The position numbers and the translations under genes are program-made. DNA of 64,000 nt from Spongiibacter sp. IMCC21906 (GTDB lineage Bacteria > Pseudomonadota > Gammaproteobacteria > Pseudomonadales > Spongiibacteraceae), in NCBI RefSeq assembly GCF_001010805.1, contig NZ_CP011477.1, forward strand, positions 868,001 to 932,000, read 5' to 3'. A model generated the notes under the pieces. The model was given only the letters and a program-made list of their open reading frames with translations, searched no databases and was not told the origin of the DNA. Below, in pieces: positions 1 to 64,000 of the stretch; position 1 is the stretch's first letter, and every line of letters starts with the position of its first letter.

Positions 1-275
1 AGCGCTTTGAGCAAGACGGCGTTAGCTCTATTGTTTACACCGATATCAGTCGCGACGGCATGATGCAGGGCGTCAATATCGATGCCACTGTTGCTATGGC
101 TCAAGCCAGTAGCTTGAAGGTGATTGCCTCGGGTGGCGTGACCAATATGGACGATATTCGCGGCCTTAAAAAGGTCGCTGATGCGGGTATTCTTGGTGCG
201 ATAACTGGTAGAGCTATTTACGAAGGCGAGTTGGACCTGAAAGAAGCGCAGACGTATTGCGACGGGTCGGCATAG
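1..275 (+). CDS. hisA: Phosphoribosylformimino-5-aminoimidazole carboxamide ribotide isomerase HisA, C-terminal part
   Basis: The reading frame is open from the left edge (codons from base 3) to TAG at 273-275. It carries the second half of a (beta/alpha)8 barrel, with motifs [12 protein letters not shown] and VIASGGVTN, the phosphate-binding signatures of HisA. HisA isomerises ProFAR to PRFAR in histidine biosynthesis. The N-terminus lies outside the window. hisF follows 32 bp downstream, the usual hisA-hisF order. Identification is firm; only the C-terminal ~90 residues are visible. Confidence 0.93.
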
Positions 276-307
276 CTTTAGCGTTATTTATTGTAAAAGG
301 TGCAGAT

Positions 308-1084
308 ATGGCATTGGCTAAGCGAATTATTCCCTGTCTTGATGTTGATAAGGGCCGGGTCGTAAAGGGCGTTAACTTTGTAGGCATTCGCGATGCTGGC
401 GACCCAGTAGAAGTGGCCAAGCGCTATAACGAGCAAGGCGCGGATGAAATCACTTTTTTGGATATCACCGCTACTCACGAAGGCCGCGAAACCACGGTGC
501 ATACGGTTGAACAGATCGCGGCGGAGGTGTTTATTCCTCTCACCGTGGGCGGCGGTATTCGTGAGATCAAGGATATTCGCGCGATGCTTAATGCCGGCGC
601 TGATAAAGTCGCCATCAATTCTGCGGCCATCACTAACCCCGATTTTGTGCGCGAAGCAGCGGAGCGGTTTGGCTCCCAGTGCATCGTGATTGCCATCGAT
701 GCCAAGCAGGTCGATAACGAGGCTGACGGCAGCCCCCGTTGGGAGATTTTTACCCACGGCGGCCGCAAGCCTACCGGAATTAATGCGGTGGCGTGGGCCG
801 TGCAAATGGTTGAAAACGGCGCTGGAGAAGTGTTGCTAACCAGTATGGATGGCGACGGTACCAAGAAGGGTTACGATCTTGCATTGACTCGCGCCATTGC
901 CGAAGCCGTGTCGGTGCCAGTTATTGCGTCGGGTGGCGTCGGTAATTTAGATCATTTGGTCGACGGTATTATTGAAGGTAAAGCGGATGCGGTATTGGCG
1001 GCCAGTATCTTCCACTTTGCGGAATACAGCGTGCCAGAGGCCAAGGCCTATATGGCCGAGAAAGGTATCGAAGTGCGTTTATAA
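308..1084 (+). CDS. hisF: Imidazole glycerol phosphate synthase cyclase subunit HisF
   Basis: 258 residues, the normal HisF length. It starts [13 protein letters not shown]; the catalytic Asp in CLDVD and the second barrel Asp in AIDAKQV are present, with C-terminal phosphate-binding VIASGGVGN. HisF uses ammonia from HisH to turn PRFAR into imidazole glycerol phosphate and AICAR. ATG 308 is preferred over an upstream in-frame start at 257, because family members begin at MALAKRII and AAAAGG lies 7 bp upstream. It lies directly after hisA and is probably the last gene of the his operon here. Confidence 0.97.
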
Positions 1085-1100
1085 TCTAAATCAAGGAATT

Positions 1101-1130
1101 CCCGCGCCGCTACAATAGCCGCGCGGGTCG
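1101..1130. terminator. Short GC hairpin between convergent hisF and ctpA
   Basis: CCCGCGC (1101-1107) pairs with GCGCGGG (1121-1127) around a 13-nt loop, placed between the stops of convergent hisF and ctpA. No clear T-tract follows on either strand, so it is at best a weak or factor-assisted terminator. Confidence 0.35.
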
Positions 1131-1135
1131 TTGGT

Positions 1136-2485
1136 TCAGCCTTCTTTATCCGTAAACATATTGGGCACTGCTTTTTTAGCTTTGCTCATAAAGTGCAGGC
1201 CCTTTAGCAGGTTTAAGGCTTCATACAGTTGGTTGTCGTCTTCGGCGAGCTTGTTGTTACGCTCCCCGTTAACGCGGCTGGCCCCGGTACTTTCTTCTCC
1301 TTTATCTGCGCCCAAATGCCCGGCTAAATCAGCCTCGGTCACTTGCTTGTTAGCCCGCAAGGTTTCGACTTTGGCGCGCTCTACAAAGATGTCGGGAATA
1401 ATGCCCTGGGCCTGAATAGAGCGACCACCAGGGGTGTAGTAACGGGCCGTGGTGAGCTTAATCGCGCTTTTCTCAGACAGCGGCAATACCGTTTGTACCG
1501 AGCCTTTGCCAAAGCTTTGGGTGCCCATGATGACTGCCCGGCGATGGTCCTGAAGAGCCCCGGCGACAATCTCAGAGGCCGAGGCAGAGCCACCGTTGAT
1601 AAGCACCACCATGGGAGTCTCGTCGGCAGGTTGACGTTTGCCGGCCATAAACCGGCTGTAGGCGTTGGGCAATCGGCCTTCGGTGTAGACGATCAGGCCT
1701 TCGTTCAAAAACAAATCCACTAGCTGCACCGAGGCTTGCAGTAAGCCACCGGGATTGTTGCGCAGGTCTAGTACCAGGCCCTGAAGCTCTTCTTTGTGGG
1801 CATGGAGTTTTGCCAGCTCTTTGCGGGCATCTGCGCCGGTGCGATTTTGAAATTGAGAGATGCGAATATAGCCGTAACCGGGTTCCAGCATTTCACTGCG
1901 GACACTGGCAACGGTGATGATGTCCCGTTTCAGCTCGACATCAAAGGGCGTGTTTTTACCATTGCGAAGAATGGTCAAAATGATTTTGCTGCCCTTGGGG
2001 CCGCGCATCATGGTGACGGCTTCTTGCAAGTTGAGGCCTTTAATGGGTTTGTTGTCAATTTGAATAATGAGGTCGCCGGGCTGAATACCGGCTTTTTCCG
2101 CGGGAGTGTCGTCAATGGGGGCGATGACTTTTACAAAGCCATTTTCCATGCCGACTTCAATGCCCAGGCCGCCAAACTCACCCGTGGTATGGCTTTGCAG
2201 GTCTTCAAATGATTCTTCGTCAAGATAGTCTGAATGGGGGTCGAGTCCACTGAGCATGCCGCGAATGGCGTTTTCCAATAAGGTTTCGTCGTCGACTTCT
2301 TCAACATAGCTTTGACGAATCTGATTAAAAACATCGGCGAAGTTTCGCAGCGATTGTAGTGGCAGCTGACCCTGTTCTTCGGGGTTTTGCTGCGCACTGC
2401 TCTGGTCCTGAGCCCAGGTGGCTAAGGGGGCCAGCAAGCTCAGGGTAAGGAGGGTGATAGCACTGAATCGACGAGATTCCCGCAT
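1136..2485 (-). CDS. ctpA: S41-family carboxy-terminal processing peptidase
   Basis: 449 residues. An N-terminal signal peptide (about 1-26, ending ATWAQ) is followed by a PDZ domain (about 100-180, GLGIEV...GIQPGDLI) and the S41 protease core. The Ser/Lys dyad is visible as the serines in NGGSASASEI (about 300-304) and Lys327 in SFGKGSVQ. It is a periplasmic tail-specific protease, in pseudomonads linked to turnover of cell-wall hydrolases. It lies downstream of envC and gpmI on the same strand, the usual gpmI-envC-ctpA cluster. Physiological substrates cannot be read from sequence. Confidence 0.93.
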   Translation of the reverse strand: MRESRRFSAITLLTLSLLAPLATWAQDQSSAQQNPEEQGQLPLQSLRNFADVFNQIRQSYVEEVDDETLLENAIRGMLSGLDPHSDYLDEESFEDLQSHTTGEFGGLGIEVGMENGFVKVIAPIDDTPAEKAGIQPGDLIIQIDNKPIKGLNLQEAVTMMRGPKGSKIILTILRNGKNTPFDVELKRDIITVASVRSEMLEPGYGYIRISQFQNRTGADARKELAKLHAHKEELQGLVLDLRNNPGGLLQASVQLVDLFLNEGLIVYTEGRLPNAYSRFMAGKRQPADETPMVVLINGGSASASEIVAGALQDHRRAVIMGTQSFGKGSVQTVLPLSEKSAIKLTTARYYTPGGRSIQAQGIIPDIFVERAKVETLRANKQVTEADLAGHLGADKGEESTGASRVNGERNNKLAEDDNQLYEALNLLKGLHFMSKAKKAVPNMFTDKEG

Positions 2486-2573
2486 GGACTAAATCCTGAT
2501 TAATAACAAAAACAGCGGCCATTGTAGCCCGCTTTACTGGTGGATGACGATGCTGCGCCGCCAATACGCGTGC

Positions 2574-3713
2574 TTAGCGGCACCATTGGGAGGGATTTAC
2601 GGGGCGGCCTTTGTAGCGGATTTCAAAATACAGCCCCGCTTGGCGTTTGCCGCCGCTATTACCCAGGGTGGCGATGGATTCTCCCCCTTTAACCCAGTCG
2701 CCTTCTTGGCGGAGCAGGCTCTGATTGTGGCCATATAAACTGAGGTAGCCGCCGCCGTGATCAAGAATAATCAGCAGCCCTGTGCCCCGTAACCAGTCGG
2801 CAAACACTACCCGGCCATTGTGTATTGCGCGAATGGTATTGCCTTGATTGCCGCTTATTTGCACTCCTTGCCAAGTTACTGCGCTGCCTTGGCGAGGGCT
2901 GCCGTAGCGATTGAGGTGCTTGCCGGAGGAGGGCCAGCGGAGTTTGCCTCGCATTTTTGCAAAGGGCTCGTTGTTGGTGGGGATGGCAATATTGGCAATG
3001 TCGTCGTCGATGCGGCGTAGTACATCTTCCAGGGCTTGGCGCTCTTCCCCTAAGTTCTTTAACGAGCCCTTTTGGCTCCCCAGTTCTTTGTCCAATTTGG
3101 CAATCTGCTGACGGCGGTCGCTCTGCTGTTCTTTTAATTCTTCTTGCTGATCCTTGAGGTCTTTGCGGGTGTCTTCAAGCGCTTCTTGTTCGGCAATGAT
3201 CGCGGGCAGGAGACGCTCTAACTCCTGCAAGGTGCTTTTATACTCGGCGACTTTTTTGCTGCGGGCCTTATTAAAATATTCGTAATAAGTGAGATTGCGG
3301 GTGAGGGCGTCGGGGTTCTCTTGATTCAGCAGCATTTTGAGCGGCGTTTCTTGATTCAAGGTATAAGCTTTGCGAAGTTGTTCGGCGATTTTCTCTTTTT
3401 GTTGCGCTTGTTGAGCTTGCAGCGTGCGTTGGCGCTGGTGCAGCGTATTCAGCTTTTGGCTTTGCTGTTGGTATTTGGTTTCGGTGCGGTGCAGTTTTGC
3501 GGCCAGCGCGCCAATTTCTGTTTCTATACGCTGCAGTTTTTTGGCGGCCCTGCTGCGATTGCCCTGGGTGCTGTTAATGTCATTTTTCAAACGCTCAATT
3601 TGTTTGTTGAGGGCCTCCAGCTGTTGCTGGGTAGAGGGCCCTTCTGCTTTTGCAGGGACGCAAAAAAATATTAGCGCAAAAACGTAAACAACTAACCGCA
3701 GGCAAGGTTGCAA
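2574..3713 (-). CDS. envC: EnvC-like murein hydrolase activator (degenerate LytM/M23)
   Basis: 379 residues: signal peptide (about 1-23), long coiled coil rich in Q/E/K/L (about 25-245), and a C-terminal LytM domain. Zinc ligands are degenerate: the first motif reads NRYGSPRQG without HxxxD, and the final HxH is YFEIRY. This is the EnvC pattern, an activator of septal N-acetylmuramoyl-L-alanine amidases rather than a peptidase. The start appears to be TTG at 3713, with a GGGAAG-like SD upstream. It begins 15 bp after gpmI and is probably co-transcribed with gpmI and ctpA. Confidence 0.88.
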   Translation of the reverse strand: MQPCLRLVVYVFALIFFCVPAKAEGPSTQQQLEALNKQIERLKNDINSTQGNRSRAAKKLQRIETEIGALAAKLHRTETKYQQQSQKLNTLHQRQRTLQAQQAQQKEKIAEQLRKAYTLNQETPLKMLLNQENPDALTRNLTYYEYFNKARSKKVAEYKSTLQELERLLPAIIAEQEALEDTRKDLKDQQEELKEQQSDRRQQIAKLDKELGSQKGSLKNLGEERQALEDVLRRIDDDIANIAIPTNNEPFAKMRGKLRWPSSGKHLNRYGSPRQGSAVTWQGVQISGNQGNTIRAIHNGRVVFADWLRGTGLLIILDHGGGYLSLYGHNQSLLRQEGDWVKGGESIATLGNSGGKRQAGLYFEIRYKGRPVNPSQWCR

Positions 3714-3728
3714 GATGCCGCTTCCCTG

Positions 3729-5306
<1,578 letters not shown>

Positions 5307-5379
5307 GGGTCTCGGGTCTTGAAATTTTTAGAGCGGGCCCCATTGTAACTTTTCGAGTGCGGCGAGGCTATGTGAGCGG

Positions 5380-5408
5380 GTGAGAAAAGCGAGGCGCACG
5401 TGTATACT
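5380..5408 (+). promoter_or_regulatory. Predicted sigma-70 promoter of the rhodanese-grxC-secB-trmL run
   Basis: GTGAGA (5380-5385, 4/6 to TTGACA), a 17-bp spacer and TATACT (5403-5408, 5/6). The start codon at 5458 would follow a leader of about 43 nt with AGAGAG as ribosome site. It sits in the 151-bp divergent gap with gpmI. Confidence 0.5.
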
Positions 5409-5457
5409 CGCGCTTTTGCCTGCTGCGTCTGTTGGCTGGCGTTAACAGAGAGTTTTC

Positions 5458-5871
5458 ATGGAAAAGTTGATTCTATTTATCGGTGAGCAGTGGATTTTGG
5501 TCGGCGGCTTGGTGAGTTGCGTTATGCTGCTGAGTTTTCACGAGTCTCGTCGTGCCGGTAAAGCTTTGTCGCCCCAGCAGGTGGTAAACCTTGTAAACCA
5601 GCAGCAAGCGGTGGTGATTGATCTGCGAGATAAGGCGGAATACAGCAAAGGACATATTATGGACTCTGTGAATGTGCCCTTTAATAAGTTGGATGCCGAC
5701 ATTGATCGTCATGCTGGCGATAAAGACAAGCCAGTTGTGTTGGTTTGCAAGTTGGGGCAGCATTCCAGTGCAGCTGGGAAAAAGCTGGCTGCAAAAGGCT
5801 ATTCTCAAGTACATCGCCTTAAAGGTGGTGTTGGTGAGTGGCAGCAAATGCAAATGCCTTTGGTAAAGTAA
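5458..5871 (+). CDS. Membrane-anchored rhodanese-like sulfurtransferase (YibN type)
   Basis: 137 residues. One N-terminal membrane segment (about 8-27, WILVGGLVSCVMLLSF) is followed by a single rhodanese domain. The active-loop cysteine is in VCKLGQHSS and the CH2A-like DLRDKAEYSKGHI is present. The domain probably faces the cytoplasm, but topology is inferred. It is followed by grxC (12 bp) and secB, the common yibN-grxC-secB order in gammaproteobacteria. It could handle sulfane sulfur; the acceptor is unknown. Confidence 0.88.
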   Translation: MEKLILFIGEQWILVGGLVSCVMLLSFHESRRAGKALSPQQVVNLVNQQQAVVIDLRDKAEYSKGHIMDSVNVPFNKLDADIDRHAGDKDKPVVLVCKLGQHSSAAGKKLAAKGYSQVHRLKGGVGEWQQMQMPLVK

Positions 5872-5883
5872 GAGGGCGAGCAA

Positions 5884-6138
5884 ATGACAGACGTAACAAT
5901 TTATACCACTCGGTTTTGCCCTTTCTGCGTTCGCGCCAAACACGTGCTTACGAATAAAGGCGTCGCGTTTAAAGAAATTCCGGTAGATGGTGACAATGCC
6001 ATGCGTCGCGAATTGCAAGAGCGCAGTGGTCAGCGCACCGTGCCGCAAATTTGGATAGGTGAGCAGCACATTGGTGGCTGTGATGAATTAATGGCCCTTG
6101 ATCGTCAGGGGCAGTTAGATGTGATGCTCGCAGAATAA
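5884..6138 (+). CDS. grxC: Glutaredoxin 3 (class I, CPFC)
   Basis: 84 residues, the standard GrxC size. The dithiol active site is CPFC (the E. coli form is CPYC), with the cis-Pro loop TVPQIWIG and glutathione-binding GGCDEL. It is a cytosolic glutathione-dependent disulfide reductase and donor for ribonucleotide reductase. AGAGGG lies just upstream of ATG 5884. It sits between the rhodanese and secB, probably in one transcript. Confidence 0.95.
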   Translation: MTDVTIYTTRFCPFCVRAKHVLTNKGVAFKEIPVDGDNAMRRELQERSGQRTVPQIWIGEQHIGGCDELMALDRQGQLDVMLAE

Positions 6139-6180
6139 ATCGAGCGTTATTAATTATGAAAAATCGAAACAGGAACCCCC

Positions 6181-6648
6181 ATGGCTGATCAAGATCCGGC
6201 TCAAGCAAAATTTGCTCTGAAGCGTATTTACATCAAAGACTTATCTTTTGAGTCTCCCGCTGCTCCGTTGGTGTTTACCAAGCCTTGGCAGCCCAAAATG
6301 CATGTGGACTTAAATACCCGCAGCGAAAAAATCGGCGATAGCGATTATGAAGTGGTGCTTAGCGTCACCGTGACCGCCAAGCTAGAAGAAGAAACGGCAT
6401 TTTTGATTGAAGTCCATCAGGGCGGTTTGTTTCTGGCTGAGGGTGTAGAGGGTGAGCAGCTGCGCCAAATTTTAGGTATTGCCTGCCCAAATATGTTGTT
6501 CCCCTATGTACGTGAAGCTGTTGATTCAGCTGTTGTTAAAGGCGGTTTTCCAGCATTGGCATTGCAGCCAGTGAATTTTGAAGCGCTGTATCGCCAAGCC
6601 CAGCAAGATGCTGCCAAACAGCAATCTGCTGAAAGTACTACTCATTAA
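6181..6648 (+). CDS. secB: Protein-export chaperone SecB
   Basis: 155 residues. It matches SecB throughout: [16 protein letters not shown] near the N-terminus, then [21 protein letters not shown] and the SecA-contact region [14 protein letters not shown]. It forms a homotetramer that holds pre-secretory proteins unfolded and hands them to SecA. AGGA lies before ATG 6181. It follows grxC and precedes trmL. Confidence 0.97.
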
Positions 6649-6662
6649 GTAGAGGCGCGGTC

Positions 6663-7124
6663 GTGTTTCATATTGCTTTGCACGAACCGCGTATTGCCCC
6701 GAATACCGGTAACATCATTCGGCTGGTTGCCAATAATGGCTGCCAGCTGCATTTGATTGAGCCGCTCGGTTTTGATCTTGAAGAAAAAAAGCTGCGCCGG
6801 GCCGGTCTGGATTATCGAGACATGGCTCGGGTGCATCGCTACCCCGATTACCCTTCTTTTTTGGCTGCCATGGCGGGCCGCCGTATTTTTGCCCTGACCA
6901 CTAAGGGTTCTCGCAATTATGCCGATGCCGCCTTTCAGGCTGATGATGTGCTGTTATTTGGTTCTGAAACAGCGGGGCTGCCGCAAGATATTCGCGATGC
7001 ACTTGGCGTCGAGCACTGCTTGCGGGTGCCGATGATGGCGGGGGCGCGGAGTTTGAACCTGTCTAACACGGTTGCATTGGTGAGTTATGAAGCCTGGCGG
7101 CAGCTGGGGTTTTTAGGCAGCTAA
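6663..7124 (+). CDS. trmL: tRNA (cytidine/uridine-2'-O-)-methyltransferase TrmL
   Basis: 153 residues, a minimal SPOUT methyltransferase. Motif 1 NTGNIIRL, motif 2 [11 protein letters not shown] and motif 3 [22 protein letters not shown] form the trefoil knot. It 2'-O-methylates the wobble base 34 of tRNA-Leu isoacceptors. The start is GTG at 6663, with AGAGG 7 bp upstream. It closes the rhodanese-grxC-secB-trmL run. Confidence 0.93.
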
Positions 7125-7724
7125 TTTGCTGTGTTGTTGCTGTTGGCAGCAGGGTGGATGACTCCCAGTTGTGAATGAGCTTGGCCCTACTAGACCTTTG
7201 CCCTATGTGGGCATCCCATCACTCGCCCTTCGGATGCGTTGCGGTTGATTCGGGGCTGTGCCCCTCACTCTTCGGGCGCCTATCGGCGTCCAAAACGATA
7301 AAGCCGTTTTGTCTCAAAATTCAAAGGGAAAACGCTGCGGAACTCGCCTGCGGCTTCAACAGTCCTCGCTAAAAGTTTTCCCCTTGAATTTCTGCAACGC
7401 TTGGTGAGTTCAAAGGGGGGGAAACCAAAAACCAAAGCCGCGAAGCGCGCAGGGCACCGATGGCAGTTTTTCGCCATCGGCAGCGGAATTGGGGTGTGCT
7501 TTTCTTGCTTACTTCTTTTTCACACAAAAAGAAGTAAGTCGCCCAGCGGGGCGAAACAATAAAGACTCGAAAAAGAAATTCGATGGGCTGGTTCAGGTGC
7601 GAAGAAAAACCACGCTAGTGATGAGTCTCAAGTGGGGCAAAGTCGCGGTCGGCGCCCGCTCCTACTGGGCCGTATTCGGTGTGGAAGAAGGCGGCTGCTG
7701 CGACAAAAAAGATGTGACGAGGAC
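7125..7724. repeat. Gene-free block of nested inverted repeats, probable dispersed repeat element
   Basis: About 600 bp with no credible gene between trmL and ntrC. It contains successive hairpins: CAAAACG 7291-7297 with 7305-7311; a 17-bp arm 7317-7333 with 7375-7391 (one mismatch); CCGATGGC 7457-7464 with GCCATCGG 7473-7480; a perfect 13-bp stem 7508-7520 with 7526-7538 (loop CACAC); and CGCCC 7540-7544 with GGGCG 7549-7553. Open frames inside have no domain or SD. The CTTACTTCTTTTT...AAAAAGAAGTAAG plus CGCCCAGCGGGGCG module resembles multi-copy intergenic repeats I recall from other gammaproteobacteria. No second copy is visible in this window. Confidence 0.6.
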
Positions 7725-9143
7725 TTAATCCTCGTCATCGCCTCCCATGCCGAGTTCTTTGATCTTGCGAGTCAGGGTATTGCGCCCCCAGCCCAGTAAG
7801 TTGGCGGCATCCCGCCGACGGCCATGGGTATGACGCAGCGCGGCTTCTATCATAATGCGTTCAAATTGCGGTACTGCGCGATCGAGCAGTTTGTCGCGGC
7901 CTACCATGAGTTCTTGATCGGCCCAACGCCGCAAATTGTCCTGCCAGTTGGAAGCGGGAGCGGCTTCACCTTGAGGGCGTTCCAATAGTTCGGGTGGCAG
8001 GTCGTCAATATGGATTTCACGGCTGGAGGCCATCACGGTCAACCAGCGGCAGGTGTTTTCTAATTGCCGAACGTTGCCGGGCCATTCCAGTTGGCTTAGG
8101 TATTCTTCAGTTTCGGGGCGTAGCCGCTTGGGTTCAACGTTCAGTTCTTCGCCGGCACTGATAAAGAAGTGCTGCATAAGTTTGGGGATGTCTTCCCGGC
8201 GCTCGGCGAGTCGTGGTAAGTGAATGCGAATGACGTTGATGCGGTGAAATAAGTCTTCCCGAAAGGTGTTGTTTTGCACCAGTTTTTCTAAGTTTTGGTG
8301 GGTGGCGGCAATGATGCGCACATCCACTTTTACCGGAGTGTGGCCGCCGACACGATAGAATTCACCGTCGGCTAATACGCGTAGCAAACGAGTTTGGGTG
8401 TCGGCAGGCATATCGCCGATTTCATCTAGGAATAATGTGCCGCCATTGGCTTGCTCAAAGCGGCCTCGGCGCTGGGCGCTGGCACCGGTAAATGCTCCTT
8501 TTTCATGGCCAAATAATTCAGATTCCATCAAATCTTTGGGGATGGCGGCCATGTTTAGTGCAATAAAGGGTTTGCTGGCGCGGGGGCTGTGGCGATGCAG
8601 TGCTTGGGCGACCAGCTCTTTACCCGTGCCGGATTCGCCGTTGATCAGCACGGTGATGTTGGATTGTGACAGTCTACCTATGGCCCGAAAAACTTCTTGC
8701 ATGGCTGGGGCTTCACCGATGATTTCAGTGCTTTCCAGTGGCGGTTCTTCTGGCAGGAGATTTTTGTTTTTGTTGGCGTGTTGCAATGCCCGCTGGGTGG
8801 TGGCCACCGCGTCATCTACATCAAAGGGTTTGGGCAGGTATTCAAAGGCGCCGCCTTGATAAGACGCTACGGCACTGTCCAGGTCGGAGTGGGCGGTAGT
8901 GATAATAACCGGTACATCGGGGTGGATTTCGTTGATCCGGGACAGCAACTGTAGTCCGTCTATGCCCGGCATGCGAATATCGCTAATGATGGCATCGGGC
9001 ACTTCGCCTTGCAGCTCGCTCAACAGGGCGTCGCCGTTTTCGAAGCTGCGGGTAACAATGCTTGCTTGGTTTAATGCTTTCTCTAGCACCCAGCGAATTG
9101 ATCGGTCATCGTCTGCAATCCAAACTACATGGGTTTCGCTCAT
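7725..9143 (-). CDS. ntrC: Nitrogen regulation response regulator NtrC (NR(I))
   Basis: 472 residues: receiver domain (1-120, phosphoacceptor Asp55 in SDIRMPG), AAA+ sigma-54 activator domain with Walker A GESGTGKE and sigma-54 contact loop GAFTGA, then a Fis-type HTH near the C-terminus (RRDAANLLGWGRNTLTRKIKEL). It activates sigma-54 promoters under nitrogen limitation. ATG 9143 overlaps the ntrB stop by 4 bases (ATGA), indicating translational coupling. The sigma-54 promoter of nearby glnA is a likely target. Confidence 0.96.
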   Translation of the reverse strand: MSETHVVWIADDDRSIRWVLEKALNQASIVTRSFENGDALLSELQGEVPDAIISDIRMPGIDGLQLLSRINEIHPDVPVIITTAHSDLDSAVASYQGGAFEYLPKPFDVDDAVATTQRALQHANKNKNLLPEEPPLESTEIIGEAPAMQEVFRAIGRLSQSNITVLINGESGTGKELVAQALHRHSPRASKPFIALNMAAIPKDLMESELFGHEKGAFTGASAQRRGRFEQANGGTLFLDEIGDMPADTQTRLLRVLADGEFYRVGGHTPVKVDVRIIAATHQNLEKLVQNNTFREDLFHRINVIRIHLPRLAERREDIPKLMQHFFISAGEELNVEPKRLRPETEEYLSQLEWPGNVRQLENTCRWLTVMASSREIHIDDLPPELLERPQGEAAPASNWQDNLRRWADQELMVGRDKLLDRAVPQFERIMIEAALRHTHGRRRDAANLLGWGRNTLTRKIKELGMGGDDED

Positions 9144-10216
9144 GATGCTTGCTCCAAAGGTATAAACAACGAGAACTCCGTGCGCCCGGGTTCGCTATTA
9201 CACTCTATTAATCCGTTGTGATGATTCAAAATTGATTGGGCGATGGATAAGCCTAACCCCGAGCCTTGAGCTCGGCCGCTGACCATAGGCAGGAAGATCG
9301 AGGCGCGTAGGTCTTCAGGAATGCCTGGGCCGTTGTCGATAATGTCTACTCTGGAGACGAGTCGGTAGCGATGTGAGCCAATGGTGAACTGGCGCATGCT
9401 GCGACTGCGAATCACAATAGTGGGTTCATCGTCTTCGGGGGGATCTTGTCCCAGCGCTTGCTGGGCATTGCGCATAACGTTGAGAAAAGCCTGAATAAGT
9501 TGTTCTCGGTCGCCCAATACATCGGGAATGCTGGGATCGTAGTCGCGTATGACCCGAATACCCCCATCGCTTTCGGCTTCTACCAGTTGACGCACGCGTT
9601 CTATTACTTCGTGAATATTCGTGTCTTGTTTCTCTGGCGCTTTGTGGGGGCCAAGCATGGTATCGACTAAGTTGCGTAACCGGTCAGCTTCTTCAATGAT
9701 GATGTTGGTGTAGTCGTGGAGCTTGGGTTCGCTGAGTTCTCGGGCCAGCAATTGAGCTGCGCCCCGCAGGCCCCCCAGGGGATTTTTGACTTCGTGGGCG
9801 ATGCCGCGAATCAAAGCTTGGCTGTTTTGCTGAGAAGAGAGCAGGCCTTCTTCGCGGCTAATACGCAGCAGTCTGTCTAGGGGTTGTAGCTCAATAATCA
9901 AGGAGGTGCGCTGGCCTTCTAATACAGGGGTTACGGCATAGTCGACGGTAATTTCTGCGCCAGAGCGAAGTGTCAGCACGGTTTCGCGCTTGGTATAAGC
10001 TTCGCAGTTGTTGATGGCATCCAGGAGTTTGACTAGCGTGTCTTCTTGTTCGTGAAATAAGCGCGTAATAGCTTCGCCGTGTATGCGTTGATCCGATACG
10101 GCTAGCAATGATTCTGCCGCCGGATTGATATAGCTCACCGTCAGATTAGGCTCAACCAGCAGAATTGCTGTTTTGAGGTTGTCCAGAATGTGGTGGTGAA
10201 TGTTATTCGGGGGCAT
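9140..10216 (-). CDS. ntrB: Nitrogen regulation sensor histidine kinase NtrB (NR(II))
   Basis: 358 residues from ATG 10216. PAS domain (about 5-115), HisKA with phospho-His in GIAHEVKNPLGG, then HATPase N box NVMRNAQQAL, G1 DNGPGIP and G2 GSGLGLSIA. It phosphorylates or dephosphorylates NtrC according to PII and glutamine status. The frame is open 35 codons further upstream, but NtrB proteins begin near this Met, so the shorter form is chosen. No strong SD is seen. It is coupled to ntrC by ATGA. Confidence 0.94.
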   Translation of the reverse strand: MPPNNIHHHILDNLKTAILLVEPNLTVSYINPAAESLLAVSDQRIHGEAITRLFHEQEDTLVKLLDAINNCEAYTKRETVLTLRSGAEITVDYAVTPVLEGQRTSLIIELQPLDRLLRISREEGLLSSQQNSQALIRGIAHEVKNPLGGLRGAAQLLARELSEPKLHDYTNIIIEEADRLRNLVDTMLGPHKAPEKQDTNIHEVIERVRQLVEAESDGGIRVIRDYDPSIPDVLGDREQLIQAFLNVMRNAQQALGQDPPEDDEPTIVIRSRSMRQFTIGSHRYRLVSRVDIIDNGPGIPEDLRASIFLPMVSGRAQGSGLGLSIAQSILNHHNGLIECNSEPGRTEFSLFIPLEQAS

Positions 10217-10437
10217 AGGGTCGCCAGTGCTTTCATTATGTTCAGGTTTAGCAATTTCCAGGCCAAGCCGGGGGCATTTGTTGGTGTTGAGATAAAGTCT
10301 GCAAATGCGCTGAAGTCCCATAATGGTGCGGCCTGGTGCGATGTGCTTGGTCGGCTTTTTATCAGCCTTGGCAAGGCAGTATACGCGAGAGTGCGCAAGT
10401 TTGGTGCACGAAGAAGAAGGGTGGTGCGCGCCTATGC

Positions 10438-10935
10438 TTAATTGTTGGGCCAGTAAACCATGATTCGAATGCTGTCGCTGCCAATCGACCTGTTTTTCTC
10501 GTCAATCAGCTGGACTTTTATGTGATGGGGGCCGCGGCTTAATTGTGGGATGTCGATGTGAGTTTGTCGTCCTGAGGCAAGTACCTGACCGTCTAGGCTT
10601 ATTTTAATTTGAAAGTCTTTCGGCAGTGGTTTGCTCAGGGCGACTTTAACTTGAGTGCCGATTAAGCCATTAGCTAAAATTTGTCCGTCTTTCGGGTGGC
10701 GGATGCTTAAGTTGGGTATGTCCTCCGAAACAGCGGGACGCTTGTTTTTTGGGGGAGGCGGGGTCTCGACTGCCGGGCTTGTGTTGGTGTCTGGAATATC
10801 GATAGCAACCGCATTTTTGGCTTTGGTGTCGCTAAAAACGGGATTACCGTGTTTGTCTACGGAGCGGTAGATTTCTGCGCTAACACTGGCAGAGAGTAGA
10901 AGGCTGAAAATCCCGAGGATAGTGACTAAGTGCAT
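10438..10935 (-). CDS. Secreted DUF4124-type protein of unknown function
   Basis: 165 residues from ATG 10935. Signal peptide (about 1-20, ending SASVSA) is followed by the DUF4124 signature EIYRSVDKHGNPVFSDT. Then come a Pro-rich linker and a C-terminal beta-rich segment (about 85-163, HPKDGQILANG...VYWPNN) that looks like an Ig-like module. It is probably periplasmic. An upstream in-frame start would add 27 residues before the signal peptide and is unlikely. DUF4124 genes often lie between glnA and ntrB in this group; function is unknown. Confidence 0.8.
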   Translation of the reverse strand: MHLVTILGIFSLLLSASVSAEIYRSVDKHGNPVFSDTKAKNAVAIDIPDTNTSPAVETPPPPKNKRPAVSEDIPNLSIRHPKDGQILANGLIGTQVKVALSKPLPKDFQIKISLDGQVLASGRQTHIDIPQLSRGPHHIKVQLIDEKNRSIGSDSIRIMVYWPNN

Positions 10936-11027
10936 GCGTTTGTCCGGGCAGGGCCGTGTTGGCTGTGGTTGAGATGTTACTAGTATTTCTTGCCTGATGG
11001 TGATCTTGCAAGGCAAATTTCAGGCAC

Positions 11028-11053
11028 AAAAAAGCCCGCCATAGAGCGGGCTT
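11028..11053 (-). terminator. Rho-independent terminator of glnA
   Basis: On the minus strand AAGCCCGC and GCGGGCTT form an 8-bp stem with a short loop followed by TTTT. It begins 20 bp after the glnA stop. Confidence 0.85.
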
Positions 11054-11073
11054 AAAAGACCCTTGTGGGAGAG

Positions 11074-12480
11074 TTACACGCTGTAGTACATATCAAACTC
11101 AACCGGGTGAGTTGTCATGTTCAGGCGCTCGATTTCTTGAGATTTCAGGTCGATGTAAGCATCGATCATGTCGTCGTCAAATACGCCGCCAGCTGTCAAG
11201 AAGGCGCGGTCAGCATCCAGTGCTTGCAGAGCCATGTCCAGGCTAGAGGCAACGGTTGGAATGTTAGCTGCTTCTTCTGCAGGCAGGTCGTAAAGATCTT
11301 TGTCGGCAGCATCGCCGGGGTGGATCTTGTTCTGGATGCCGTCCAGGCCGGCCATCAGCATACAGGCGAAGGCCAGGTATGGGTTAGCTGACGCATCTGG
11401 GAAGCGAACTTCTACGCGGCGAGCTTTAGGGTTGCTGATGAAAGGAATCCGAATAGAAGCGGAGCGGTTGCGAGCCGAGTAGGCCAGCATAACGGGTGCT
11501 TCAAAGCCGGGAACCAGGCGTTTGTACGAGTTGGTAGACGCGTTGGTAAATGCGTTGATTGCGCGAGCGTGCTTGATGATACCGCCAATGTAGAACAAGG
11601 CTGTTTCAGACAGGCCGCCGTAAACGTCACCGGTAAACAGGTTCTGACCGTCCTTGCTCAAAGACTGGTGAACGTGCATGCCGCTACCGTTGTCGCCAAC
11701 GACAGGCTTGGGCATGAAGGTCGCTGTTTTGCCGTAAGCGTGTGCAACGTTGTGTACGCAGTACTTAAGAATCTGTACTTCGTCCGCTTTTTTCACGCCC
11801 GTGTTGGGGCCAACACCGATTTCACACTGGCCCGCAGTACCCACTTCGTGGTGATGTACTTCAATGTCCAGTCCCATGTCGGTCATGGCGTTACACATGG
11901 CGGCACGCAGATCGTGCAGGCTGTCTACTGGCGGAACGGGGAAGTAACCGCCTTTAACGCCGGGGCGGTGACCGATGTTGCCTTCTTCAAAGTTGTCGCC
12001 TGATTTCCACGCAGCTTCGTCAGAAGCAATAGCGTAGCTGGCGCCTTCCATGCCGATTTTCCATTTTACATCGTCAAATACGAAGAATTCGGGCTCGGGT
12101 CCAAACAATACGTTGTCGGCAATGCCGGTAGAGCGCATGTAATCTTCAGCGCGCTGAGCAATGGAGCGAGGGTCGCGGTTGTAGCCCTGCATGGTGGTGG
12201 GCTCAACGATACCGCAACGGATAATAATGGTGACTTCTTCGGTGAAGGGGTCGAGTACCGAGGCTTCGTCGTCTGGCATCAAAATCATGTCTGATTCGTT
12301 AATGCCTTTCCAGCCAGCGATAGACGAGCCGTCAAACATTTTGCCATCTTCAAAGAAGCCTTCGTCAATTTCGCCAACAGGCATGGTGACGTGCTGTTCT
12401 TTACCCTTGGTGTCGGTGAAGCGCAGGTCAGCCCATTTAACATCATTATCGGCGATTAGCTTCAGAGTTTTCTCTGACAT
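11074..12480 (-). CDS. glnA: Glutamine synthetase type I (GSI-beta)
   Basis: 468 residues. Signatures: FDGSSIAGW, metal/glutamate site [14 protein letters not shown] region [16 protein letters not shown], and the adenylylation tyrosine Tyr397 in [10 protein letters not shown], all typical of the enterobacterial GSI-beta dodecamer regulated by GlnE. It makes glutamine from glutamate, ammonia and ATP. A strong SD (GGAGGA) precedes the start. A sigma-54 promoter and NtrC-like half-sites lie upstream, and ntrBC lies just downstream. Confidence 0.97.
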
Positions 12481-12591
12481 TCGTTATGTCCTCCAAAAGA
12501 GAGTATTTTTAGAATCGGTAGGCCCGAATTTTGCGATTATATTCTCATTGCACGGGGCCAGCATAGCGGCCTTTTGTGTGACCTGCATTAC

Positions 12592-12607
12592 AGCAAAATG
12601 CGTGCCA
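12592..12607 (-). promoter_or_regulatory. Sigma-54 promoter of glnA
   Basis: The minus strand reads TGGCACGCATTTTGCT, an exact match to the -24/-12 consensus TGGCACG-N4-TTGCW. It predicts transcription start near 12581 and a leader of about 100 nt to the glnA ATG. Confidence 0.9.
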
Positions 12608-12697
12608 TTAAACTGAGCGTTATTATGCGTTGTTTTTAGGGGGTTTTGCTAGTTATGCGTAAAAAGCGCGCAATAAATATTAGCTTGAGACCCTTTT

Positions 12698-12734
12698 TGG
12701 TGCGATTCTGGGTTTTTGTGTTCAGTTTTGGTGC
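12698..12734 (-). promoter_or_regulatory. Two NtrC-like enhancer half-sites upstream of glnA
   Basis: GCACCAAAA occurs twice on the minus strand; the TGGTGC complements are at 12698-12703 and 12729-12734, spaced 31 bp (three helical turns). They centre about 119 and 150 bp upstream of the predicted glnA start. NtrC recognises GCACCA-N3-TGGTGC. The second half of each site is degenerate (3/6 and 2/6), so binding is likely but not certain. Confidence 0.5.
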
Positions 12735-12747
12735 GGTATGTTTGTTT

Positions 12748-12776
12748 CTGACTGGGGCATTCAAAGTCGGTATAAT
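12748..12776 (+). promoter_or_regulatory. Predicted sigma-70 promoter of thiI
   Basis: CTGACT (12748-12753), a 17-bp spacer and a perfect TATAAT (12771-12776). The predicted start lies about 29 bp before the thiI ATG. It diverges from the glnA regulatory region. Confidence 0.65.
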
Positions 12777-12811
12777 GCGGCGCTGTTTTTATCATTCCCT
12801 CCGGTGCGTTA

Positions 12812-14266
12812 ATGAAGTTCATCGTAAAGCTGTTTCCTGAAATTATTATTAAAAGTAAGCCTGTGCGAAAACGCTTCACTCAGCAGCTTAAAGATAATCT
12901 GCGTAAATTGCTGAAGCCGCTGGATCCCCAGGTGCAGGTTATTCGGGAGTGGGATCGCATCATTGTTGAAACCCGGGTGGAGGAGGTCGGAATTGTTCAA
13001 TCGATGGTTGAAGTATTAAGGAATACCTCCGGCATCGCCCATTTTTTAGAAGTGGTTGAGCATCCGCTGGGAGATTTGGACGAGATTTATCAGCATACCA
13101 AGGCGGCAGTAGGTGAGAGTTTAAAAGGGAAAACCTTTGTGGTGCGCTGCAAGCGCAGCGGTCAGCACGACTTTGGCTCTGGGGATGTTGAGCGCTATGT
13201 TGGCGGCGGTTTATTTCAGTTTTGTGAGACCGGGGGGGTAAGCCTCAGCAAGCCTGATATCACGGTACGACTGGAGATACGTAAGGACCAGCTCTATGTT
13301 ATTCGCCGTCGTCATGAAGGGCTGGGCGGCTTTCCCATGGGCAGTGTCGATTCGGTTATGTCGCTGCTCTCCGGGGGCTTTGATTCCACCGTGTCGAGTT
13401 ACATGACCATGAAGCGGGGTTTGCGAACCCATTATTGCTTTTTTAATCTGGGCGGTCGTGAACACGAGATGGGCGTGCAAGAGGTGGCATTGTATCTTTG
13501 GCAAAAATTTGGGGCATCTCATCGCGTCAAATTCATCTCTGTGCCCTTTGAAGATGTGGTGGCGGAAATTTTAAAGAACGTCGAGAACTCGCAAATGGGG
13601 GTGATACTGAAGCGCATGATGTTGCGGGCGGCCTCCGAGCTCGCCGCGCAGTTGGAAGTGCCGGCATTGGTGACCGGGGAGAGCGTGGCGCAGGTGTCGA
13701 GTCAGACGCTGACCAATTTGAGCGTGATCGACAGCGTTACCGACACCTTGGTGCTGCGGCCATTAATTACCATGGATAAACTGGATATCATCAAAATAGC
13801 GGCGCAGATTGGTACCGAGGAATTTGCGGCTAATATGCCCGAATACTGCGGGGTGATATCGGTTAAGCCAACGACCAAGGCCAAGCCCGAGAAGATTGCG
13901 GCACAGGAGGCGTTGTTTGATTTTACTGTGTTAGAAAAAGCAGTCTCTTCTGCGCGCTTGATTAATATTGATGCCCTTGTCGATGAAGAATTTGCTCGCA
14001 CAGAGGTTGAAGTGTTGCCGATCCCCTTACCTGGTGCAGTGATTATCGATGTGCGTCATCCCGATGAGATTGAGCGGCAACCCTTAGCGGTGGCTCAGGC
14101 TGATGTGGCGGAGATTCCCTTTTACGAGCTGCACCGGCGGGCGGCCTCCCTGGATCGCACAAAAATCTATCAGCTTTACTGCGACAAGGGGGTGATGAGT
14201 CGTCTTCACGCCGCCCATTTAATGGAGCAGGGATTTGAAAATATTAAGGTGTACCGTCCATCATGA
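12812..14266 (+). CDS. thiI: tRNA 4-thiouridine synthase / thiamine sulfur carrier ThiI with rhodanese domain
   Basis: 484 residues, the same size as E. coli ThiI. N-terminal ferredoxin-like and THUMP domains (about 1-165), PP-loop ATPase with SGGFDST (about 185-380), and a C-terminal rhodanese domain (about 400-484) with persulfide Cys457 in LYCDKGVMSR. The partner Cys is in MPEYCGVIS. It makes s4U8 in tRNA and delivers sulfur for the thiamine thiazole. The stop overlaps the next gene by 4 bases. Confidence 0.96.
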   Translation: MKFIVKLFPEIIIKSKPVRKRFTQQLKDNLRKLLKPLDPQVQVIREWDRIIVETRVEEVGIVQSMVEVLRNTSGIAHFLEVVEHPLGDLDEIYQHTKAAVGESLKGKTFVVRCKRSGQHDFGSGDVERYVGGGLFQFCETGGVSLSKPDITVRLEIRKDQLYVIRRRHEGLGGFPMGSVDSVMSLLSGGFDSTVSSYMTMKRGLRTHYCFFNLGGREHEMGVQEVALYLWQKFGASHRVKFISVPFEDVVAEILKNVENSQMGVILKRMMLRAASELAAQLEVPALVTGESVAQVSSQTLTNLSVIDSVTDTLVLRPLITMDKLDIIKIAAQIGTEEFAANMPEYCGVISVKPTTKAKPEKIAAQEALFDFTVLEKAVSSARLINIDALVDEEFARTEVEVLPIPLPGAVIIDVRHPDEIERQPLAVAQADVAEIPFYELHRRAASLDRTKIYQLYCDKGVMSRLHAAHLMEQGFENIKVYRPS

Positions 14267-14697
14267 CTGATCAGAATATTACCCCCTTATTTGAATTTAC
14301 TATCGAGCCGCGCTGGTTTGATGCCGACCCCTTGGGGCATATCAATCACGTTCAGTATTTTCGCTACCTGGAAGAAGCCCGGGTTAAATGGATGAGCAGT
14401 GCTGACTATCTACGCGCTTTAAGCAACGATGTCGCCTACGTCATGTTGATGGTGAACGTGGGTTTGGATTTTCGCCGCGAGCATCATCACCCAGAAGCAT
14501 TGAGTGCGCTGGCCTATGTCAGTCATGTCGGTAATAGCAGTTTTCGTCTGCATCAGCAGCTGTTTGCAAAAGATAGCGGAGAATTAGTCGCCGAGGGGCC
14601 TGCAAGTTTGGTGTGGGTCAGACTGGAAGATCATAAACCTGAGCGTATAAGCGATGCTATGCGAGAATTGTTAGGCCGACATTTGCGGCCAGAATAA
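14263..14697 (+). CDS. Hotdog-fold acyl-CoA thioesterase (YbgC/FadM-like)
   Basis: 144 residues of the 4HBT hotdog fold. The diagnostic DADPLGHINHVQYFRYLEEAR contains the catalytic-type Asp and the buried helix start. It hydrolyses an acyl-CoA; chain length is not evident. The ATG overlaps the thiI stop (ATGA), so translation is probably coupled, though no metabolic link is obvious. It converges on a hypothetical gene 10 bp away. Confidence 0.85.
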   Translation: MTDQNITPLFEFTIEPRWFDADPLGHINHVQYFRYLEEARVKWMSSADYLRALSNDVAYVMLMVNVGLDFRREHHHPEALSALAYVSHVGNSSFRLHQQLFAKDSGELVAEGPASLVWVRLEDHKPERISDAMRELLGRHLRPE

Positions 14698-14707
14698 TCC
14701 ATTCGTC

Positions 14708-15169
14708 TTAACTTTCGGTCTTGTTTTTGCTCGCTTCACTCTGCCCAAGGCTAAAGTTGTAGAGCTTAAAGCGCTGGTTTTCTACTGTCAGGGTAGCGGT
14801 CATGATGGCGCTGCCCTCGCTAAAGCTTACCCGGCTGCTATAGCTCAGTTTGGCTTGGTCGCTAAATATCGATAGTGCGGCGCTGAGTCGTGATAGCTGC
14901 GGCGAGTCCATACTTTGATAGCGACCTAAATGACGGTAGTGATCCATGAGGGTTTGCAATTGCTCATCGCTGACTTGGGCCTTGGCCTCGCGGGCTAACT
15001 GGTCTTTAAGCACTTCTGCATCCCAGCGCGAAATCTCGGTTAACGCTAAATCCAAGTATTGGCTGGCGTTGTCTTGGTAGTGATCTTGTACTTCTCCGCT
15101 GTAGTAATACAGGCTGCCAAACAACACTAAGCTGGCAATCACAAAAATCCGCAGGCTAATATTTTTCAC
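14708..15169 (-). CDS. Small membrane-anchored protein of unknown function
   Basis: 153 residues from GTG 15169. One N-terminal membrane anchor (ISLRIFVIASLVLFGSLYYYSG), then a soluble helical and beta region with no family I recognise. The open frame runs on to 15406, but that would overlap the transporter gene by 180 bp and add low-complexity sequence. The GTG just before the anchor, with GAGA about 8 bp upstream, is therefore preferred. It probably faces the periplasm. Possibly co-transcribed with the NSS transporter 55 bp upstream. Confidence 0.55.
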   Translation of the reverse strand: MKNISLRIFVIASLVLFGSLYYYSGEVQDHYQDNASQYLDLALTEISRWDAEVLKDQLAREAKAQVSDEQLQTLMDHYRHLGRYQSMDSPQLSRLSAALSIFSDQAKLSYSSRVSFSEGSAIMTATLTVENQRFKLYNFSLGQSEASKNKTES

Positions 15170-15224
15170 GTTGATCTCGTTGTTTTTGGTCGATGAAAGT
15201 GTTGTTGCTTTAGATGAATCGGCC

Positions 15225-16565
15225 CTAATCAAAGAGCGCTTGCAGAGCGCTAAAAAGGCCGAGACTATGCAGGAAAACCACCAGAATGCCAAATGGGGCA
15301 ATAAACCGCAGCACAAAACGCCACGCTGAAAAGAGGGGCCCGTTGGCCATGCCGGTTTCATCCAAAACGCGTTTTGGGTCCAGTCGCCAACCGACAAATA
15401 AGGCAATAAGCAAGCCGCCCAGTGGCAGCATAATGTTGGCTGTTATGTAATCCAGTGCATCAAATACTGCGCTGTAATGAATCGAAGCAACCCCGCCTAC
15501 CCAGGCAATCAGTCCCAGCCCGTAGGTGGATAGGCGCCGATTGATGTTTTGTTTTTCCAGCCAGGCGACGCCGGGCTCGATCAATGAAATGGACGAACTT
15601 AGTGCGGCAATGCTGACCAGGGCAAAAAACAAACTGCCAAAAAACACGCCGCCGGTCATATTGGAAAAGGCTACTGGCAGTGTCACAAACATCAATCCTG
15701 GCCCTTGCCCCGGTGTCAGTCCGTTGGCAAAAACCAGCGGAAACATGGCCATGCCGGCCAGCAAGGCAATGACAGTATCCAGCACGGCAATGGTCATGAC
15801 GGTTTTGCCGATTGAGGCGTGGCCGGGAAAGTAAGCGCCGTATGCCATGATGGCACCCATGCCTAAACTCAGGGTGAAAAAAGCGTGGCCCATGGCGATC
15901 AGAATGGCGTCTCCGCTTAAGCGGCTGAAGTCAGTGTCGAACATAAAGTGCAGGCCAGCGCTGAAATCACCGTTAATGGCGCTGTAGCCCACTAAAATAA
16001 TCAGAAACAGAAATAACAGCGGCATAAGAATTTCTACCGCCTTGCCAATGCCTTTGGCCACGCCAGCGGCGACAACGGTGGCGGTGATAAAGCTGAACAG
16101 GCTGTGCCAGATAAGTTGTTGGGAGTCGCTGGTAAGCAACTCGTTGAAATGGGCCTCTATTTGCGCGGGGTCGGCACCGTGATAGTTGCCAGAGACGCTT
16201 TGGAATACATATTCCAGTGCCCAGCCCGCCACGACACTGTAAAACATCATAATCATCAAGCCGGCAATCATGCCGATGCCGCCGACAAGTCCCCACACTT
16301 TCGTGCCGCCTGATTCGCGGCTCAATGCAAGCATGCTGTGAATCGGGTCGCTACGGCCTGTTCTGCCCACCATAATTTCGGCAATCATGACCGGTATGCC
16401 GATGAGCAAAATGCAGGCAAGGTAAACCAGTACAAAGGCGCCGCCGCCGTTTTCGCCGGTAATATAGGGAAACTTCCAGATGTTGCCTAAGCCTACGGCA
16501 GAGCCGGTAGCGGCGAGAATAAAGGTCCAACGAGATTTCCAGGTAACAGGCGCGGGCTGATTCAT
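15225..16565 (-). CDS. Neurotransmitter:sodium symporter (NSS/SNF) family transporter
   Basis: 446 residues from ATG 16565, with about 11-12 membrane helices. The NSS signature WKSRWTFILAATGSAVGLGNIWKFPY carries the Na+/substrate-binding unwound TM1. GGGAFVLVY, the FFTLSLGMGA segment and SIAALSSSISLIEP are also typical. It imports a small amino acid or related solute with Na+; substrate is unknown. The 27 residues upstream of MNQPAP are not NSS-like and are excluded. Confidence 0.92.
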   Translation of the reverse strand: MNQPAPVTWKSRWTFILAATGSAVGLGNIWKFPYITGENGGGAFVLVYLACILLIGIPVMIAEIMVGRTGRSDPIHSMLALSRESGGTKVWGLVGGIGMIAGLMIMMFYSVVAGWALEYVFQSVSGNYHGADPAQIEAHFNELLTSDSQQLIWHSLFSFITATVVAAGVAKGIGKAVEILMPLLFLFLIILVGYSAINGDFSAGLHFMFDTDFSRLSGDAILIAMGHAFFTLSLGMGAIMAYGAYFPGHASIGKTVMTIAVLDTVIALLAGMAMFPLVFANGLTPGQGPGLMFVTLPVAFSNMTGGVFFGSLFFALVSIAALSSSISLIEPGVAWLEKQNINRRLSTYGLGLIAWVGGVASIHYSAVFDALDYITANIMLPLGGLLIALFVGWRLDPKRVLDETGMANGPLFSAWRFVLRFIAPFGILVVFLHSLGLFSALQALFD

Positions 16566-16718
16566 GGTGGGTAAGCGGTCCCTTTTGTTGGTGTGGGGTA
16601 GGCCCCTGTCTGTTGCGATTGTAGCGATATTCCCATTGATGCCCAAATGTCGGCTGTCCCGTGCGGTGGTTAATTCTTGATTGCGCCATAGTGAGCGGGT
16701 ATTTCGGGCGTTTAAAAC

Positions 16719-16747
16719 GAGACCTTACTTAGTGGCTGGTGTATACT
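16719..16747 (+). promoter_or_regulatory. Possible typA promoter
   Basis: TATACT (16742-16747) is a good -10 element, but the -35 region GAGACC (16719-16724) is only 3/6. It would give a leader of about 27 nt to the typA ATG. Confidence 0.35.
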
Positions 16748-16780
16748 GCGCGCCCAATTTCTCCAACGATGTTCTTCCCC

Positions 16781-18592
16781 ATGATTGATGACCTGCGCAA
16801 TATCGCTATTATTGCCCACGTTGACCACGGTAAAACTACTCTGGTCGATAAACTGCTTAGCCAGTCGGGCACCCTAGACCGCCGCAACCAGGATGCCGAG
16901 CGCATCATGGACTCCAACGATCAGGAGAAAGAGCGGGGAATAACCATTCTGGCGAAAAACACCGCCATTCGTTGGAATGGCTACCGTATTAATATCGTAG
17001 ATACCCCAGGACACGCCGACTTTGGTGGCGAGGTCGAGCGGGTTATGTCTATGGTAGACAGCGTGCTACTGCTGGTCGATGCCGTTGACGGCCCCATGCC
17101 CCAAACGCGCTTTGTAACTCAAAAAGCTTTTGAGAGTGGCCTTAAACCTATTTTGGTCGTTAACAAAGTTGATCGCCCCGGTGCCCGTCCAGACTGGGTT
17201 ATCGATCAGGTGTTTGATCTGTTTGATCGTCTTGGTGCCACCGACGAGCAGTTAGATTTTCCGATTATTTACGCCTCGGCACTGAACGGCGTAGCCGGGC
17301 CGGAAGCGGACCAGCTGGCAGAGGATATGACGCCGCTGCTTGAAATGATCATAGACAAAGTCCCCTCGCCACAGGTGGACGGAGACGGTCCTCTGCAAAT
17401 GCAGATTTCGGCATTGGACTACAATAGCTATGTTGGTGTTATTGGTCTCGGCCGTATTACCCGTGGTTCGATGAAGCCCAACGAGCAGGTTGTTATCGTC
17501 GGTGCCGATGGCAAACAGCGTAAGGGCCGGGTATTGACGGTGATGGGCTATCACGGCCTGGAGCGGGTTGAGGTCGAGAAAGCCGAAGCGGGTGATATTG
17601 TTTGTATCACCGGTATCGAAGGTCTGAATATTTCCGACACCGTCTGTGCCCAGACTACCCCCGAGGCATTGCCACCGCTGACGGTGGACGAGCCCACTGT
17701 TAGCATGACTTTCCAGGTTAACGATTCGCCTTTCGCTGGTTTGGAAGGTAAGTACGTCACTTCGCGAAATATCCGTGAGCGCCTGGATCAAGAGTTGATT
17801 CACAATGTCGCGTTGCGGGTTGTGCAGGGTGATAGCCCTGATAAGTTTAAAGTGTCTGGTCGTGGTGAGCTCCACCTGTCGGTTTTGATTGAAACCATGC
17901 GCCGTGAAGGCTTTGAGCTAGGTGTGTCCCGGCCGGAAGTGGTTCAAAAAGAAATCGACGGCGTCATGATGGAGCCTTACGAGCAAGTCGTTATCGATGT
18001 GGAAGAACAGCATCAGGGTTCGGTGATGGAAGAGCTTGGTCTGCGTAAGGCTGAGCTGACCAATATGGAACCCGATGGCAAAGGCCGGGTTAAACTGGAG
18101 TTTATGGCGCCTGCGCGGGGGCTTATTGGTTTCCGTGGCCATTTCCTCACGCTCACGTCGGGTAGCGGCATTATGACTACCGTCTTTGATCACTATGGTG
18201 AAGTGAAGATGGGTGAGATGGCCGGTCGCCAAAACGGGGTATTGGTGTCAATGGTGAAGGGTAAAACCCTGGCCTATGGTCTGTTTAATCTTCAGGATCG
18301 TGGTCGTTTGTTCCTGGGCCATGCTGAAGAAATTTACGAAGGTCAAATTATTGGCTTGCATTCGCGCTCTAACGACTTGGTGGTTAACCCCACCAAGGCC
18401 AAGCAGCTGACTAACGTTCGTGCTTCTGGTACGGATGATGCTCTGACCCTGTCGCCCCCAGTGCGCCACACGCTAGAGCAGGCACTGGAGTTTATTGAAG
18501 ACGATGAGTTGGTAGAAGTGACCCCAAAAAGCATTCGTCTACGCAAAAAGCTGCTGACCGAAAACGAGCGCAAGCGCGCTGGTAATAAGTAA
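16781..18592 (+). CDS. typA: Translational GTPase TypA/BipA
   Basis: 603 residues from [11 protein letters not shown] (E. coli 607). G1 AHVDHGKTT, switch-[14 protein letters not shown] and [10 protein letters not shown] are intact. Domains II, III, V and the TypA-specific C-terminus ([12 protein letters not shown], then [12 protein letters not shown]) follow. It is a ribosome-associated GTPase for 50S maturation, stress and low-temperature growth. Two in-frame Met codons lie up to 14 codons upstream; family alignment favours 16781, although no clear SD is visible before any of them. Confidence 0.96.
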
Positions 18593-18620
18593 GCACCGCT
18601 ATTCCTTCGGGACGAAGTTT

Positions 18621-18656
18621 CCTCACTGCGCTACACTCAGATAGTGCGCAGTGAGG
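18621..18656 (+). promoter_or_regulatory. Perfect 11-bp hairpin overlapping the pip ribosome site
   Basis: CCTCACTGCGC (18621-18631) pairs with GCGCAGTGAGG (18646-18656). The 3' arm runs into the AGGAG (18654-18658) that serves ATG 18667, so the fold would partly hide the SD. There is no T-tract, so it is not an intrinsic terminator of typA. Confidence 0.5.
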
Positions 18657-18666
18657 AGATTGAGAT

Positions 18667-19629
18667 ATGCAGGCTCTATACCCCGACATCAAGCCTTTCC
18701 GCAGTCACCATATGGCCGTTGAGCCTCCCCATATTTTATATGTGGAAGAGGCGGGCAATCCCGACGGTATTCCGGTTGTATTTCTTCATGGCGGCCCCGG
18801 TGCCGGGCTAAGCCCTAAAGCCCGATGCTTTTTCGATCCTGAACGCTATCGCATTATTTTATTTGATCAGCGTGGCAGTGGTCGCTCTGAGCCCCATGCC
18901 TGTTTAGAAAATAACACTACCCAGGGCTTGATCACGGATATGGAAGTGATTCGAGATAGCCTGGGTATTGAGCGCTGGATTTTATTTGGTGGCTCTTGGG
19001 GCTCAACCTTGGCGTTGGCCTATGCCCAGTGTTATCCCGAGCGGGTCAATGCCATGATTCTGCGGGGCATCTTTTTGTGTCGCCTCCGTGAGTTGAACTG
19101 GTTTTATTGCGAAGGCGGGGCCAGCCGTATCTTCCCTGACTATTGGCAAGACTTTACTGAGGGGGTTGTTCGCCGCGACAAAGAAAGCTGGATTGAGGCT
19201 TACCATCGTGCCTTACATGCTGACAACGAAGTGGCGAGAATGGCCGCTGCAAAAGCGTGGAGTCAGTGGGAGGCGCGGTGCTCAACATTGCGCCCAAATC
19301 ACGATATAGAAGAAGGTATGACCAGTCCGCATGCGGCGGTGTCGATGTCTCATATTGAAACCCATTATTTTATGAACGGAGCGTTTCTTGAAGAAAACCA
19401 ATTACTGAAAAATATGGATCGCATCGCGCATATTCCCGGCATTATCGTTCATGGCCGATACGACATGATTTGTCCGTTAGAAAATGCAGTTGAAGTTCAT
19501 CGTCGCTGGCTTGCTGCCGAGTTACATGTTGTTCGCGATGCCGGACACTCGGCCTATGAACCTAGTATTGCCGATGCCCTTGTTAAAGCAACAAATGATA
19601 TTGCGGATATGTTCGACGATGTTATGTAG
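18667..19629 (+). CDS. pip: Prolyl aminopeptidase (proline iminopeptidase, S33)
   Basis: 320 residues, alpha/beta hydrolase. Oxyanion motif HGGPGAGLS, nucleophile elbow GGSWGS, Asp in HGRYDMICP and His in DAGHSAYE make the S33 triad. DQRGSGRS is diagnostic of proline iminopeptidases. It removes N-terminal proline from peptides in the cytosol. It is followed 22 bp later by dtd, the common pip-dtd pairing in gammaproteobacteria. Confidence 0.94.
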   Translation: MQALYPDIKPFRSHHMAVEPPHILYVEEAGNPDGIPVVFLHGGPGAGLSPKARCFFDPERYRIILFDQRGSGRSEPHACLENNTTQGLITDMEVIRDSLGIERWILFGGSWGSTLALAYAQCYPERVNAMILRGIFLCRLRELNWFYCEGGASRIFPDYWQDFTEGVVRRDKESWIEAYHRALHADNEVARMAAAKAWSQWEARCSTLRPNHDIEEGMTSPHAAVSMSHIETHYFMNGAFLEENQLLKNMDRIAHIPGIIVHGRYDMICPLENAVEVHRRWLAAELHVVRDAGHSAYEPSIADALVKATNDIADMFDDVM

Positions 19630-19651
19630 AGAGAATACAAAGGAAGTTTGA

Positions 19652-20089
19652 ATGAAAGCCTTGTTACAAAGGGTGCGGCACGCAAAAGTCGAAGTTGAGA
19701 AAACGGTAACAGGAGAAATTTCTACAGGGCTGTTGGTTTTTTTAGGGCTTGAACGTCATGATGATGCCGCTGCGATTGAAAAAATGATAACGCGCTTGCT
19801 GGCCTATCGAGTGTTTTCTGATGAGACTGGCAAAATGAATCGCTCGGTGGCGGATATTAATGGCGGCCTGTTGCTGGTGTCTCAGTTCACTCTGGCGGCA
19901 GATACAAAAAAGGGGTTGAGGCCGGGCTTTTCAACTGCGGCTGCGCCCACTGATGCTAAAGCATTATATGAACATGCATTAGCGTTTGCGCGAACAAAAC
20001 ATGAAAAGGTAGAAGCGGGCATTTTTGCGGCAGATATGCAGGTGTCGCTGTTAAACGACGGCCCGGTAACCTTTATGCTCGAGTCATAG
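19652..20089 (+). CDS. dtd: D-aminoacyl-tRNA deacylase
   Basis: 145 residues, full length. The substrate-site motifs VSQFTLAAD and the GPVTF cross-subunit loop (NDGPVTFMLES) are present. It removes D-amino acids and glycine mischarged on tRNA. AAAGGAAG precedes ATG 19652. It probably shares a transcript with pip. Confidence 0.96.
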   Translation: MKALLQRVRHAKVEVEKTVTGEISTGLLVFLGLERHDDAAAIEKMITRLLAYRVFSDETGKMNRSVADINGGLLLVSQFTLAADTKKGLRPGFSTAAAPTDAKALYEHALAFARTKHEKVEAGIFAADMQVSLLNDGPVTFMLES

Positions 20090-20245
20090 GTTTGCTCGGC
20101 TAAGATCAAGTGTTAACTGTTGAAAATTCACATCCTCTATCAAATCAATGAACTGAAACGATTTGCCAGGTCCTAAGTAGCCAGTGGTCGCGCGGTGTTT
20201 AACACGGCGCTCCCTCCAGGTTTTGGACTAAAAGAGGAAAGGAAT

Positions 20246-20854
20246 ATGAGATCTTCATCGAAATTCATTTGGGCAATTGGTTTAGGTAGCGTGTTGTTGA
20301 GCGGTGCCGCAATGGCAAAACCCTTTAGTTATAACTATGTCGAGGGTGGAATTGCTGACGTTGAAGACGACGACAATAACGACGCCGATTATATGTTTGC
20401 CGGCGGTTCTCTGGCTCTTGATCCGCAGCAACAAATTTTGCTTCGGGCCTCTGCGTCTAACCTCGATTACGACAACAATGTTGAGCTTGATGCTATCAGT
20501 ATTGGCGTTGGCCACCCCATTAGTCTTTCAGAGCGCAGTGATGTGCTGATGGCATTAGATTACAGCATGGCGGAAACGGACAGCCCCAACCCGGTATTGG
20601 ATGGCATTGATGTCGACACGTTGACGGCCTCGGCGACTAGCCGCACTTGGTTGACCAATAATATTGAAGGCAACTTGATGGTGGGTTTGGCGCATCAGGA
20701 AACGGATCGCGATGATGACACCGGTGCTGAAATTGGTGCGGGTGTGCGGTTGTATATTATTCCTCAGTTTTCGGTAGCCGCTAATATCAGCCGCAGTTTT
20801 GTTGGTGATTTAGATCGTGATCTTTTAGGCCTTAGCGCAAGATTGCAGTTCTAA
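20246..20854 (+). CDS. Small outer-membrane beta-barrel protein
   Basis: 202 residues from ATG 20246 with a strong SD (AGGAAAGG). Signal peptide about 1-24 (ending GAAMA). The mature part alternates polar and hydrophobic residues in about eight strands and ends in ...LSARLQF with a terminal Phe, the BAM recognition pattern. It has acidic DDDNNDAD stretches in the first loop. The fold suggests an 8-stranded barrel; function is unknown. Confidence 0.75.
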   Translation: MRSSSKFIWAIGLGSVLLSGAAMAKPFSYNYVEGGIADVEDDDNNDADYMFAGGSLALDPQQQILLRASASNLDYDNNVELDAISIGVGHPISLSERSDVLMALDYSMAETDSPNPVLDGIDVDTLTASATSRTWLTNNIEGNLMVGLAHQETDRDDDTGAEIGAGVRLYIIPQFSVAANISRSFVGDLDRDLLGLSARLQF

Positions 20855-20888
20855 GTTTAAGCTAATTAGGCCTAGCCTAAAAGGCGAG

Positions 20889-20927
20889 AAAAACGCCGAC
20901 GCTTTTATAAAGTCGTCGGCGTTTTTT
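20889..20927. terminator. Bidirectional intrinsic terminator
   Basis: AACGCCGACG (20892-20901) pairs with CGTCGGCGTT (20914-20923), flanked by A5 on the left and T6 on the right. It serves the + strand barrel gene and the - strand monooxygenase. Confidence 0.9.
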
Positions 20928-20936
20928 GTGCGGTAT

Positions 20937-22166
20937 TTAATTCTGCGACGTATTCTTTTTTGCTTGCAGTTTTTCAGCCAGGGTTTTGCCGCTGATTAAG
21001 CAGGGCGTTTCCAGTAAGGCGGGCACCGACATAAATTTGCGCATCGCCGCGTTGCTTTCCAGCCGTTCATTTAGCAATTGAAAATCCCAGCGCAATCGCT
21101 CTGGGTCATCGCAGTTAAATACCAGTCGCTTACTTTCTGCCGAGATGGGCGAGATCACTTCCAGATACGTTTTACGGCGCTGATTGGCGTAGTCATCAAG
21201 AATGCTGTCTGATATGTCATTTTTACAAACAGCGGCCAGGGGCTCTATCAGGGCGAAGGCATCGTAAAGGCCGCCCATTAAGCCAAAACCACTGGTGGGG
21301 TTGGTGACATGAGCGGCATCTCCGGCGAGTAAAACGCGATTTTGCCGATAACGTGGCGCAGTGCGTTGATGCATATTGTAAGCGGAGTAAAGCGCCATCT
21401 CGTAGTGTTTGCTGCCGGGGAGAATGGTTTCCATAAAATGGGGGATGCGTTCGCTTACGGTTTCTACCGGGAGGGTTGTGCTTTCAGAAAAAGTGACTCG
21501 CCACAGATCTTCTCTGCCAAGGTGGTAAACCACGCCGCCGTAGACCGGGTCGATTAAATATCCCGAATCCCAGCCGTGGGCGGCAAAGTCGTAGTGAATA
21601 TCGGTAGCGACAAAACGTTCTGGCCAGGTAAAGCCCTGAAAGGCTAAGCCCAGTGCTTTGCGGACCCCGCTGCGGCCGCCGTCACAGCCAATAACCCAGT
21701 CGGCCTGGTATTGTTTGGGGCCACTTTGGGTACGGGTTTCGACGGTAACGCTGTGTTGATCTTGGTGTAGATTTTGAAAATCATTGCCCCATTGAATACT
21801 GGCATTGGGATATTTTTGCAGGTGTTGGACTAAAATTTTACCAATAAGGTCTTGGCCTAAGGTAAGGCTGTAAGGCCGGTCGGTAAGTTCCCGTACTGAG
21901 CTGTGGTCGTAAGCGACGGTTTCGTTGCTGGCTAATATTCGCCAGCTGCGAACATCGACAATACTGCCTTGGGCGAGCATATCGTCAATAACGCCAAAAT
22001 ATTCCAGTCCGCTAAAAATAGGCCAGGCGTAAGCAATCGCTCTAGGGGTGTAGCTGATGGCATCGTCTTTCTCCAAAACGACGACGTTTATGCCATTTTG
22101 GGCCAGACCCAAGGCACACATCAAACCTACGGGCCCACCGCCGACAATAATTACCTGCGTCTTCAT
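20937..22166 (-). CDS. FAD-dependent aromatic-hydroxylase-type monooxygenase
   Basis: 409 residues of the PF01494 class. N-terminal dinucleotide fold IIVGGGPVGL, the DG motif GCDGGRSGVRKALG and the C-terminal ribityl-binding LLAGDAAHVTNPTSGFGLMGG are all intact. Such enzymes hydroxylate phenols or similar ring substrates with NAD(P)H and O2. It is shorter than MhpA/TfdB types and close in length to PobA. Substrate is unknown and no catabolic neighbours are present. Confidence 0.85.
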   Translation of the reverse strand: MKTQVIIVGGGPVGLMCALGLAQNGINVVVLEKDDAISYTPRAIAYAWPIFSGLEYFGVIDDMLAQGSIVDVRSWRILASNETVAYDHSSVRELTDRPYSLTLGQDLIGKILVQHLQKYPNASIQWGNDFQNLHQDQHSVTVETRTQSGPKQYQADWVIGCDGGRSGVRKALGLAFQGFTWPERFVATDIHYDFAAHGWDSGYLIDPVYGGVVYHLGREDLWRVTFSESTTLPVETVSERIPHFMETILPGSKHYEMALYSAYNMHQRTAPRYRQNRVLLAGDAAHVTNPTSGFGLMGGLYDAFALIEPLAAVCKNDISDSILDDYANQRRKTYLEVISPISAESKRLVFNCDDPERLRWDFQLLNERLESNAAMRKFMSVPALLETPCLISGKTLAEKLQAKKNTSQN

Positions 22167-22304
22167 CGTTAACCTGCTTATTATTACTATTAGGTTTTGT
22201 TTACGTTATGTTTTTCTTTGAGTATTGCTTCAATTTTAGCATTGCTTTGGCAAGCGAGCAGTGACCGCCGAGATCTGTCGGCCTCTGCCCGGAGCGCCGT
22301 TTAT

Positions 22305-24035
22305 TTAATGAGGCCGTTGTTGAAAGCGTTGTTTTTTACGGTACGGGAACACATCGGCGACATAGCCACTGCGAATGCGGTCTTGCAGATCTCGCCAATA
22401 GTCAGGGTCGTAAAGGTCGCTGTGAAGTTCGTCAAACACTTTTTTGGCGCGTTGGTTACCCGAAAAGAAGAGCCGGAACTCTTCTGGAAAAACGTCTTCC
22501 GGTTTGACCTCATACCAAGGATGGGTCGCCATTTCTTGTTCTTCGGTTTTGGGTTCTGGCAAGCGGCGAAAGTTGCAGTCGGTAAGGGGGCAAATTTCGT
22601 CGTAGTCGTAAAACACTACCCGGCCGTGACGGGTTACCCCAAAGTTTTTCAACAGCATATCGCCGGGGAATAAATTACCCGCGGCCAGCTGCTTAATCGC
22701 CTTTCCGTATTCGTCCATTACGCTGTAGAGCTGGGCTTCGTTGCACTCTTTAAGATAGAGATTGAGCGGTATCATTTTTCTTTCGATGTAAACGTGTTTA
22801 AGCACCAACACATTGCCGTTTTCTTCGATGAGAGAGGGGGCTTCTTTGTAAAGCTCCGCGATCAGCTCATCAGAAAAGCGGCGTCGATCAAAGGCGAGGT
22901 TATTGAATTCTTGGGTGTCAGCCATACGACCCCCTCTGTCCCAGCGTTTCACCAAGCTATAGCATTTTTTAACGTGCTCCCGGCTCATTTCTTTGGGTGG
23001 GGTGAAGCGGTCTTTAATGACCTTGTAAACGTAGTCAAAGCCGGGGCGTGTGAATACCAGCATCACCATGCCTTTAATGCCGGGGGCGATAATATACTGG
23101 TCATCACTATTAACGGTGTCGTCTACCGCAAAGCGGAAAAACTCGGTTTTGCCGTGCTTGGGCATTCCCAGCGCGTTGTACAGCTCAAATACTTCCTTAT
23201 GAGGCATTAAACGCCGCAGAAAGGCGACATACTCGGAGGGAATGGAGGCGTCGACCATAAAATAACTGCGGCTAAAACTGAACAGAATAGAAATATCGTC
23301 GGGGTCGTACAGCACCGTATCGACAAAAATAGATTGTTCTTCCGAGTGCAAAATCGGCAGCACGAAGGGCAGGCTGAATTTGCCGCTGACCACCCTGCCG
23401 ACAAGATAAGCGGCTTTATTCCTGAAAAACAGCGACTCCAAGGTTTCTACCCAGATTTCACCGCTTTTTTTGGGGATGCGGGGAATCAGTTTGTTGGTTA
23501 CCTGTTCGAGAATAAGGCCAATGTCACGATCGAGGTTTTCCCAGGGGATATTAAATTCACAGCTAAGCAGCAGTTTGCGGATAATATCGGCGGCGTTGCC
23601 TCCGTCAAAGCGGTGGATGTTCAGAATAGACTGACTGGAGATGGGGCCGCCGTGCCCGACTGGAGTCATGGCAAAGGTGTGTTGATCGCGAATTTTTTCG
23701 TGGTGAAAAACGTGGCAATAAATAGAATTAAAAAAGGATTGGGCGATCTCGTAGTTGTCGTGGTTTTGGATTAGCTCAGCGTATTCTTCTTTGGCTATTG
23801 CCCAGTTTTCCCGGTCTTCTACGCTGCCGCCGGTAATGGTGTAAGCGGCCTCGGCGACAATGGCGCGTTTTTGTTTCCATAAATCCAGCCGCGCCCGCAT
23901 GGCATTTTGGCAGGCATGCCAGTCTGCCGCTTCAAACCGAGCCTGTGCCCCAAGGGTGATATTTTTGTATTCGGCAAAGAAGGCATCAAAGCCGTTGAGT
24001 ATGGCCATGGCCAGGCGGCGAGTTACTGCAGTCAC
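22305..24035 (-). CDS. aceK: Isocitrate dehydrogenase kinase/phosphatase AceK
   Basis: 576 residues, the family's normal length. ATP-site APGIKGMVMLVF and the downstream VFYDYDEICPLTDCNFR kinase catalytic region are recognisable. It reversibly phosphorylates isocitrate dehydrogenase to divert isocitrate into the glyoxylate shunt. The start is probably GTG 24035 with GGA about 9 bp upstream. aceA and glcB lie 1.5-5 kb away but not in one operon; icd is not in the window. Confidence 0.96.
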   Translation of the reverse strand: MTAVTRRLAMAILNGFDAFFAEYKNITLGAQARFEAADWHACQNAMRARLDLWKQKRAIVAEAAYTITGGSVEDRENWAIAKEEYAELIQNHDNYEIAQSFFNSIYCHVFHHEKIRDQHTFAMTPVGHGGPISSQSILNIHRFDGGNAADIIRKLLLSCEFNIPWENLDRDIGLILEQVTNKLIPRIPKKSGEIWVETLESLFFRNKAAYLVGRVVSGKFSLPFVLPILHSEEQSIFVDTVLYDPDDISILFSFSRSYFMVDASIPSEYVAFLRRLMPHKEVFELYNALGMPKHGKTEFFRFAVDDTVNSDDQYIIAPGIKGMVMLVFTRPGFDYVYKVIKDRFTPPKEMSREHVKKCYSLVKRWDRGGRMADTQEFNNLAFDRRRFSDELIAELYKEAPSLIEENGNVLVLKHVYIERKMIPLNLYLKECNEAQLYSVMDEYGKAIKQLAAGNLFPGDMLLKNFGVTRHGRVVFYDYDEICPLTDCNFRRLPEPKTEEQEMATHPWYEVKPEDVFPEEFRLFFSGNQRAKKVFDELHSDLYDPDYWRDLQDRIRSGYVADVFPYRKKQRFQQRPH

Positions 24036-24172
24036 GTTTCAGATTCCAGTTTCAGTGTGGAGTGTGAAGCGTAGCGAATACTGAGCCGAGGTTGTAGCGG
24101 TATTTTGCCAGACTGATGCCATTGCCGGGTATTGCGCCATGGCGTCAGTCTCGCGTTAAGGGTGAACAAGCC

Positions 24173-24655
24173 CTAGTTCAGCAGTGAGTCGCTGCTGATG
24201 ATAACGCCTGTCTCGTCAGCATAGAGGTAGTTACCACTGCTGATTTCAACGCCACCGAATTTTACGGTCACGCCGAGCTGGCCTTCATTGCGCTTGTCGG
24301 TTTTGCGGGGCACGCTGCCCAGTGCCAGCACGCCCAATTTCATTGGTGCGATTTCTTCTACGTCACGCAGGTAGCCAAAGATAACAATTCCTGCCCAACC
24401 ATTTTTGACCGCCGCCGATGCCAGGTTGTCGCCCAGCAATGATCGCCGGGTGGAGCCGCCACCGTCGACGACCAATACCCGTCCTTCACCGGGTTGTTTT
24501 ACCTGTTCGGCCACCAATGAGTTGTCTTCAAAGCATTTGATAGTTTCTACCTTGCCGCCAAACTGGTGGATGGCGCCGTAATGTTTGAACTGAAGCTCGA
24601 TGACGCTGACCGCGTCACCGTGGTCGTCACAAAGGTCGGGAGTTGAAATAGTCAT
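24173..24655 (-). CDS. rraA: Ribonuclease E activity regulator RraA
   Basis: 160 residues from ATG 24655 with AAGGAG upstream. The family signature GEGRVLVVDGGGSTRRSLLGDNLA and the trailing YADETGVIIS are intact. It binds RNase E and dampens mRNA decay; the same fold also houses aldolases of the HMG family. An upstream in-frame start would add 15 residues and is unnecessary. It lies 137 bp upstream of aceK on the same strand. Confidence 0.94.
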   Translation of the reverse strand: MTISTPDLCDDHGDAVSVIELQFKHYGAIHQFGGKVETIKCFEDNSLVAEQVKQPGEGRVLVVDGGGSTRRSLLGDNLASAAVKNGWAGIVIFGYLRDVEEIAPMKLGVLALGSVPRKTDKRNEGQLGVTVKFGGVEISSGNYLYADETGVIISSDSLLN

Positions 24656-24759
24656 GGAGGCTCCTTGTGGGGAATATTCCTGTTGGTGAATGAACCGCAA
24701 GCATTTTTATCCTACAGCAAGGCTTGATGGTATGGGGTGGTGTTTTTGTACGTCCTTGC

Positions 24760-25323
24760 TCAGGCGCTGATCAGTTCCAGGCAGGACGTGTCGATGTCAG
24801 CATTAAAATAAGCCATGCCTAACTTCGCCAAGTATTCCAGGCGGTCAGCTTTCATCAGATCTATTTCGGGCACCTTGAGCCCATTTGCCTGATAAATGCC
24901 TGCCAGGTAAGCTATAAATTTTTCGCCTTCTGGTATCAGCAGCAGGCTGGCGGCACCGACATCAGGTTTTACCTTCGCATTGAGTTCTTCTGGGAGGGTA
25001 ACGGCAAACACGGCGGGTTGCTCGTCGCCTTCTACTCGTACGCTGCGGTTTCTGACAGTCTGTTCTGCCCAGTAAAAAGCGAGTTCTTTACTCTGGGTTA
25101 AAAAAACCGGTTCGATGGATTCGGTATAGCTATTGCCAATCGTGGCCATGGTTTTCTTGGCGGCGGCTTTTTGTGCCTTATCGCCAGAACGCTTTAAGCC
25201 CTGTTCTTTGATGGAGTTGACCAGTGCAGATGAGGTGCCGTGATACCAAAGATTGCTGGTGGCGAAGCCTTGTTCGCTTAGTATGTCTTTAGCGTCTTTA
25301 AGAAAAGCGGGAGTATCAGTCAT
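24760..25323 (-). CDS. Uncharacterised protein with an ADP-ribosyltransferase-like N-terminal motif
   Basis: 187 residues from ATG 25323; a GTG four codons upstream (25335) with GGA before it is also possible. Residues about 28-45 (LWYHGTSSALVNSIKEQGL) and the later PVFLTQSKELAFYWAEQ resemble the HGT...I...GL and vyLT...A..yA elements of ART/Tpt1-like folds. A beta strand AVFAVTLPEE follows. No partner antitoxin gene is adjacent and no signal peptide is seen. It lies between rraA and aceA. The fold call is by motif eye only. Confidence 0.5.
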   Translation of the reverse strand: MTDTPAFLKDAKDILSEQGFATSNLWYHGTSSALVNSIKEQGLKRSGDKAQKAAAKKTMATIGNSYTESIEPVFLTQSKELAFYWAEQTVRNRSVRVEGDEQPAVFAVTLPEELNAKVKPDVGAASLLLIPEGEKFIAYLAGIYQANGLKVPEIDLMKADRLEYLAKLGMAYFNADIDTSCLELISA

Positions 25324-25450
25324 GGTCGATATCACTTAGTCCGATGGAAATAGTCAGTATGTGGAGATTCTAGCGTAAAAACCCCGTTGATTCTTTTGTC
25401 GGGATAGCTGAGGGGTGCTTCCTATAATGAATATAAAAGGAAGGGTAAAT

Positions 25451-25482
25451 AAAAAAGGCGACCCCTTTTGCAAGGAGTCGCC
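25451..25482 (-). terminator. Intrinsic terminator of aceA
   Basis: On the minus strand GGCGACTCCTT and AAGGGGTCGCC form an 11-bp stem with one mismatch, followed by TTTTTT. It lies about 110 bp after the aceA stop. Confidence 0.85.
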
Positions 25483-25530
25483 TCGGTATTCAGCGACGTT
25501 GCTCGTAGCTGGAGAATCCAGTGCTGAGCC

Positions 25531-25570
25531 AGCCCCTTTGATTATGGTATAACCAGTTGCCAAAGGGGCT
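25531..25570 (-). repeat. Perfect 10-bp inverted repeat in the aceA 3' region
   Basis: AGCCCCTTTG (25531-25540) and CAAAGGGGCT (25561-25570) flank a 20-nt loop between the aceA stop and its terminator. It would be a 3'-UTR stem-loop of the aceA mRNA. No T-tract follows. Confidence 0.6.
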
Positions 25571-25590
25571 CACGTCAACGCAAATTCAGC

Positions 25591-27189
25591 TTAGCTGAAC
25601 TGGTTTGATGTGTTTTTCGCGCCACCTGCTTTCAGTGCCATTTCGCCAGCATAGTACTCTTTGTGGTCATCACCGAGGTCAGAGCCTGACATGTTTTGGT
25701 GCTTAACACAGGCAATACCCTGACGGATTTCTTTGCGCTGTACGCCAGCAACATAACCTAGCATTGCTTGCTCACCGAAGTACTCTTTTGCGAGGTTGTC
25801 GGTAGACAATGCTGCAGTGTGGTAAGTCGGCAGCGTGATCAGGTGATGGAATACGTTCGCTTCACGTGCAGTATCTGCTTGGAAAGTCTTGATGCGTGCA
25901 TCAGCAACCGCTGCCAGCTCAGACTCGTCGTACTCTGCAGACATCAGGTTTGCGCGATCATAAGCAGAAACGTCTTTTCCTTCTTCTACCCATGTATCGT
26001 AGGTTTGCTGACGGAAGTTCAGCGTCCAGTTGAAAGAAGGTGAGTTGTTGTAAACCAGCTTCGCATCTGGGTGGACTTTACGAACGTCATCCATCATGCC
26101 TTTGATTTCGTGAACGGTTGGGACGGCGGTTTCAATCCACAACAGGTCCGCACCTGCGTTCAGGGCTTCAATGCAATCAAATACACAGCGCTCATGGCCA
26201 GTGCCTTCGCGGAACTGGTATAAACCAGAAGGTAGACGCTTAGGACGAACCAGCTTGCCGTTACGGTTAAGACATACGTCGCCTTCTGCCATATCAGCCA
26301 CGTCGATTTCTTCAACGTCCAGGAAGGAGTTGTAAACGTCGCCTTGGTCGCCGGGCTCTTTAACAACGGCGATTTCTTTTGTCAGGCCAGCGCCTTCAGA
26401 GTCAGTACGTGCAACGATAACACCGTTGTCGACACCCAGCTCAAGGAAAGCGTAACGCAGCGCGCGAAGCTTGGCATGGAAGTCGGCGTGGGGTACGGTC
26501 ACTTTACCGTCTTGGTGGCCACACTGCTTCTCGTCAGCTACTTGGTTTTCGATCTGCAGGCAGCATGCGCCAGCTTCAATCATTTGCTTGGCCATCAGGT
26601 AGGTCGCTTCCGCGTTACCAAAGCCGGCATCGATATCGGCAACAATGGGGACAACATGAGTGACGTGGTTGTCGATCTGGTCTTGGATTTTTGCTTCTTC
26701 TGCGCTGTCACCGGCTTCGCGTGCGGCATCCAGTGCGCGGAACAGGCCGCCCAGTTCACGAGCATCAGCTTGACGCAAGAAGGTGTAAAGCTCGCGAACC
26801 AAATCAGCAACAGAGGTTTTCTCGTGCATTGACTGGTCGGGCAGCGGGCCGAATTCAGAACGCAGTGCAGCGACCATCCAGCCAGACAGGTACAAGTAAC
26901 GACGGTCAGTTTGGCCGTTGAAGTGTTTTTTGATAGAGATCAACTTCTGTTGACCGATAAAGCCATGCCAGCAACCCAGTGACTGAGTGTACTTGGTTTT
27001 GTCTTTATCAAATGCCGCCATGTCCGCACGCATTACGTTGGCGGTGTACTTGGCGATATCTAAACCCGTTTTGAATTTGTTCTGGGCACGCATGCGCGCT
27101 GCAGATTCTGGGTTGATGGCGTCCCAGCTGCTGCCTGCTTGTTCCTTGAGTGAGGCAACTGCCTGGATGTCTGCGTCTAGAGTGGACAT
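25591..27189 (-). CDS. aceA: Isocitrate lyase (long Pseudomonas/Acinetobacter type)
   Basis: 532 residues, the long ICL subtype. The active-site loop reads DEKQCGHQDGK instead of KKCGH, as in this subtype. The metal-binding DIDAGFGNAEATYLM and the NNSPSFNW motif are present. It cleaves isocitrate to glyoxylate and succinate. It is divergent from glcB across a 322-bp regulatory gap, and AceK is encoded nearby on the same strand. Confidence 0.96.
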   Translation of the reverse strand: MSTLDADIQAVASLKEQAGSSWDAINPESAARMRAQNKFKTGLDIAKYTANVMRADMAAFDKDKTKYTQSLGCWHGFIGQQKLISIKKHFNGQTDRRYLYLSGWMVAALRSEFGPLPDQSMHEKTSVADLVRELYTFLRQADARELGGLFRALDAAREAGDSAEEAKIQDQIDNHVTHVVPIVADIDAGFGNAEATYLMAKQMIEAGACCLQIENQVADEKQCGHQDGKVTVPHADFHAKLRALRYAFLELGVDNGVIVARTDSEGAGLTKEIAVVKEPGDQGDVYNSFLDVEEIDVADMAEGDVCLNRNGKLVRPKRLPSGLYQFREGTGHERCVFDCIEALNAGADLLWIETAVPTVHEIKGMMDDVRKVHPDAKLVYNNSPSFNWTLNFRQQTYDTWVEEGKDVSAYDRANLMSAEYDESELAAVADARIKTFQADTAREANVFHHLITLPTYHTAALSTDNLAKEYFGEQAMLGYVAGVQRKEIRQGIACVKHQNMSGSDLGDDHKEYYAGEMALKAGGAKNTSNQFS

Positions 27190-27362
27190 ATTGGATCCCT
27201 ATATTGTTGCGTGTTGGGTGATTTAACGATGGCAAGTCTACGCGCGCTATTTAAATTTTTCTAATTTATAGTTTTTATGTTCGTTATTTTATGGGGGAAT
27301 GTGGCCGTTGTTTTGGCGCCGCTGAGAATTTTTGTTAAAGCTTTGTTGCAAAAAGGAATTTT

Positions 27363-27401
27363 ATTCACTTTGAGCAGTGAATTAACATTCGCACTGTGAA
27401 T
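27363..27401. promoter_or_regulatory. Repeated ATTCAC half-sites between aceA and glcB
   Basis: ATTCACT (27363-27369) and AGTGAAT (27376-27382) form one inverted pair. ATTCGCA (27387-27393) and TGTGAAT (27395-27401) form a second near-palindrome immediately after. Four related half-sites within 39 bp of a divergent intergenic region look like an operator. The rest of the 322-bp gap is AT-rich with no gene. Confidence 0.45.
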
Positions 27402-27511
27402 ATCAGTAATAATATGGATAAATTTGTGGAATTATCCTCTCATCGATAGGATGTGGTCTACATTATTGGGTAATGGCTTTCGCCGTTTTACAGCAAATAT
27501 AAGGAGCTTTC

Positions 27512-29686
27512 ATGTCCACCAGTCGCATACAACACAGTGGTCTTCAGATTGAAGATGTGCTTTATCGCTTGGTGAATGAGGACATTATTCCCGGTACCGG
27601 CATTGAAGCAGACGCATTTTGGGCCGCATTGGCGGAGCTTGTTAATGAGTTGGGCCCGGAAAATGGCCAGTTGCTGGATAAACGCGATCAAATCCAAGCG
27701 CAAATTGACACTTGGCATCGTGATAATTCTGATTTTGATGCCGCCCAGTACAAAGCCTTTCTAGAAGATATTGGCTACCTTCTGCCAGAGCCTGCCGATT
27801 TTAGCATTAGCACTGAGAATGTTGACGACGAAGTGGCGCGTCTCGCTGGCCCTCAGTTGGTGGTGCCGGTAATGAACGCCCGCTATGCCCTGAACGCCGC
27901 CAATGCCCGTTGGGGCAGTTTGTATGATGCTCTTTACGGCACCGATGTTATCTCTGAAGAGGGCGGTGCAGAAAAAGCGGGTGCCTATAACCCGGTGCGG
28001 GGTGACAAGGTTATTGCCTACGCCAAGCAATTTCTGGATCAGCATGCACCACTGGCCGCGGGCAGTCATGCCGATGCCAAGGCGTATCGCTTGCTTGGTC
28101 AAGCATTGCAGGTTGAATTGAAGGATGGCTCTGTCACCGAGCTGCAAAACGCCGATCAATTTGTGGGCTATATCGGCGCTGCCGATGCATTAGAGAATAT
28201 TTTGCTGGTCAATAACGGTCTGCATATCGATATTCAGATTGATGCCAGCCACCCCATTGGTAAAACCGATGCCGCAGGCGTGAAAGATGTCGCGCTAGAG
28301 TCGGCCTTGACGACGATTCAGGACTGCGAAGACTCTGTTGCTGCTGTCGATGCCGAAGACAAGGCGCTGGTGTATCGCAACTGGTTGGGCTTGATGAAAG
28401 GCGACCTCCAGGAGAAATTCCAAAAAGGGGGTAAAGAGCTGGTTCGTGAGCTGAGCGCTGACCGGGTATTTAACGCGCCTGCTGGCGGTGAAAAAGTCCT
28501 CCACGGTCGCAGCTTATTGCTGGTGCGCAACGTGGGTCACTTGATGACCAACCCTGCTATTTTGGATGCTCAGGGTAATGAGGTACCAGAAGGCATTATG
28601 GATGCCATGGTAACTGCCCTGGCATCGATTCATGATCTTAAGCAAACCGGTAGCCTGCGCAATTCACGTACCGGCAGCGTGTATATTGTAAAACCGAAAA
28701 TGCACGGTCCAGAAGAAGTGGCCTTTGCAGCCAAACTGTTTGGTCGGGTGGAAGATGCCTTGGGCCTGGCGCGCAATACCTTGAAGATTGGCATTATGGA
28801 CGAGGAGCGCCGTACCACGGTTAACCTCAAGGCTTGTATTGCTGCGGCAAAAGAGCGGGTTATCTTTATCAACACCGGTTTTCTTGATCGTACCGGTGAC
28901 GAGATTCATACCAGCATGGAAGCCGGCGCATTTGTTCGCAAGGCTGACATGAAACAGCAGGCGTGGATTAAAGCTTACGAAGACTGGAATGTGGACATCG
29001 GCTTGAACTGCGGTTTAAGCGGTCGTGCTCAAATTGGTAAAGGCATGTGGGCGATGCCGGATGAAATGGCGCAGATGATGGATGCCAAAATTGGCCACCC
29101 TAAAGCCGGTGCCAACTGCGCATGGGTGCCTTCGCCCACGGCGGCTACTCTGCATGTTATGCATTATCACCAAGTTAATGTGCTGAGCTTACAGCAAGAA
29201 ATTGCCCAGCGTCAGTGTGCTGCACTGGACGATATTTTGAGTATCCCGGTGGCGGCTGAAGCCAACTGGTCTACTGATGAGATCCAGAACGAGTTGGACA
29301 ACAATGCCCAAGGCATCCTCGGCTACGTGGTGCGCTGGATCGATCACGGTGTTGGCTGTTCCAAGGTTCCTGATATCAACGATGTGGGCTTGATGGAAGA
29401 TCGCGCTACTTTACGCATCTCTAGCCAGCATATTGCCAATTGGCTGCGTCACAATATTTGCAGCGAAGCGCAAGTGATGGAAACCATGAAACGGATGGCG
29501 GCGGTGGTTGATCGTCAAAATGCGGGTGACCCTGACTATATCAATATGGCTCCCAACTTTGATGACAGCGTTGCCTTTCAGGCGGCTTGCGAGCTGGTAT
29601 TTCAGGGTTGTGAACAGCCCAATGGTTATACCGAGCCGGTATTGCATGCGCGGCGTCGCGAGTTCAAAGCCCGCAACGCCAAGTAA
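27512..29686 (+). CDS. glcB: Malate synthase G
   Basis: 724 residues, MSG length. The TIM barrel carries [23 protein letters not shown] and the catalytic region [18 protein letters not shown]. The C-terminal plug has the catalytic Asp near [25 protein letters not shown]. It condenses glyoxylate with acetyl-CoA to malate. A strong AAGGAG (27501-27506) precedes ATG 27512. It is divergent from aceA, so both shunt enzymes can share control. Confidence 0.97.
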
Positions 29687-29716
29687 TACCTCCGAAATTT
29701 CCTGTCAGTGAGGTTT

Positions 29717-29744
29717 GGCCCGGACTTGTTCCGGGTCTTTTTTT
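29717..29744 (+). terminator. Intrinsic terminator of glcB
   Basis: CCCGGA (29719-29724) pairs with TCCGGG (29730-29735), followed by TCTTTTTTT (to 29744). Confidence 0.88.
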
Positions 29745-29776
29745 GTCTGTTGTTTTATCCCTGGGGCCGCGACCTC

Positions 29777-30796
29777 TTATAGAAATAAGCTGGGTTTTAA
29801 CGGCGCGTATTTCCATAGCTCTTTGATGCCCGGCTCTGCGGATAGAACATCGGGGGTACGGTTAAAGAGACTGCTGGCTGATGCAAGATGTGAGGCTTCG
29901 CGCACCACTCTGATTTCCATGCTGGGTTCTCCTTCCACTTTCCAAATCATTTGCTCCACTTCGTCGGGTTTAAAGTCGCGGTATTCAAAGCAGTTGCGAA
30001 TGGTGATGCCTTCTACAGTGCTGATATCCACTTTCATCCGGGTGCCGATAACGTGTCCTGCAGGGATGGTTTCGTTCAGCCAGTGGCTTTGGTGATCCTC
30101 TTCCCAAATGATGGGCTCAAGCTGTTCTTTTACGTCCTTCACTTCAAATCCAAGCGCATCTACCACGCAAAGGGGAGGGATAATCGCGATGCCGCCAAGA
30201 CCACCGCCGCCGGCTACATCTTTGGCTTTAAACTCGTCGACAGTTAGGCCTGCGCCGCAAAAACGCAGTAAGTGCACGCCCTGGCGGGCAATGTCGGTAA
30301 AGGAGGTGTGGGTCATGGTGTTAATGCTGATATTGGGGCCAACCGACAAAATGCCTGCCCAAATGCGAGTCATGTCCCAAATGCCGCCACCAGTGAAGGT
30401 CACCTTGTGCTGCAGCGCTAAAGCGTGAATTTTTTTGGCAACGTCAGGGTTGAGCCGGAATGGATTGCAGGATTCTGCACCATGACAAAGTATGTTAGCG
30501 CCAGCAGACATCAGGCGTTGGTAGGAAATCAGGTTATCTTCAAGTCGGTCTGAGACCGCGACAAAAGCCAAGTCGGCGTCGAGCTTGCTGTAATCGGCGT
30601 GGTCGCAGTCTTCGACTAACAAGCCAATTGCTTCACGGCCCAGCAGGGTTCCCAGGTCTTGGCCGACTTTGTCGCCAGCGCGGTTATAGGCACCTACAAT
30701 GTCCCAGCCTTTATCCAATGCAAAGCCCGCAAGCTGTTTGCCGACAAAGCCAAGGCCGTATACTGCAATGCGTGGCGAGATTTTTGGAGGTTTCAT
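29777..30796 (-). CDS. Dihydrodipicolinate-reductase-like NAD(P)-binding oxidoreductase
   Basis: 339 residues. The N-terminal Rossmann fold starts RIAVYGLGFVGKQLAGFAL. The domain order then resembles 2,4-diaminopentanoate dehydrogenase / DapB-like enzymes (CHGAESCNPFR, FTGGGIWDMTRIWAG), not true DapB. It probably oxidises or reduces an amino- or oxo-acid-type substrate; the identity is unknown. SD AGGA lies before ATG 30796. It is divergent from a TetR gene 61 bp away, which may regulate it. Confidence 0.72.
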   Translation of the reverse strand: MKPPKISPRIAVYGLGFVGKQLAGFALDKGWDIVGAYNRAGDKVGQDLGTLLGREAIGLLVEDCDHADYSKLDADLAFVAVSDRLEDNLISYQRLMSAGANILCHGAESCNPFRLNPDVAKKIHALALQHKVTFTGGGIWDMTRIWAGILSVGPNISINTMTHTSFTDIARQGVHLLRFCGAGLTVDEFKAKDVAGGGGLGGIAIIPPLCVVDALGFEVKDVKEQLEPIIWEEDHQSHWLNETIPAGHVIGTRMKVDISTVEGITIRNCFEYRDFKPDEVEQMIWKVEGEPSMEIRVVREASHLASASSLFNRTPDVLSAEPGIKELWKYAPLKPSLFL

Positions 30797-30857
30797 GCTA
30801 GTATTTCCTGTCTGAGTTATTGGTTTTAGATGTTTTGCCCTTGGCGACTAAAATAAA

Positions 30858-31508
30858 ATGCAGAAAGACACACAGCACCAGCTTATTCGTCCCAATGACG
30901 CCATGCGTCGTCGGCCAAAGCAGGGGCGTTCCATAAAAGTGGTCAATGCCATTGTCGACGCCGCTTATCGTATTCTGGTTGAGCATGGCCGCGATGCCTT
31001 ATCAACGACCTCTATCGAGGTTGTTTCTGGTGTGCCCAAGTCGTCTATTTATCAATACTTTCCAAATCTTGATGCCATTGTTTTTGAGGTTTACCGCTTA
31101 GTTATACGAAAGCAGCATCTCAAAGGTTACAGTGAGTTTCCCAGCGACAAAGACCTTACCGTCATGTCGTTTATTTATTGGTTGCTAGACTGGTCTATTG
31201 AAATTCATCGCGAAGTTTTAGAAATTGATAAAACTTTACTGTTGGAGCACAAGGGGTTTTGGGATGCATGGCAAGAGCTTGATGCCAATATCGCGCCCGA
31301 TAGTTCTACAGAATCGTTTATCTATGACAAGCTAAAATCCTGCTCTGATTTCAAACCCTCCAATAATGATATGCTGCGTGTTCATGCCTTGGGTCGCGCT
31401 GTTCAGCTTCTTGTCTATTCGTTAATTAGCGACAATATAGACTTTATTGATGACCCCGAATTCCGCAGTACGCTAGCTAAAATGTGCTACGCCATTTTTT
31501 CAGAATAA
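30858..31508 (+). CDS. TetR/AcrR-family transcriptional regulator
   Basis: 216 residues. The N-terminal HTH spans about 25-75 (IVDAAYRILVEHGRDALSTTSIEVVSGVPKSSIYQYFPNLDAIVFEVY), classic TetR with the YQYF recognition helix. The C-terminal ligand domain is helical and not recognised. The gene is visibly more AT-rich than the core genes around it. It is divergent from the dehydrogenase gene and upstream of the sulfotransferase-SDR group; a local regulatory role is inferred. Confidence 0.9.
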   Translation: MQKDTQHQLIRPNDAMRRRPKQGRSIKVVNAIVDAAYRILVEHGRDALSTTSIEVVSGVPKSSIYQYFPNLDAIVFEVYRLVIRKQHLKGYSEFPSDKDLTVMSFIYWLLDWSIEIHREVLEIDKTLLLEHKGFWDAWQELDANIAPDSSTESFIYDKLKSCSDFKPSNNDMLRVHALGRAVQLLVYSLISDNIDFIDDPEFRSTLAKMCYAIFSE

Positions 31509-31954
31509 TGTCGAAATATTAGAAAAAACGGATGTTTCGAATTTTATGAAAATAACTTACCCATTTTTTTTACTTAAATCCACAATAAACAAAGTGCTTT
31601 GATCTTGTAGGGTGTCTGCGCATGCCTGAAAAATATGTATAAACATAAATGTAAACGAAGTGGTGTTTTTATTTTCTTTTAAATCAGTAGCTTGGCGTTG
31701 ATTTTTGTTGTCTGGAAAGCTGACCTGCATTTCCTTGTTCCCATCTTGTTGTCGTTGCTATATTGATCCTCGAAATAAAAATAACCCGGTCTTCAGAATT
31801 TTCTTAGAAGTCCTTATATAAAATAACGAAGTGAAATTTTCAGTTTCCGTATGATTATCTGCGTGGCTAATTTCAGTAGTTAGATTCTGTGGTCGGTGTT
31901 ATATCGCGAAACTCCAGTGAGTTTTAATCTTTAATAATAAATTCAGGTGATGTA
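31509..31954 (+). other. AT-rich 446-bp gap between tetR and the sulfotransferase gene
   Basis: No credible ORF on either strand. The sequence is notably AT-rich, with several TATA-like boxes (for example TATATAA near 31816) but no pair I can defend as a promoter. It probably holds the promoter of the sulfotransferase-SDR genes, and AGGTGAT precedes ATG 31955. Confidence 0.4.
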
Positions 31955-33148
31955 ATGACAAGTCAAACAGAAAGTGCCGATGCTCCAGTAATGCCAGACC
32001 CGATTCCGTTTTATGTTAATGATTTACTTGCGGCCGCAACGGAAGCAACAGGGTTGTCTGATTTTGGTGATAGGGGCTTTACCAAAGGTTTGGAGATTCT
32101 GTGTAATTCCCTTCGTAATGAGGCAAGCCTTCATGAGGGTGGTGTGATCGGGCAGGGCCAAGAAATTTTACGCTTGTTGGTAAACCGCTTGCGCTATATC
32201 GATGATGTAAAACGTCACCCAGAAATTCTCGATGAGAAGATCGAAGCCCCAATTGTGGTGGCAGGTCTGCCTCGAACCGGCACGTCTAAGTTGCAGCGCG
32301 TTATGTCAGGCGACCCTGATGTGCAGCGTTTGGAAGTGTGGCGCTTGTTAAATCCCGCACCGTTTCCCGGTGAAGAAGCGGGCAATCCAGAAGGCCGGAT
32401 CGAGTTTGCGAAATTTGTTGAAGATACTTTTCGAACCCAGTTTCCGGGTTGGATGGCGCGCCACCCCATGGAAGCGCAGGAGCCAGACGAAGAGTTGTTC
32501 ATCATGGAGATGTCTTTTGAATCATCCGTCTCCGCGATGCTTGCCAGGGCGCCAACTTTCCGGGAGTTTTCAGTAGAGTGCGACCCGCGGCCCACCTACA
32601 AAATTTTATTTGAAATGATGCAGTATTTGCAGTGGCAAGATGGTGGAGCGAAAGGTCGGCCATGGATTATGAAGTCGCCGGTACACGTCGGTTACCTCGA
32701 TATTTTGTTTGAGTTTTTCCCTGATGCAACGGTTGTTCATTGCCATCGTGACCCGGTAAAAACAGTGCCTTCTTTCGCCACGACGATTTATGAGCTGCGC
32801 AAAACCACAACCAATGATATTGATGCAGAGGAAGTGGGGCAGGAGTGGTTTGAATACTGGGCATCGTTGACGGACCGCTATTTGAAGGTGCGAGACAGTT
32901 TGCCGCTAGACCGTATTGTGAATGCAAACTTTTCAGAAATTTGTGATGACCCTGTGGCCGTTATTGAGCGCATTTATGAAAAGGCTGGGCGAAAAATGAC
33001 GCCGGAAGCGATTGAGGGCTGCAAAAATTATAACGAGAGTCGCCCTGCTCACCACTGGGGTAAATACAGCTATACCTTAGAGGAATACGGCTTGAGCGAA
33101 GACGCGATTAAAGCGCGGTTTTCTGAGTACCTGAAAATTTTTGGCTAA
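31955..33148 (+). CDS. PAPS-dependent sulfotransferase family protein
   Basis: 397 residues. The 5'-phosphosulfate loop is PIVVAGLPRTGTSKLQRVMS (about 90-108) and the 3'-phosphate site is VVHCHRDPVKTVPSF. This places it in the Sulfotransfer_3 type, common in actinobacterial and marine proteobacterial lipid or steroid loci. It would transfer sulfate to an alcohol or amine; the acceptor is unknown. It is followed by a DUF1214-like gene (52 bp) and an SDR, a recurring trio. Confidence 0.85.
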   Translation: MTSQTESADAPVMPDPIPFYVNDLLAAATEATGLSDFGDRGFTKGLEILCNSLRNEASLHEGGVIGQGQEILRLLVNRLRYIDDVKRHPEILDEKIEAPIVVAGLPRTGTSKLQRVMSGDPDVQRLEVWRLLNPAPFPGEEAGNPEGRIEFAKFVEDTFRTQFPGWMARHPMEAQEPDEELFIMEMSFESSVSAMLARAPTFREFSVECDPRPTYKILFEMMQYLQWQDGGAKGRPWIMKSPVHVGYLDILFEFFPDATVVHCHRDPVKTVPSFATTIYELRKTTTNDIDAEEVGQEWFEYWASLTDRYLKVRDSLPLDRIVNANFSEICDDPVAVIERIYEKAGRKMTPEAIEGCKNYNESRPAHHWGKYSYTLEEYGLSEDAIKARFSEYLKIFG

Positions 33149-33200
33149 CGACTCGTTACATGTCTTTTAAGCTGGTGTAACCATTGGGGAGTTATCAAAA

Positions 33201-34397
33201 ATGATCAGTTATCAACTTGAAAATTGGCGTGCTAGCGCGCCTCTCAGTACAGAGTCGCCAGAAATATGGGAGGCGCTGTCAGCCGCTATTAATCAGTTGC
33301 AGGGGATAGTCTGGGATGATCCTCGAATAGCCGATGAAATGGCCCGGGCAGAAGGTGTGCGGTATTTAACTCGACTTATTGCCGGTGCAATCCCAATGAC
33401 GATGGAGGCGTGGAACCCGGAATATCCGAGCTTCTTTACCTTTTTATCCTCTCGTATTCAGTATGGCCTTCCGGCTACCGATGCGCTGTATCAATGGGCG
33501 CCGATACATGGCGACTATGTGTATCGTATTAAGGGCCGCCGTGGTTCCGCGCATATGATGGATATAGAAACCCGCGAGGGACATTTTGCGCATATTGGCA
33601 GCTGGGCGCTGTGTGATCGCTGCAGTGAATTTGAATGCGATGAGGATGGCAATCTTGAAATTGTGCTGAGCAAAACCGAGCAACCCGGCAACTGGGTGAA
33701 AATTCCCGATGGCCTGGGTGATCTTATTTTTCGTCAATATTTTTATGATTGGGTAAACGAAGAGCCGGTACAGCTGCAAATAAGCCGTGACGGAGCGCGT
33801 TATCCGGCGCCACCGATCAGTCCAAAACTGATTGCCCAGCGCACACAGTTACTCATCGATTGGTTGTATAACCTGCCCGCATTTTTTGCTGAGCAGGTGA
33901 AAAGCTATTACCAAGATGCGGTAAACACCTTGCGAATCGATGAGGTTTCTATTGGTTGGGCAGAGCTGCGTTATGGCAAAGCCTGCTATGAATGTGAGCC
34001 GGATGAGGCACTGATAATTGAAGTGGTGCCGCCCGAAGCCAAGTACTGGAGTATTCAACTTTACAGCCAATATTGGGATGCGCGGGACTGGAATCTTCGG
34101 CAGACGTCTGTCAATGGCTTTCAGGCAGTGTTGAGTGATGATGGTGTGTTTAGGGCGGTTATTTCCCATGAAGATCCGGGGGTTGTCAATTGGCTGGATG
34201 CAGCAAATCATCGCACTGGATTGCTGTCGTTGCGTTATTTTCGGGCCAAGACGGCACCTGTTCCAACGATCCGTCGCGTGAAGTTGTCAGAGCTGTCTTC
34301 CATTATCACTGACCCAAAACTTCTTATTTCTGTTGATCAGCGAAATGAGGTGTTGAGAGAACGGGCTGAGTCAGTGGTGAGGCGAGCATGTCTTTAG
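33201..34397 (+). CDS. DUF1214-like protein of unknown function
   Basis: 398 residues, soluble, no signal peptide. The C-terminal part (about 255-375) has DEALIIEVVPPEAKYWSIQLYSQYW followed by RYFRAKTAPVPTIRRVKLSEL, which resembles the DUF1214 beta domain. The N-terminal half is unassigned. GGGGAG lies 9 bp before ATG 33201. It sits between a sulfotransferase and an SDR in the same orientation and probably in one transcript. It may bind or modify the same lipophilic substrate; this is inference. Confidence 0.6.
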   Translation: MISYQLENWRASAPLSTESPEIWEALSAAINQLQGIVWDDPRIADEMARAEGVRYLTRLIAGAIPMTMEAWNPEYPSFFTFLSSRIQYGLPATDALYQWAPIHGDYVYRIKGRRGSAHMMDIETREGHFAHIGSWALCDRCSEFECDEDGNLEIVLSKTEQPGNWVKIPDGLGDLIFRQYFYDWVNEEPVQLQISRDGARYPAPPISPKLIAQRTQLLIDWLYNLPAFFAEQVKSYYQDAVNTLRIDEVSIGWAELRYGKACYECEPDEALIIEVVPPEAKYWSIQLYSQYWDARDWNLRQTSVNGFQAVLSDDGVFRAVISHEDPGVVNWLDAANHRTGLLSLRYFRAKTAPVPTIRRVKLSELSSIITDPKLLISVDQRNEVLRERAESVVRRACL

Positions 34398-34462
34398 TTT
34401 TAGGCTGAGTTACCTGGTTAGATTCAGGTTGTTTATCTACAATAACAGTAAGGAAAAATAGC

Positions 34463-35239
34463 ATGTCTTATTTAGAAGAGCTTTTTAGTAATAAAGGTCG
34501 CGTTGCACTGGTAACGGGTTCGGGTAGTGGTATGGGCGTAAACTTTGCCAAAGCGCTGGCAAAATCAGGTGCAAGCGTTATCTGTGCTGCTCGCCGGGTG
34601 GATAAGGTTGAAGAGGTCGCCAAAGAAATTAATGCTGCGGGTGGTAAAGCGGTCGCTTTCGCGCTGGATATCGGTGATTCGGCGAGCGTTAAAAATGTTT
34701 TTGATCAAGCCGAAGAAGCATTTGGGCCGGTCGATATTTTGGTTAATAACGCAGGGCAAATTCAGTTTAAGCCTTTTCCTGATGTTGAAGACGATGAGTG
34801 GAGTAACCTAATCAATGTAAACTTGACGGGCACTATGCGTATGGCCAGAGAGTTTTCCAAACGGCTTACGCCACTGGATAAGCCGGGCAGCATTATCAAT
34901 ATTACTTCTATCACCGGCATGCAGACCTTAAAAAATGTGCCATGCTACGGCAGTGTAAAAGCGGCCTTGAATCAGCTGACCAAGCAGATTGCGGCGGACC
35001 TCTTTGAGACCAAAATTCGGTGTAATGCGATTGCCCCCGGTTATTTCATGACCGAAATGGTGGATTGGTATTTTGAAACCGAGCAGGGCCAGGCGGAAGT
35101 GGCAAGATTGCCATCCAAGCGCATTGGTGATGTGAAAGAATTAGAGGGCACCTTATTGTTGCTCAGCAGCCAAGCTTCAAGTTTTGTGAACGGTGCGGTT
35201 ATTCCGGTTGATTACGGCCACAGCATTGTACTTGCTTAA
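34463..35239 (+). CDS. Short-chain dehydrogenase/reductase
   Basis: 258 residues, classical SDR. Cofactor motif TGSGSGMG (about 19-26), NNAG, catalytic Ser149 in NITSITG, Tyr162 and Lys166 in YGSVK, and PGYFMTEM after the active site. The AARR segment after beta-2 suggests NADP(H) preference. It oxidises or reduces a secondary alcohol or ketone. AAGGAAAA precedes ATG 34463. It is last of the sulfotransferase group and is closed by a strong hairpin. Confidence 0.9.
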   Translation: MSYLEELFSNKGRVALVTGSGSGMGVNFAKALAKSGASVICAARRVDKVEEVAKEINAAGGKAVAFALDIGDSASVKNVFDQAEEAFGPVDILVNNAGQIQFKPFPDVEDDEWSNLINVNLTGTMRMAREFSKRLTPLDKPGSIINITSITGMQTLKNVPCYGSVKAALNQLTKQIAADLFETKIRCNAIAPGYFMTEMVDWYFETEQGQAEVARLPSKRIGDVKELEGTLLLLSSQASSFVNGAVIPVDYGHSIVLA

Positions 35240-35266
35240 TATGGTGCTTGCTTAATCTGGCTGGAA

Positions 35267-35310
35267 CACAATACCGGTGGCCACAGTAGCCATCGGTATT
35301 GTGGTTTCTT
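35267..35310 (+). terminator. Long hairpin after the SDR gene
   Basis: A 15-bp stem (35267-35281 with 35289-35303, one G-U pair) with a 7-nt loop starts 28 bp after the SDR stop. The tail is GTTTCTT rather than a pure T-run. It probably ends the sulfotransferase-SDR transcript. Confidence 0.7.
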
Positions 35311-35522
35311 GCGTCTTTTCGGGTGCAGCTTACCTTGGGATATATGGGTCACTCTCCTGTTGCAGGCCCTAGCTCCCCTTTCTTAATTGGCTCTGCGCGT
35401 TTTTGGATATGTGCCCAATTGAATGCGTCGGTGGCCTCTAATCTGTCCTTTGTTGCACTGGTTCCCGTCTGCATAAACAGTCATAATCCCCAGCTATTTT
35501 AAAGGCGCGGAGCATTCGCTTC

Positions 35523-36476
35523 ATGAATTTATCCCGTATCGATCTTAATTTACTGGTCTACCTCGATGTATTGCTGCGGGAGAAGAATGTTACCCGTGCT
35601 TCCGAGCAGTTGGGTATTACCCAGCCTGCTTTGAGTAATGGTTTGCGGCGGCTGCGTGACTTATTCAATGACCCTTTGCTGGTGCGTACCAGCGAGGGCA
35701 TGACACCGACTGAGCGGGCGTTGGAATTGCAGCCGCAGGTTAGAAATATTTTGGCCTCGGTGGAGCAGGCGGTATTGCCGGTCTCGGCGTTTAATGTGGC
35801 GGACAGTTCGAGAATTTTCAGGGTTATGGCCAGCGATTATGCTGAGTCCACCTTGCTGACCCAGTTGTTATTTAGGCTTAGAGACGAGGCGCCAAATGTG
35901 ACGCTGGATATTCTCACGCCCAGTGATGTGACTTTTCAAGATTTGGAACAGGGTAAAATCGATATGGCGTTAAATCGCTTTGATCGGTTGCCCCAGTCAT
36001 TCCATCAAGCGACGGTATGGCGGGATAATTTTTCTTGTTTGATGAGTAAAGATAATCCCGCTGCGCAGCATTTTGATATGGATGCTTTCCTGGCTGCGCC
36101 GCATATTTGGGTAAGTAAGACGGGGATGGGTGTGGGCCGGGGCATGAGCCAGCGCGATTCTCAGCGTCTGGGTTGGGTAGATGAAGCGTTGGCAGAATTT
36201 GGCCACGAGCGACAAATTCGGGTATTTACTCGGCATTATCAAGTGGCGGCGCTGTTAGCTCGACATCAAGATTTGATTGTGACCCTGCCTAGTCAAATGG
36301 CCCGGCTTTATGTGGAAGATACCCACCTGGTGGAGCGCAAACCGCCGTTTATGATTATCCCTATCGAGCTGAAGTTAGCTTGGAGTCCGCTGTTACAACA
36401 TGATCCGGGGCACATTTGGTTGCGTCGGCGCATTGTCGATATCGGTCAGGAAATTATTGCTAATTCCCAAGTGTAG
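35523..36476 (+). CDS. LysR-family transcriptional regulator
   Basis: 317 residues. The N-terminal winged HTH (about 4-63, LLVYLDVLLREKNVTRASEQLGITQPALSNGLRRLRDLF) has the SNGL variant seen in NodD/SyrM-type LysR proteins. The effector domain RVMASDYAESTLLTQLL follows. The ligand is unknown. It stands alone on the same strand after the SDR terminator, so it may regulate the preceding cluster or a distant locus. Confidence 0.9.
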   Translation: MNLSRIDLNLLVYLDVLLREKNVTRASEQLGITQPALSNGLRRLRDLFNDPLLVRTSEGMTPTERALELQPQVRNILASVEQAVLPVSAFNVADSSRIFRVMASDYAESTLLTQLLFRLRDEAPNVTLDILTPSDVTFQDLEQGKIDMALNRFDRLPQSFHQATVWRDNFSCLMSKDNPAAQHFDMDAFLAAPHIWVSKTGMGVGRGMSQRDSQRLGWVDEALAEFGHERQIRVFTRHYQVAALLARHQDLIVTLPSQMARLYVEDTHLVERKPPFMIIPIELKLAWSPLLQHDPGHIWLRRRIVDIGQEIIANSQV

Positions 36477-36698
36477 GGCGGCTTTAACTCATTCTGTAGT
36501 GTCTTTGGCTGCGTGGCTAAGGTGGCGAGCAGCAGGGTCATAGATGGTTTCTTTGGCGGAGCTTGAGGCCCTCCCTGACTTAATTAGAGCGGTCTTGGCA
36601 TTCAAAGTGACCCTTTAATGGGCGTATTCCTTGCCTCGCACATGACCTGCGCCGGCAAAACTGGCATCATGGTCCGTTCACTTTTAAGGGAGGCTCCT

Positions 36699-37163
36699 AT
36701 GAATATTGCGAACAACTGTGTTGTTGCATTTCACTACACACTAACTGATGACGAAGGTAACGAACTCGATTCGTCCACGGGCAAGGAGCCATTGGCCTAC
36801 CTGCACGGTCATCGTGGCATTATCCCCGGCCTTGAAAAAGAGCTGGAAGGCAAAGCCGCTGGCGATGCGATGAAAGTTACCGTACAACCTAGCGAAGGCT
36901 ACGGCGAATTAAACCCTGAATTGGTGCAAGCGGTTCCCCGGGAAGCTTTCCAGGGCGTTGACCAAATCGAAGTGGGGATGCAGTTTCAAGCCCAAGGCGA
37001 AGGCGGTCAGGCGCAAATGGTTGTGGTGAAAGACGTCAATGACGAAAGCGTCACCGTTGATGCCAACCATCCTCTGGCAGGTCAAACTCTGCATTTTGAC
37101 GTAAGCGTTGAAAATGTACGCGAAGCGACAGAAGAAGAGTTGTCTCACGGACACGTACATTAA
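36699..37163 (+). CDS. SlyD-like FKBP-type peptidyl-prolyl isomerase
   Basis: 154 residues from ATG 36699 with SD AGGGAGG. The FKBP domain with insert-in-flap (IF) chaperone domain is seen: VVAFHYTLTDDEGNELDSS, YLHGHRGIIPGLEKELEGK, then VTVDANHPLAGQTLHFDV. The C-terminus is a short HGHVH, not the long His/Cys metal tail of E. coli SlyD. It is a cytosolic folding catalyst. An in-frame upstream extension of 27 codons is rejected. Confidence 0.9.
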   Translation: MNIANNCVVAFHYTLTDDEGNELDSSTGKEPLAYLHGHRGIIPGLEKELEGKAAGDAMKVTVQPSEGYGELNPELVQAVPREAFQGVDQIEVGMQFQAQGEGGQAQMVVVKDVNDESVTVDANHPLAGQTLHFDVSVENVREATEEELSHGHVH

Positions 37164-37188
37164 TTAAGCGTCCGTCGCGATTATGAAA

Positions 37189-37213
37189 GGGGCGTCTTAC
37201 GCCCCGTTCTTTT
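37189..37213 (+). terminator. Intrinsic terminator of the FKBP gene
   Basis: GGGGCGT (37189-37195) and ACGCCCC (37199-37205) with loop CTT, followed by GTTCTTTT. Confidence 0.82.
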
Positions 37214-37334
37214 CCATTCCCATCTTATCCCCAAGTTTGCGCTGAAACATTAGCGAATTCAGGCGTGGCAGCCTAAGCTGGCAAGAAACCTGCTTACTTT
37301 TATAGAACATCAGTAAGGATGCTAGAAGGGGATT

Positions 37335-38270
37335 TTGCGTTTGCCTGTGTCGACACGCTATTCGGATTTCGCGGTTTTTTTGCAGCAAGAAGCGCTGCCG
37401 GAAAGCTATGCGCTGCAAGCAGAAGCTTACCTGTTACCGTTTTTAGATCGGCTCTTTGATGCGGTGCAAAGCGGGGCTGTGACCTGCTTTGGTGTGCACG
37501 GTGCTCAGGGCAGCGGTAAATCGACCTTTGCCGCCCTAATCAAATGGTATCTTGAGGCGCAGCGTGGCTTGAGGGTTGTACAGCTTTCTTTAGATGACTT
37601 TTATCTTGCTCGTGACCAACGGCAAGTCCTTGCCGAAACGGTGCACCCGCTCTTTGCGACCCGAGGGGTACCTGGCACCCACGATGTTGAATTAGCGATA
37701 CACACTATTCATTCGTTGGTGAAGTTATCTTCCCATGAGAGCTTGGCTATTCCTCGGTTTGATAAAGCGCGTGACGATCGCTGCCCAGAGGCTGAGTGGC
37801 CTATACAGAGCGGACCAGTGGATCTGATTGTATTTGAGGGCTGGTGCGTAGGTGCCCCGGCTCAAACTGCTGCAGAGTTGCTCCCCCCCGTCAATGCCCT
37901 TGAAGCGAATGACGATGCCGACGGGCGCTGGCGCAATGCTGTAAATGACGCCTTAGCCGGGCCATATCAGCAACTGTTTGCCCACATTGATTATTTGCTG
38001 ATGCTCAAGGCTCCGGGGTTTGATTGCGTGGCCGGTTGGCGGCTTGAGCAGGAGCAAAAACTGGCAGCTCGCTTGTTGCAGCGCGGTCAACTCGGTGAGG
38101 CGAGTGAGCTCATGGATGCCGACGGCATTGCACGGTTTGTGCAGTTTTATCAACGACTAACGCAGCACTGCCTTGCCTGCCTACCCAGTGAGGCAGACTG
38201 TGTGATGACGATGGCTGATAACCGCGATATTACCGCGGTGCAGTATCTTCGGGAGCCGACAGATGACTGA
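37335..38270 (+). CDS. Glycerate kinase, D-glycerate 3-kinase (GLYK) type
   Basis: 311 residues of the phosphoribulokinase/uridine-kinase P-loop group. Walker A GAQGSGKST (about 57-65), QLSLDDFYL, the RFDKARDDRCPEAEW motif and VDLIVFEGWCVG match plant-type D-glycerate 3-kinase. It would phosphorylate D-glycerate to 3-phosphoglycerate. TTG 37335 is the longest start; AAGGGG lies only 3 bp before it, so TTG 37341 is also plausible. The gene overlaps the next by 8 bp. Its neighbours suggest it recycles glycerate from glucosylglycerate. Confidence 0.82.
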   Translation: MRLPVSTRYSDFAVFLQQEALPESYALQAEAYLLPFLDRLFDAVQSGAVTCFGVHGAQGSGKSTFAALIKWYLEAQRGLRVVQLSLDDFYLARDQRQVLAETVHPLFATRGVPGTHDVELAIHTIHSLVKLSSHESLAIPRFDKARDDRCPEAEWPIQSGPVDLIVFEGWCVGAPAQTAAELLPPVNALEANDDADGRWRNAVNDALAGPYQQLFAHIDYLLMLKAPGFDCVAGWRLEQEQKLAARLLQRGQLGEASELMDADGIARFVQFYQRLTQHCLACLPSEADCVMTMADNRDITAVQYLREPTDD

Positions 38271-39066
38271 TACACGTCCTGATATTGTTTTTACCGATTT
38301 AGACGGCACCTTGCTGGATCACGACGATTATTCCTTTGCCGCCGCCAGTGAGGCGCTGGCGCTGTTAAATAGCAACGCTGTGCCCTGGATCATGAATACC
38401 AGCAAAACCTGTGCGGAATTGCGGGTGCTAGGTCGCCAGTTGGAGAATACGCACCCCTTTATTGTTGAGAATGGCGCTGCCGTGGTGGGGGATTTCCCCG
38501 GTGCTGACGACAGACTTGGCGGCTTGCCGTGCAAGCGTTTTGCTCCCGCCAGGGCAGAGATAGTCACGCTGCTTGAACAGTGGCGGGAGCAGTATAAATT
38601 CACCTTTTATGGTTTTTTCGATTTAGATACCAAGGCCTTGGCAGATATTGCTGGTTTAACGGAAGAGCAGGCGGCACTGGCCTTGCAGCGGGATTTTTCT
38701 GAGCCTATTAATTGGCAAGACAGTGACGAACGCCTGCAACAATTTTTGGGTATGCTGGAGGCGGTCGGTTTACAGGCATTGGGGGGTGGTCGCTTTATCC
38801 ATGTGATGGGAAATACCGACAAAGGTAAGGCCATGCGTTGGCTGGCAGCGCAACTGTACCCGGAGCAGACGCCGCGGATCATTGCGTTAGGGGACAGTGG
38901 CAACGATGTGGCGATGCTAGCGGCTGCCGATGTGGGAGTGGTGATTCGCTCTCCACATCACTCGGCTCCCGATATTCCCAAGCCCTCAGGTAGACTGATT
39001 TACAGCGAAGAGTTTGGTCCCGCTGGCTGGAATACGGCAATAAAAGCTTTGTTGGGTGGCTCCTGA
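38263..39066 (+). CDS. HAD-IIB phosphatase, glucosyl/mannosyl-3-phosphoglycerate phosphatase type
   Basis: 267 residues. Motif I DLDGTLLDHDDYSFAAA, motif II NTSKT, the MPGP-family IVENGAAV, and motif IV GDSGNDVAML are intact. Known members remove the 3-phosphate from mannosyl- or glucosyl-3-phosphoglycerate. Because the adjacent synthase is GpgS-like, glucosyl-3-phosphoglycerate is the likely substrate. The start overlaps the kinase gene by 8 bp, with GGGAG about 7 bp upstream. Confidence 0.85.
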   Translation: MTDTRPDIVFTDLDGTLLDHDDYSFAAASEALALLNSNAVPWIMNTSKTCAELRVLGRQLENTHPFIVENGAAVVGDFPGADDRLGGLPCKRFAPARAEIVTLLEQWREQYKFTFYGFFDLDTKALADIAGLTEEQAALALQRDFSEPINWQDSDERLQQFLGMLEAVGLQALGGGRFIHVMGNTDKGKAMRWLAAQLYPEQTPRIIALGDSGNDVAMLAAADVGVVIRSPHHSAPDIPKPSGRLIYSEEFGPAGWNTAIKALLGGS

Positions 39067-39113
39067 AACCAGGAGCCAGCGGATAACGATAAGACAGTTT
39101 AATAGGATGTGAA

Positions 39114-40334
39114 ATGGGCGATTTTTATCAAAACGGCGTGATTACGACGCTACATAATTTAGTCGACCGGCCCATTGCGGCTTTAGAAAAAGATCTGGAG
39201 AGTTTTGCTAAGCAACGGCCTATGGCCTTGGTGTTGCCGTCGTTGTTCTCAGAGCTGGAGGGACCGGCTCTTGCCGCCATTATCGATGAAATTGCCAAGG
39301 TGAAGTACATCGATGAAATTATTATTGGTTTAGATCAAGCTGATGAGGCCCAGTATCGCTATGCGCTGAAGTTTTTTAGCCGCTTACCCCAGCGTCACCG
39401 GGTGCTTTGGAATGATGGCCCGCGCCTGCGGGCTATTGATGAACGCTTGCAAAATCGTGGTATTTCGCCAAAGGAGCCGGGAAAAGGCCGCAATGTTTGG
39501 TTTTGCTTGGGCTACGTACTTAGCTCGGGTCGTGCCGAAGCCGTCGCGCTGCATGACTGCGATATTCTGACCTATGATCGTCGTTTGTTGGCGAATTTGT
39601 TTTATCCAGTGGCGCATCCGGGCTTTAGCTATGAGTTTTGCAAAGGCTATTACGCCAGAGTAGCCGACGGCAAAATCAACGGGCGGGTGAGCCGCTTGTT
39701 GGTGACGCCATTAATCCGTTCACTGAAAAAAGTCTTTGGCGACTTGGAATATTTAGAATACCTGGACAGCTACCGTTACCCGTTATCGGGTGAGTTTTCC
39801 ATGCGTAAAGACGTGTTGACCGACCTGCGCATTCCCAGTGACTGGGGCTTGGAAATTGGGGTGTTGTCAGAGATGTATCGCAACTACTCCACTAACAAAA
39901 TCTGCCAGATTGATATTGCAGACACCTATGATCACAAGCATCAGTCGTTGTCGGCGACAGATGACAGCGGCGGTCTGTCCAAAATGTCGATTGATATTTC
40001 TAAGGCCATTTTTCGCAAGCTCGCTACCAATGGCGTGGTGTTTACTAACGAGACTTTCCGCTCTATTAAAGCGACTTATTTTCGGGTGGCGCTGGATTTT
40101 GTCGAGAGCTACCGCAACGACGCTATTGTTAACGGCCTGGATTTAGATTTGCATCGAGAAGAACAGGCCGTGGAGCTGTTTGCTCATAATATTGTTAAGG
40201 CGGGGAGTACCTTTCTAGAAAACCCAATGGAAACCCCGTTTATTCCCAGTTGGAACCGGGTTAGCAGTGCTGAGCCTAGTTTGCTGGCCGATTTACTGGC
40301 CGCTGTCGAGGCCGATCAGGAGGAGTATAGCTAG
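39114..40334 (+). CDS. gpgS: Glucosyl-3-phosphoglycerate synthase (GT81)
   Basis: 406 residues. GT-A fold with LVLPSLFSELEGPAL, GKGRNVWFCLGYVL, the metal-binding DxD in LHDCDIL, and the GpgS segment YPLSGEFSMRKDVL followed by IPSDWGLEIGVLSEMYRN. It transfers glucose from a nucleotide-glucose to 3-phosphoglycerate. AGGA precedes ATG 39114. Its last base is shared with the GTG of the next gene, so translation is tightly coupled. Confidence 0.9.
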   Translation: MGDFYQNGVITTLHNLVDRPIAALEKDLESFAKQRPMALVLPSLFSELEGPALAAIIDEIAKVKYIDEIIIGLDQADEAQYRYALKFFSRLPQRHRVLWNDGPRLRAIDERLQNRGISPKEPGKGRNVWFCLGYVLSSGRAEAVALHDCDILTYDRRLLANLFYPVAHPGFSYEFCKGYYARVADGKINGRVSRLLVTPLIRSLKKVFGDLEYLEYLDSYRYPLSGEFSMRKDVLTDLRIPSDWGLEIGVLSEMYRNYSTNKICQIDIADTYDHKHQSLSATDDSGGLSKMSIDISKAIFRKLATNGVVFTNETFRSIKATYFRVALDFVESYRNDAIVNGLDLDLHREEQAVELFAHNIVKAGSTFLENPMETPFIPSWNRVSSAEPSLLADLLAAVEADQEEYS

Positions 40335-42097
40335 TGGATAGCTCACCCCAGACCCATTTGCGTCAACGCTTGCATACCCATCTTGAGGTTTTGTACCCCG
40401 AACTGGATATCGCAGCGCTGGGCGAGGAAATTATCTCGCTGATGTATTTGGATCAACGCTGCTTTATGCCTGAGGCTCATAAAAACCTCTGGGACGAAAG
40501 TAGCGTGATGGTGATCAGCTATGGCGATTCGATTTTGCGTGAGGGTGAATGGCCGCTGCATACCTTGCACGATTTTTTGCGCAAAGAGTTAAAGGGGCTG
40601 CTCAGTGGCGTGCATATTTTGCCGTTTTACCCTTACAGCTCCGATGATGGTTTTGCGGTGATCAATTATGTAGAAGTGAATCCATCCTTGGGTGAATGGC
40701 AGGATGTGAGCGCCATTGCCCGCGACTTTGATTTGATGGCAGATCTCGTGATTAACCACTGTTCTAGCCGCAGTCAGTGGTTTGAAAATTTTAAGCAGCG
40801 CAAGGACCCCGGCCAACATTATTTTGTTGAGGCTGATCCGCAGCTGGATTATTCCGCCGTGGTGCGGCCGCGGACGAGTCCATTGTTGGCAGAGGTGCAG
40901 ACCCTGGATGGCAAACGCCATGTTTGGTGTACCTTTAGTCACGATCAAGTGGATTTGAATTTTCAAAACCCCGATGTGCTGTTGGAGTTTATTCGTATCG
41001 TTCGGCATTACCTGGATCAGGGGATTAAAATTTTCCGTCTTGATGCGGTGGCCTTTCTTTGGAAGGTGCCGGGCACAAGCTCACTAAACCTTGATGAAAC
41101 TCATGAGGCGGTTCGCTTGCTGCGGACCGTTATTGAGCACGCCGCCCCCGACGCCATTATCATCACGGAAACCAATATTCCGCTGCGGGAGAATCTGGCG
41201 TATTTTGGCAACGCCAATGAGGCTCATCTGGTTTATAACTTTTCGCTGCCGCCGTTGCTGCTTAACACCTTGGTCAGCGGCAGCTGCCGGGCGCTAAAAT
41301 CGTGGATGATGGGGATGCCCGCCGCCCAAGACGGCACGACCTATTTTAATTTTATTGCTTCACACGACGGCATTGGGCTGCGCCCGGCTGAAGGCTTGCT
41401 GAGTGATGATGAGCTGGGCGATTTAGTGAAGCTGATGCAGGAAAGTGGCGGCAAAGTGTCTTGGCGGGCATTGGGTAACGGCGAGAATCGCCCCTACGAA
41501 ATTAATATCAGCTTGTTTGACGCCATGCGGCGGCGTATGGACCAGGGTGCGGGTAGTGACGAAGACGGTTATCAGGAGGCGCGGTTTCTTTGTGCCCATG
41601 CCTTAATGCTGGCCATTCAAGGTTTGCCAGCGTTTTATATTCACAGTTTGCTGGCAACAGAAAATGATGAAAAACGGGTGTTGCATACCAGTCACAATCG
41701 CTCTATCAATCGTCACCAGTGGCAGTTAGAGGAGTTGGAAGAAAAACTGGCGTCATCGACCCATCACGCTAGAATTTTTGCCGAGTTGAAGACCTTGATT
41801 GCGCTGCGCGCCAAGCAACCGGCATTTCATCCCAATGCCGCCCAGTATCCTCTGCACCTGGGGGACCAGGTGTTTGGTATTCGCCGGGAAACCCGCAGCA
41901 AAGATGAGCGCCGTTCTCAAACGATTCTGGCCCTGTACAACGTCAGCGCGGAGGTACAAAAAATTCCGATGGCGGAGCTGAACTTGGGCGAAGCGACATG
42001 TTGGCGTGATTTGTTTAGCGGCGCCGATGTGGTGGGGGATGATGGCCATCTCCGGTTGCCGCCTTATGCGTATTGCTGGCTTGAAGCTCAGTATTAA
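40334..42097 (+). CDS. GH13_18 sucrose-phosphorylase-like enzyme, probable glucosylglycerate phosphorylase
   Basis: 587 residues, TIM-barrel GH13. Nucleophile Asp237 in FRLDAVAFLWK, acid/base Glu279 in IITETN, and transition-state Asp345 in ASHDGIGLRP. The N-terminal SDDGFAVINY matches the sucrose phosphorylase group. Context beside gpgS, the phosphatase and glycerate kinase points to phosphorolysis of 2-O-glucosylglycerate to glucose 1-phosphate and D-glycerate, rather than sucrose. The GTG start has AGGAG 8 bp upstream. Sucrose or sucrose-6-phosphate activity cannot be excluded by eye. Confidence 0.82.
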   Translation: MDSSPQTHLRQRLHTHLEVLYPELDIAALGEEIISLMYLDQRCFMPEAHKNLWDESSVMVISYGDSILREGEWPLHTLHDFLRKELKGLLSGVHILPFYPYSSDDGFAVINYVEVNPSLGEWQDVSAIARDFDLMADLVINHCSSRSQWFENFKQRKDPGQHYFVEADPQLDYSAVVRPRTSPLLAEVQTLDGKRHVWCTFSHDQVDLNFQNPDVLLEFIRIVRHYLDQGIKIFRLDAVAFLWKVPGTSSLNLDETHEAVRLLRTVIEHAAPDAIIITETNIPLRENLAYFGNANEAHLVYNFSLPPLLLNTLVSGSCRALKSWMMGMPAAQDGTTYFNFIASHDGIGLRPAEGLLSDDELGDLVKLMQESGGKVSWRALGNGENRPYEINISLFDAMRRRMDQGAGSDEDGYQEARFLCAHALMLAIQGLPAFYIHSLLATENDEKRVLHTSHNRSINRHQWQLEELEEKLASSTHHARIFAELKTLIALRAKQPAFHPNAAQYPLHLGDQVFGIRRETRSKDERRSQTILALYNVSAEVQKIPMAELNLGEATCWRDLFSGADVVGDDGHLRLPPYAYCWLEAQY

Positions 42098-42169
42098 TTG
42101 CTGCTGATGTACAGATGAGAGCGTTGAGCTTGCAGAGTGTTATTGGCTTTGCAGCCAGTAAAAAGATAG

Positions 42170-42207
42170 TGAAACGGCCCCTGCTACCCTACTAAAAGGG
42201 CCGTTTT
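42170..42207. terminator. Bidirectional terminator between the phosphorylase gene and acs
   Basis: AAACGGCCC (42172-42180) pairs with GGGCCGTTT (42198-42206), followed by TTGG on the + strand. Both genes converge on it. Confidence 0.8.
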
Positions 42208-42221
42208 GGTTTGTGTCTTAA

Positions 42222-44159
42222 TTAGCGATTGTGGCGATTCTCAATGAGTTCATCGACCACTGACGGGTCGGCAAGCGTCGATGTGTCGCCCAAGCTGTCT
42301 AGCTCGTTGGCCGCAATCTTTCTCAAAATTCGGCGCATGATTTTACCCGAACGGGTTTTTGGCAGCCCCGGCGCCCACTGTATTAAATCGGGTTTGGCAA
42401 TGGGGCCGATCTCTTGAACGCAGAGTTTGGTGAGCTCGGCGCTTAATGCCTCGTCGGCTGCTACGCCGTGCATCAAGGTAACGTAGGCGTAAATGCCCTG
42501 ACCTTTTACGTCATGGGGGTAGCCAACTACCGCCGCTTCAGCAACTTTGTCATGCAGTACCAGTGCGCTTTCTACCTCGGCGGTGCCCATGCGGTGGCCG
42601 GAGATGTTAAGTACGTCGTCGACGCGACCGGTAATCCAATAGTCGCCATCGGCATCTCGACGGGCACCGTCACCGGTGAAGTAATAGCCTTTGTAAGCGC
42701 TAAAGTAGGTGTCGATCATGCGCTGATGATCGCCGTAAACGCCGCGAATTTGCGCGGGCCAAGATTGTTTGATAACCAGTAAGCCCTCGCCGGGTCCTTC
42801 GACTTCATTGCCTTCGGTGTCTAGCAAGGCAGGCTCAACCCCGAAGAAGGGTTTGGTGGCGGCCCCTGCTTTCATTTTGGTGGCGCCGGGTAAGGGTGTG
42901 AGCATATGTGCACCCGTTTCGGTTTGCCACCAGGTATCGACAATGGGGCAACGCTGGTTGCCAATCACTCGGAAGTACCATTCCCAGGCTTCTGGATTAA
43001 TGGGTTCGCCAACCGTGCCCAACAGGCGCAGGCTGCTGCGGCTGCTGTTGTTCACAAACTCGTCACCGGCACCCATTAATGCACGGATGGCAGTGGGTGC
43101 GGTATAAAAGGAGTTAACCTTGTGTTTGTCTACCACTTGCCAGCAACGAGATGCGTCGGGATAGGTGGGGACGCCTTCAAACATTAATGTCGTCGCGCCG
43201 TTGGCCAGGGGGCCATAAATAATATAGCTATGGCCGGTGACCCAGCCGACATCGGCGGTGCACCAAAAAACTTCGCCTTCGCGATAATCAAAAACATATT
43301 TGTGGGACATGGCGGACTGCAGCAAGTAACCGCCGCTGGTGTGCATGACACCCTTGGGCTTGCCGGTAGAGCCTGAGGTATACAGAATAAATAAGGGCGC
43401 TTCACTGTCCATCGATTCGGCTGGGCAGTCGGCGCTGGCGTCGGCAATGGCCTCGTGATACCAAATGTCTCGGCCATCTTGCCAAGCAATATCACCGCCG
43501 GTGCGTTTGACGACTAAGCAGCTTTCTATGCCGGGACACTGGGTCATTGCTTGGTCGGCATTGGCTTTGAGAGGAATGTTTTTGCCCGCTCTTACGCCTT
43601 CGTCCGCGGTGATCAGCAGTTTGCAGTCGGCGTTAAGAATGCGGTCTTTGAGGGCCTCTGGTGAGAAACCGCCAAATACCACCGAATGTATGGCGCCAAT
43701 ACGGGCGCAGGCCAACATGGCGTAGGCCGCTTCGGGAATCATCGGCATGTAGATGCAAACCCGGTCGCCGGGGCCGACACCTTTGGATTTGAGCACATTG
43801 GCAAGCTTGCACACGGCCTCGTGCAATTGCCGGTAGCTGATATGTTTACTGTCGGCAGGATCGTCGCCTTCCCAGATGATGGCGGTTTGATCGCCCCGGG
43901 TTTCTAAGTGGCGGTCAATGCAGTTATAAGCCACGTTCAGCTTGCCGCCGTCAAACCATTTGGCGATGCCTTTGGGAAAGTCGTACTCGCGTACGGTATG
44001 CCAGGGAGTATCCCAGTCGAGAAAGGCGTTGGCTTGTTCGGCCCAGAAGGATTCGGGCTCTTCAATGGATTGCTTGTAAAGGCGCGAGTAACTTTCAGCG
44101 TTAATGTGGGCGTTTTTAGCAAAATCTTCAAAGATCGGATGGGTAATGACTTCGCTCAT
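42222..44159 (-). CDS. acs: Acetyl-CoA synthetase (AMP-forming)
   Basis: 645 residues from ATG 44159. P-loop [19 protein letters not shown], the [12 protein letters not shown] acetate-pocket motif, TGDGARRD and the acetylatable lysine in [15 protein letters not shown] are intact. It activates acetate through acetyl-AMP, feeding the glyoxylate shunt encoded elsewhere in the window. An upstream in-frame start adding 17 residues is rejected. Confidence 0.96.
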
Positions 44160-44482
44160 AATACGACTCTCTTTGGCGTTGTTATGTTTTGGTATCAAAA
44201 GGGTGGGCATCGAAATGCGGCACCGCAGTGAGATGACGTGTACGTCGTTATCTTACTTGGTTTGGTTAGCTGTTCTTTATAATCCCAGCATAACCAGTCA
44301 GCATTCTGTATTGAAGGCCTTATAGACCAAAGTGTGGGGGCAAAATTCGATTTTCTTGACGCTGCTGTGCGCTTTGTCGCGGCGAGAAGCCTGCGCCGTA
44401 ATAGAATTGCTGGCGTGAATCGAGCAGGGGTGGGGCGCTACAAGCGCTACGGTGTTTGGCTTGAGAGATGATCGATTTGATC
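44160..44482 (-). other. Intergenic region between lpxD and acs
   Basis: About 320 bp with no gene on either strand. It must contain the acs promoter reading left, but I find no -10/-35 or -24/-12 pair worth naming. The lpxD terminator borders it on the right. Confidence 0.4.
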
Positions 44483-44516
44483 TTAAAAGACGCCTGGCTT
44501 CAAACTGGGCGTCTTT
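44483..44516 (-). terminator. Intrinsic terminator of lpxD
   Basis: On the minus strand AAAGACGCC and GGCGTCTTT form a 9-bp stem with a 13-nt loop, followed by TTTTAA overlap. Confidence 0.8.
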
Positions 44517-44536
44517 AGCGGGTTTGCGGCAAAGAG

Positions 44537-45592
44537 TTAATTTTCGACCGAATTTGTCGCTAATAGCGTCGTTAATTGCTTCTCAAGTTGCCTGATGCGA
44601 TTAGACATTTCATCTAGCTGAGTATATCGCACGGAACTGCGGCGCCATTTTTTAACTTCTTGCATGGGGGCTGTCGAGGCAAATACACCGGGCTCACAGT
44701 TGCCCTTGGTGACGATGGTGCCGCCATGAAAGTGGCTGTTATCGGCAATGCTAATGTGGCCGTTAATTGCGACTGCGCCTGCCACAGTACAGTTTTCACC
44801 GATGTTTGCACTGCCGGCAATTCCCACGCAACCGGCGATGGCTGAGCGTTTGCCAATTTTGACGTTGTGGGCAATGTGAACAAGATTGTCGATAATCACG
44901 CCGTCATGAATAATCGTGTCGCCCAACGCGCCTCGATCTATCGAGCAGTTAGAGCCAATTTCGACGTTGTTGCCGATAATGACTGCGCCAAGTTGATGAA
45001 TTTTTTTCCAGCCATCTCGGCTGGGGGCAAAGCCAAAACCGTCGGAGCCGATGACGGTGCCACTGTGGATGATGCCGTTTTTGCCGATGCAGACACCATG
45101 ATAAATAACGACATTGGGGTGAATCAGGGTGTTGTCGTCAATATGGGCTCGATCACCGATGGATACCCCAGAGTAAATACGAACGCCACGACCAATTCTG
45201 GCATGCTCGCCGATAACGCAGTTGGCGCCAATGGCTGCGCTGGGGTCAATGTCGGCGCTGCTCGCAACAACGGCGGAGGGATGGATGCCTGTTGGGAGTA
45301 CTGACAGAGATTCAAACAGAACTGAGACCTTGGCGTAAGCAAGATAGGTATTGGCTACGATCAACTTATTACCGGCGTATTTATCGGCAAAATCGCTGTT
45401 AAGGATGACGGCGCCAGTCTTGGATTGGGGTAGATGCTGCAAATAGGATTCTTGATTGATAAACGACAGCTCGGAAGCTGAGGCGCACTGCAGATCAGCG
45501 ATGCCGCTGATACGATGATCAGGGTTGCCTACGAGCTCTGCGTCGAGGTATTCAGCTAATTCTGACAAGCTTTTTTCAGTTTTATTACCCAT
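44537..45592 (-). CDS. lpxD: UDP-3-O-acylglucosamine N-acyltransferase LpxD, solitary copy
   Basis: 351 residues from ATG 45592 (GGAG 8 bp upstream; a start 8 codons further up is less likely). N-terminal uridine-binding domain, then about ten left-handed hexapeptide repeats. The catalytic His motif is in LVHIAHNVKIGKRSAIAG, and a C-terminal helix (SNRIRQLEKQL) closes the protein. It adds the 3-hydroxyacyl chain to the glucosamine in lipid A synthesis. It stands alone, with no bamA, skp, fabZ or lpxA beside it, so it may be a second copy. Confidence 0.9.
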   Translation of the reverse strand: MGNKTEKSLSELAEYLDAELVGNPDHRISGIADLQCASASELSFINQESYLQHLPQSKTGAVILNSDFADKYAGNKLIVANTYLAYAKVSVLFESLSVLPTGIHPSAVVASSADIDPSAAIGANCVIGEHARIGRGVRIYSGVSIGDRAHIDDNTLIHPNVVIYHGVCIGKNGIIHSGTVIGSDGFGFAPSRDGWKKIHQLGAVIIGNNVEIGSNCSIDRGALGDTIIHDGVIIDNLVHIAHNVKIGKRSAIAGCVGIAGSANIGENCTVAGAVAINGHISIADNSHFHGGTIVTKGNCEPGVFASTAPMQEVKKWRRSSVRYTQLDEMSNRIRQLEKQLTTLLATNSVEN

Positions 45593-46118
45593 TGGGTTCA
45601 CTCCGTCGATGCCCAATGAATTGCGCGTGAAGCAGGTGCGCGAAGCTGGGGATGTTAATAGGGTTGTTGGCTTGAATCGCAGCGCTCGTGGTCCACAGCA
45701 TTTAATGAACGCTCGACGCTGTGGGTGGATTTCTTGGCCGACACCTTGGTGATTTTGCAGACATTGTACGCATCACTTGAGCATGAAATTTTAGTTATTT
45801 TGGTAAAATTTTAGATTCTGGTGATATCGGGTTTATTTTGATCTATTCCGAATCGGGTCAGCTTATCCGAGTATTTTTTGTAGGGCGATTAGCTTTTGAG
45901 TGCAATCGTCCACAATAGCATATTGGACTGATTCAGTGCCTTGGCAAATCTATCTTTTGAGAGGTAAATCCCAAGTTGGGCTGCTGCCTGCGGTGATATT
46001 GACCGCATTTGTAGGGGCTGGATTCACTTGCCGGGCACCTTCTTGACCTTGTGCCAGATGGAAGTGCTTTTAAACGAGCGTTAAGACGGTTATGGGGTAG
46101 GCTTGGGGCGAACCGGAC
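45593..46118. other. Long gene-free region between lpxD and panD
   Basis: About 526 bp without a credible gene. One 7-bp inverted repeat, CCACAGC (45693-45699) with GCTGTGG (45718-45724), lies near the lpxD side. An AT-rich patch (about 45785-45850) may hold the lpxD promoter. Nothing else recognised. Confidence 0.4.
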
Positions 46119-46156
46119 AAGAAACCCCCCAACGTCAGTTCGGCGTCGGGGGGGTT
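46119..46156 (-). terminator. Terminator of the pan gene group
   Basis: On the minus strand AACCCCCC pairs with GGGGGGTT, extended internally by GACG-like pairs, followed by TTTCTTG. It lies about 75 bp after the panD stop. Confidence 0.78.
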
Positions 46157-46231
46157 AGCGAGCGGTTTTAGTATTTATATACTTGGCGTGTGAGCATTCT
46201 TCAGCGCCAGAGCTGGCGAACAGAGAATGGC

Positions 46232-46612
46232 TTAGGCAACCTGAACCGGAATGGCATTACTGGAATGGCTAACGGTGTTGTCAGGGTTCATGTAGATCAG
46301 CCGGGGCTTAAAGTTAATCAGCTCCGCTTCGGTGTAGCTGGCATAGGCACAAATAATGATGACGTCATCCACGTTTGCTTTGTGGGCGGCCGCGCCATTA
46401 ACAGAAATAATGCCGGAGTGATCTTCACCGCGAATTGCATAGGTGGTGAAGCGCTCGCCATTGGTGACGTTGTAAATTTGGATTTGCTCGAACTCGCGGA
46501 TTCCCGCCATATCGAGTAATTTGCCATCGATTGCACATGAGCCTTCATAGTCCAGTACCGCATGGGTAACTTGGGCTTTGTGAAGTTTCGCTTTCAGCAT
46601 GACAGACTGCAT
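46232..46612 (-). CDS. panD: Aspartate 1-decarboxylase (pyruvoyl)
   Basis: 126 residues, standard PanD proenzyme. The self-cleavage site is Gly-Ser in YEGSCAID (Ser25 becomes pyruvoyl). [14 protein letters not shown] at the start and [16 protein letters not shown] are typical. It makes beta-alanine for pantothenate. It is 33 bp downstream of panC, last in the panB-panC-panD group. Confidence 0.97.
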
Positions 46613-46645
46613 AACGCTGTTCCTTTACTTTCGCGTGATGGCGTT

Positions 46646-47530
46646 TTAGTTAACGGCCAACATGCCCCAGTCGGAGCTGGGATTTACATTCAGGGTAACA
46701 TTGTCGATAAGACGCGTGTTGCCCAGTTTCGCTGCGGCTAAGATAACGATTTCCTCGGTATCCAAGTTTATTTCCCGTAAGGTGCGGGCATCGCAGATGG
46801 AGAAGTAATCTGGTTTAAAGCCACCTTCCAGTAGCATCGCCTTGGCGTGTTGCTCTAGTTCTCGGTAGCTGTCATAGCCGCAGGCAATGGCATCTCGGCA
46901 TTCTTGCAGCACTCGGTGGAGCAGCGGCGCTGTTTGGCGCTGGGTCTGTTCCAGATAACCGTTGCGAGAGCTTAATGCCAAACCATCCTCGGCTCTGGCC
47001 GTGGGCACACCTACAATGTCAATTGGCATGCACAAGTCACTGACCATTTTACGGATGATGCTCAGCTGTTGGAAATCTTTCTGGCCAAATATGGCTACGT
47101 CAGGCTGCACAATATTAAACAGCTTGTTTACAACGGTGGTGACACCGTTGAAGTGTCCAGGCCTACTTTCGCCGCAATGGGTTTCTGAAAGCTGGGGCAC
47201 TGCTACTTTGCTATGTACCGCCATCCCTTCTGGATAAATTTCATCAACAGTGGGAAGGAATAGGCACTGAGTGCCTTCTGCAAAGAGCTTCTCTTTGTCA
47301 GCGGCAATCGTTCTAGGGTACGTGCTTAAATCCTCGCTGGCAGCAAATTGCAGAGGGTTAACAAAAATGCTGACCACGACGACATCGGCCAATGTACGGG
47401 CGCGGCGAACGAGTTGAAGATGGCCTTCATGGAGGTTGCCCATGGTCGGCACAAAAGCAACGCTTTTGCCAGCTCGCTTTGCGGCGAGCAGGGCCGTACG
47501 GAGTGATGCGGCTGTGCTGTACGTTTTCAT
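46646..47530 (-). CDS. panC: Pantothenate synthetase
   Basis: 294 residues from ATG 47530. The HIGH-like ATP motif is VPTMGNLHEGH, with FVNPLQF, the pantoate site VNKLFNIVQPDVAIFGQKDFQQL, and KMSKS-equivalent ALSSRNGYL. It joins pantoate and beta-alanine with ATP. GGGTGG precedes the ATG; a TTG three codons upstream is less likely. The 273-bp gap to panB holds a CTGATCA/TGATCAG inverted repeat but no gene. Confidence 0.96.
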   Translation of the reverse strand: MKTYSTAASLRTALLAAKRAGKSVAFVPTMGNLHEGHLQLVRRARTLADVVVVSIFVNPLQFAASEDLSTYPRTIAADKEKLFAEGTQCLFLPTVDEIYPEGMAVHSKVAVPQLSETHCGESRPGHFNGVTTVVNKLFNIVQPDVAIFGQKDFQQLSIIRKMVSDLCMPIDIVGVPTARAEDGLALSSRNGYLEQTQRQTAPLLHRVLQECRDAIACGYDSYRELEQHAKAMLLEGGFKPDYFSICDARTLREINLDTEEIVILAAAKLGNTRLIDNVTLNVNPSSDWGMLAVN

Positions 47531-47803
47531 ACCACCCAACTTCCCAATCTCATACTTCGCTATAGTCAGCGAAGGCAGTTTGCTGTGAAGTCAGTCCGCG
47601 CACACCGCGGGCTGGCGACCTAAACACTGGCTGATCAAACCCATATAAATGCTACTCAGATTGCTCATAATCTGATCAGGCTGGCCAGTGGCGGGCAAGT
47701 ATGCCGTAATCAGAATAGGGGTTCAATCCTTTGTCAGCAAAAAATTACAGCTTTGTTACCAGCTGTTTTGTTCCTTACGGTAACGGCCAACAGATTCAAG
47801 TAG

Positions 47804-48595
47804 TTAGGTGAATGTGTGCTCATCACCGGGAAAGCTGCGGTCTTCTACAGCGATTCGGTAGCGAAGTAGAGCATCTTCAACGCTAGCACTGCCATCGGCA
47901 AAATTGCGTACAAACTTGGCGGTTTTTTCAGTAACGCCAAGCAAGTCGTGTAATACCAATACTTGGGCGTCTGTTTGGTTGCCCGCGCCGATGCCGATAA
48001 CGGGAATGTCTAAGGCTTCACTGATTCGCGCTGCAAGGGTTTTGGGGACGCATTCAAGCACGAGTAGTGAAGCGCCAGCAGCCTGCAAGGCTTTGGCGTC
48101 TGCCAGCATGGCTTCTGCTTGCTCGTCCTCTCTGCCTTGTACCCGGTAGCCGCCGAGAAGATTAACCGATTGGGGGGTTAAACCGAGGTGACCGCACACG
48201 GGGATACCTGCGCGATTGAGCTGAACAATGCTGTCGCAAAGCCAGCTACCACCTTCCAGCTTGACCATTTCTGCGCCTGCTTGCATGAGGGCGGTGGCAT
48301 TGCGCAAACAATCCTCGACACTGTTATAGCTGCCAAAGGGGAGGTCGGTAATGATCAGCGGCCGCGATGCGCCCTTAGCGACGCAGCGGGTGTGGTAAGC
48401 CATGTCTTGCACGGTTACGGGCAGGGTGGATTCCTGTCCTTGTACTACCATGCCCAGTGAGTCGCCAACCAGAATGGCGTCGATACCGGCTTTTTCAACC
48501 CGGGTGGCAAAGCCTGCGTCGTAGCAGGTCACTACTGCAAAGGGCTCTTTGTTGAGCTTCTTTTTTAGCAGACTGGTGATGGTCACTTGGCTCAT
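47804..48595 (-). CDS. panB: Ketopantoate hydroxymethyltransferase
   Basis: 263 residues. Motifs VVTCYDAGFATRVEKAGIDAILVGDSLGMV, the metal Asp in GDSLG, and VKLEGG with the catalytic Glu region HLGLTPQSV are intact. It converts 2-ketoisovalerate and methylene-THF to ketopantoate. It starts 18 bp after the dgk stop, so it probably shares a transcript with pcnB-folK-dgk. Confidence 0.97.
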   Translation of the reverse strand: MSQVTITSLLKKKLNKEPFAVVTCYDAGFATRVEKAGIDAILVGDSLGMVVQGQESTLPVTVQDMAYHTRCVAKGASRPLIITDLPFGSYNSVEDCLRNATALMQAGAEMVKLEGGSWLCDSIVQLNRAGIPVCGHLGLTPQSVNLLGGYRVQGREDEQAEAMLADAKALQAAGASLLVLECVPKTLAARISEALDIPVIGIGAGNQTDAQVLVLHDLLGVTEKTAKFVRNFADGSASVEDALLRYRIAVEDRSFPGDEHTFT

Positions 48596-48613
48596 GATTT
48601 GCCTCGGGGTTGT

Positions 48614-49294
48614 TCAGAAAAAAGTGGGATTAAAATAATGCCGACCGCTGCGAACTTCCAGCAGGTATGCCAGAAGTTTCTGGTATTCGTCATCATTGTT
48701 AGCAAAGTCAATTTCAGTGGCATTGATAATGACCAGTGGGGCGGCATTGTAAGAGAGAAAGAACTGGCTGTAAGCCTCGTTAACATTCTCCAGGTAACGA
48801 TCATTAATAGATTGTTCAAAGTTGATGCCCCGACGTTGAATTCTGTCTTGCAGCACGTTGACGGGGGCTTGCAGGTAGATCACTAAATCGGGCCGGGGTA
48901 TATCTACTTCAACTTGTTGATATACCTTGCGATAGAGTTCGAGTTCGTGAGGGTCGAGGGTGAGCTCGGCAAACAGGGCGTCTTTTTCAAATAAAAAGTC
49001 GGCAATGTAGGTTCCTTCAAACATATCTTGCTGACGTAAATCGCTTAGCTGTTGGGCTCGCTGGAATAAAAAGAACAGCTGAGCAGATAGTGCGGCATGG
49101 GCTTTATTGGCATAAAAGCGCTCCAGGAAAGGGTTTTCCTCCGCTTTTTCCAGTAGTAGCTCATACCCTAGGGAGTGGGCTAGTTTTTTGGCGAGGGTGG
49201 TTTTCCCTACCCCAATAGGGCCTTCTACAGCAACAAAGCGCGGTGGCTGGGGGCCGCCAAGAATGGGTTCTGAGAGTAGATGCTTATTCGTCAT
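48614..49294 (-). CDS. Deoxynucleoside kinase family protein
   Basis: 226 residues. P-loop FVAVEGPIGVGKTTLAKKLA, the substrate motif ENPFLERFYANK, and the LID-type RIQRRGINFEQSINDRYLENVNEAY mark the dNK/dCK/dGK family. It phosphorylates a deoxyribonucleoside; base preference is unclear. It lies between folK and panB, an arrangement I recall from several marine gammaproteobacteria but absent from Pseudomonas. Confidence 0.85.
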   Translation of the reverse strand: MTNKHLLSEPILGGPQPPRFVAVEGPIGVGKTTLAKKLAHSLGYELLLEKAEENPFLERFYANKAHAALSAQLFFLFQRAQQLSDLRQQDMFEGTYIADFLFEKDALFAELTLDPHELELYRKVYQQVEVDIPRPDLVIYLQAPVNVLQDRIQRRGINFEQSINDRYLENVNEAYSQFFLSYNAAPLVIINATEIDFANNDDEYQKLLAYLLEVRSGRHYFNPTFF

Positions 49295-49331
49295 TAAGAG
49301 GCGTTATTGGCAGTGTCGTTGGAGAATATCA

Positions 49332-49805
49332 TTAAGGTGATATGAGCCAGAGCTTGTCAGCTGACAGGTAGTCTACTGCTTGGCCAATATGGATGCCAGG
49401 TGCTTGAGCGTCAAGTTCGGCCAGTGGGGCGAGTACAAAGGGCCGCTCTGGGATTGCCGGGTGTGGCACGGTCAAGGTATGACTGTTTATACGGGCGTCG
49501 CCATAGAGGAGTAAATCCAGGTCTAAAGTGCGTGCGCCCCAGCGTATGGCTCGCTGGCGACCCTGTTGCTGTTCAATCCCCTGTAGTGCCGTCAGTAGTG
49601 CGTGGGGGTCGAGTGATGTTGATAATTTGGCTGCGGCGTTAACGTAGTCGTCCTGCGCGCCGGGGCCAATCGCTTTGGAGCCGTAAAATCGTGAAACCGC
49701 GTCGAGCCGGCAGCTGGGTAGCGCGGCAAGCGCGTCGATTGCCCTGAGTAATTGTTGTCTGGGCTGGCTAAGGTTGCTGCCCAGCCCTATAAAACACGGA
49801 ATCAT
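49332..49805 (-). CDS. folK: HPPK, 2-amino-4-hydroxy-6-hydroxymethyldihydropteridine diphosphokinase
   Basis: 157 residues from ATG 49805. The HPPK core has FIGLGSNLSQPRQQL, GPGAQDDYVNAA, and the signature RWGARTLDLDLLLYGD followed by LTVPHPAIPERPFVLAPL. It pyrophosphorylates 6-hydroxymethyl-dihydropterin for folate. The ATG overlaps the pcnB stop (ATGA). The longer open frame is antisense-like pcnB overlap and is rejected. Confidence 0.95.
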   Translation of the reverse strand: MIPCFIGLGSNLSQPRQQLLRAIDALAALPSCRLDAVSRFYGSKAIGPGAQDDYVNAAAKLSTSLDPHALLTALQGIEQQQGRQRAIRWGARTLDLDLLLYGDARINSHTLTVPHPAIPERPFVLAPLAELDAQAPGIHIGQAVDYLSADKLWLISP

Positions 49806-51193
49806 TCCGGGTTGCGGGCCGCATTGGGTGGTCTGCGACGGCGTCTGCGAGGACGTTTTCGCGGTTCTTGGCTGCTGCTGGTTTTGAGCATAGCGTCGCG
49901 TAATTCGGGACGGCTTTCCTGAAAAGCCAGCCACCATTGCCCGAGTTCGGGTTCAATCTCTTCGGCCTGTTCTCTTAGCAGAAGGAAATCAAAACCAGCG
50001 CGAAAGTAACGGTGCTCCAGTAGTTGTTCTGCGCGTTTGCCGTTGCGTTTGGTGAGCCGGAACTGCAGTTCCCAAATGTCGCGCATTGGCAGGGAAAACC
50101 GCTTGGGAATCGCCACAGTTTGTTGTTGCTTGTGCAGAACGCGCTCAGAGGCTTGATGCAGTGCAGGGATTTCGGGCACACCAGAAGCGGCGATTTCAGC
50201 TTGCAGTGATTTCACCAAGGGCCAAAGGATCACGGCGTAAATAAAAGCCGGGGTGACGGATTTGCCTTCGGCAATTCGCGCATCGGTGTTAATCAAGCCC
50301 TGTTGGATAATGGCTTCTGCCGCGGGGGTTTGCTTGTTTAACATGGTCTGGGTGGCAGGAAACAAGGGTTGAAATAAACCATAGCGCTGTAATAAGGCAT
50401 AGGTTTGCAGGCCATTCCCAGCCATAAATAATTTCAAGACTTCGTCAAATAATCTCGCGGGGGAGATGTCTCTGAGCAGCGGTGCCAGTCGTTGAATTGG
50501 TTCTTCGGTAGCGGCTTCAATATCAAAATTCAGTTTTGCCGCAAAACGTATAACCCGCATCATTCTTACTGGGTCTTCGCGGTAACGAGTTTCGGGGTCG
50601 CCAATAACCCGGATAAGTTTATCGTTCAGGTCTTGCAGGCCGCCCATATAATCGTACACACAAAAGTCTTTGCTGGTGTAGTACAGGGCGTTAATGGTGA
50701 GGTCTCTGCGCTCAGCGTCTTCAGTAACCGAACCATAGATATTGTCTCGCAGCAGCATTCCACTTTCGTTGCGAGCAGAATGTTGCTTGCTGACTGTTCC
50801 GCCGGTGTCGCTATGATTACCTCGGAAAGTGGTGACCTCTATCACTTCTCTGCCAAAACGCACATGGACAATCTTGAAGCGCCTGCCAATGATGCGGCTG
50901 TTGCGAAACAGGCCGCGCACTTGCTCGGGGGTGGCATCGGTGGCGACGTCGAAGTCTTTGGGTTGGCCGCCGAGCAAAATGTCTCTCACGCCGCCGCCAA
51001 CAAGGTAGGCGTCATAGCCAGACTGGTTCAGCCGGTGCATGACTTTTAGCGCGCTATCGCTAATAAGTCGACGGGATATGTTGTGATGATCCCTGGGGAT
51101 TATCACGGGCTCCCTTGCGGCAGTGCGCCTATTGGATTTGGGGAGTTTCTTGGTGAGCTTTTTCCACAGCCCGGCAACGGAGCTAGATGTCAT
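49802..51193 (-). CDS. pcnB: Poly(A) polymerase I
   Basis: 463 residues. Nucleotidyltransferase core GYDAYLVGGGVRDILLGGQPKDFDVATDA with the catalytic DxD, then RRFKIVHVRFG and RDLTINALYY. The C-terminus is a strongly basic tail (KRPRRRRRRPP). It polyadenylates RNA 3' ends and promotes decay. It follows cbrB and the CrcZ-like region, as in Pseudomonas, and is coupled to folK by ATGA. Confidence 0.95.
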   Translation of the reverse strand: MTSSSVAGLWKKLTKKLPKSNRRTAAREPVIIPRDHHNISRRLISDSALKVMHRLNQSGYDAYLVGGGVRDILLGGQPKDFDVATDATPEQVRGLFRNSRIIGRRFKIVHVRFGREVIEVTTFRGNHSDTGGTVSKQHSARNESGMLLRDNIYGSVTEDAERRDLTINALYYTSKDFCVYDYMGGLQDLNDKLIRVIGDPETRYREDPVRMMRVIRFAAKLNFDIEAATEEPIQRLAPLLRDISPARLFDEVLKLFMAGNGLQTYALLQRYGLFQPLFPATQTMLNKQTPAAEAIIQQGLINTDARIAEGKSVTPAFIYAVILWPLVKSLQAEIAASGVPEIPALHQASERVLHKQQQTVAIPKRFSLPMRDIWELQFRLTKRNGKRAEQLLEHRYFRAGFDFLLLREQAEEIEPELGQWWLAFQESRPELRDAMLKTSSSQEPRKRPRRRRRRPPNAARNPE

Positions 51194-51292
51194 CGTAAGA
51201 GTGCTTGGCCATTAACAGAAGGCAGGCATTCTATCATAGCAAGAGAAACTGTGTGGGGGCGGTAAGTGGACAAATTTTGATAGTCTAGAAAT

Positions 51293-51399
51293 GAAGAAGG
51301 GGAAAACATAGTCTTCCCCACCCAGGTCTTTTTATTGCTCTTTTATTGTTATTGTTCTCGTTTTCTTATTTTTATTAGTTAAGGTTTTATTCTTCTTTG
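51293..51399 (-). ncRNA. Predicted CrcZ/CrcY-like Hfq-Crc-titrating sRNA
   Basis: A predicted transcript of about 107 nt on the minus strand in the cbrB-pcnB gap, where Pseudomonas carries crcZ. It starts 12 nt after a sigma-54 promoter. It holds four AAN-triplet runs: AAGAAGAATAA, AATAAAAATAAGAA, AACAATAACAATAA and CAATAAAAAG. These match the AAnAAnAA motif bound by the Hfq distal face with Crc. It ends in a 9-bp hairpin (51311-51319 with 51299-51307, loop TAT) followed by TTCTTC. Pseudomonas CrcZ is about 400 nt, so this would be a compact form. There is no ORF. Ends are predicted, not measured. Confidence 0.72.
51299..51319 (-). terminator. Intrinsic terminator of the CrcZ-like RNA
   Basis: The minus strand reads GGGGAAGAC-TAT-GTTTTCCCC: nine pairs, one of them G-U, followed by TTCTTCATTTC. 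It lies about 105 bp upstream of pcnB. Confidence 0.68.
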
Positions 51400-51409
51400 A
51401 CAATACTAA

Positions 51410-51425
51410 AGCATGTGCTGTGCCA
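51410..51425 (-). promoter_or_regulatory. Sigma-54 promoter of the CrcZ-like RNA
   Basis: The minus strand reads TGGCACAGCACATGCT: -24 GG and -12 GC at the correct spacing, 14 of 16 consensus positions. Predicted start is near 51399. It sits inside a 14-bp inverted repeat (51402-51415 with 51424-51437). Confidence 0.78.
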
Positions 51426-51499
51426 TGTTTTAGTATTTGTTTAAAAACAATGACTTAGGAATATTTGGGTGGTTTTTGTTTTGCTTTTTTTTGCCTGCT

Positions 51500-51527
51500 T
51501 GTTACCGATGTAAACGGCTTTTGTTAC
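51500..51527 (-). promoter_or_regulatory. Candidate CbrB enhancer sites
   Basis: On the + strand TGTTAC (51500-51505), GTAAAC (51510-51515) and TGTTAC (51522-51527) lie 100-128 bp upstream of the predicted sRNA start, just past the cbrB stop. The CbrB target I recall in Pseudomonas is built from TGTTAC/GTAACA half-sites. The spacing differs from that palindrome. Confidence 0.5.
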
Positions 51528-51553
51528 ACAGGTCTTGAATGGGTAACGCTTGC

Positions 51554-53002
51554 TTAGCTACCTGAGCGGGTGCTGGCCTTTTTACGTGGGATGCCTAGTC
51601 GTTGCCGACGTTCCCACAGGCACTTTCTACTGACCCCCAGTTTTTGCGCGAGTTCGGTTTCGCTCATGGAGTCTTGATGTTCAAGTACAAAGTGTTGGAA
51701 ATAGTCTTCTAGTGACAGATCTTCGCTGGGGTCGGCGGTTCGTCCTGCGGAGGTCTTGTTTCGGCCGGTATCTTTTTTGTTGGCATCTCTGGTTTGGCGG
51801 GATGCGGGATCTGCTTGTCTACCGCGAATTTGGTTGATGTCGACCAGTTCTAGGTCGATGTCGAGTAACTCGTTGTCGATTTCGTCGCCGTCACAGAGAA
51901 TAACCGCACGCTCTACGGCATTCTCTAACTCGCGAATATTTCCCGGCCATACATAGGTTGTAATCGCCTGGATAGTTTTGGGGCTGAAGTGCATGGCCGG
52001 TTTGCCCATGGCTTCACAACGACTGCGTAACATGGTTTCAGCAATTTCTAAAATATCCTTACCGCGCTCTCTCAGGGGCGGCAGCTCTAATTTCATGACA
52101 TTAATACGGTAATAAAGGTCTTCTCTAAAGTGGCCAGCGTGAGCCATTTCTTTCAGGTTGCGGTGAGTGGCGCAAATCAGTCGCACATTAACCTTGCTGG
52201 ATTCGACTGCACCGATGCGGCGAATCTCGTCTTCTTGGATGAAACGCAGTAATCGGGCTTGGGCCTCAAGGGGAAGCTCGCCAATTTCATCCAGAAACAA
52301 GGTGCCGCCGTCGGCGGCTTCTATTAAGCCGATTCGATTGCTGTTGGCGCCGGTAAAGGCGCCTTTCTCATAACCGAACAGCTCTGATTCGATAAGGGTT
52401 TCTGGAATGGCAGCGCAATTGACGCAAACGATGGCTTTGCCTGCTCGGTCGCTTTGGGCATGAATAGCCCGGGCGACTAATTCTTTGCCCGTTCCTGTTT
52501 CACCATGAATCAGAACGGTGGCGTTAGTTGGGGCGACACGTTCAATGCGCTCATACACCTGGCGTATGGCTTGGCAGTTGCCGATCATGCCATTGGCATT
52601 GGCGACTGCTTTCCCCTGTCGGTTTGTTCCGGTTTTATGGGGAGGATTGTTCTCGCTATTGGTTTGAATAATGCGGGCGACGGTTTCTAGCATTTCATCG
52701 TGGTCGAAAGGCTTGGCGATATAGTCGATGGCACCCATCTTCATGGTATCAACGGCGGACTTCAGGCTGGCGTAGCTGGTCATTATCAACACCGGCGACT
52801 CGGTTTTGTTGATAATGTCAGTGCCGTTGGCGCCGGGCAGTCTTAAGTCGCTGATAATTAAATCGTAATTGTTGACTTGCTGGGAGGCGAGGGCTTCTTT
52901 GACGGAGGTGGCTACATCGACTGCGTAGCCGTTGTGCTCCAATAACCGTCGCAATGCCAAGCGGATGACATCTTCATCTTCGACGATCATTATTCGTGCC
53001 AT
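51554..53002 (-). CDS. cbrB: Sigma-54-dependent response regulator CbrB
   Basis: 482 residues (Pseudomonas CbrB 478). Receiver with Asp52 in SDLRLPG, AAA+ domain with GETGTGKE, GAFTGA contact loop and GNIRELENAVERA. A Q/T/K/S-rich linker leads to a Fis-type HTH (ETELAQKLGVSRKCLWERRQRLG). It activates sigma-54 promoters for carbon and nitrogen source use and, in Pseudomonas, the crcZ sRNA. GGGAGA precedes the ATG. Neighbours cbrA upstream and pcnB downstream settle the assignment. Confidence 0.92.
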   Translation of the reverse strand: MARIMIVEDEDVIRLALRRLLEHNGYAVDVATSVKEALASQQVNNYDLIISDLRLPGANGTDIINKTESPVLIMTSYASLKSAVDTMKMGAIDYIAKPFDHDEMLETVARIIQTNSENNPPHKTGTNRQGKAVANANGMIGNCQAIRQVYERIERVAPTNATVLIHGETGTGKELVARAIHAQSDRAGKAIVCVNCAAIPETLIESELFGYEKGAFTGANSNRIGLIEAADGGTLFLDEIGELPLEAQARLLRFIQEDEIRRIGAVESSKVNVRLICATHRNLKEMAHAGHFREDLYYRINVMKLELPPLRERGKDILEIAETMLRSRCEAMGKPAMHFSPKTIQAITTYVWPGNIRELENAVERAVILCDGDEIDNELLDIDLELVDINQIRGRQADPASRQTRDANKKDTGRNKTSAGRTADPSEDLSLEDYFQHFVLEHQDSMSETELAQKLGVSRKCLWERRQRLGIPRKKASTRSGS

Positions 53003-53175
53003 AGAGTTCTCCCGATGTATCTATACGCCAGCGCGTGTTTGTCAGCCGAACAACATACCCCGTCCCCGGTATTTTTTCTAGACCGAAGGCCGTGCAAGAT
53101 GTTTGCTGGCTGGCGGCTGGTACGCATTAATTGGCTGTTTAAGATCACTTTTTGTTGATCTATTGTTGATGCGCC

Positions 53176-56127
53176 TCATTGCTGGGGCTCGATAATAGGC
53201 AGGTAAATATGCAGCCGTGTTCCTACGCCCCTTTCGGTGACAGGACTCTCAATGCTGATTTCGCCGCGTAGGTCGCGGATGATGCTATAGACTAAGGCGA
53301 GACCGAGGCCCGTGCCTTTGCCCGGTTCTTTGGTGGTAAAGAAGGGCTCGAAAATTTGGTCTTTTAACGTACTGTCTATACCGTGGCCTTGGTCGGTAAC
53401 GGTGATATGGGCGCGCTCTTGGTCGGCATTGGCACAAATGGTGATTGTGCCATCAAGCGGGCTGGCATCTCTGGCATTAGATAAAATGTTGATAAACACT
53501 TGTAGTAACCGTTGAGTGTCGCCGGTGACCCAAATACTGTCGTCACAATCATTGTTGAAATGTACTTTATGGGCGGTACTGTCAAGGTTGAGCAGTTGCA
53601 ACGCTTCATCTACAGAGGCGCGTATATGTACAGGTTCTATTGCCTGGGTCGGGTCTTCCCTTCCTGTGTGGGCAAAGTTCACTAAGCTGCGGACAATAGT
53701 GGTAATACGCTGGGTTTGCTTAATAATTTGAGATGCGGTTTCTAGACTCTCGGGGTTATCGGTGTCGTAACGCAGGTTTTGGGCGAGTGAGGCGATGCCG
53801 GTGACTGGGTTGCCAATTTCGTGGGCAACCCCTGCAGCTAAACGACCAATCGAGGCAAGACGCTCCTGGTGGGTTAGCTCATTTTCGAGTAGCTGGTTTT
53901 CGGTGACATCCTCGACAACCACGATAAGTTCATCCCGGCCCATTATCCCTGACTCAGTTTTGTGCAGGTTTAGCCAGCGTAGCCCGCGGTCAGTGTCGAT
54001 GCTGCGTTTACTCCAATGCAGATCTTCGCTGATAAAGAAGTCTTGCAGCAAACCCGCCCAAGCACTGGGAAGGCCGCTTAGATGGGAGCCGGTAATATCG
54101 CTTCCCGTGATGCGGGTGGTGTCTGACATAGACATATTCCACAGCAAAATTTCTTGGTCTTGCCCCAGAGCGCAGACCCCAATGGGCAGGTTCTCTAATG
54201 TTTCGCGGTGGTAGCGTCTGAGGCTGTCTAAGTCGGCAGCCAGGCCGGTTAGGTGGCTTTGGTAATGCTCTAGACGCTCCTCGATAAAGTTAATGTCTTC
54301 GCTTTCGCCCATAATGTTTTCGGTATAGGGCAGCGTGCGGTCAATGACGCGGCGGGCACTGGAGGGGCCGATTAATGATGACAGGTTAACTTCGATACGG
54401 TCTCTAATACGGCGCAGTGCATAGGGTCGAGTCTCAGACTCTTTGAGTTTGAGCTCTTCCAGTGCGCGGTGGAATTCTTGGTTGGCGGCACTTTCCCCCA
54501 GCACTTGCTGTAAGCGCAGTTTCATTTGTCGGGCATCTTGCAGGTTGAGTGCCGCGCGGCTGGGCCGGTTTAGATCGTCTAATGTACAAGCTTCGGCGGC
54601 GCTGCGTTCTTCTGCTGGAGTATCGCTAATCAATGAGACCAGTACAAACACAGCAGCGTTAAGCGTTAATGAGGTGGCGGCAACAGTAATCCAATGCTGT
54701 TCGGCTGCAAGAGAGAAAATATTGAGGGGGCCAGAGAAAATGCTCTCGATGCCAGCCAGCATGGGTAGCAATAGACCGATAAACCAGACCACAAAACCGG
54801 TACTTAAACCACTGATAAAGCCGGTTCGGTTGGCGGAGGGCCAGTATAAGACGGCAACAACTGCGGGCAGGAACTGAGCGCCACCAGTAAGGGAGATCAT
54901 TAGCAAGTCGGTGAGGGTCTCTTGCTCGGGGACCATCTCATAAAATAAAAACGCGACTAAAATAATCGCGCAGATAAGCAGTTGCCGCGTCCAGAGCAGC
55001 CAGCGGTAAATATTCACTTCTTGGCCCGGTGGACGATAAACCGGCAGCACTAAATGATTGAGGCACATAGAGGCCAGCGCCAGCGTCGCAACAATAATGA
55101 CGCCACTGGCTGCCGACATGCCGCCAATGTAGGCGGCAATGACTAGAAAAGGGTTATCTATATGCAGCGGAACGCCCAGCGTGAAATAGTCGCTGGGCAT
55201 GGTTAGCCCCACCGCTTGGCCCGCCCATAAAATAGGTAATATTGGCAGGCTGATTAAAAGCAGGTAGAGCGGCATGCCCCAGCTGGCAGTGTGTAAATTG
55301 TCGCTTTCGGGGTTTTCGGTAAACAGCATGTGGAATAAGTGCGGCATACATACGGCGGCGGCAAAGAACATGACCAGCATTAGGCGGTGCGCGTCTGCCT
55401 GGGTATTGGTGGTGAGGGCTTGCAGCACCTCGGGCCGGCTTGTCAGCCATGCCTGCATTTCATCGAGGCCGCCAAAAATAGACCATACGGCGGCGGCACC
55501 GATGAGTAGCATTGCAATGAGTTTGACGGCCGACTCAAAGGCAAGCCCCACGACTAATCCTCTGTGGCTATCTTTATAGGTAAGGCTGCGAGAACCGAAC
55601 AAGATGGTAAACAGCGTAATGATTATGCAAAAACCAAAAGCGCTGAGTTCCTTGAAGTGAAAGCCTTTAAATGCAAGATGCCCGCTACTGCTCAGCATGC
55701 TTGTGGAGTCGGCAAACGTGCGAATTTGTATGGCCAGTAATGGCCAGATTGATGCCGCTAAAAATAAAGTGGCAAGCGACCCGACAAGCTGGCTGCGAAA
55801 ACGGAAACTGAGCAGGTCTGCCAGCGAGTTGAGGCGATAGGTTTTGCAAATTCGGTGAAGCGGGGTGAGCAAAATAGGCAGTAGCACCATCGCCGCTGAG
55901 ATGCCTAAGTAATAGTTCAGAAAGGCATAGCCATAGTGTTGTGCAAAGCCCACGGCGCCGTAGACAGCAAAGCTGCTGGCGTATACGCCTAGAGACAAAA
56001 CGTAAATTAAAGGGTGGCGAATTAAGCGGTCTGGTAATAGCTGTCTTTCTGCTGCGTAGGCAATGGCAAACAGCAACATAAGGTAGCCGATGCCAATAAG
56101 AAAGAGTCCATCTATGTCAAAGTTCAT
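53176..56127 (-). CDS. cbrA: Sensor histidine kinase CbrA with SSS transporter domain
   Basis: 983 residues, the same length as P. aeruginosa CbrA. The N-terminal ~490 residues hold about 13 membrane helices of a sodium/solute symporter. A linker (STAC-like), a PAS domain (about 640-745), HisKA with His769 in [10 protein letters not shown] and HATPase boxes [15 protein letters not shown] and [10 protein letters not shown] follow. It phosphorylates CbrB; histidine uptake by the SSS part is known in Pseudomonas. Its ATG overlaps the cbrX stop. The 173-bp gap to cbrB may hold a separate cbrB promoter. Confidence 0.93.
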
Positions 56128-56294
56128 TTTACGTGCTTTTGGCGATGGCTAAGGTAGATAAAGGCAATGACAACCAGCCAGAGCAGGTGATGGCGATACC
56201 ACGCACTGCCGCTGTCTTGCAGCCACTGGCTTAAGGTGGGGGCAAAAACAAAGGTAAAGCTAACCAGCAATAAAAGAGATGATTGTATTTGCAT
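56124..56294 (-). CDS. cbrX: CbrX-like small membrane protein
   Basis: A 56-residue ORF, ATG at 56294. Two hydrophobic segments (residues about 6-21, LLLLVSFTFVFAPTL, and 37-49, LLWLVVIAFIYLS) are separated by WLQDSGSAWYRHH; the C-terminus is basic (HRQKHVK). The stop overlaps the cbrA start as ATGA, so translation is coupled. Pseudomonas has a small coupled ORF, cbrX, at this exact place. No strong SD is visible. The call rests on position, size and coupling. Confidence 0.72.
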   Translation of the reverse strand: MQIQSSLLLLVSFTFVFAPTLSQWLQDSGSAWYRHHLLWLVVIAFIYLSHRQKHVK

Positions 56295-56392
56295 GGGTCT
56301 GCGGCTGTCGTCAGTGGCGAAAAGATGGTACTGGAGGCGTGGCTAAACTGCAAAGCAGTATGTGCCTTTAACGTTTTGGCAGAGTAACAGAG

Positions 56393-57268
56393 TCAGGCCA
56401 AGATATGGGTTTGGGCGGGAATATCTTCTACTCGCCAGTGGGCGGTAGCCCAATGAAGGATATCTTCGCAATTTTTCAGCGATGCGGGTGGCGTTGGCTG
56501 GCCAAGGTGCTGGAGGCAGCGTCGAATATTGCTGACTGAAAGGTTGTTGTCCAGCGCAGGCGCTGCTCGTTGTTTGCTGAGTTTGTCGCCGGATGTGTCG
56601 GTTAACACCGGGATGTGCAGGTAGCGTGGTGTTGGCGCGCTTAGCTTTTGTTGTAAGTAAATTTGCCGGGCGGTGGAGTCCAGCAAGTCGACCCCTCTGA
56701 CGATGTCGGTAATGCCACTGCTGATATCATCGACGACAACCGCCAGCTGGTATGCATAAAGACCGTCCCGGCGTTTTAAAATAGTGTCACCCACAGCGTT
56801 GCTCATGTGTTCGTGCTGGGGGCCTTGGAGGCGATCAATAAAATGAATTTCTCGCTGATCGGCCTTAAGCCGCAAGGCAAAGCTGTCAGGATTTAAGGGC
56901 GCAATGCAGGGGCGTTGATGCAAGCCATTGTTGCGAGCGAGTTGACGTCGAGAGCAGCTGCATTGAAAGAGTTCGTCGGCGTGTAAGAGTGTTTCTAGCG
57001 TTTGCTCAAAAGCATGACTGTGTTGATGCTGCCAGCTGATCTCGCCATCCCAAATAAGGCCGTGGCAACGCAAGCTGTCAATGATCGACTGGGCGGCGCC
57101 TTGTTCTTCTCGGGGCGGATCAATATCTTCGATGCGTAGCAGCCATGTGCCGCAATGTGCCTTGGCGTCGAGGTAGCTTGCCAGTGCAGCCAGCAGGGAG
57201 CCGATATGCAAGGGGCCGGAAGGAGAGGGCGCAAAGCGGCCCACATATTTGGGTCCGTTTTGAGGCAT
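56393..57268 (-). CDS. gluQ: Glutamyl-Q tRNA(Asp) synthetase
   Basis: 291 residues, the catalytic half of a GluRS without the anticodon domain. Class I signatures: GRFAPSPSGPLHIGS (HIGH) and DKLSKQ (KMSKS). Zinc ligands are represented by CSCSRRQL. It attaches glutamate to the queuosine of tRNA-Asp. It lies between dksA and cbrX, as in Pseudomonas. Confidence 0.95.
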   Translation of the reverse strand: MPQNGPKYVGRFAPSPSGPLHIGSLLAALASYLDAKAHCGTWLLRIEDIDPPREEQGAAQSIIDSLRCHGLIWDGEISWQHQHSHAFEQTLETLLHADELFQCSCSRRQLARNNGLHQRPCIAPLNPDSFALRLKADQREIHFIDRLQGPQHEHMSNAVGDTILKRRDGLYAYQLAVVVDDISSGITDIVRGVDLLDSTARQIYLQQKLSAPTPRYLHIPVLTDTSGDKLSKQRAAPALDNNLSVSNIRRCLQHLGQPTPPASLKNCEDILHWATAHWRVEDIPAQTHILA

Positions 57269-57301
57269 TGTCCTCTCTTTAATTGGGGGCAGAAATTGCA
57301 G

Positions 57302-57324
57302 ATAAAGGCGAGGCTAGCCTCGCC
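57302..57324 (-). terminator. Intrinsic terminator of dksA
   Basis: GGCGAGGCTAGCCTCGCC (57307-57324) is a perfect palindrome. On the minus strand it is followed by TTTATC, just after the dksA stop. Confidence 0.8.
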
Positions 57325-57331
57325 CACGGTA

Positions 57332-57769
57332 TCAGCCGCGCTCTTGACGCTCTTTGATTTCGTCTAGGGTTTTGCAGTCAATGCACAGGGTTGCTGTCGG
57401 ACGAGCTTCCAGCCGTTTTATGCCAATTTCGACACCACAGGTGTCGCAAAAACCATAGTCGTCTTCGTCGATCAGGTCGAGAGTCGAGTCAATTTTCTTA
57501 ATAAGTTTGCGCTCGCGATCGCGGGTGCGCAGTTCAAGACTGAACTCTTCTTCCTGGGTTGCCCTATCTGCAGGGTCGGGGAAGTTGGCGGCCTCGTCTT
57601 TCATATGAGACACCGTTCTATCGACCTCTTGCATCAATTCCGATTTCCAGCTGTATAGAATCTCCCGAAAGTGATTCTTCTGGTCTTCGTTCATATAGGC
57701 TTCGCCCTTCTTCGCTTTATAGGGAACGAAGGGTTTTAGCGTTTCTGCTTCTTTTTGCTTTGCAGCCAT
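57332..57769 (-). CDS. dksA: RNA polymerase-binding transcription factor DksA
   Basis: 145 residues from ATG 57769 with GAGGG 8 bp upstream. The coiled coil carries the tip acidic pair DPADRA, and the zinc finger has CDTCG and CIDCK. It binds the RNAP secondary channel and works with ppGpp. A longer frame with 34 extra residues is rejected because DksA proteins start near MAAKQ. It is divergent from the aminotransferase gene. Confidence 0.96.
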
Positions 57770-57929
57770 GTGTGGCCCTCTTCTCACAAGCCTTTTAACC
57801 GCGTTCTGCGGACTTGTTAGGCGGGTGCTATGCCGCCAAACCGGCAAAGCTACCAGATAAATGCACACCACGCCACACGAAATTGCCTGTTGTTTGTCTC
57901 TGGCGGCTTTGGGTGGGCCTCTCGTGTGT

Positions 57930-57957
57930 TTGAGTTGCCGACCGCAGTTGCTATGAT
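57930..57957 (+). promoter_or_regulatory. Predicted promoter of the aminotransferase gene
   Basis: TTGAGT (57930-57935), a 16-bp spacer and TATGAT (57952-57957). The predicted start lies about 25 nt before GTG 57989. Confidence 0.5.
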
Positions 57958-57988
57958 CGCGACTTTAACAATAGCTGGAGACGCTAGA

Positions 57989-59149
57989 GTGACAGCAAAA
58001 TTTGCAGCCAGAGTCGCCGACATCGAGCCATTTCGCGTGGTTGAGGTGTTGACTCGTGCCAAGCAGTTGGCGTCCCAGGGCCGAGACATTGTGCATATGG
58101 CCGCAGGCGAGCCAGATTTTGCAACGGCAGAGCCGATTGTCGATGCGGCGGTGAAAGCGCTGCGCTGTGGTCAAACGCATTACACGCCAGCGGTGGGGAT
58201 TCCCGAATTGCGAGAGGCAATTTCGGACTACTACCGCAGCGATTACGGTCTAGATATTTCCCCTGAGCGGATCGTTGTCACCCCCGGTGCATCTGGTGCT
58301 TTGTTGTTGCTGTCAGCGCTGTTAATGGCCCCGGGTGAGGGTATGTTGATGGCGGACCCTGGGTATCCTTGCAATCGTCACTTTTTGCGACTGGTGGAAG
58401 GTGAAGGGCAATTGGTACCGGTTGGGCCGCAAGATCGCTTTCAGCTGAATGCAGCGTTGGCTGAGGCGGCGTGGCAGCGTAATACCAGCGGCGTGATTGT
58501 GGCTTCGCCAGCTAATCCCACCGGCGAAATTTTGAGCCGTTCACAGCTGCAAGGCCTGCATGAACTCTGCCAACGGCGCGGCGGTCATTTGATTGTGGAC
58601 GAGATCTATCACGGCCTGAGTTACAACGGGGCTGCGCCAAGTATTTTGTCTATTACTGATGACGCTTTTGTGATTAATAGCTTCTCGAAATATTTTGGCA
58701 TGACCGGGTGGCGTCTTGGTTGGATAGTGGCGCCGGAGGCTGCGGTGCCTGAGCTGGAAAAAATGGCGCAAAACTTTTTTATCTCGCCTTCAACCGTAGC
58801 GCAATATGCTGCCTTGGCGGCCTTTCTGCCAGAAACCCGCCGCATTTTGGATCGGCGGCGTGAGGAGCTTGTGCAGCGCCGAGACTTTTTGTATCCGGCG
58901 CTGACGGCCTTGGGTTTTGATATTCCTCACAAGCCTGAGGGTGCGTTTTACCTCTATGCTGGCATCGACAAATTTGAGCAAAGTACTGAGGCGTTTTGCT
59001 TGCAGCTGCTTGAAGAGCACGGCATTGCGATTACCCCCGGTATTGATTTTGGCAAGCATAATGCCCAGCGTCATGTGCGTTTTGCTTACACTACGAGTAT
59101 GGCGCAGTTGGAAAAAGCGGTTGCTCGACTCGAGGCGCTGTACTCCTGA
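57989..59149 (+). CDS. Class I/II PLP-dependent aminotransferase
   Basis: 386 residues from GTG 57989, with GGAG 8 bp upstream; the longer ATG frame at 57830 runs through the promoter and is rejected. Signatures: AAGEPDFATAEPIVDAA, NPTGEILS, the PLP lysine in SFSKYFGMTGWRLGW, and a C-terminal RFAYTT. It belongs to the aspartate/alanine aminotransferase group; the amino donor is not clear. Its 3' end overlaps the convergent globin gene by 64 bp. Confidence 0.88.
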   Translation: MTAKFAARVADIEPFRVVEVLTRAKQLASQGRDIVHMAAGEPDFATAEPIVDAAVKALRCGQTHYTPAVGIPELREAISDYYRSDYGLDISPERIVVTPGASGALLLLSALLMAPGEGMLMADPGYPCNRHFLRLVEGEGQLVPVGPQDRFQLNAALAEAAWQRNTSGVIVASPANPTGEILSRSQLQGLHELCQRRGGHLIVDEIYHGLSYNGAAPSILSITDDAFVINSFSKYFGMTGWRLGWIVAPEAAVPELEKMAQNFFISPSTVAQYAALAAFLPETRRILDRRREELVQRRDFLYPALTALGFDIPHKPEGAFYLYAGIDKFEQSTEAFCLQLLEEHGIAITPGIDFGKHNAQRHVRFAYTTSMAQLEKAVARLEALYS

Positions 59150-59589
59150 TGTTGAATGGCGGGAGGAATAAAGATTCCCTCTGCTTCACCTAAGGTTGTT
59201 GCCTGTTTGCTCAGTGCTGTGGCCATGGAGGTGGCGATAGTTTGAGCGCGGTGCTTCAGTGCGTCGGCATTTACACCAGCGTACCGTGCGTCAATGCTGG
59301 TAGAAAATAAATGCAGCCAGCGATGAAAGTGGTGACGGGTGATGGCGGTATGGCGATGCAAGGCAAGGTGAGTTTCAAAGGTGCGGCCTTGGTAGTTTAG
59401 ACTGCCAAAAAGTTGAGCTGTCCAGAAGTCGGCCACTTTAGGGATATGCTCTGCAAGGGAGAAATGCACGACGTCGGTAAAATAAAAGCCAATGATAGGA
59501 TCGTTTAACACTTGAGCGTAGAAGGCGTTAAGCAAATCGACTAGATCGTCGCGATTGCAGATGTCTGGGTTTTCGGTGGAGTGCTTCAT
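59086..59589 (-). CDS. Group III truncated haemoglobin-like protein
   Basis: 167 residues. A 2-on-2 globin pattern is seen: LLNAFYAQVLNDPIIGFYF (A/B helices), HIPKVADFWTAQLFG with B/E-region aromatics, and LALHRHTAITRHHFHRWLHLF, with candidate proximal His and TrHb3-type Trp. It would bind O2 or NO in the cytosol. The last ~25 residues extend past usual trHb3 ends and are encoded opposite the aminotransferase C-terminus. This gene is convergent with the aminotransferase. Confidence 0.8.
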   Translation of the reverse strand: MKHSTENPDICNRDDLVDLLNAFYAQVLNDPIIGFYFTDVVHFSLAEHIPKVADFWTAQLFGSLNYQGRTFETHLALHRHTAITRHHFHRWLHLFSTSIDARYAGVNADALKHRAQTIATSMATALSKQATTLGEAEGIFIPPAIQHQEYSASSRATAFSNCAILVV

Positions 59590-59675
59590 GGCTGACAGCT
59601 ACCTTGTGTAGAGTTGCGAGTGCTATTATCTCCCACAGTTAAATAATAGCGGATCAGACAGTTTGGAAATGCGTT

Positions 59676-60248
59676 TTGCAATCAGTAGTTGATGGACTTA
59701 AACATTTTCGCCCCCGACGGCGGTGGTGGCGACGCTGGGTAAAACGCTCGGCTGTGGCTCTCATTATGCGCCAGCGCGGCGATGAAATGCAGGTGTTGAT
59801 GATTGAGCGGGCCGAGCGAGAAGGCGACCCATGGTCTGGGCACATGGCTTTTCCCGGTGGTCGTATGGACAAGGGGGATATGACCGGCTTGCGCACGGCG
59901 ATGCGCGAGACAGAAGAAGAAACCGGGATCTATCTTGGTCGAGCGGGACACTGTATTGGTCGCTTGTCGGATATTGTCAGTCGCCCCCACTCTGGTCGTC
60001 GGCCAATGGTGGTGACGCCATATGTTTTCCATCTGCATACAGCGGTGAGTATTACCCCCAATTACGAAGTGGCCGAGGCGGTTTGGGTGCCGCTTGATTT
60101 TTTGCAGAACGAGGAGCATCGGCAGTCAATGCAATGGCAGAGAGGGACGCTTAAGCTCACCTTACCCTGCTATTTTTACGAAGGTAAACGGATTTGGGGA
60201 ATGTCGCTGCGAATGCTGGATGAGCTTATGACCGTGATAAAATCCTGA
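59676..60248 (+). CDS. Nudix hydrolase, CoA pyrophosphatase type
   Basis: 190 residues. The UPF0035/CoA-specific motif is SGHMAFPGGRMDKGD, followed by the Nudix box LRTAMRETEEETGI. It cleaves CoA or acyl-CoA to phosphopantetheine and 3',5'-ADP. The start seems to be TTG 59676; no in-frame ATG lies before the Nudix core, and GGA lies about 9 bp upstream. It is divergent from the globin gene and converges on the next. Confidence 0.85.
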   Translation: MQSVVDGLKHFRPRRRWWRRWVKRSAVALIMRQRGDEMQVLMIERAEREGDPWSGHMAFPGGRMDKGDMTGLRTAMRETEEETGIYLGRAGHCIGRLSDIVSRPHSGRRPMVVTPYVFHLHTAVSITPNYEVAEAVWVPLDFLQNEEHRQSMQWQRGTLKLTLPCYFYEGKRIWGMSLRMLDELMTVIKS

Positions 60249-60251
60249 GTC

Positions 60252-60914
60252 TTAATCGGTAGCTTCTGTCTCGTCTGCTGCTTCGGCATTTTTGCTTTCT
60301 TCCCGACGCTGCTGCAAAAGAAAAATGCGGGTGTTGTTCAACAGTTGTCGGGCCTCTGGGCGAGGCTTGCTGGCTTCGGCAATTTGCTGATCGCCGATGT
60401 CGCCGTTCAGCCAGCTTTTAAAGAGTGATAGCAGTACCGGCGATTTTTTCTTGTCTTCATATTGCCAGCGAGAACCCGCGACAATATTGCCAGACACCCG
60501 TCCGCTGTTTACCTGTAGCCAGTAAACGCCACAGCTGGATAGGCTGTAGTCTTCTTTTCGGCCATAGCTGATATTGGGGCGGAAGGGGTCAAAGCCGTCT
60601 TCGGGCACCGTGTTGATACGCTGTAAGGCCATGACCCACTGGCTGCCAATGGGAAAGTTTTCGACTTCGGGGCGGCATAAATCATCCTTCTTCCCCCAAA
60701 TGCGCAGTGTGTCTCGGTAGTCCTCGCCTTGCAGGTACTCGTCCACCGTTAAATCCAGGCTATTACCTTGTTGTTGGCTAACCGTGCCTTTCACCACGAC
60801 GTCTGCTTCGGGCAAGGCCGCGTTAAAAGGGCCTTGCCATAGGCATTCGCAGCCAAAGCTTGCAGAACTGGCAAGTAGAAAAAAAATAAGACTGAACCAA
60901 GGGGAAATGCGCAT
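60252..60914 (-). CDS. Secreted or lipid-anchored Cys-rich protein, possibly TIMP/NTR-like
   Basis: 220 residues. A hydrophobic leader (about 1-20) is followed directly by CEC near residue 22-24. The beta-rich part (ADVVVKGTVSQQQGNSLDLTVDEYLQG, then DLCRPEVENFPIGSQWVMAL and SSCGVYWLQV) has four Cys in an NTR/TIMP-like order. A Cys right after the leader (SFGC) could be a lipobox, though -3 is not Leu. The C-terminus is E/A/D-rich. No known bacterial function. Confidence 0.6.
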   Translation of the reverse strand: MRISPWFSLIFFLLASSASFGCECLWQGPFNAALPEADVVVKGTVSQQQGNSLDLTVDEYLQGEDYRDTLRIWGKKDDLCRPEVENFPIGSQWVMALQRINTVPEDGFDPFRPNISYGRKEDYSLSSCGVYWLQVNSGRVSGNIVAGSRWQYEDKKKSPVLLSLFKSWLNGDIGDQQIAEASKPRPEARQLLNNTRIFLLQQRREESKNAEAADETEATD

Positions 60915-61017
60915 GAAGTGTGTAATTCAAAACGTAGTGAAAGCTTAGGATAGGTGAAGCCCAAGGCGCTGGCAACCATTGCCGGGTGGTGGTTTAGCGG
61001 GAGATTAAAGCGGGTGG

Positions 61018-61048
61018 AAAAGGGCGGTGCACGCCAGTGGCGCGCACC
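61018..61048 (-). terminator. Probable terminator of the outer-membrane protein gene
   Basis: On the minus strand GGTGC-x-CGCC pairs with GGCG-x-GCACC with a 3-nt loop and one internal mismatch, followed by GCCCTTTTCC. It lies 10 bp after the stop. Confidence 0.6.
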
Positions 61049-61057
61049 GATTAAGAC

Positions 61058-61801
61058 TTAAATGTCGATAACAACACCCAAGTAAATACCGTCAACAGTG
61101 ATGCCGGCTTCTTCGTCGCCGTCTTCTAGGCTGACATCAAAATTGCGATAGTTAAGTTCAATGGCGGTAATGCCCACTTCGTAGCCGATACCCATAGTGA
61201 TATCCGTGACGCTATTGCCGTCAAAGGCAACGACGTTGCCCACCGCTGAAGCGTACAGGCCACTAAAGGGCAAGTCGAAGCGAGCGTTGGCATAGGCCAT
61301 GGGGAGTGGTGCATCTAAGTCTAATGACTCATCGAAGGCACTGGATTTCAGGCGCACTTCACCGTCAAATACGCGAACGCTAAAGCCTACGTCCAGATTT
61401 ACCCAGTTGTCTAAAATTTCATAGTAAAAGGTGGCGTCAGTGTGGCCGAGGTCGGTGGTGGAGTCTACGGTATCGCCCGCTGTGTAAACTCTATCTTCAA
61501 ATGTGAAGCTGCGGTTCAAGGTTGAGCGCTCGGAAATCTCAAGCTCAGTACGTTGTAGACGGACATTGGGCAGTAACGGCACTGGATGTTCTAAGGCTAC
61601 AAAAAAGCTATTGCCGGTTTCGTCGTCGTAGCCGAAATCGTCTTTAAGGCTAATTTCATCGTTGGCAGTGGGGCCGGAACGAACATCACCGTCCCAGCTT
61701 TGTTTCCATATATAAGCACCGGCGGTTAGGCCTACGATATCTGCTTGGGCTACGCCAGTCGCGGTGGCCAACACGGCAGCGGCCAGTAATTCCTTCTTCA
61801 T
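61058..61801 (-). CDS. Outer-membrane beta-barrel protein, TIGR04219-like
   Basis: 247 residues. Signal peptide about 1-20 (ending GVAQA). The mature part alternates in amphipathic strands: VGLTAGAYIWKQSW, FFVALEHPVPLLPNVRLQ, MAYANARFDLPFSGLYASAVGN and a final GIYLGVVIDI. The LEHPVPLLPN segment is characteristic of the TIGR04219 family. Role unknown. It is 65 bp downstream of hemB and may be co-transcribed with it. Confidence 0.8.
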   Translation of the reverse strand: MKKELLAAAVLATATGVAQADIVGLTAGAYIWKQSWDGDVRSGPTANDEISLKDDFGYDDETGNSFFVALEHPVPLLPNVRLQRTELEISERSTLNRSFTFEDRVYTAGDTVDSTTDLGHTDATFYYEILDNWVNLDVGFSVRVFDGEVRLKSSAFDESLDLDAPLPMAYANARFDLPFSGLYASAVGNVVAFDGNSVTDITMGIGYEVGITAIELNYRNFDVSLEDGDEEAGITVDGIYLGVVIDI

Positions 61802-61866
61802 GAGCTTCCCCTCGGTTTGTTGTTTTTCAGTAAAGACAATAGTGGCAAAAAAAGACAGGGTAAAGA

Positions 61867-64000
<2,134 letters not shown>

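Follow-up and report, generated by a model that had tools for sequence, protein, structure and literature searches.

A predicted compact CrcZ-like small RNA gene between cbrB and pcnB in Spongiibacter sp. IMCC21906 and its relatives

The gap between cbrB and pcnB in Spongiibacter sp. IMCC21906 very probably carries a compact crcZ-like gene, a CrcZ reduced to ~110 nt, whose CbrAB- and sigma-54-driven RNA would act as a decoy titrating Hfq, together with Crc. The gap lies in a 64,000-nt stretch of the genome (the window), for which a preliminary description had proposed a minimal CrcZ-like decoy and CbrAB-controlled catabolite repression outside Pseudomonas. This proposal is supported by features present in the sequence itself: the anatomy and conservation of the promoter, with a three-site CbrB signature, the conserved pattern of AAN triplets, a terminator, and the presence of rpoN, hfq and a gene for a degenerate Crc.

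In the window, cbrA, cbrB and pcnB follow one another in this order, all on the minus strand. A gap of 360 bp separates the stop of cbrB (51554) from the start of pcnB (51193), and the small RNA gene was placed in this gap, on the strand of cbrB (Table 1). The promoter, AAN runs and hairpin that the preliminary description had located there were confirmed by sequence, and the observation was strengthened by comparison with other genomes. The interval it had delimited, 51293-51425, encloses the RNA and its promoter; the CbrB and IHF-like sites upstream (51547-51445) fall outside it.

Table 1. Features of the cbrA-cbrB-pcnB locus, in window coordinates.
Feature	Position	Strand	Basis or remark
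cbrA	53176..56127	-	983-aa histidine kinase, hydrophobic N-terminal half; 49% identity to Atopomonas gene
cbrB	51554..53002	-	response regulator with sigma-54 activation domain; 60% identity to syntenic Atopomonas gene
CbrB subsite F1, core GTTAC (6-mer cGTTAC)	51543..51547	-	122 bp upstream of -24 element; position conserved in relatives
CbrB subsite R1, GTAACA	51522..51527	-	match to published pattern
CbrB subsite R2, GTAACA	51500..51505	-	match to published pattern
IHF-like site TAAGTCATTGTTT	51445..51457	-	one mismatch to YAANNNNTTGATW
Sigma-54 (-24/-12) promoter TGGCACAGCACATGCT	51410..51425	-	pattern match; in gap of 70/75 cbrB-pcnB loci; rpoN in genome
Predicted small RNA, ~110 nt	51288..51399	-	start set by promoter geometry, 3' end by terminator
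AAN run 1 AAGAAGAAUAAAA	51385..51397	-	sequence
AAN run 2 AAUAAAAAUAAGAAAA	51361..51376	-	alignment: first two bases nearly invariant A, third base variable
AAN run 3 AACAAUAACAAUAAAA	51341..51356	-	six consecutive ARN triplets with flank
AAN run 4 AAUAAAAAGA	51327..51336	-	sequence
Conserved block GACCUGGGUGGGG	51316..51328	-	partly single-stranded; directly before and into terminator stem
Intrinsic terminator hairpin, U-rich tail	51299..51319	-	conserved with variable loop
pcnB	49802..51193	-	poly(A) polymerase

The -24/-12 promoter claimed earlier was found at 51425-51410 and is kept in relatives; it consists of GG-N10-GC plus seven of the eight further consensus positions. From its geometry, transcription would be expected to start at ~51399. 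The strict sigma-54 pattern had two matches in the 64-kb window; the other one (12592-12607, minus strand) lies upstream of glnA (11074-12480), an ordinary sigma-54 gene, and fits NtrC control. In P. putida, CbrB binds TGTTAC-N12-14-GTAACA-N15-19-GTAACA (PMC8871633). The corresponding arrangement in the window is cGTTAC-N15-GTAACA-N16-GTAACA, at 51548-51500, with the TGGCAC-N7-GC promoter downstream; F1 has one mismatch, and the F1-R1 spacing of N15 exceeds the published N12-14 by one base. A whole-genome search returned a single match to the F1-R1-R2 triple, at the cbrB-pcnB gap. A near-perfect inverted repeat (AATACTAAAACATG...CATGCTTTAGTATT, 51395-51440) overlaps the promoter and gave a spurious mir-302 match; it was set aside because it is absent from the promoters of relatives.

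Conservation of the AAN runs and promoter in related species, on which the preliminary description made its reading depend, was found in all family relatives examined: in a first set, promoter, AAN runs and hairpin were kept in 20 out of 20 other Spongiibacteraceae loci. In searches with PcnB, the window fell among Spongiibacteraceae, such as Zhongshania and Spongiibacter. Overall, cbrB was found upstream of pcnB in 75 loci, from groups including Spongiibacteraceae, Halieaceae, Microbulbifer, Halomonas, Saccharospirillum, Thalassolituus and Atopomonas (Pseudomonadaceae). As certain genomes were in the set twice, promoter statistics were computed on 73 distinct sequences. F1 (near -122) and R2 (near -80) occurred together, within a few bases of these positions, in 61 of them, whereas random positions drawn from these loci gave 8 out of 15000. 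R1, as GTAAC near -102, was present in 41 out of 73 and missing from most Halomonas. IHF assists the activation of crcZ and crcY in P. putida (PMC6296734), and an IHF-like site within one mismatch was observed in 54 out of 77 promoters, nearly always at -32/-33. The Atopomonas promoter exhibited the same layout of CbrB, IHF and sigma-54 elements as the window, and its RNA is called as CrcZ by Rfam (123 bits). Across the order, the F1-R2-sigma-54 pattern was found in 181 of the 392 sampled genomes (69 out of 137 genera); the same promoter pattern read backwards, used as a control, gave only a few scattered matches. In the genome of locus L002 (G014), the CbrB-plus-sigma-54 promoter pattern matched at two places in the forward direction.

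The predicted RNAs downstream of these promoters differed in length, from 86-92 nt in Halieaceae and 106-112 nt in Spongiibacteraceae to about 250-350 nt in several other groups and about 460-570 nt in Halomonas, with end points taken from a simple terminator scan, part of them missing or uncertain. In the long forms, the AAN runs appeared, by eye, to lie between complementary stretches. A covariance model of the compact RNAs (model R1) found exactly one copy in the Spongiibacter genome (E 3e-14) and compact forms in 17 out of 87 sampled genera. With predicted CrcZ-like units, spanning about 86 to 570 nt, present throughout the order, the compact RNA is no local oddity.

Some loci carried more than one unit. 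Two compact RNAs in tandem were observed in the gap in three Halieaceae loci (L078, 4661-4755 and 4851-4948; L096, 4569-4684 and 4795-4902; L097, 4599-4696 and 4781-4896). No good -24/-12 promoter could be detected for the second member of these pairs, which may therefore be co-transcribed or use another promoter. In two other loci, L022 (promoters at 321 and 812 of the gap) and L024 (154 and 551), both members of a tandem pair had CbrB sites and a sigma-54 promoter of their own. Further matches to the compact model were observed on a separate contig in genomes G033 and G167, possibly corresponding to CrcY/CrcX-like paralogues.

The window RNA has a predicted length of 110 nt, close to the ~107 nt first estimated, and all four of the AAN-triplet runs described earlier are present. 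The A-rich body (76 nt) contained nine overlapping matches to AANAANAA; its dinucleotide shuffles gave 3.8, and p is 0.02 when the window sequence is taken by itself. An excess was also detected in each Spongiibacteraceae relative (p from 0.002 to about 0.03, dinucleotide shuffles). Counts were above shuffles in every group and in every predicted RNA except one, a stray promoter-like match (L059 at 793). The evidence given by the window sequence is modest, and it is the comparison with relatives that carries the AAN pattern. The 14-mer AAYAAYAAYAAYAA of run 3 has only two occurrences in the genome. A second AAY-run in the genome (L147) neither overlapped nor directly adjoined any listed reading frame of at least 90 aa.

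In the alignment of 28 compact RNAs, nearly all first and second triplet positions were invariant A, with a varying third base. The distal face of Hfq binds ARN triplets, and fixed A's with a varying third base are therefore the mark expected from such binding. When the window RNA was folded, it appeared almost unstructured before the terminator, and runs 2 to 4 were mostly unpaired; the UUCUUC tail can serve as a pairing partner for run 1 here, but not in all relatives. Together the four runs, which are largely unpaired, comprise ~20 AAN triplets and would leave room for roughly two Hfq hexamers with fully occupied distal faces and two part-filled ones.

A genome search for crc and hfq, proposed in the preliminary description, found hfq and a gene for a Crc homologue. 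Over a stretch of 78 residues, the Hfq protein hardly differs from P. aeruginosa Hfq. Three EEP-fold proteins were identified, one of which is an intact XthA (L032). A second one (L034), encoded between pyrE and rph, is a Crc homologue (best PDB match 4jg3, Crc, E 7e-59) that is catalytically degenerate, lacking the catalytic residues of XthA (E34 to N, Tyr109 to L, Asp151 to N, and the Asp of SDH to S). In another genome (that of locus L082), where cbrB is not beside pcnB, an XthA-like protein encoded near pyrE (L139) had all checked catalytic residues intact, an arrangement which perhaps corresponds to the ancestral state of crc.

A degenerate Crc accompanied the RNA promoter in 21 out of 23 genomes, versus 4 out of 18 promoter-less genomes that could be resolved (Fisher p = 1e-5, in a test that ignores relatedness). 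The promoter-less genomes with a degenerate Crc were one out of five in which cbrB still precedes pcnB and three out of 13 resolved ones in which cbrB is not beside pcnB; two cases were unresolved. The association bears on whether the RNA titrates Hfq for all its distal-face clients, with little or no part for Crc in this family. Hfq alone would explain the distal-face AAN runs, and two genomes with the RNA promoter (L064 and L110) encoded only an intact XthA and no recognisable Crc; however, the frequent co-occurrence of promoter and degenerate Crc makes us consider an Hfq-only decoy unlikely. Conversely, a Porticoccaceae genome (G085, locus L113) encoded a degenerate Crc between pyrE and rph and had no sigma-54 promoter in its 175-bp cbrB-pcnB gap, so that its decoy, if any, must lie elsewhere. 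Because of these two kinds of exception, the coupling between RNA and Crc is not absolute.

At its 3' end, the window RNA exhibits the terminal hairpin reported earlier, at 51319-51299, composed of GGGGAAGA-CTATG-TTTTCCCC and the tail TTCTTCATTT, which is only moderately U-rich. RNAalifold, applied to the compact alignment, returned only seven pairs, all in the terminator and with little covariation, and we therefore claim no structure beyond the hairpin. The block preceding the hairpin was found as GNCCUGG[AGU]UGGGG in all 28 compact RNAs, from several families, with A at the second position in 27. Such a block, as GACCUGG[A/G]UGGGG, might pair with target mRNAs, the AAN runs merely holding Hfq; it is almost unvaried across families, even though the hairpin stem takes in only part of it. 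It also adjoins the terminator stem and is partly inside it, and may instead be kept for folding or for stability of the 3' end; we judge a base-pairing RNA of this kind improbable, to the same degree as the Hfq-only decoy.

The terminator also bears on the possibility that the sigma-54 promoter serves pcnB, the A-rich stretch being only a leader or AT-rich promoter DNA. Although pcnB follows next on this strand, with its start 105 bp past the hairpin, the conserved terminator stands between promoter and gene, the distance between the two exceeds 1 kb in certain other families, and a sense-strand AAN pattern of fixed A's and varying third bases is not expected from plain AT richness, which leaves this explanation very improbable. 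A short Asn/Lys-rich reading frame, whose codons would be in-frame AAN triplets free to vary at the third position, can be dismissed almost entirely as an explanation of the AAN pattern, because the A-rich body contains no ATG and the runs change frame among species, being separated in the alignment by gaps whose lengths are not divisible by three.

The predicted decoy was compared with CrcZ of Pseudomonas (RF01675). Both occupy the cbrB-pcnB slot and have a sigma-54 promoter with CbrB subsites F1, R1 and R2 and an IHF-like site, with a spacing in the window as in Atopomonas. Both also carry several AANAANAA (CA) motifs and an intrinsic GGGGA...CCCC terminator, in genomes encoding Hfq and Crc. 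In contrast, the window RNA is about 110 nt long, versus 398 model positions (about 400 nt with internal stems) for CrcZ; its AAN runs are set in a body with hardly any structure, whereas those of CrcZ lie between stems; and it has the GACCUGGGUGGGG block, for which the Atopomonas RNA shows only a partial likeness (CUAUGGCAUGGGGAGC).

A gathering search of the window against Rfam gave no match, RF01675 included, and among 13 loci searched in this way only Atopomonas matched. A CrcZ search of the Spongiibacter genome gave no match, and neither did control genomes. The expectation that a search with CrcZ would miss the RNA held at the Rfam cut-off; in a targeted covariance search, the RNA was faintly seen (E 0.0015, 20.5 bits versus a cut-off of 95 bits). 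Since it falls below this cut-off and is far shorter than CrcZ, the predicted RNA is classed as a CrcZ-like variant and not as a member of RF01675. The 3' end of Atopomonas CrcZ resembles that of the Halieaceae RNAs (CUAUGGACCUGGAUGGGGAAG), and this likeness, together with synteny and the promoter, favours common descent of Atopomonas CrcZ and the compact RNAs.

CrcY and CrcX of P. putida, Azotobacter and P. syringae are likewise CbrB/sigma-54-driven decoys, and a pair of units is found in certain relatives of the window as well. However, CrcY and CrcX lie at loci other than the cbrB-pcnB gap, whereas the duplicates among these relatives are in tandem within it, and the window genome has one copy. 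In the available part of its account, sRNA99 of Acinetobacter baumannii is an Hfq-bound RNA with three possible AAN motifs and is likened by its authors to CrcZ (PMC12802169). That part does not mention CbrB, sigma-54 or Crc (PMC12802169).

From these features, we infer how the decoy would be transcribed, controlled by CbrB, bound by Hfq/Crc and able to release its targets. On a poor carbon source, or once a preferred one is exhausted, CbrB would occupy the three half-sites, IHF would bend the DNA, and sigma-54 RNA polymerase would be driven from the promoter at 51425-51410. The transcript of about 110 nt would end at the hairpin, and its AAN runs would draw Hfq, probably with the Crc homologue, off the A-rich leaders of catabolic mRNAs; this withdrawal would relieve catabolite repression. 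Among the ribosome-binding-site regions of 602 genes, drawn from about a quarter of the genome, AANAANAA was found in 22, versus 16.6 in shuffles. As this is no clear enrichment, no targets are named; an acyl-CoA ligase-like gene in L179 and a TonB-receptor-like gene in L184 are candidate leads only.

In a 2022 review, CbrAB was described as unique to Pseudomonadaceae, and the order cbrA-cbrB-crcZ as known only from Pseudomonas and Azotobacter (PMC8871633). Our literature search for reports beyond these two genera returned only sRNA99 of A. baumannii, and no paper joining CbrB, Crc and Marinobacter; subscription papers lay mostly outside this search, and an earlier report outside Pseudomonadaceae is possible. 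Our comparison places the same predicted circuit in marine and halophilic genera, including Zhongshania, Spongiibacter, Halomonas, Microbulbifer and Thalassolituus, as well as in Halieaceae and others. A more tentative proposal, which we rate as a minority possibility, is an order-wide family of CbrB/sigma-54-driven Hfq decoys with CrcZ at one end; in its shortest members (86-120 nt, with AAN triplets for roughly one to two hexamers), the GACCUGGNUGGGG block might provide a second, sequence-specific role, in target base-pairing or protein binding. The compact RNAs supply an alignment that is absent from Rfam. As natural minimal decoys, the short forms would allow the required number of Hfq hexamers, and any need for Crc, to be established. 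If these RNAs are expressed, CbrAB control of catabolite repression would have an early origin and a wide distribution in the order, with an RNA that is reducible to ~90-110 nt.
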